A stretch of DNA of 21,598 nt, taken from positions 1 through 21,598 of IMG/VR virus record IMGVR_UViG_3300035698_002890; one strand, given 5' to 3'. The notes under the pieces are model-generated. The model ran no database searches, was not told the origin of the DNA, and saw nothing but the letters and a program-made list of their open reading frames with translations. A program made the translations under genes and the position numbers. The stretch comes from a virus. Below are positions 1 through 21,598 of the stretch, in pieces (position 1 is the stretch's first letter; each line of letters opens with the position of its first letter).

Positions 1-29
1 GTTGTGAATACGCACCGGAGAGTGACAGC

Positions 30-67
30 TTGGCCCAACTTGGCACATTTGGGCACGTTGGCCCAAC
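30..67. repeat. TTGGCCCAAC direct repeats at left edge, possible operator
   Basis: The ten bases TTGGCCCAAC occur at 30-39 and again at 58-67, exactly 28 bases apart. The related elements TTGGCAC (40-46 and near 82-88) and TTTGGGCAC (48-56) lie close by. The cluster sits just upstream of the ATG at 112 that I prefer as the first gene's start, so it may be a regulator-binding region for the operon. I see no convincing -35/-10 pair. If the first gene really starts at the GTG at 4, this DNA is coding and the repeat may mean nothing. Confidence 0.35.
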
Positions 68-111
68 GCGCGCGCGTCGCTTTGGCACACTATCAATCCA
101 CGGGTGGGACA

Positions 112-768
112 ATGGCGCGCGTTGAAATCCTCACGGTTGGGCAGCGCGAGTTGTGCGCACTGCGCGCGAGCTTGCGCAAAGTGGGCGCGCGGATCGGCGT
201 TGGCGGATCGTCGGTCAAGCGATGGCGCGATGGCGTTTCGATTCCTCATGACTCCGCACAAGTCGCATTGGAAACCGAGTACGGGATCGCGGCGCGCGGA
301 TGGACGCAAACTGTGGAAGCGGGAACAACCGTGGACCTTGCCGATCGCGGACGCCCGCGCGCAGACGCTCCGATCGAAGATCGCGAGATCGTAATCAACG
401 CGCCGCCCGCAAACGCGCCGCCCGCAAATGCGCGCGCGCCAATCGAGTCTCCCTATCCCGCGCCGCCCGCTTCGAACGCGTCGATCGCGTTCCAGTTGCG
501 TTTTTCGTTGGCGTGCATTCGCATTGATTTGCGCGACGTAAGCCTCACAACGGCGACGCGTTCGAAGTTGCGCTCCGACGAATCGCGCACGCTTGGACTC
601 ATCGCAAAGATCCAACGCGAAGAAGAGCTACGCGAAGATAAGTACGTGAAGAATCACCCGGCATTCCGTGCGCATTGCTTGCGTATCTTGCAAGCACTCC
701 GCCCCTATCCTGACGCGGCGAAAGCAGTTGCCGCCGTGCTAACAAACAACGAAAGCGAAACACAGTGA
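112..768 (+). CDS. HTH-containing protein, candidate terminase small subunit
   Basis: Codes for about 218 residues from the ATG at 112. The frame is also open to a GTG at 4 and to the window edge, so a longer form is possible. I prefer 112 because a GGGTGGG stretch lies just ahead of it and the upstream DNA is repeat-rich. The N-terminal 50 residues look like a helix-turn-helix, with helices around VGARIGVG and SSVKRWRDG. A Pro/Ala linker with repeated NAPPA follows, then a charged alpha-helical C-terminal third. Lying two genes before the large terminase and carrying a DNA-binding domain, it fits the small subunit that recognises the packaging start. A phage regulator is the main alternative. 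The assignment rests on position and HTH shape, not on a family motif I recognise. Confidence 0.5.
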   Translation: MARVEILTVGQRELCALRASLRKVGARIGVGGSSVKRWRDGVSIPHDSAQVALETEYGIAARGWTQTVEAGTTVDLADRGRPRADAPIEDREIVINAPPANAPPANARAPIESPYPAPPASNASIAFQLRFSLACIRIDLRDVSLTTATRSKLRSDESRTLGLIAKIQREEELREDKYVKNHPAFRAHCLRILQALRPYPDAAKAVAAVLTNNESETQ

Positions 769-1034
769 ACGAACTACCAAAAGACATCGGCAACACGGGC
801 GCGCAAGCGATCGACAAACAAGCAAGCGCAGTGCGTGAGCGATTCGTCAAAAGCGTTGGCACCGACGAGCCACGCCCGCAAACAACGGTGACGATCGCGG
901 CGCATGAGGAAAGCGACGAGACGCGCGACACGTTGAAGGCAAGCGCCGCGCGCTACTATGACGATCTGCAATGGCGCACGGAAGACGCGGCATGCGGAAA
1001 GATTGACCGACTGCTGGGGCGTCCGAGGCGATAA
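765..1034 (+). CDS. Small hypothetical phage protein
   Basis: An 89-residue hydrophilic protein starting with GTG inside a GTGA overlap with the previous stop, which suggests translational coupling. It is rich in charged residues and Ala, has no membrane segment or signal peptide, and ends in a basic tail (KIDRLLGRPRR). I recognise no family. Its place between the HTH protein and the large terminase suggests a packaging accessory or a second piece of the small terminase, but the sequence alone does not show this. Confidence 0.6.
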   Translation: MNELPKDIGNTGAQAIDKQASAVRERFVKSVGTDEPRPQTTVTIAAHEESDETRDTLKASAARYYDDLQWRTEDAACGKIDRLLGRPRR

Positions 1035-1037
1035 CGC

Positions 1038-2714
1038 GTGACGGTTTCGATCGCAGAGAATCTGGACGGCGCACGCGTTGCGCCCGCACTTGTTGCGCTC
1101 GACACATACGACGACGCGCTCGCGCGTTTGTTGCTCGCGCAAGTGCGGGTCACGTCTCGCGTTAGCTGGCCCAGCAAACGCTACCGCGACGATCCGGTCC
1201 TATTTTTCCGGGAGATTCTCGGGGTTGAGCCGTGGTCTAAGCAGATCGAAATCATCGAAGCGATCCGAGATCACAAACGCGTAGCGGTAAAGTCTGGGCA
1301 CAAAATATCAAAATCGCATTCTGCGTCCGGCGTTGCGCTTTGGTTTTATTGTTCGTTCGAAGATGCGCGCGTGATCATGACTTCCACAACGTCGCGGCAG
1401 GTGGACGACATCCTGTGGCGCGAGTTGCGCATGATGCGCGCGCGCTGCGGATTGTGCGTTGACTGCAAACGCGAAAACGAAACGCGCCACGAAGACGAGA
1501 AGATCGCGGTGCCTTGCGATCATTCAAGTTGGATTGATGGCGAGATTGGCGAGCATGCGCGCACGGGTCTCAAGTCTTCCGACTTCCGCGAAGTGAAAGG
1601 TTTTACCGCACGCGAGGCGGAAGCGGTCGCGGGAATCTCGGGAAAGAATCTGCTTTATATTTTGGACGAGGCGAGCGGGATCAAGTCGGAGATTTACGAG
1701 GCGATCGAAGGCAACCGAGCGGGCGACGCGCGCGTCGCGATGTTTTCCAACCCGACGAAAACGTCGGGCGAGTTTTTCGAAGCGTTCAACTCGAAAGCGC
1801 GCTTCTACAAAACGATTACCGTTAGCAGTGAAGACACGCCGAACGCTCGCTACGGTGACGCAGACCCGCGCGCCATTCCCGGACTCGCGGGGCGCGCGTG
1901 GATTGAAGAGAAGAAAGAAGAATGGGGCGAAGATTCCGCGCTCTACAAGGTGCGAATCAAGGGCGAGTTCGCAGAACTTGAGGAAGGTAAAATCTTTTCG
2001 GTTCACACGATCACGGAGTCTGAGTTGCGATGGCCGGATACGTTGGCGGTCGGGCGTTTGCGGATCGGACTAGACCCTGCGGGCGCGGGACCGTCGGGCG
2101 ACGAAACCGCGTGGGCGTCGCGGCGCGGTGACAAAATCTCGTCGATCGTTGCGATGCGCGGACAAAGCGCGGAGGCAATCCTCATGCACACGCTCGGATC
2201 CATCCGAGCGCAACGAACCGAACGTGAGATCCCGGTAGTCGTACTCGACCGCGAAGGCATGGTCGGCGCGGAGGTTTACGGGACTTTTCTTTCGTACCTC
2301 GCAAATCAGCGCACGCCAGAGTTTGAGTTGCTTGCGGTGCGAGCATCGGATCGGGCGCACAAGCACCCGATGGTTTACGATCGGATGCGCGATTGCTTGG
2401 TAGGTGAAACGCTCGCATGGATGCAAAATGGAGGCGCGATCCCACCCGACGCAAAGCTCGCAAATGAAATGCACGCGTATGAGTGGATCCAAGTTGAGGC
2501 AACGGGGCGCGTGAAAGTCACGTCAAAGAAAGACATTCGCAAAGACTTGGGGCGCTCGCCCGACCGATTCGACGCCGTGGCGCTGGCCGTATGGACTCCT
2601 GACAACGAAGGCACGGGCGCAGAACTACAGGAAGACACGTACAAGGAACCGCCCGCGCGGGGCGGGACCATGGACCCATACGGGCCAACGGGCGGAATCG
2701 ATCCCTACCGCTAG
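1038..2714 (+). CDS. Terminase large subunit (packaging ATPase and nuclease)
   Basis: The 558-residue motor protein drives DNA into proheads and cuts the packaged DNA. The ATPase half has a Walker A-like segment at residues 82-93 (VAVKSGHKISKS) and Walker B LLYILDEASG at 205-214, where the catalytic acid is expected. The nuclease half starts at about 341 with LRIGLDPAG (D346), then VVLDREG (D404) and DRFDAVAL (D509/D512), the spaced acidic residues of an RNase H-like terminase nuclease. Two oddities stand out. The Walker A has Ser where the Gly of GKS is normal, and a Cys cluster (C137, C140, C143, C160 with H162) sits between Walker A and B and looks like a metal-binding insertion. The start is a GTG three bases after the previous stop. 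The family call is strong; the exact subfamily is not determined. Confidence 0.93.
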   Translation: MTVSIAENLDGARVAPALVALDTYDDALARLLLAQVRVTSRVSWPSKRYRDDPVLFFREILGVEPWSKQIEIIEAIRDHKRVAVKSGHKISKSHSASGVALWFYCSFEDARVIMTSTTSRQVDDILWRELRMMRARCGLCVDCKRENETRHEDEKIAVPCDHSSWIDGEIGEHARTGLKSSDFREVKGFTAREAEAVAGISGKNLLYILDEASGIKSEIYEAIEGNRAGDARVAMFSNPTKTSGEFFEAFNSKARFYKTITVSSEDTPNARYGDADPRAIPGLAGRAWIEEKKEEWGEDSALYKVRIKGEFAELEEGKIFSVHTITESELRWPDTLAVGRLRIGLDPAGAGPSGDETAWASRRGDKISSIVAMRGQSAEAILMHTLGSIRAQRTEREIPVVVLDREGMVGAEVYGTFLSYLANQRTPEFELLAVRASDRAHKHPMVYDRMRDCLVGETLAWMQNGGAIPPDAKLANEMHAYEWIQVEATGRVKVTSKKDIRKDLGRSPDRFDAVALAVWTPDNEGTGAELQEDTYKEPPARGGTMDPYGPTGGIDPYR

Positions 2715-2783
2715 ACGGCCGCTTGCGGGCGTGGCACGCTTCGCGCTATAGGATCGGACTCGCGGGGGTAGACGCAGAAATGG
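2715..2783 (+). promoter_or_regulatory. Terminase-portal spacer with weak sigma54-like element
   Basis: One of the two longest spacers in the operon. It contains TGGCACG at 2732-2738, with GG (2733-2734) and GC (2745-2746) separated by ten bases, the spacing of a sigma54 -24/-12 promoter. The usual TT before that GC is missing, so the match is partial. A G-run (GGGGGT, 2764-2769) ahead of the GTG at 2784 may act as ribosome binding site. No terminator-like hairpin with a T-tract is present. Confidence 0.2.
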
Positions 2784-4454
2784 GTGGCACTAAGGGATAG
2801 GATCGCGGCGCTGCTAGGCGTATCGACTTTTCAGCGGAGCAACGCGGCGCAACGATTTGCGCCGCCTGATTCCGTTGTAAAGCAAGTGCGCGACGCGTAC
2901 GGCGGACAACTATCTCCAACGCCAAGCACCCAGACGCGTTGGTATCCGCGCGATCTTGAGTCGGCGGAATACGCCGCGGACACTGGCGACCTGAGCTACG
3001 CGGCGCGACTCATGCGAAGCGCGCGCAAGGACGGCGTCTACGCGGGCGTGCTTTCGACGCGCACCGGTGGGCTTGTTCGCTTGCCGAAACGATTCCGCGG
3101 CGCGGAGCAAATCGTGAAGCCGCTCCAACAAGGCAACGATGAGACGCGCGGGATCTTCGACGAAATGTTCCCCGCGCAGGAGCTTGCGTTGCTTGCCGCG
3201 GATGGCGTCGAGCTTGGCGTTGGCGTCGCAGAGCTTGTGCCAGTGGTCGGGCGAGACTTCCCCGTCATGGTGCGGCTAGATCCTGAATTCCTTTCGTACC
3301 GGTGGAACGAGAATCAATGGTACTACCGGTCGATCGCGGGAATGCTTCCGATCACGCCCGGCGATGGACGGTGGATTCTGCATATGCCAGGCGGGCGCGT
3401 GTCGCCATGGCAACACGGACTCTGGCGTGCGATCGGTCGCGCGTACGTGCGCAAAGAACACGCGCTCATGCATGCCGACAACTGGGAGGCGAAGCTTGCG
3501 AATAGCGCGCGTGTTGCGTATGCACCGCAAGCGGCAAGCCAAGCACAAAAGGAATCATGGTTCCGCTCTGTCATGGCATGGGGCGTCAACTCAACCTTCG
3601 GATTGACGCCGGGGTACGAGGTAAAGCTACTCGAAAGCAACGGGCGAGGATACGAAGCGTTCCGACAAACGATCGAAGATCAGAATAATGAATTCGTGAT
3701 CGCGGTAGCGGGCCAGACGGTGACCACGGATGGCGGGACTGGATTCTCAAACCAAGATGTTCACAAGTCGATCCGCGCGGACTTGATCAAAGAAACGGCG
3801 GACGGCCTAGCGCACACGATCAACACGCAAGGTCTCCCGCAATGGGTGATCGACACGTTCGGCGAGAAAGCGTTGACGCCGGGCGCGAGCGTTGAATGGG
3901 ACGTAGCGCCGCCGCAAGATCGACGCGCGGAAGCTGACGCGCTGCAAGTCACCGCGCAAGCGATGGCGAGCTTAACGCAAAGCCTCGCAACGCACGGACT
4001 GAGGCTCGACGCTAAGGCGTTGGCGATCGGATTCGGCGTTCCGTTTGTCGACGTGGAAGCGGGAACGGACGCGCCGCTATTGTTTGACGTGTCGCTACAG
4101 CAAGCGATCGATCTCGCAACGGGTCGCGGGTTGCGCCCGACAGAAAACGCGGTGCGTTTGATTCTTGAGCGCGCGGGCGTCGCACTCGAAACGCAACCCG
4201 CGGGCGAAGAATCGCCGCGCCGACTTGAGCTTGCGCCCACCGATGTTGCCAAGTTTGTAAAAGTCGTTGAGGGTCGAGCATCGCAAGGGTTGCCGCCGTT
4301 TGGAGACTGGCGAGATCAACTCACCATCTTTGAGTTCGCGGCGCTCACGTCCGCGGCTGGCGAATCGAGCGTGGCGGAAGCGGAAGCGGAAGCGGACGCA
4401 GACGCAGCAATCGAAGTGGACAACGCAACGGAAGACGAGGCGGTCGCGGTATGA
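2784..4454 (+). CDS. Portal protein, DUF935 / Mu gp29-like
   Basis: The 556-residue portal forms the dodecameric ring at the head vertex through which DNA passes and to which terminase and tail dock. Diagnostic is the region at about 305-355, with AVAGQTVTTDGGTG followed by VHKSIRADLIKETAD and the INTQGLPQW segment, the conserved core of Mu gp29/DUF935 portals. The middle region (about 160-240) has the DPEFLSYRW and HMPGGRVSPWQHGLWR blocks expected of the stem/wing fold. The last 30 residues are an acidic Ala/Glu/Asp tail that probably faces the interior. Start is GTG. The stop overlaps the protease start (ATGA). A Mu F-like minor head gene, which usually follows this portal type, is absent here. 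Confidence 0.88.
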   Translation: MALRDRIAALLGVSTFQRSNAAQRFAPPDSVVKQVRDAYGGQLSPTPSTQTRWYPRDLESAEYAADTGDLSYAARLMRSARKDGVYAGVLSTRTGGLVRLPKRFRGAEQIVKPLQQGNDETRGIFDEMFPAQELALLAADGVELGVGVAELVPVVGRDFPVMVRLDPEFLSYRWNENQWYYRSIAGMLPITPGDGRWILHMPGGRVSPWQHGLWRAIGRAYVRKEHALMHADNWEAKLANSARVAYAPQAASQAQKESWFRSVMAWGVNSTFGLTPGYEVKLLESNGRGYEAFRQTIEDQNNEFVIAVAGQTVTTDGGTGFSNQDVHKSIRADLIKETADGLAHTINTQGLPQWVIDTFGEKALTPGASVEWDVAPPQDRRAEADALQVTAQAMASLTQSLATHGLRLDAKALAIGFGVPFVDVEAGTDAPLLFDVSLQQAIDLATGRGLRPTENAVRLILERAGVALETQPAGEESPRRLELAPTDVAKFVKVVEGRASQGLPPFGDWRDQLTIFEFAALTSAAGESSVAEAEAEADADAAIEVDNATEDEAVAV

Positions 4455-5917
4455 ACGAACGAACGCAGCAGCGCTTCGTGCCCCATGGTGCGCTTGCCAT
4501 TCATCCCAAGGCGTTCGGCGCATTGTTCGACGTAATCGGCGCAACGCCACCCACGCTTTCGGACGTGGGCGTGGCGGTCGTAAGCGTGCGTGGCCCGCTC
4601 ATGCATCACGCGGACTATTGTTTTGATTCGTACGAGGGCTTGAAGGCGCGCATGCGCGAAGCGTTGGCGCTCAACCCGCGCGCTATCTTGCTCGACATTG
4701 ACTCACCGGGCGGGCTCGTCTCTGGCGCGTTTGATACCGCGCGCGAGTTGCGCGCAATGTGCAACACGGCCAACGTTGAGCTACGCGCGCATGTCGAAGC
4801 GCAGGCAACGTCCGCGGCTTATGCGATGGCGAGCGCCGCTAGTTGGATCGGAGTTTCGCGCAGCGCTTCGATCGGATCGATCGGCGTCATTGATACGTTG
4901 ATCGACGCGACCGCGCAGAACGAAATGAACGGCGTCAAGGTTCAACTCGTCACGTCGGGCGCACGCAAGGCAGACGGCAACCCGGACGCTCCGTTGAACG
5001 CTGACGCGATCGCAGCCACACAAGAACGCGTCGAAAGTCTCGCGCGGATGTTCTTCGAGTTAGTCGTCGACCATGGATGGGGCGGCGATGTCGAAAGCGT
5101 CGCGGCGCTTGAAGCGGCGGTGCTCACGGGCGAGCAAGCGGTAGCGGCCGGGCTTGCGTCGGCGATCGCAACGCGACAACAATCTCTCGCACTCGACGCG
5201 CTCGCGCCCGATGCGGAAGCAACGGAAACAGGAACAGGAGAAACGCAAATGGCAACACCAATGGAAGACGCCGTCGCTTCGCTTCGAAAGATGGCGGAAG
5301 GCGACAACGAGGAAGACGCGAAGCGCGCGCGCGCTGCGCTCGCCTCGCTCGAAAGCGACGACGACGAGTCGGCGGAAGACGACGAGAAAGACGAGTCGGC
5401 GGAAGACGACAAGGAAGACGAGCCGGCAGAAGACGACGAGAAAGACGAGTCGGCGGAAGACGACAAGGAAGACGCAAAGGCAAGCGCCAGCGCGTTGCGC
5501 ATTGCAACGCAAGCGCTCGCCAAGGTCCATACAATGGAAGCGAACGCCGCCAAGGCGCGCGCAAGCGCAGAGCGCGCCGAGTTGATCGCATCGCGCGCCG
5601 ACTTCGGAGACGACTTGATCGCCGTCCTTTCATCGCCAAAGACACCGCTGGCAACCGTGCGTGAAATGTGCGCGAACCTTGCGAAGGGTCCGACTCGGAC
5701 CGGGCGCAGTGCAGCCGCCGCAATGGCGACTGGAACACGCGGAGCAACGCAAGGAGACGGATCGGCGTCGCGGCTTGCGCCTGAGCACAAGTCAGCGCTG
5801 GACTTGCAAATGGGACTCGTGAAGATGACAACCGAAACCGTCAGCGACTCTCACCGACTCACGTTCGGCGCGGCGCGGGCGATGACAGCGGCGGAAGCCG
5901 AGAAGGGAAAGCGATAA
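4451..5917 (+). CDS. Prohead protease (S49/SppA-like) fused to scaffold region
   Basis: The 488-residue protein has an N-terminal S49 serine protease domain (about residues 40-245) and a long acidic, helical C-terminal region. Signature blocks are LLDIDSPGGLVSGA (80-93), QATSAAYAMASAA with the predicted nucleophile S121, and SASIGSIGV (138-145). GARKADGNP carries the predicted general base K173, 52 residues after the serine as in SppA-type peptidases. Such enzymes cleave scaffold and other head proteins and then themselves during prohead maturation. The C-terminal part contains an acidic tandem repeat and a helical Ala/Lys/Glu region typical of scaffolds, and an internal start at 5249 probably makes that region separately. 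Start ATG overlaps the portal stop by four bases. Confidence 0.88.
   Translation: MNERTQQRFVPHGALAIHPKAFGALFDVIGATPPTLSDVGVAVVSVRGPLMHHADYCFDSYEGLKARMREALALNPRAILLDIDSPGGLVSGAFDTARELRAMCNTANVELRAHVEAQATSAAYAMASAASWIGVSRSASIGSIGVIDTLIDATAQNEMNGVKVQLVTSGARKADGNPDAPLNADAIAATQERVESLARMFFELVVDHGWGGDVESVAALEAAVLTGEQAVAAGLASAIATRQQSLALDALAPDAEATETGTGETQMATPMEDAVASLRKMAEGDNEEDAKRARAALASLESDDDESAEDDEKDESAEDDKEDEPAEDDEKDESAEDDKEDAKASASALRIATQALAKVHTMEANAAKARASAERAELIASRADFGDDLIAVLSSPKTPLATVREMCANLAKGPTRTGRSAAAAMATGTRGATQGDGSASRLAPEHKSALDLQMGLVKMTTETVSDSHRLTFGAARAMTAAEAEKGKR
5249..5917 (+). CDS. Nested scaffold protein from internal in-frame start
   Basis: An in-frame ATG at codon 267 of the protease gene is preceded by AGGAG at 5236-5240, eight bases upstream, one of the better ribosome binding sites in this window. 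Starting here gives a 222-residue protein that begins MATPMEDAV, just after the protease domain ends. It carries the acidic repeat and a long predicted alpha-helical segment (about 5490-5700). The layout mirrors lambda C/Nu3, where the scaffold is made from an internal start within the protease gene. The site and frame are seen directly; that it is used as scaffold is inference from that precedent. Confidence 0.65.
   Translation: MATPMEDAVASLRKMAEGDNEEDAKRARAALASLESDDDESAEDDEKDESAEDDKEDEPAEDDEKDESAEDDKEDAKASASALRIATQALAKVHTMEANAAKARASAERAELIASRADFGDDLIAVLSSPKTPLATVREMCANLAKGPTRTGRSAAAAMATGTRGATQGDGSASRLAPEHKSALDLQMGLVKMTTETVSDSHRLTFGAARAMTAAEAEKGKR
5363..5470 (+). repeat. Four tandem 27-bp repeats coding an acidic 9-mer
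   Basis: Four adjoining 27-base units (5363, 5390, 5417, 5444) encode DESAEDDEK, DESAEDDKE, DEPAEDDEK and DESAEDDKE, inside the scaffold part of the protease gene. Units alternate in a two-unit period (EK then KE endings), as expected from duplication of a 54-base pair of units. Copy number could vary between related phages by slippage or recombination without changing frame. Confidence 0.9.
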
Positions 5918-5918
5918 C

Positions 5919-6347
5919 ATGTCAAAGCGAATGACACGCAACGAAGCGTGGGGATATTTTGAGCATCCGCTCACCAACGCGCAGACCGGCGAGAAGGGCG
6001 AAATGGTTTGCATCAATACCGCCACCGGTTTGCTTTTCATGGCGGCGGCGGGAACGGCAACACTGCGTCCGATCGGCTACCTCGAAAACGGGGAGGGCAC
6101 TACGACCGGAGACGGTACAACGAAGGTTCGCGTCCGTCTCTTCAAAGAGATCCGCGTGCATTGGTTCGACAACGGCGCGGGCGGAACGCCGGTCGTTGCC
6201 GCGGACGTTGGCGGACTCTGTTACATGCTTAACGCGACCACCGTTACCGCTGACGACGACAGCGCAGGCAACGCGCCCGCGGGTCGAGTTTGGGGTGTTC
6301 ATTCCACGCAAGGTGTCGTGATTGAGCCGATCGGATTCTCGGTCTAG
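5919..6347 (+). CDS. Putative capsid decoration/stabilising protein
   Basis: A 142-residue protein rich in Gly, Thr and Val, predicted mostly beta, lying between the protease/scaffold gene and the major capsid gene, where decoration proteins are normally coded. The middle has alternating hydrophobic strands (IRVHWFDNGAGGTPVVAADVG, about 86-106). The C-terminus reads GRVWGVHSTQGVVIEPIGF, a pattern I associate with small head-decoration proteins of Mu-like and related phages (DUF2190-like). Start ATG is two bases after the upstream stop. It probably binds the outside of the mature capsid; that role comes from position and composition. Confidence 0.6.
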   Translation: MSKRMTRNEAWGYFEHPLTNAQTGEKGEMVCINTATGLLFMAAAGTATLRPIGYLENGEGTTTGDGTTKVRVRLFKEIRVHWFDNGAGGTPVVAADVGGLCYMLNATTVTADDDSAGNAPAGRVWGVHSTQGVVIEPIGFSV

Positions 6348-6380
6348 TTTTGACTGTGAACTGAAGAAAGAAAAAAACGA

Positions 6381-7427
6381 ATGTCACAACTGACTCCAGA
6401 ATTCCTTTTCGATCTCGAATCGAACATGCGCGTGATTTCGTCGCGCGAATACCAGAGACTCATCGAGAATCTTTGGTACCAACGGCTGATGAAAATCATT
6501 CCCTCCAAGTCGAAAAAGGAGCGGCTTTCTTGGCTGCTTCAAACGGCGAAGATTGAGCGCCCGAATGCATCGCACGGCGGCGGCCAGGCGATCTTCGAAG
6601 ACTTGGTGATGCAAACAACCGAGTACGAAAACGAAAACGCAACGGCTGGTCTTGAGTTGAAGAAAGAACAACTCGAAGACTTGGATGGCAACGGCGTCCA
6701 AATGGCCGCGGAATGGTCCGAGCAAGTCGGAGCGCTTGCGGCGTACTGGCCACAAAAGACACTCGCCGCGGCAATCCGTGCGAACGGAAACACGTACGAC
6801 GGCAAGCCATTCTTCGCGCCCAACGGCAATAAGCACTTGGTGAATCCGTTCAACGTGGGCGCGGGATCGTTCGCGAACGACTTCACCAGCACCCCAAGCG
6901 GAATCTATCCGGGCGCCGTTCCGATCGACGCAAGCGTGACGGCGGACGTTGCGTTGAACAACCTCAATAAGGTCAAGGCGTACATCGCTTCGATCATGAT
7001 GCCGAACGGAGAGGATCCACGGTTCCTCAAGATCGATGCCATTCTGCACCCGCCCACGCTTACCTCGCGCGTGGCTCAGTTGACGGAAGCCAAGTTCATC
7101 GCGCAAGCGTCATCGTCCGGTGGCGGTAGCGCGGACGTTGAAGCGATCATCCGCTCGCAAGGGTTTGGCGATCCAATCGAAGCGCCAGAGCTTGGCAGCG
7201 CGTTCGGCGGGTCGGACACGACCTACTACGTCATCGCAAAGGAAGTTACCAAGAACGATCTGGGCGCGTTCCTGTACCTCGACCGCGAGCCGTTCTCGGT
7301 TTTGTTCCACGGTCCGGTCACGGACGCGGAGCTTGCGCGCATGCGCAAGCTTCAGTGGACGATCGAAGGTCGGAACACGTGTCAGCCGGGCCACCCGTAC
7401 CTGATGTTCCGTTGCCAGGGTAGCTAA
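6381..7427 (+). CDS. Major capsid protein, Mu gpT-like
   Basis: The 348-residue shell subunit, similar in layout to Mu gpT (Mu-like major head subunit family). It opens with a helical segment (MSQLTPEFLFDLESN). YDGKPFFAPNGNKHLVNPF (about 139-157) matches the family's conserved Asp-Gly-x-x-Phe-Phe block. KIDAILHPPTLTSRVAQL (about 218-235) and the C-terminal EPFSVLFHGPVTDAELARMRKLQWTIEGR complete an HK97-type fold pattern. An A/G-rich leader (GAAGAAAGAAAAAA) directly precedes the ATG and probably gives strong initiation for this abundant protein. A stable hairpin follows the gene. Confidence 0.88.
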   Translation: MSQLTPEFLFDLESNMRVISSREYQRLIENLWYQRLMKIIPSKSKKERLSWLLQTAKIERPNASHGGGQAIFEDLVMQTTEYENENATAGLELKKEQLEDLDGNGVQMAAEWSEQVGALAAYWPQKTLAAAIRANGNTYDGKPFFAPNGNKHLVNPFNVGAGSFANDFTSTPSGIYPGAVPIDASVTADVALNNLNKVKAYIASIMMPNGEDPRFLKIDAILHPPTLTSRVAQLTEAKFIAQASSSGGGSADVEAIIRSQGFGDPIEAPELGSAFGGSDTTYYVIAKEVTKNDLGAFLYLDREPFSVLFHGPVTDAELARMRKLQWTIEGRNTCQPGHPYLMFRCQGS

Positions 7428-7449
7428 CCGCAGCCCACGTTTCAGCGTT

Positions 7450-7477
7450 GCCGCGCTCTTGCAAAGGGGCGCGGCAG
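7450..7477 (+). promoter_or_regulatory. GC-rich hairpin downstream of the major capsid gene
   Basis: TGCCGCGCTCT (7450-7460) pairs with GGGGCGCGGCA (7467-7477) over 11 base pairs, two of them G-T, around the loop TGCAAA. It lies in the 65-base spacer between the capsid gene and the next neck gene. There is no T-tract, so it is not a canonical intrinsic terminator. It may protect or process the 3' end of the capsid message, or lower read-through into the neck genes. Confidence 0.5.
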
Positions 7478-7492
7478 TCGCGGTGAAAGCTC

Positions 7493-7999
7493 ATGACCAT
7501 CTACCTAAGTCTCGACGGATTCAAGCTGCGTACGGTTCTGCCGGAATCGTTTGTCGTTGACGTTGAAACACGGTCGGCTGGTTGGACGGCGGCGCAACTC
7601 GAAACGTGGGCGCGCTGGATTGATTCGCGCTTGCGCAAGCGATACGCGACGCCGTTTGCTGCGTTCGATGACGACCCGCCAACACCGCCAACGATCCAAC
7701 TTTGGCTGACACGGATCGTCACGTGGCGGATCATGTTGCGGCGGGGCGTCGATCCTTCCGACTTGCAAGCGGAGACAATCAAAGCCGACCACGACTTGGC
7801 GATGGCCGAACTACTTGAGGCGGCGAATAGCAACGAGGGTTGGTTCGATCTTCCAACGCGCGCAGACGCGGACGGAACGGCGATCAATCGCGGCGCGCCG
7901 CTTTCGTATTCTGAGGCGTCGCCTTATGTGTGGATGGACGATCAAGCGTTGACCGGGCGCAACGAGGATTCATCGGGGACGGGATCGTCCAGTGGCTAG
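7493..7999 (+). CDS. Neck/head-tail connector, Mu gp36-like (DUF1320-like)
   Basis: A 168-residue protein directly after the capsid gene. The N-terminus MTIYLSLDGFKLRTVLPESFV followed by an amphipathic helix with WARWIDSRLRKRYATPF (about 40-56) fits the adaptor fold that binds below the portal and opens the exit channel. PPTIQLWLTRIVTWRIMLRRG (about 65-85) is a second helix of this type. The C-terminal 40 residues are polar and probably flexible. It ends in SSGTGSSSG and overlaps the next gene by eight bases. The family name is moderately sure; the neck role is supported by order. Confidence 0.7.
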   Translation: MTIYLSLDGFKLRTVLPESFVVDVETRSAGWTAAQLETWARWIDSRLRKRYATPFAAFDDDPPTPPTIQLWLTRIVTWRIMLRRGVDPSDLQAETIKADHDLAMAELLEAANSNEGWFDLPTRADADGTAINRGAPLSYSEASPYVWMDDQALTGRNEDSSGTGSSSG

Positions 8000-8411
8000 G
8001 CGACGAAACGGAAAAGGCTTCGATGAACTGGACGCGCATATCGCAAAGGTGCGCGGGCTGGAATCGCTTGTGCGTGATTCAATGCCAGCCGTTCGAACTG
8101 AGGTCGAAAAGGACGCGAAGCGCAACGCAGCACGCGGGCGAGATCCAAGCGGCAAAGAATGGCGCGAATCAAAAACGGGCGGCGCGGTACTAAGAAATGC
8201 CGCGGGCGCAATCTCCGTTGCGGTTTCGTCGACCGTTATTTTAATTTCGGTCACGGGGCGATACGCGCGCCACCATTTGGGAATAGTGCGCGGCAGTGGA
8301 CCACGTGACGAGCGCGAGCGGCGCGTGATTCCAATCGGCGACATTCCCAAGACAACGACGGCGGCGATCAAGCGCGGCGCGTCAGAAACCTTTCGAAAGA
8401 AGATGGCCTAG
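7992..8411 (+). CDS. Tail completion / virion morphogenesis protein
   Basis: A 139-residue basic protein. It has a charged N-terminal helix, then RDPSGKEWRESKTGG and a hydrophobic strand pair (AISVAVSSTVILISVTGRYARHH) leading to LGIVRG, the arrangement seen in Mu G-like virion morphogenesis and HK97 gp10-like proteins (G-x-x-W, then YA-x-x-H-x-G). The C-terminus RRVIPIGDIP followed by a helix fits the same group. It likely joins the completed tail to the neck. Start GTG lies inside the preceding gene's last codons, suggesting coupled translation. Confidence 0.68.
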   Translation: MARRRNGKGFDELDAHIAKVRGLESLVRDSMPAVRTEVEKDAKRNAARGRDPSGKEWRESKTGGAVLRNAAGAISVAVSSTVILISVTGRYARHHLGIVRGSGPRDERERRVIPIGDIPKTTTAAIKRGASETFRKKMA

Positions 8412-8413
8412 CC

Positions 8414-8968
8414 GTGGCGGTCATTCTCGCGTTGCCTCGTTTGTTCGATGCCGTGGACGCTTTGTTCACGTTGGAAGCCACCGACATTGCGCGCGCGTTT
8501 GGTTGGCGTGAGCCCACGAAGCACAAAACCACAGCAGCGCGCATCGCGTGGGTTCCGGGATCTCCCAACGGCGACGCGGGAGACGTGGACGCTCCGGTCA
8601 AAACTGGAGACGCGGTTGAGCGTCGATCTCTCGCGACGTTGCGCGAAGTGTTCACGGTTTACATCGAAGCGAACGATCCGGCCGAACCAGAAAACGAGCG
8701 TGCGCAATACGTGGCGACGCGACTTGCGTTCGACGCGTGGTACCGCGCCGCGTACTTGTCCGCGCATGGAACGTTCTATGTGGATTCGGTGACGTGGAAC
8801 ACGGAGAAAAACGAGCGACGAAACGGCGCAGAGCTTGTTTGTGTTTGCTACGTTGACGCGGTGATTCCGGACTCGCCTTGGACGCTCGCCCCGGTTGATA
8901 CGGAAGCGGAGATCGATACGTCGCTGGACGACGTGACAGAGAAAACGTTGACGGCGACCACGCCGTAG
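8414..8968 (+). CDS. Putative tail terminator / minor tail protein
   Basis: A 184-residue protein of the gene slot between the completion protein and the sheath, where Mu-like phages code a tail terminator (Mu gp37/38 region). It has mixed alpha/beta composition: a helical N-terminus (VILALPRLFDAVDALF), a central helix (RLAFDAWYRAAYLSAHGTF) and strands in GAELVCVCYVDAVIP. The last 25 residues are acidic and Thr-rich. Terminators cap the tail tube and set where it joins the neck. I do not recognise a diagnostic motif, so the role is inferred from order and size. Confidence 0.55.
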   Translation: MAVILALPRLFDAVDALFTLEATDIARAFGWREPTKHKTTAARIAWVPGSPNGDAGDVDAPVKTGDAVERRSLATLREVFTVYIEANDPAEPENERAQYVATRLAFDAWYRAAYLSAHGTFYVDSVTWNTEKNERRNGAELVCVCYVDAVIPDSPWTLAPVDTEAEIDTSLDDVTEKTLTATTP

Positions 8969-8981
8969 GAAGAAAGAAAAA

Positions 8982-10445
8982 ATGTCGCAGCCAAACGTAC
9001 AAATCACTGAGCTTGACGGAGCGCTCGGAATCATACCAACGACGGCGGGTCGCTTGCTTTCGGTCGTTGGCGTTTCGTCCAGTGGTCCGATCGACACTCC
9101 CGCAACGTTTGCGCGGACGTCCGACTTGCGCGCATCGTTCGGCGACGGTCCAGCGGTTGAAGCCGCGGCGATCATGATAGAGCGATTTGGAAAGCCGGTC
9201 CAATTCACGCGCACCGGACAAACAACGGCCGGAAGTTCTCCAGCGGGCGACGTGGTCGTCCGCGTTGGAAGCGGAACAAGCGTGGTCATAGTAGACGACG
9301 CGGGCACCGCCCCATGGGATGATTTTGAGTTCTACTTTGGAGTCGTCGCCGGTGGAACGATCGGCGTTGACGGGATCACTTTCAAGTGGTCGCTGGACGG
9401 CGGGCGCACCAAGTCAGCGGTGACGGCGTTGGGCACGGATGCGCTTTTCATCTTTCCCGGATCGGGCGGAGTGCAGATCGATTTTTCGGCTGGCACTTTG
9501 CTAGCCGGCGAGACCGCAACCTTCCGCGGCGATGCTCCGAAGTGGAACACAACGGAGATCGGGACCGCGCTTGACGCAATCTTCGCAAGCACGGTCGCCT
9601 GGGAAAACGCGCTCATTGTTGGCGACCTTGCGGCGGCGGACATTGACACGATCGATCCGAAGTTCACCGCGGCGCAGACTCGCGGCAAGTACCGCGGATG
9701 GATCGGGCACACGCGCATGCCGTTGATCGGCGAAAGTGAAGCAACGTACAAGGCCGCGCTCGACGCGATCTTCGCCAGCAAGGCCACGGTCCACGGCGAG
9801 ATTTGCTCGGGCGCAGCGAAGACGATTTCCTCAGTAAGCGGGCGGCAGTATCGGCGTCCCAGCGGATACACGATCGGCGCACTTGAGCAAAGCGCGAGTG
9901 AGGAGATCAATATCGCGGACGTGAACCGCGGACCCGTTCCCGGCGTTTCGATTACGGACGCAAACGGAAATCCAGACGAGCACGACGAGTCGTTGAATCC
10001 CGGTCTGGACGATTCGCGCTTCACCGTGTTTCGTACGTGGGATGGGCTCCAAGGCGTGTACGTAAACCGCCCGCGCGTGTTTTCGGCGGCGGGATCTGAC
10101 TTCGACATTTTCCCGAAGCGGCGTGTGATCAACATCGCGCACGCGGTGCTGCGAAACTATTTCATCCGTCGCCTGAGCAAGCCGGTGCGAGTCGATGCCA
10201 ACACCGGATACATTCTGGAAACCGAAGCGCTCGAAATTGAAAGCGGCGCGCGCGCTGCAATGCGCGCTGCGTTGCTCGCAAAGCCAAAGGCAAGCGCGGT
10301 CCAATTCACCCTTTCGCGAACGGACAACCTACTCTCAACCAAGACGCTCACCGGCAACGGGCGCGTGATTCCTTTGGCCTACCCAGAGTTCATTGACTTG
10401 TCGGTAGGCTTCATGAATCCTGCGTTGCAGATCCAATCCGTCTAG
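8982..10445 (+). CDS. Contractile tail sheath protein (DUF2586/Mu gpL-like)
   Basis: The 487-residue protein forms the contractile outer tube that drives the inner tube through the cell envelope. The N-terminal part (about 1-75) carries the sheath-type strand-helix start, GRLLSVVGVSSSGP then ASFGDGPAVEAAAIMIERFG. The middle (about 80-180) is a beta-rich surface domain. The C-terminal third has the conserved sheath core: LDDSRFTVFRTWDGLQGVYV (about 341-360), SDFDIFPKRRVINIAHAVLR, then the long helix before VIPLAYPEFIDLSVGFMNP. Strong purine-rich leader GGAAGAAAGAAAAA before ATG. The gene sits directly ahead of the tube gene, as in other contractile phages. Confidence 0.9.
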   Translation: MSQPNVQITELDGALGIIPTTAGRLLSVVGVSSSGPIDTPATFARTSDLRASFGDGPAVEAAAIMIERFGKPVQFTRTGQTTAGSSPAGDVVVRVGSGTSVVIVDDAGTAPWDDFEFYFGVVAGGTIGVDGITFKWSLDGGRTKSAVTALGTDALFIFPGSGGVQIDFSAGTLLAGETATFRGDAPKWNTTEIGTALDAIFASTVAWENALIVGDLAAADIDTIDPKFTAAQTRGKYRGWIGHTRMPLIGESEATYKAALDAIFASKATVHGEICSGAAKTISSVSGRQYRRPSGYTIGALEQSASEEINIADVNRGPVPGVSITDANGNPDEHDESLNPGLDDSRFTVFRTWDGLQGVYVNRPRVFSAAGSDFDIFPKRRVINIAHAVLRNYFIRRLSKPVRVDANTGYILETEALEIESGARAAMRAALLAKPKASAVQFTLSRTDNLLSTKTLTGNGRVIPLAYPEFIDLSVGFMNPALQIQSV

Positions 10446-10485
10446 CAGCGACCAAACGAAACACCGAAACGGATAGGACAAAACA

Positions 10486-10959
10486 ATGGCAGACGAAATC
10501 AGAGTCAACGGCAACGTGCTCAGCTGGGGATCGATCGAAGTCAAGATCAACGGCGAGCGCTACTATGGGATCACGTCGATCGGCTACGCCGACTCGCGCG
10601 AGCGCGTCAAGGCGTACGGCATGGGGCGCGCGCAAGCTCCGCGCGGAAGGTCGCGCGGGAAATACAACGTCGAGCCCGTGACGATCTCGGGGTACAAAAC
10701 TTCGATCCAAGAGATCCGACAAGCGCTCGCAGACGCGGGCGACGGCGAATCGTACGGGGATACAGTTTTCGAAATCGTGGTCCAGTATTTCGAGTTGGAC
10801 GAAACGCCGATCACGGTTGAGCTTGAGCGTTGCGTGTGGGGAAAGAACACAACGTCCGAAGAAGAGAATCCGGACCCGTTGAAAGAAGACGTCGAACTGG
10901 ATTGCATGCTGATTCGTCGCAACGGCCTAACGTTGTTTGACGCTTCGGAAGGCGCATAA
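10486..10959 (+). CDS. Tail tube protein
   Basis: A 157-residue beta-rich protein next to the sheath gene, as for the inner tube of contractile tails. It begins MADEIRVNGNVLSWGSIEVKI and continues with YYGITSIGYADSRERVKAYG, which fits the first strands and loop of the tube fold. A Gly/Arg-rich loop (about 45-60) and the pairs VFEIVVQYFE and ITVELERCVWGK follow. It ends in an acidic stretch and DCMLIRRNGLTLF. An AGGA site and an A-rich leader precede the ATG. The call rests on position, size and strand pattern. Confidence 0.78.
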   Translation: MADEIRVNGNVLSWGSIEVKINGERYYGITSIGYADSRERVKAYGMGRAQAPRGRSRGKYNVEPVTISGYKTSIQEIRQALADAGDGESYGDTVFEIVVQYFELDETPITVELERCVWGKNTTSEEENPDPLKEDVELDCMLIRRNGLTLFDASEGA

Positions 10960-10962
10960 CGC

Positions 10963-11877
10963 GTGACGTTTGAAGGCACCAAAGAATGGGAGGCGGCGCT
11001 CGCGCGCGTGATCTTGGAAGCAAGGCGCGCCGCGAGCATTTTCCAGCCGCTTTCCGTTTCGATGCCTCAAACGCTGGACGAATCGCGGATCGATTGCGCC
11101 GAGTCGTTGGATTGGATGGATCGTTTGCCAGCGTCAAGCGCTGGCGGGATCGTGTCAGATCCGCCGTACTCATCGGGCGGAGCGTTCCGCGCGGATCGAT
11201 GCAACTCAAACGCGACCGCGAAGTATATCAACAAAGAACAACAAGCAAACTACGCGGAAGACTTCGCGGGCGACTCAAGAGATCAACGCGCGTGGGCGGT
11301 ATGGGTTGAGCTTGTTCTGCGCAAAGCCTTGCGCGTCGTCGAGCCTGGCGGAGTCTGCGCTATCTCCGTCGACTGGCGGCAACTGGCAACGCTCACGGAT
11401 GCTATGCAAGTCGCCGGCTGGATTCTTCGAGGCATCGTTCCATGGGACAAGACCCAAGCGTGTCGGCAGGTCCTAGGCCGCTTCCGCGCGCAGTGCGAGT
11501 ACTGGGTCTGGGGTTCGAACGGTCGCCTGGGACTTGACCGCAACGCGCCCGTCCTTCCGGGTTGTTTGCGCTTCCCGGTATCGCGCGACAAAACACACCC
11601 GACACAAAAGCCGGTCGAAATGTTGCGCATGGTTTCGCGCATCGTTGAACGCGGGCGACCGATCATCGATCCGTTTAGCGGGTCGGGCGCGCACGGCGTC
11701 GCGGCAGTGCTAGAAGGCCATCCGTTTCTCGGTTGTGAAATGGTTCCGCACTACGCCGAAAGCGGGTCGCGTTGGCTTGCTGAAACGATCGAGCACGCGT
11801 CAAACAACCCGCCATTGTTTGACGATCTAAACGACTCCGGATCCGAGCAAATGGGGCTGGGAACCGATGAAGAATGA
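10963..11877 (+). CDS. Beta-class DNA adenine-type methyltransferase
   Basis: A 304-residue SAM-dependent methyltransferase. DPPY (66-69, motif IV) comes before DPFSGSG (236-242, motif I), so motif order is IV...I, the beta class. HPTQKPVEML (212-221) precedes motif I as in enzymes of the HinfI/CcrM kind. DPPY favours N6-adenine. The central region (about 80-210), with Cys and Trp, is probably the target recognition part. The first 33 residues are outside the usual fold, and M34 is an alternative start, although I see no Shine-Dalgarno before it. A DNA-modifying gene among tail genes is a moron-like insertion. Likely use is modifying phage DNA against host restriction; no endonuclease partner is visible. 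The target site cannot be read from sequence. Confidence 0.85.
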   Translation: MTFEGTKEWEAALARVILEARRAASIFQPLSVSMPQTLDESRIDCAESLDWMDRLPASSAGGIVSDPPYSSGGAFRADRCNSNATAKYINKEQQANYAEDFAGDSRDQRAWAVWVELVLRKALRVVEPGGVCAISVDWRQLATLTDAMQVAGWILRGIVPWDKTQACRQVLGRFRAQCEYWVWGSNGRLGLDRNAPVLPGCLRFPVSRDKTHPTQKPVEMLRMVSRIVERGRPIIDPFSGSGAHGVAAVLEGHPFLGCEMVPHYAESGSRWLAETIEHASNNPPLFDDLNDSGSEQMGLGTDEE

Positions 11878-12347
11878 ACCATAAGGGGCAAGCAATGGAC
11901 GAAACAAACGCAGCGATGACGGACCTAGACACGCGACTTGCGAAAGCGCGCGAGCGAACACGCGCCGCGGAAGCGAAGCGCGCGCAAGCGGAAGAAAAAA
12001 GCGCAGGCGCCCGCGCAGTTGAGGCGGCGGAAATCGAAGCCGACGACGCGGAAGCGATCGCGCAAGCGGAAGACGATCACGGAGCGCATAGGATCGCCAT
12101 CGTACGCACCGCGATTGGTTGCGTGATCGTCAAGCGACCGCACCCGGCAGTCTACAAACGCTTCCGCGACCGCGGCGAAGCAAAGACCGCTGACCTTGAC
12201 GCGCTCGTGCGGAAGTCGCTGGTCTATCCGGACGCGCAACGCTTCGATCGCATGATCGAAGAGTTGCCGGCAACGCTCGACCACGCGGCAAACAAAGTGG
12301 TTGAGCTTGCAGGATTTAAAGCAAAGGAGGTCGCGGGAAAATCTTAG
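11874..12347 (+). CDS. Tail assembly chaperone, unshifted (G-like) product
   Basis: A 157-residue protein between the tube and tape measure genes, the slot of tail assembly chaperones. The first half is a charged Ala/Glu/Lys/Arg helix. The second half has a compact domain with RPHPAVYKRFRDRG (about 87-100), SLVYPDAQRF and IEELPATLDHAANKVVELAG, a pattern common to Mu-type chaperones. The start is either the ATG at 11874 (ATGA overlap, like many junctions here) or 11895, which has AAGGGG six bases upstream. The gene ends with an AAAGGAGG, a GGGAAAA and a TAG, suggesting that some ribosomes shift into the following frame (see frameshift entry). It wraps the tape measure during assembly and is not expected in the virion. 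Confidence 0.78.
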   Translation: MNHKGQAMDETNAAMTDLDTRLAKARERTRAAEAKRAQAEEKSAGARAVEAAEIEADDAEAIAQAEDDHGAHRIAIVRTAIGCVIVKRPHPAVYKRFRDRGEAKTADLDALVRKSLVYPDAQRFDRMIEELPATLDHAANKVVELAGFKAKEVAGKS

Positions 12348-12529
12348 CGCTGCGCGGGGAAGCGCGCCGCGACTTTGGAGTCGGCGCCGCTTGCTTGCTC
12401 GCAGCACTCGGGAACGAAGACCAGGAAACGGACGCGGAGTTGATCCGCGCACAAGTCGGCGCGATGATGCTTGCGGAAGTCATTCACGACGTGAAGCAAA
12501 TCAAAAGGCTGCTTTCGCCAGCTAAATAG
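11874..12529 (+). CDS. Tail assembly chaperone -1 frameshift (GT-like) fusion
   Basis: If ribosomes slip back one base at GGGAAAA (12335-12341), the frame stays open from 12341 to a TAG at 12527-12529. This adds 62 residues starting ILALRGEARRDFG and ending IKRLLSPAK, for a fusion of about 218 residues. The added part is a sensible helical domain (FGVGAACLLAALG, then GAMMLAEVIHDVK), and the region has no good start codon or ribosome site of its own. The fused form would resemble lambda gpGT, in which the T part contacts the tube and the G part coats the tape measure. The join ends eight bases before the tape measure start. The slip itself is inference, though the signal is strong. Confidence 0.75.
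12323..12370 (+). promoter_or_regulatory. -1 programmed frameshift signal
   Basis: In order, the sequence shows AAAGGAGG (12323-12330), a four-base gap, and the slippery heptamer G GGA AAA (12335-12341) in the correct reading register. A five-base spacer and then a hairpin follow. The stem 12347-12355 pairs with 12362-12370 (seven Watson-Crick pairs, one G-T, one C-C mismatch) around GGGGAA. The unshifted stop TAG at 12345-12347 lies right before the stem. This matches the X XXY YYZ rule and typical spacer length of -1 frameshift sites. The Shine-Dalgarno-like stretch lies closer to the heptamer than in dnaX, so its stimulatory role is uncertain. Confidence 0.75.
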
Positions 12530-12537
12530 GGTTCAAA

Positions 12538-14340
12538 GTGTCAGACGAAAGATCCACATTCGCAATTGCGCTGAAAGACGAAACGAGCGGCGCGGCAAAA
12601 CAAGCTGCGTCCGCGCTCGTTACTCTGCGCTCTGCAATCGAGGCTGACACCAGATCGCTTTCGCAACTTCAAAAGGCCATGCGCCAAATGAAGAAAGCCG
12701 GACTTCAAAGCGGCGACGCGTTCAAAGAACTGAGCAACCAATCGAAGGCATTGGAAGCGAAGATCGGAACGAACCAGGAAGCATTCGTAAAACTCGGAGG
12801 CACGTTTGAAAAGACCGCGCCGAAAGCGGCGAGTTTGTTTGAATCACTTTCAAGCGCGAAGGGTCCATTAGGGGCGCTGACTGCGGGAATGGGCAAGCTC
12901 GGGTCCGCGCTCATGTCGCCGATCGCGCTGGCCGCTGGGTTGGCAATCGGAGTGCTCGCGCTTGTCGCCGGACTGGTCAAGCTCGCAACGGCGGCGCTAG
13001 GTGCGGGCGTTGCGCTCGCAAAGTTTGCGGTTGGCGCGAGCGACGCGCGACGATCGGAAGGGTTGCAGATCGAAGGACTGAATAGTCTACATCGCGCGTA
13101 CGGTCGACAGACGGCAAGCGTCAACGACTACCAGTCGGCGATCGATCGCGCGAGCGATTCAACGAACGTTGGGCGCGACACGTTGCGAGGCTACGCGCAA
13201 TCGCTCACGCGCGCGGGATTGCGAGGCGATGCGCTGACGGAAGCCGTCGAAGCGATGGGCCTTGCGGCGATGGTGCAAGGCGAGCGCGGCGCAAATCGTT
13301 TTCGTGCGCTTGCCGTCAACGCTCGACTCGCGGGCGGCAACGTGTCGGACCTTGCGGCGCGGTACCGAGACGAGCTTGGCCCGATGGCACGACGCGTCAT
13401 GCTCTCGCTCGAAAATCAAACCACGAAGCTCAACAAAAACTTGGCGCGTTTGTTCGGCGGACTGAACACGGAGCCGATGCTCTCGGCGCTCGATTCGGTG
13501 GGCTCGCTTTTGTCGCAGTCGACCGCAAGCGGCCGCGCGCTCAAGTCGTTGTTCGAGGCGTTGTTTCAGCCGATCATCGACAAGGTTGGCGAAGCGTCGC
13601 CAATGATTACAAACTTCTTCAAGGGAATGGTGATCGGCGCACTCATCGCTGGGATTGGAATCATTCGTTTGCGCAACCAACTGGAGGCTGTGTTCCCGGG
13701 ATTCCTTGGCGACGCAAACTCCGCCAAGATTGCGGTCTATGCGGGCATCGCTGCGTTTGCCATCTTCGTTGGCATACTCGCGCTCGCCACGGTTGCAGCG
13801 CTCGCGCTTGCGGTCGCGATGTTTTTGGTGGCGCTTCCGTTCCTGCTAGTGATCGGTCTCATCGCATTGTTAGCGGTTGGAATCATTCTAGCAATCGAAG
13901 CGATCGGCGACGCGTTCGAAGCGGTGTCCGATTTTGTGGGCGACATGATCGACGGGATCGTGAACGCGATCACGGGCGGCACTCCGCGCGTGGAAGCTGC
14001 GTTCAACCAACTGGCGGAGAAGGGCGCAAAGGGCTTTGCCGATTCGTTGGGCATCGCGTCGCCGTCGAAAGTGTTCGCCTCGTTCGGCCGCAACATTGTG
14101 GACGGCGCGGTGCTTGGAATCGAAACCAACGCGCCGCAACTCGAAAGCGCAACGGGCGGTCTGGTTGAGGAACCGATGGGAGGCGGGCGCGCGTCGAGCA
14201 CTTCGATTTCCATTGGTGACGTGAGCGTGAGCGCCGGCGAGTCGAGCGACCCGCGCGCGATGGCGATCGCATTTCGCGATGAGTTGGCGTCGGTGCTTGA
14301 AGGCGTGAACATTGAACTAGGAGCGGCGCGTGGCGTTTGA
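12538..14340 (+). CDS. Tail tape measure protein
   Basis: The 600-residue protein sets tail length and is ejected with the DNA. It begins with a helical, coiled-coil-prone region (about 15-105). Strongly hydrophobic segments follow at about 125-165, 360-378 and 399-457, which could enter the host membrane. The C-terminal motif LGIASPSKVFASFGRNIVDG (about 504-523) is a hallmark of tape measure proteins. It lies directly after the chaperone gene, as usual. At 600 residues it predicts a fairly short tail (of the order of 90 nm at about 1.5 angstrom per residue; rough rule). GTG start with a weak AGGG upstream. Confidence 0.9.
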   Translation: MSDERSTFAIALKDETSGAAKQAASALVTLRSAIEADTRSLSQLQKAMRQMKKAGLQSGDAFKELSNQSKALEAKIGTNQEAFVKLGGTFEKTAPKAASLFESLSSAKGPLGALTAGMGKLGSALMSPIALAAGLAIGVLALVAGLVKLATAALGAGVALAKFAVGASDARRSEGLQIEGLNSLHRAYGRQTASVNDYQSAIDRASDSTNVGRDTLRGYAQSLTRAGLRGDALTEAVEAMGLAAMVQGERGANRFRALAVNARLAGGNVSDLAARYRDELGPMARRVMLSLENQTTKLNKNLARLFGGLNTEPMLSALDSVGSLLSQSTASGRALKSLFEALFQPIIDKVGEASPMITNFFKGMVIGALIAGIGIIRLRNQLEAVFPGFLGDANSAKIAVYAGIAAFAIFVGILALATVAALALAVAMFLVALPFLLVIGLIALLAVGIILAIEAIGDAFEAVSDFVGDMIDGIVNAITGGTPRVEAAFNQLAEKGAKGFADSLGIASPSKVFASFGRNIVDGAVLGIETNAPQLESATGGLVEEPMGGGRASSTSISIGDVSVSAGESSDPRAMAIAFRDELASVLEGVNIELGAARGV

Positions 14341-14881
14341 TCCAATCTCGGAGCCGATCGATTACGTGTTGCTAGCGAACCAACGATCGCCGGGACTTGC
14401 CGATCTTTCCAACGTATCGAGCCCGCGTCGGTGGGATGAACGAAAAGGGTATGCGCTCAGCGGATCGCGCGTGGTCTATCGCGGGAACGGACTCGCGCGC
14501 CCGTTGCTGACGTTGCGACTTTACACGGCGGAAGACTTCGCGGCGTGGCACGAATGGCGCCCGCTTTTGGATCGACCCGCGGTAGGCACCCGCCCGCGGC
14601 AGGCGCTCGACATTTGGCACCCGATTTTGGAAGACAACGGGATCACAAAAGTGGTGGTTGAGGACGTGCTTGGCGCACGACAAACGGCGGACGGTGAATG
14701 GTCGATCGACATTAAGTTGATCGAGTTTCGTTTGCCGGTGCGCACGCTCGAATCCGTCGGCTCGTCTGAGGAACGCCCCGTTGAAGGCGTCGATCTCGCG
14801 ATTCAAAACTTGCAAGGCATCATAGAAAACAATGGGATCGGTTCGATCTCAAATGCGCTCTCACCGCTGAACAGCCTATGA
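14330..14881 (+). CDS. Tail-tip protein between tape measure and hub
   Basis: A 183-residue protein overlapping the tape measure end by 11 bases, with AGGAG (14319-14323) six bases before its GTG. The middle is beta-rich (VVYRGNGLARPLLTLRLYTAEDF), followed by a Trp/Pro region (HEWRPLLDRPAVGTRPRQALDIWHP) and KVVVEDVLGARQTADGEWSIDIKLIEFR, an alternating strand pattern reminiscent of gpU/gp53-like tail proteins. In Mu-like phages this slot holds proteins that join the tape measure end to the hub (Mu gpN or a LysM/gp53-type protein). No LysM or enzymatic motif is seen, so the exact family is open. Confidence 0.55.
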   Translation: MAFDPISEPIDYVLLANQRSPGLADLSNVSSPRRWDERKGYALSGSRVVYRGNGLARPLLTLRLYTAEDFAAWHEWRPLLDRPAVGTRPRQALDIWHPILEDNGITKVVVEDVLGARQTADGEWSIDIKLIEFRLPVRTLESVGSSEERPVEGVDLAIQNLQGIIENNGIGSISNALSPLNSL

Positions 14882-16095
14882 CCGCCTACGCAAACGTGAA
14901 CGGAGAGACGGTGATCCAAGGGACGCTCCGCGTTCCCAACATCGGTCCGTGGTGGGCGGAGGTTGTGTTCGAAGGTGCGCCCGACATTGCGGACGGTGCG
15001 CGCGTGACGCTCAACCTTGGCGCGCTTGCGCTCAGCGGTACCGTGGACGCCGGACACAACGGCGTATTCGGCGAGCAACGGCGGACGCGGATTGTTGCGG
15101 GCGCCAACGGGTGGGGCGATCTGCTAGCGGCAAAGCACTATCACAACGACGCGGGCGTGCTGGCGCTCGCAGTCGCGCAAGATGCCGCACGCGAAGTGGG
15201 CGAAACTCTCGGCGCGTTTGAGGCGACGGCCGCGAAGGTTGGCGTGGACTATGCGCGGCAGTCGGGCGCCGCGGCGCGCGCGCTTGAAGATGCGGCGGGC
15301 GGAGCCGCATGGTGGATCAACCAAGCGGGCGAGACGATCGTGGGCACTCGCGCCGCCGTCGATGCGCCCACAGACGCGTACGAGGTTTTGGAGTGTCAAC
15401 CGGGCGAAGGGTTGGTGACGCTGGCCGTTGACGATCTCTCGCAAGTTTGGATCGGCTCGACGTTCTCAACCGGCCTAGCAGCCCCGCTAACGGCGTTTGA
15501 GATTAAGGCGACCATTTCCCCAGACAATATGCGCGTCGTCGTCTGGGGCGGCGGGACGGCGGGCGGGCGTGGACGCTTGGCGGGGTTGATCGTCGCGGCA
15601 GTGGAAGCGGTGACGCGCCGCCGTTTGTTCGGGCGCTACCGCTACCGAGTTGTGGAAATGAGCGCCGATCGCGTGAAGCTGCAAGCGGTCGTTTCACGTC
15701 CCGGATTGCCTGACGTGTTGCCCATTTCGCAAAAGCCTGGCGTTGCGGGCGCACACGCAAAGTTGGCGGGCGGGTCGATCGTGTTGGTTGAGTTTTTGGA
15801 AGGCGACCGCACGCTGCCGATCGTCACCGCGTACGCTGGCAAAGGCGAGGAAGGCCACGCTCCAACCGAGTTGGATTTGTCCGTTGTGTCAACGTTGCGA
15901 CTAGGTAGCGACGCGGCCACGGAAGGCGTTGCGCTTGGATCGTCTCTCAAGTCATGGCTTGACACACACGTTCACGACGTTGGCACGTACGCGAACGGGT
16001 CGGGCGCAGTGACTGGATTGTCCGGCGTCGCTTCAAGCGCGCCCGCGACGCCGGACCCATCGCCCGCGCCAAGCTCGAAAGTATTGGTTGAGTAA
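14878..16095 (+). CDS. Baseplate hub fused to spike (gp27/gpV-like)
   Basis: A 405-residue protein that seems to join a hub part and a spike part in one chain. The N-terminal 60 residues are beta-rich, and 75-230 is a mixed helical domain (FEATAAKVGVDYARQSG, then WWINQAGETIVG) like phage hub proteins. From about 250, YRYRVVEMSADRVKLQAVV and SIVLVEFLEGDRTLPIVTAY look like the OB-fold of spike proteins (gpV/gp5 type). SWLDTHVHDVG near the C-terminus is the His-x-His motif that in P2-like spikes sits at the metal-binding apex. The last 30 residues are a Ser/Pro/Ala tail. The spike pierces the outer membrane on contraction. Start overlaps the preceding stop (ATGA). The hub/spike fusion is inference from domain pattern. 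Confidence 0.68.
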   Translation: MTAYANVNGETVIQGTLRVPNIGPWWAEVVFEGAPDIADGARVTLNLGALALSGTVDAGHNGVFGEQRRTRIVAGANGWGDLLAAKHYHNDAGVLALAVAQDAAREVGETLGAFEATAAKVGVDYARQSGAAARALEDAAGGAAWWINQAGETIVGTRAAVDAPTDAYEVLECQPGEGLVTLAVDDLSQVWIGSTFSTGLAAPLTAFEIKATISPDNMRVVVWGGGTAGGRGRLAGLIVAAVEAVTRRRLFGRYRYRVVEMSADRVKLQAVVSRPGLPDVLPISQKPGVAGAHAKLAGGSIVLVEFLEGDRTLPIVTAYAGKGEEGHAPTELDLSVVSTLRLGSDAATEGVALGSSLKSWLDTHVHDVGTYANGSGAVTGLSGVASSAPATPDPSPAPSSKVLVE

Positions 16096-16575
16096 ATGAT
16101 CGTACGCGAACACATCGCCGAGTCGCTTGCGTTGCTTGTGCAAGCGGTCGACTTTCCCGATCCGCCGTTCGGTTACGGGTCCGACATTTCGGGCGCGCTC
16201 GACGTGTCGCGCGCGATGGCGGAGACGGACGGATTCACAACGCTTGCGCTCGCGCAGTCGCTTGTGCGTCGACTGGATACTCCGCGCGGATCGTTGCCGG
16301 ATGACAAAAACTGGGGAATCTCGGTTTCGTCCTACCTGAACGCCGGTACTACGGCGGCAGGCATTCGGCAGATCGCGGGACAAATCCGCGCGGAGCTTTC
16401 GCTTGACGATCGCGTCGGCGCGTTGACGGTGCGCGTTGCGCCAACGCCGAACGGACAATCGCTTTTGATCTCAATCCAAGTGCAGCCGATCGCCGCGTTG
16501 CTCGGACCGTTCACGCTCACGTTGAACGCAAGCGACGCGGGGCTTGTGCTAGAACAAATCGAGGAGGCGAAATAG
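16096..16575 (+). CDS. Baseplate wedge protein, GPW/gp25-like (Mu gp46 position)
   Basis: A 159-residue protein immediately ahead of the J-like gene, where Mu-like phages carry gp46 and T4-like phages gp25. It has a helical start, an acidic-aromatic DFPDPPFGYGSDISG segment (about 19-33), a helix ALAQSLVRRLDTPRGSLPDDKNWG (about 51-74) with the Leu-x-Thr-Pro-x-Gly pattern of the gp25 family, and LLISIQVQPIAALLGPFTLTLN at the end. gp25-like proteins tie the baseplate wedge to the first sheath ring. The ATG follows the previous stop with no gap. Confidence 0.65.
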   Translation: MIVREHIAESLALLVQAVDFPDPPFGYGSDISGALDVSRAMAETDGFTTLALAQSLVRRLDTPRGSLPDDKNWGISVSSYLNAGTTAAGIRQIAGQIRAELSLDDRVGALTVRVAPTPNGQSLLISIQVQPIAALLGPFTLTLNASDAGLVLEQIEEAK

Positions 16576-16576
16576 A

Positions 16577-17740
16577 ATGGCAACTCTTGAAGAACTAACC
16601 GCGCCGCTTTCGGTCGCCGAAGTGAAAGCGGCGATCTACGCTGCGATCGAAGCGCTTGGAGTGAAGACGACAAGCTGGAAGCCTGGCGCGATCGCGCGGA
16701 CGATCATTGCTGGCAATGCGATCGTGCTCTCCGCGTTTTCGATGCTCCAGCAGGAACTAGCCAAGTCTGGATTCATCGAACTAGCGAGCGGCGATTGGCT
16801 CGTCGTCGTCGCCAAAGAAGTCTACGACGTAGACAAAAACAATGGAACGTTTGCGTCTGGACTTGTCACGCTTACCAACACGGCGGGCGGAGTGTTCTCG
16901 GTTGGAATCGGTGACGTGATCGCGCTCAACACAACGACGGGGAAGACCTACCGGAACACGGAAGCGTTTACGCTTGCTGCGTCCGGAGAGGAGACGGTAG
17001 CGTTTCAAGCCGTCGAGCTTGGCGCCGATTCCACTGCGTCACCGGGAGACGTTGACGATCTCGAAACCGTGCTGCTAGGCGTGACGGTTTCGAATGCCGC
17101 GGCGCTTGTCGGGCAGGATGCGGAGACGGACGCGCAACTGCGGGAGCGTTGCCTCGCAAAGACGGCGACGCTATCGCCCAACGGACCGGGCGACGCGTAC
17201 CGCTACGTCGCGTTCTCAGCGATGACAAGCGACGGTCAACCCGCGGGCGTAACGCGCGCCACGGTGACGCCCGACGGAATGGGGAACGTGGCGGTCGTCG
17301 TCGCCGATGGCGCGGGATCTTTGACTGGTACGGTTGGAGATTTGGCGACGGCGCTTGGAGCCGTCGATGAGGCGATCCAAACACAAGTCGTTCCGCTTGC
17401 GGTGACGGCAACGGTTGCCGCGGCAACGGCGCAAGCGGTCGCGGTTACGTACGAAGTTTGGGTCAAGTCGACGTCCGGTCTCACCGAAACACAACTCGGC
17501 GACGCGATCGACCTGGCGCTCACAAACTACTTTGCGGACGTTCCGATCGGTGGCGTGCGGAAGGTTGCGGGATCGGGTTACGTGTTCACGGATGCGATCG
17601 TCAGCGTGATTGGCGCGGCAGTGGGTCAGGCAAACTTGATTGATCTGGACCTCGCGTTGCCTCCCGCGGACCTTGTGATCACGGCGGACTTCGCGCCCGT
17701 TGCTGGAACGTTCACCCGAACCGTGAACATTGTCTCGTGA
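16577..17740 (+). CDS. Baseplate assembly protein J-like (Mu gp47-like)
   Basis: A 387-residue wedge protein of the baseplate J family. The N-terminal helix pair (WKPGAIARTIIAGNAIVLSA, then FIELASGDWLVVVAKEVY) matches the family start. Strand-rich VTLTNTAGGVFSVGIGDVI follows, then DAETDAQLRERCLAK (about 181-195) with the family's conserved Glu-x-Asp-x-x-Leu-Arg block, and the GPGDAYRYVAFS segment. AGGAGG (16562-16567) nine bases before ATG is the best Shine-Dalgarno in the baseplate block. It builds the wedge arms that link hub and fibres and that rearrange when the sheath contracts. Confidence 0.85.
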   Translation: MATLEELTAPLSVAEVKAAIYAAIEALGVKTTSWKPGAIARTIIAGNAIVLSAFSMLQQELAKSGFIELASGDWLVVVAKEVYDVDKNNGTFASGLVTLTNTAGGVFSVGIGDVIALNTTTGKTYRNTEAFTLAASGEETVAFQAVELGADSTASPGDVDDLETVLLGVTVSNAAALVGQDAETDAQLRERCLAKTATLSPNGPGDAYRYVAFSAMTSDGQPAGVTRATVTPDGMGNVAVVVADGAGSLTGTVGDLATALGAVDEAIQTQVVPLAVTATVAAATAQAVAVTYEVWVKSTSGLTETQLGDAIDLALTNYFADVPIGGVRKVAGSGYVFTDAIVSVIGAAVGQANLIDLDLALPPADLVITADFAPVAGTFTRTVNIVS

Positions 17741-18519
17741 AGTTTGACTGGAAAAACGCGGCGCTTCGCGAGCTTCCGCCGTGGCTGCGTCGCACGGTTG
17801 GATCCGCCGCTGTCAAAGGCATGGCAACGCCCGTCGACGCGGAGCAAGATCGATCGTCAGAGTCGATCGCACTTCGCTTTCCTGGCGGAAGTGAAAGCAA
17901 CGCGGCAACGATTCATCCGAACGCGCTATCACTCATCGGGCGCGAGCGCAGGATCCTGCGTGGACCGGGCGAGTCGGACGAGGCGTACGCGGAGCGCTTG
18001 CGCGGGTGGTGGGATGCGCACCGAACACGTGGCGGAGCGTACGCGCTGCTGACGCAACTCCACAAATATTTCCTCGCGCTCAACAACTGTCCGATCCAAT
18101 ACATAAACCAAGACGGCGCGAGCGTCACGGTTGCGGCGGACGGTTCGTTCACTCGCTCAACCATTCCAACGTGGACGGGCGACGGTGCGGACCCGCCATT
18201 CTGGGCGCGCTTCTACTTGGTGTTCTACCTCGACGGAAGCGTTCTCAACTTTGCGCTTATCACGGAAGACGGCGACCCGATTCTCACGGAAGACGGCGAG
18301 CAGATCGTCGTCTCCGTTTCGATCTTCGATCTCACGTCAGACGATCACAAAATGCTTTGCGCGATAGCGCACGAATGGAACGCGGCGCACGTGGACCGTA
18401 TCTACATCGTACTCATGCCCGCGGGCGGCTACGCGTGGGGATTGCCTCCCGGTATTATGTGGGGCGACGCTGGGAAAACGTGGGGCGGCGGACTATCTCC
18501 CGCCGTCATTACTTGCTAG
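17737..18519 (+). CDS. Tail protein I-like / Mu gp48-like baseplate protein
   Basis: A 260-residue protein following the J-like gene, the position of P2 gpI and Mu gp48, which complete the baseplate periphery where fibres attach. It has ELPPWLRRTVG near the start, ESDEAYAERLRGWWDAHRTRG (about 79-99) typical of gpI-like proteins, a central beta-rich part (FWARFYLVFYLDGSVLNFAL), and a duplicated LTEDG in a hairpin-like stretch (about 175-185). The C-terminus is Gly/Trp-rich. GTG start overlaps the J-like stop (GTGA). Confidence 0.7.
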   Translation: MKFDWKNAALRELPPWLRRTVGSAAVKGMATPVDAEQDRSSESIALRFPGGSESNAATIHPNALSLIGRERRILRGPGESDEAYAERLRGWWDAHRTRGGAYALLTQLHKYFLALNNCPIQYINQDGASVTVAADGSFTRSTIPTWTGDGADPPFWARFYLVFYLDGSVLNFALITEDGDPILTEDGEQIVVSVSIFDLTSDDHKMLCAIAHEWNAAHVDRIYIVLMPAGGYAWGLPPGIMWGDAGKTWGGGLSPAVITC

Positions 18520-18531
18520 AAAGAAGAAACG

Positions 18532-19218
18532 ATGCCTCAAAATATTACGGACGGAACCACGTTTGTTGATCCGGTCACTGCGCCAGCTGACGGCGACCCG
18601 CTCGACGCTGCGTCGATCGTCACGACAAGCGTTCAAGGCTTGGCAGACCGGACCCGATATTTGGTTGAGCTTTGCGGCGGAGTGTCGGGACTTGGCGAGT
18701 TTGAGTACGTCGCACCGCGAAACTTGAAGCGCGTGATCTCTCCGTTCGCAATGCAAGCGGGGCTGCTGTCAACAACGGCTGGGCGGATATGGACGGCTGC
18801 AAACTTTACCAGCGGCGGGACGGGTTATTCTCTAACGTCGCAAGTAAATTTTGCGCTACTACTCGACGACGTATCGCGCTACTTGCCGATCATCGCCACG
18901 CTTACCGGCGTTGAAGTCATGGTCGGTCCAGGCGCGGCTCGCGCAACGGTTGGTGATCGAATGACCGTCACACTTGCGCGGCAAACGCCAAACTGGATCA
19001 CGCCGGCGATCCCGGTAGCGGTCGGTCCGATCTTTACCGCAACCGACGACGGGTCAACGTCCGTGCAAGTTATTTCGAGCGGAGCCATTTCGGAAGCGGT
19101 CGGGCGCACTTCGGACCTGGTTTTGAGGATCGCGGCGGGGAATGACGCGGGAACGAACAAGGACGATGTCCATGCGATCCGACTCAGCTACACGGTGAAC
19201 GGACCGGACGCGTTCTGA
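18532..19218 (+). CDS. Putative tail appendage/fibre-attachment protein
   Basis: A 228-residue beta-rich protein directly after the baseplate genes. The N-terminus (ITDGTTFVDPVTAPADGDPLDAAS, with LADRTRYLVEL) resembles the N-terminal attachment part seen in tail appendages of several phages. The rest is Thr/Val/Gly-rich with alternating strands. The A/G leader AAAGAAGAAACG precedes the ATG. No enzymatic motif is seen. Its place suggests a collar or adaptor for fibre mounting, but this is inference. Confidence 0.5.
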   Translation: MPQNITDGTTFVDPVTAPADGDPLDAASIVTTSVQGLADRTRYLVELCGGVSGLGEFEYVAPRNLKRVISPFAMQAGLLSTTAGRIWTAANFTSGGTGYSLTSQVNFALLLDDVSRYLPIIATLTGVEVMVGPGAARATVGDRMTVTLARQTPNWITPAIPVAVGPIFTATDDGSTSVQVISSGAISEAVGRTSDLVLRIAAGNDAGTNKDDVHAIRLSYTVNGPDAF

Positions 19219-19243
19219 AACGTGCGAGACGAAAGAATGAACG

Positions 19244-20314
19244 ATGCCTAAAAAACTGAGCGAACTAACGGAAGCCACCGTCGTAAACTCAACCGACGAG
19301 TTTTTGACAACTCAATCCGGCGTTTCGAAGCGCGCGGACGCTGCACTCATCACGGGCGCCGCGGGCGCAGTGGCCAGCGTGTTTTCGCGAACTGGCGCAG
19401 TGGTCGCAACGGCTGGCGATTACGACGCGGACAAGATCACGGTCGACGACTCAGGCTTCACCAATATTTCAGGAGTTGAAGTCCAAGCGGCGCTCGATTC
19501 AATCGACGCGCTCGTTGGTGGTGGTGGTGTCATTGTCACGTCGAGCGCACCCGACGCGGTTACCAAATCGGCCGCCGTGGTTGGAGTGTCCGCCGATGCG
19601 GCGCGCGCCGATCACAAACACGACATTTCAACGGCGGCTCCAGCGTCGGCTGGCGTTGGCACGTCGTCTGGCGAGGGTTCGGCGACCACGCTTGCGAGAT
19701 CGGATCACAGTCACCAGAGCAATACCGCGCCCGCGTTGCTAACGAAAGCAGCGGCAACGATCGGGACAAGCACGCAACCCGCGCGCGCCGATCACAAGCA
19801 CGACGTGAGCACCGCGGCCGCTGTGGAGCTTACGGACTCCACCAATGCGGAGGGTGCGGCGACTTCGCTTGCTCGCTCAAATCACACGCACGCGCACGGA
19901 ACGCGGGGCGGCGGAACGTTGCACGCTGACGCGATCGCCGCGGGCGCCGCGGGGTTCATGACGGGCGCGGACAAAACGAAGCTGGATGGGATCGACGCGG
20001 GCGCGAAGGTGCGGATGGCCGTCTCGACGGTATCCGCCAGCACCGACTCGCTCAGCGCAAGCGACAACAACGGACACATCAAATACACCGCGGACTATGG
20101 GTGCGTTGTGACGGTGGATGTGGGCACGGCGGGCGATTCCGTTTTGATCTCTCGCGAGAGTGAATGGGGCACGGTTTCGTTTGTTGGCGACTCGGGCGTC
20201 GACATTCGATGCATTGAAGGACCCACGCCAGAGATCGCGTTGCGATGGGGGCAAGCCACCGTCACGTGGCACGGAACCAACACGGTATTCATTAGCGGGA
20301 ATCTTCAGCCGTGA
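19244..20314 (+). CDS. Tail fibre with HxH repeats
   Basis: A 356-residue fibre for host contact. The N-terminus (SELTEATVV, VFSRTGAVVATAGDYDADKI at about 46-65) is a common fibre-base motif. Four His-x-His sites follow: HKH at 124-126, HSH at 155-157, HKH at 184-186 and HTHAH at 214-218. In gp34- and phi92-type fibres such sites coordinate metal along a trimeric shaft. FMTGADKTKLDGIDAGAK (238-255) is another well-known fibre motif, and a beta-rich C-terminal domain of about 100 residues follows. The Ala/Asp-rich repeats lie in the shaft and are likely to vary. GTGA junction with the next gene. Confidence 0.8.
   Translation: MPKKLSELTEATVVNSTDEFLTTQSGVSKRADAALITGAAGAVASVFSRTGAVVATAGDYDADKITVDDSGFTNISGVEVQAALDSIDALVGGGGVIVTSSAPDAVTKSAAVVGVSADAARADHKHDISTAAPASAGVGTSSGEGSATTLARSDHSHQSNTAPALLTKAAATIGTSTQPARADHKHDVSTAAAVELTDSTNAEGAATSLARSNHTHAHGTRGGGTLHADAIAAGAAGFMTGADKTKLDGIDAGAKVRMAVSTVSASTDSLSASDNNGHIKYTADYGCVVTVDVGTAGDSVLISRESEWGTVSFVGDSGVDIRCIEGPTPEIALRWGQATVTWHGTNTVFISGNLQP
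19562..19903 (+). repeat. Two-copy 60-residue fibre shaft repeat
   Basis: Residues 107-166 and 167-220 of the fibre gene align as tandem units. Each has ARADHKHD(I/V)ST near its front and LARS(D/N)H(S/T)H near its end. At DNA level GCGCGCGCCGATCACAA then CACGAC recurs exactly 180 bases apart (19601 and 19781), with one base changed. The second unit is one residue shorter. Duplication within the shaft is the simplest explanation. Confidence 0.8.
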
Positions 20315-20928
20315 GCGTAGCCGTTGAAGTCATGGCGCATCCGTCGAGAGTGCAGAGCGCGCACGCGCTCGCGCTTCAACTCGGCGCACCCGTTACGATG
20401 GATACAAACGAGGAAGGCCCGTGGGAATGCGCGCGGCGCGCTTGGCTTGCGTGTCTCTCGCGCGGCGAAAGTCACTGTCTGGTTGTGCAGGATGACGTGA
20501 CGTTGTGCGCTGACTTTTCGGAGCACGTCGAGCGTGTGATCTCAGCCCGCCCGGACTCTGCGATCGTGCTCTACCTTGTGCGACCTTCCGCGCAGACGGC
20601 GATCAACAAGGGCTTGCGATGGGTGCGCGTGCGTCGCTTCGGAACGCCGGCGTTGATCGTCCCGAGTTTTTTGGTTGAGCGGATGATCGAGCACGGCGAC
20701 GCGCTCGGGATGGCCGAGCGATACGGGCAGCACGACGATTGGCGGATCAGCGATTTTTTGTGGAGCGCGGGAGTCGATGCGTTCGCGACTTCACCGCGGT
20801 TGGTTGACCATGGGTCCATGCCGTCGATCATGCACAACGAAGTGGAGCCGGTGACGATTCCGTTTCAACGCGAGATCGAAAGCGGCTGGACGGACCTTCG
20901 GTTTTTCGATGAGACGGGGCGCGCCTAA
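20311..20928 (+). CDS. Glycosyltransferase-like protein
   Basis: A 205-residue protein of the GT-A-like type. HCLVVQDDVTLCADF (55-69) carries the acidic pair D61/D62 in the position of a nucleotide-sugar/metal-binding Asp motif. HDDWRISDFL (141-150) and SPRLVDHGSMPSIM (161-174) fit the catalytic and closing parts I associate with phage glycosyltransferases. It follows the fibre gene in a GTGA overlap. Possible roles are modifying the phage's own fibres or capsid, or host surface sugars after infection. Family call is moderate and substrate unknown. A non-catalytic relative is possible. Confidence 0.6.
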   Translation: MSVAVEVMAHPSRVQSAHALALQLGAPVTMDTNEEGPWECARRAWLACLSRGESHCLVVQDDVTLCADFSEHVERVISARPDSAIVLYLVRPSAQTAINKGLRWVRVRRFGTPALIVPSFLVERMIEHGDALGMAERYGQHDDWRISDFLWSAGVDAFATSPRLVDHGSMPSIMHNEVEPVTIPFQREIESGWTDLRFFDETGRA

Positions 20929-21449
20929 TGTTTGCGGGAATCCTAGCGGGACCGATTCAAAACGGCGGCGCAGCGCCTCCGCCATGGCTATGGCTCACGG
21001 CGACGATTCCCGCGGTAGGTTCCACGGACTTTGAATCGATCGCGGCGGTCGACGTCGATGGGAGCGTCTATGGCGGCGCGAGATGGAAGTTCAAGATGGT
21101 GATGGGCAGCGACTACAAGTCCGCGAACATCACGCCGCTTTACATCGACGCGAACAACCGGATCTTGTGCCTCAATACCTCGGGCGACATTCGATGGTAC
21201 ACGGGCGGAGTGACACGCACGCTCACCAATGCTGCGATGGGATCGCCGGGAGTAGGAGACGAGATCGAGCTTGATCTTGATTTCGTCTCCGGCGACTGGT
21301 CTGGCGCCGTCAACGGTGGAACACCCGTTGCGGGTACGTCGCACACTGGCCCGGTAACTTGGGCGTCTACGGATCTCGGTATCGCGACCGTTAACGGAGG
21401 ATCAACATCGAGTTTTGCGGGAACGATTTACCCGGGAGTGCTGGTGTGA
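20928..21449 (+). CDS. Beta-rich hypothetical tail-associated protein
   Basis: A 173-residue protein, rich in Gly, Thr, Val and Trp, predicted mainly beta. PPPWLWLTATIPA near the start precedes alternating strands, and ELDLDFVSGDWSGAVNG (about 113-129) resembles the strand-turn of lectin-like or SPRY-type sandwich domains. I see no catalytic motif. ATG overlaps the previous stop (TAATG). Being after the fibre, it may be a fibre tip or receptor-binding domain. A sandwich fold is inference only. Confidence 0.55.
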   Translation: MFAGILAGPIQNGGAAPPPWLWLTATIPAVGSTDFESIAAVDVDGSVYGGARWKFKMVMGSDYKSANITPLYIDANNRILCLNTSGDIRWYTGGVTRTLTNAAMGSPGVGDEIELDLDFVSGDWSGAVNGGTPVAGTSHTGPVTWASTDLGIATVNGGSTSSFAGTIYPGVLV

Positions 21450-21598
21450 AACGGAACACGGAACCCCCCCGTGGAATGCAGAACGGAACCAACACTCTCG
21501 TCTCGCCGTCGGTCGCTGGCGTTGACACGCCGTTATTCAGCGTCAACACATTCGTGAGCGCGGGGCGGTACGTCGGATATATGAACGGCAAGATCGAA
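21446..21598 (+). CDS. Partial gene cut by window end
   Basis: A GTG in a GTGA overlap with the preceding stop opens a frame that stays open to the last base (51 codons visible, no stop). The visible residues run from MKRNTEPPRG to YVGYMNGKIE. The start and overlap copy the pattern of the upstream genes, so this is likely a real gene and probably another tail-tip or fibre component. A seven-C run lies at its seventh and eighth codons. Product unknown. Confidence 0.5.
   Translation, partial: MKRNTEPPRGMQNGTNTLVSPSVAGVDTPLFSVNTFVSAGRYVGYMNGKIE
21464..21470 (+). repeat. C7 homopolymer near the start of the last gene
   Basis: Seven consecutive C bases fall within codons 7-9 of the partial gene, coding Pro-Pro-Arg. 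It is the longest single-base run I noticed outside A-rich leaders. Slippage here would frameshift almost the whole protein. Whether this happens cannot be told from one sequence. Confidence 0.6.

Follow-up and report, generated by a model that had tools for sequence, protein, structure and literature searches.

Tail assembly chaperone genes expressed through frameshifting are well known, with lambda G/GT and the −2 shift of Mu as familiar cases (PMC5009743). The lambda arrangement is widely conserved in long-tailed phages, and different tailed phages use −1, −2 or +1 shifts (reviewed in PMC5009743); a paper on the Mu-like phage KS10 already cites a −1 shift as the general rule, with −2 in Mu (PMC2628397). 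In Burkholderia phage KL1, a GGGAAAC slip site directly before the 0-frame stop has been predicted for gp18/gp19 (PMC3483164), an arrangement close to the one described here, although KL1 is a siphovirus and has an additional tail gene before the tape measure. Stimulation of −1 sites by Shine-Dalgarno (SD) sequences and stems, together with rules for their shiftiness, has been described in E. coli (PMC4066793).

The locus described here very probably yields a short and an extended tail chaperone by a programmed −1 frameshift of the lambda G/GT type. It lies in what we call the window, the whole 21.6 kb stretch of viral DNA that was analysed. As in lambda (Xu, Hendrix and Duda 2004, as summarised in PMC5009743), the chaperone gene precedes the tape measure gene, and a −1 slip near its end would give a short and a C-terminally extended product. 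The two differ in that no sequence similarity was detected between lambda and window proteins, the 0-frame stop of the window is placed one codon after the heptamer, and the tail of the window is contractile. The lambda heptamer is GGGAAAG, and that of the window is GGGAAAA. With Mu the window shares a Mu-like structural module and the position of the gene, but its shift would be −1 instead of −2; among named tail assembly chaperone (TAC) family profiles, Phage_TAC_7 is matched marginally (E 0.081) by 1 of 48 relatives, and none is matched by the window. An earlier note on this DNA had pointed to a −1 heptamer in a Mu-like tail as something out of the ordinary. The combination is as it described, but it is not unusual, since −1, −2 and +1 shifts have all been published (PMC5009743).

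Gene order, reading frames and predicted products

The window is a virus record with a Mu-like head and a contractile tail. Matches in the head module were to the Mu portal (Portal_Mu), an S49 protease, a Mu-like gpT and Mu Gp36, and the tail genes recognised were a DUF2586 sheath, baseplate J and a tape measure. Genes are ordered sheath, tube, methylase, chaperone, tape measure, and relatives are alike apart from the methylase. The chaperone gene stands between tail tube and tape measure, as in the lambda G/GT type. The relevant features are:

8982–10445, + strand, tail sheath (DUF2586), used as bait for relatives
10486–10959, + strand, tail tube protein, assigned from position and a weak PHROG tail-protein match
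11874–12347, + strand, 0-frame tail-assembly chaperone ORF (short product, G-like), stop TAG at 12345–12347
12335–12341, + strand, slippery heptamer G GGA AAA
12342–12529, + strand, −1 frame extension (T-like), predicted three-helix domain, stop TAG at 12527–12529
12345–12347, + strand, 0-frame stop TAG, one codon after the heptamer
12538–14340, + strand, tape measure protein, start GTG at 12538

A DNA methyltransferase gene (N6_N4_Mtase) is found between tube and chaperone in the window (10963–11877) and in one relative, L002 (3851–4741). In most relatives the gap between sheath and chaperone is about 500 nt, space for the tube gene only; L040 has additional sequence there too. The S49 protease gene (4451–5917) contains a tandem 27/54-base repeat at 5363–5474 of the window, which encodes an acidic stretch.

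The frames and slip site are as the earlier note had read them. The chaperone gene ends GTC GCG GGA AAA TCT TAG, with GGGAAAA in the slipping register (0-frame codons GGA at 12336–12338 and AAA at 12339–12341) and a spacer of five bases after it (12342–12346). The −1 stop-to-stop frame spans 12320–12529 and is open to the TAG at 12527–12529, ending 8 nt before the tape-measure GTG. It has no start of its own, ATG, GTG and TTG all being absent between the upstream stop and the slip site; the TTGs within the extension, at 12395 and 12440, come too late for the whole domain. The genes of the window contain 13 in-register X_XXY_YYZ sites, only one of which is GGGAAAA. The true chaperone start is likely the in-frame ATG at 11895, which agrees with the start of the L002 homologue.

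From these features we infer that slipping occurs, along with its rate and the roles of both products. Most ribosomes would terminate at the TAG at 12345 and release the short chaperone (G). A minority would slip back one base on G GGA AAA, with tRNA-Gly and tRNA-Lys re-pairing with GGG and AAA, and would read on to the TAG at 12527 to give the chaperone with a C-terminal three-helix domain (G-T). An SD-like sequence upstream, a helix that begins about 5 nt downstream of the heptamer and the stop codon close ahead would probably aid slipping. Roles carried over from lambda would have G coat the tape measure and T recruit tail-tube subunits.

Structures were predicted from alignments that left out the row for Myxococcus phage Mx4. 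The model of the 0-frame protein (pLDDT 94.6) has its best PDB matches in 3fgx (Z 9.6, uncharacterised) and YqbN 3klu (Z 6.0), and it matches the HK97 tail assembly chaperone 2ob9 with Z 4.9; some weak viral matches are annotated as tail assembly chaperones. The predicted fold thus resembles that of tail chaperones with moderate Z values, and the gene position agrees. The extension had been called a plausible helical domain, and when predicted alone it gave three helices with pLDDT 95.8; a PDB fold search with it returned no meaningful match. When the window is compared with six relatives, most changes in the extension are at third positions of the −1 frame, and the region is much less alike when read in either of the other frames. 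By this pattern of substitution, the −1 frame extension is under purifying selection.

The frame of the extension among relatives

Scans of viral contigs based on the chaperone recovered only L002, and the sheath was therefore taken as bait, so that the loci were not picked for a frameshift. The sheath yielded 80 viral contigs and 14 genome contigs, and Mx4, MMP17 and Riverbug completed the set, in which metagenomic contigs make up the majority of relatives. Other searches returned little. PHROGs and Pfam scans of the window's own chaperone and extension gave no match at E 0.001, and matches across the whole family (DUF6848, PHROGs 5128 and 20303) were confined to part of its members. Against isolate phages, tblastn gave two marginal Meiothermus matches for the chaperone and none for the extension, and an alignment built from five diverse chaperones diverged too much to serve as a query.

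Iterative profile searches of stop-to-stop frames identified 84 chaperone ORFs and 69 extension ORFs. Both parts are present in 69 loci, counting the window; 62 of these have the extension in the −1 frame and 7 have it in the +1/−2 frame. Grouping the 62 at 80% identity gave 48 clusters. Homologues with a broken downstream frame would have counted against the earlier proposal, and none of the 69 loci has a broken extension, the 7 exceptions carrying it in the other shifted frame. As the window is a single metagenome record, one might suspect a decayed gene or an assembly error that broke the frame by accident, but the identical break recurs at the same place in 62 loci from 48 clusters, with selection on both sides, and we consider this explanation extremely improbable.

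The third frame is also open in the window (a 74-codon ORF at 12301–12525), and Mu itself uses −2 (PMC5009743), both of which would suit a Mu-like −2 (or +1) shift into that frame. However, conservation there reaches 13–23 of 59 residues as against 36–42 of 60 in the −1 frame, stops close the frame in 40 of the 62 loci, and it is the −1 frame that encodes the homologous extension, not the frame a Mu-type shift would reach. Such a shift at this locus is hardly credible, and the −1 reading is preferred.

Where the extension profile found no match and the contig was long enough, an alternative frame was open also: a −1 frame with A AAA AAC in L076, L077, L079 and L080, a −1 frame in L086, L090–L092, L095 and L098, and a +1 frame in the Meiothermus loci L087–L089. 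The second group is Bacillota-type, and several of its members carry a T-run (T TTT TTN) some 18 nt upstream of the stop of the chaperone gene. Related tails with a homologous extension in the +1/−2 frame (L004, L005, L081–L085, and also L087–L089) include Thermus and Meiothermus phages. Several of these have in common a TTT codon of the 0 frame close to the join with a C after it, suggesting a +1 slip from UUU to UUC; the CAAAAAAT run in L087–L089 could permit −2. It seems, then, that homologous chaperones shift in opposite directions.

Myxococcus phage Mx4 (OK085710; L003) has a homologous sheath (31%), chaperone and extension, the latter two at a −1 offset with A AAA AAA. They are annotated as two hypothetical proteins, p57 and p58, and the genome announcement is silent on frameshifting (PMC8530038). 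It is likely that p57/p58 (L003 13886–14433) is one frameshifted gene.

Slip site, adjacent stop and flanking elements

Comparison of the clusters documents the reading frames, the slip site and its conservation, and selection on the extension and on cis elements. GGGAAAA is kept in 33 of 48 clusters; 5 have AAAAAAA, one has GGGAAAG, one has AAAAAAG, and 8 lack a full heptamer. Family genes use GGA for 7% of their glycines and AAA for 18% of their lysines, and with this usage the joint probability of xxG GGA AAA comes to about 0.0055 per Gly-Lys pair. Among the 35 clusters ending in Gly-Lys, the exact GGGAAAA occurs in 33. By this codon-usage measure the slip site is not due to chance. An alternative is that RNA polymerase, and not the ribosome, slips on the A-run, and three loci (L002, L003 and L074) do have seven or eight consecutive A. 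The window and most relatives have just four A after GGG, though, and four A is too short for efficient polymerase slippage; conservation of the GGG part would not be expected either. Transcriptional slippage is accordingly a very faint prospect beside slipping by the ribosome.

The 0-frame stop lies at most two codons from the slip site throughout the family, mostly directly after it. In 41 clusters the −1-frame codon after the re-read AAA is Ile, and 33 of these 41 use ATA, which accounts for 4% elsewhere (binomial tail 3e-39). The remaining eight use ATC, and there the next codon always ends in TA, which places a 0-frame stop zero or one codon after the slip codon. Based on the ATA excess and the ATC/TA pattern, the family is under selection to keep a stop beside the slip site.

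Stops are found beside other −1 sites, such as those of Rous sarcoma virus and barley yellow dwarf virus (PMC4373837). In bacterial experiments cited by that paper, frameshifting was lowered by the release factor that reads a stop in this position, from which it follows that the stop can occupy the A site before the slip (PMC4373837). All 8 heptamer-less clusters retain A_AAA, 7 of them directly before TAA or TAG (L035, L036, L049, L051, L058, L060 and L064, with the −1 extension conserved); by itself, A_AAA has been described as weak in E. coli (PMC4066793). A tentative and rather doubtful possibility is that slipping takes place when the stop has already entered the A site; re-pairing on A_AAA would then be required of the P-site tRNA-Lys alone. 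The pattern of stops in the family is a mere hint of this.

Three further features flank the site:

12323–12331, + strand, Shine-Dalgarno-like AAAGGAGGT, four bases before the heptamer, likely stimulator
12346–12354, + strand, 5′ arm of the downstream helix, with one mismatch (12348/12406)
12400–12408, + strand, 3′ arm of the downstream helix, pairing with 12346–12354

Pairing with the anti-SD upstream of the slip site averages −8.3 kcal/mol over the 48 clusters as against −6.9 kcal/mol in synonymous recodings, a level reached by none of 200 null sets. The excess is confined to the slip-site position (z −4.4 adjacent, −2.6 at 9 nt) and was absent at all positions tested further upstream. The match of the window alone has p = 0.11, and the element is not present in every family member. 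SD-like sequence beyond coding need, as in the IS911/dnaX type, is thus found at family level, and it probably stimulates slipping.

The same sequence could be read as the ribosome binding site of a separate protein, with ribosomes reinitiating past the stop of the chaperone, possibly on a rare ATA or ATC, to make the extension from its own start: it lies about 10 nt before an ATC at 12341–12343 in the −1 frame, and many relatives have ATA at that place. Yet no ATG, GTG or TTG is conserved near the join, the ATA is accounted for by the requirement for a 0-frame TAA or TAG, and reinitiation needs no GGGAAAA, which is held far beyond codon chance. We judge an independent start very unlikely, and frameshifting remains our reading of the element.

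Downstream, the local GC hairpin proposed in the earlier note did not hold up, being no stabler than chance (z = −0.15 versus dinucleotide shuffles of the 59 nt downstream; z between −2 and +0.5 for other window sizes). At family level, 70-nt windows starting 0–7 nt after the slip codon fold with mean z of −1.2 to −1.6, and those starting elsewhere with z between −0.8 and +0.25. Against recodings preserving the −1 protein, z was −6.1 for folding and −8.1 for a long-range duplex. The duplex region was picked after inspecting the sequences, and for this reason all helix positions were scanned; the best helix begins 5 nt past the slip codon, its partner lying 60 nt beyond, and it exceeds the best of 40 null sets (0.68 versus 0.637, synonymous null). 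Covariation in the helix counts above shuffled and slid controls in the alignment, with arms such as GAGCTGAG/CTCAGCTC in L017 and CGCTGTTAG/CTAACAGCG in L058 and L060. The helix is present in about half of the family, and RNAalifold over 46 sequences gave no consensus structure. The minimum-energy fold of the window's own 70 nt includes the helix core, and its downstream structure is not clearly stabler than its shuffles. As stimulators, the SD-like element and the longer-range helix, both supported by synonymous-codon tests across the family, are a better description than the small GC hairpin.

In having an upstream SD-like sequence, a slippery heptamer and a downstream stem, the locus is like IS911/dnaX-type sites (PMC4066793). 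A stem about 5–8 nt after the motif, as in that type, is found at family level, starting 4–5 nt after the slip codon. The window differs in that its SD-like element ends just four bases before the heptamer, and in gene function. This SD spacing is shorter than in dnaX.

Place among tail-chaperone frameshifts

The central proposal of the earlier note, a programmed −1 shift in the chaperone gene, is sustained by the conserved slip site, the selected −1 frame, the chaperone-like fold and the synteny of tube, chaperone and tape measure. Judged on comparative sequence data, the frameshift of the window is genuine but of the ordinary lambda G/GT type. The diversity of −1, −2 and +1 shifts in tailed phages and the occurrence of stops after slip sites are already published; what is new is the description at family level and the set of members that have just A_AAA and a stop. 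The known tail-chaperone frameshifts thereby gain a large group of contractile-tailed phages, most of it unannotated. The second product will be split or overlooked by gene finders, as with the two hypothetical proteins of Mx4. The diversity of 48 clusters is sufficient for separating cis elements statistically, and the A_AAA-plus-stop members provide a natural series on the ribosomal step of the slip. If slipping does occur with the stop in the A site, it would account both for the retention of a stop beside the slip site and for the loss, in some lineages, of the first half of the heptamer, where just A_AAA is kept directly before TAA or TAG.
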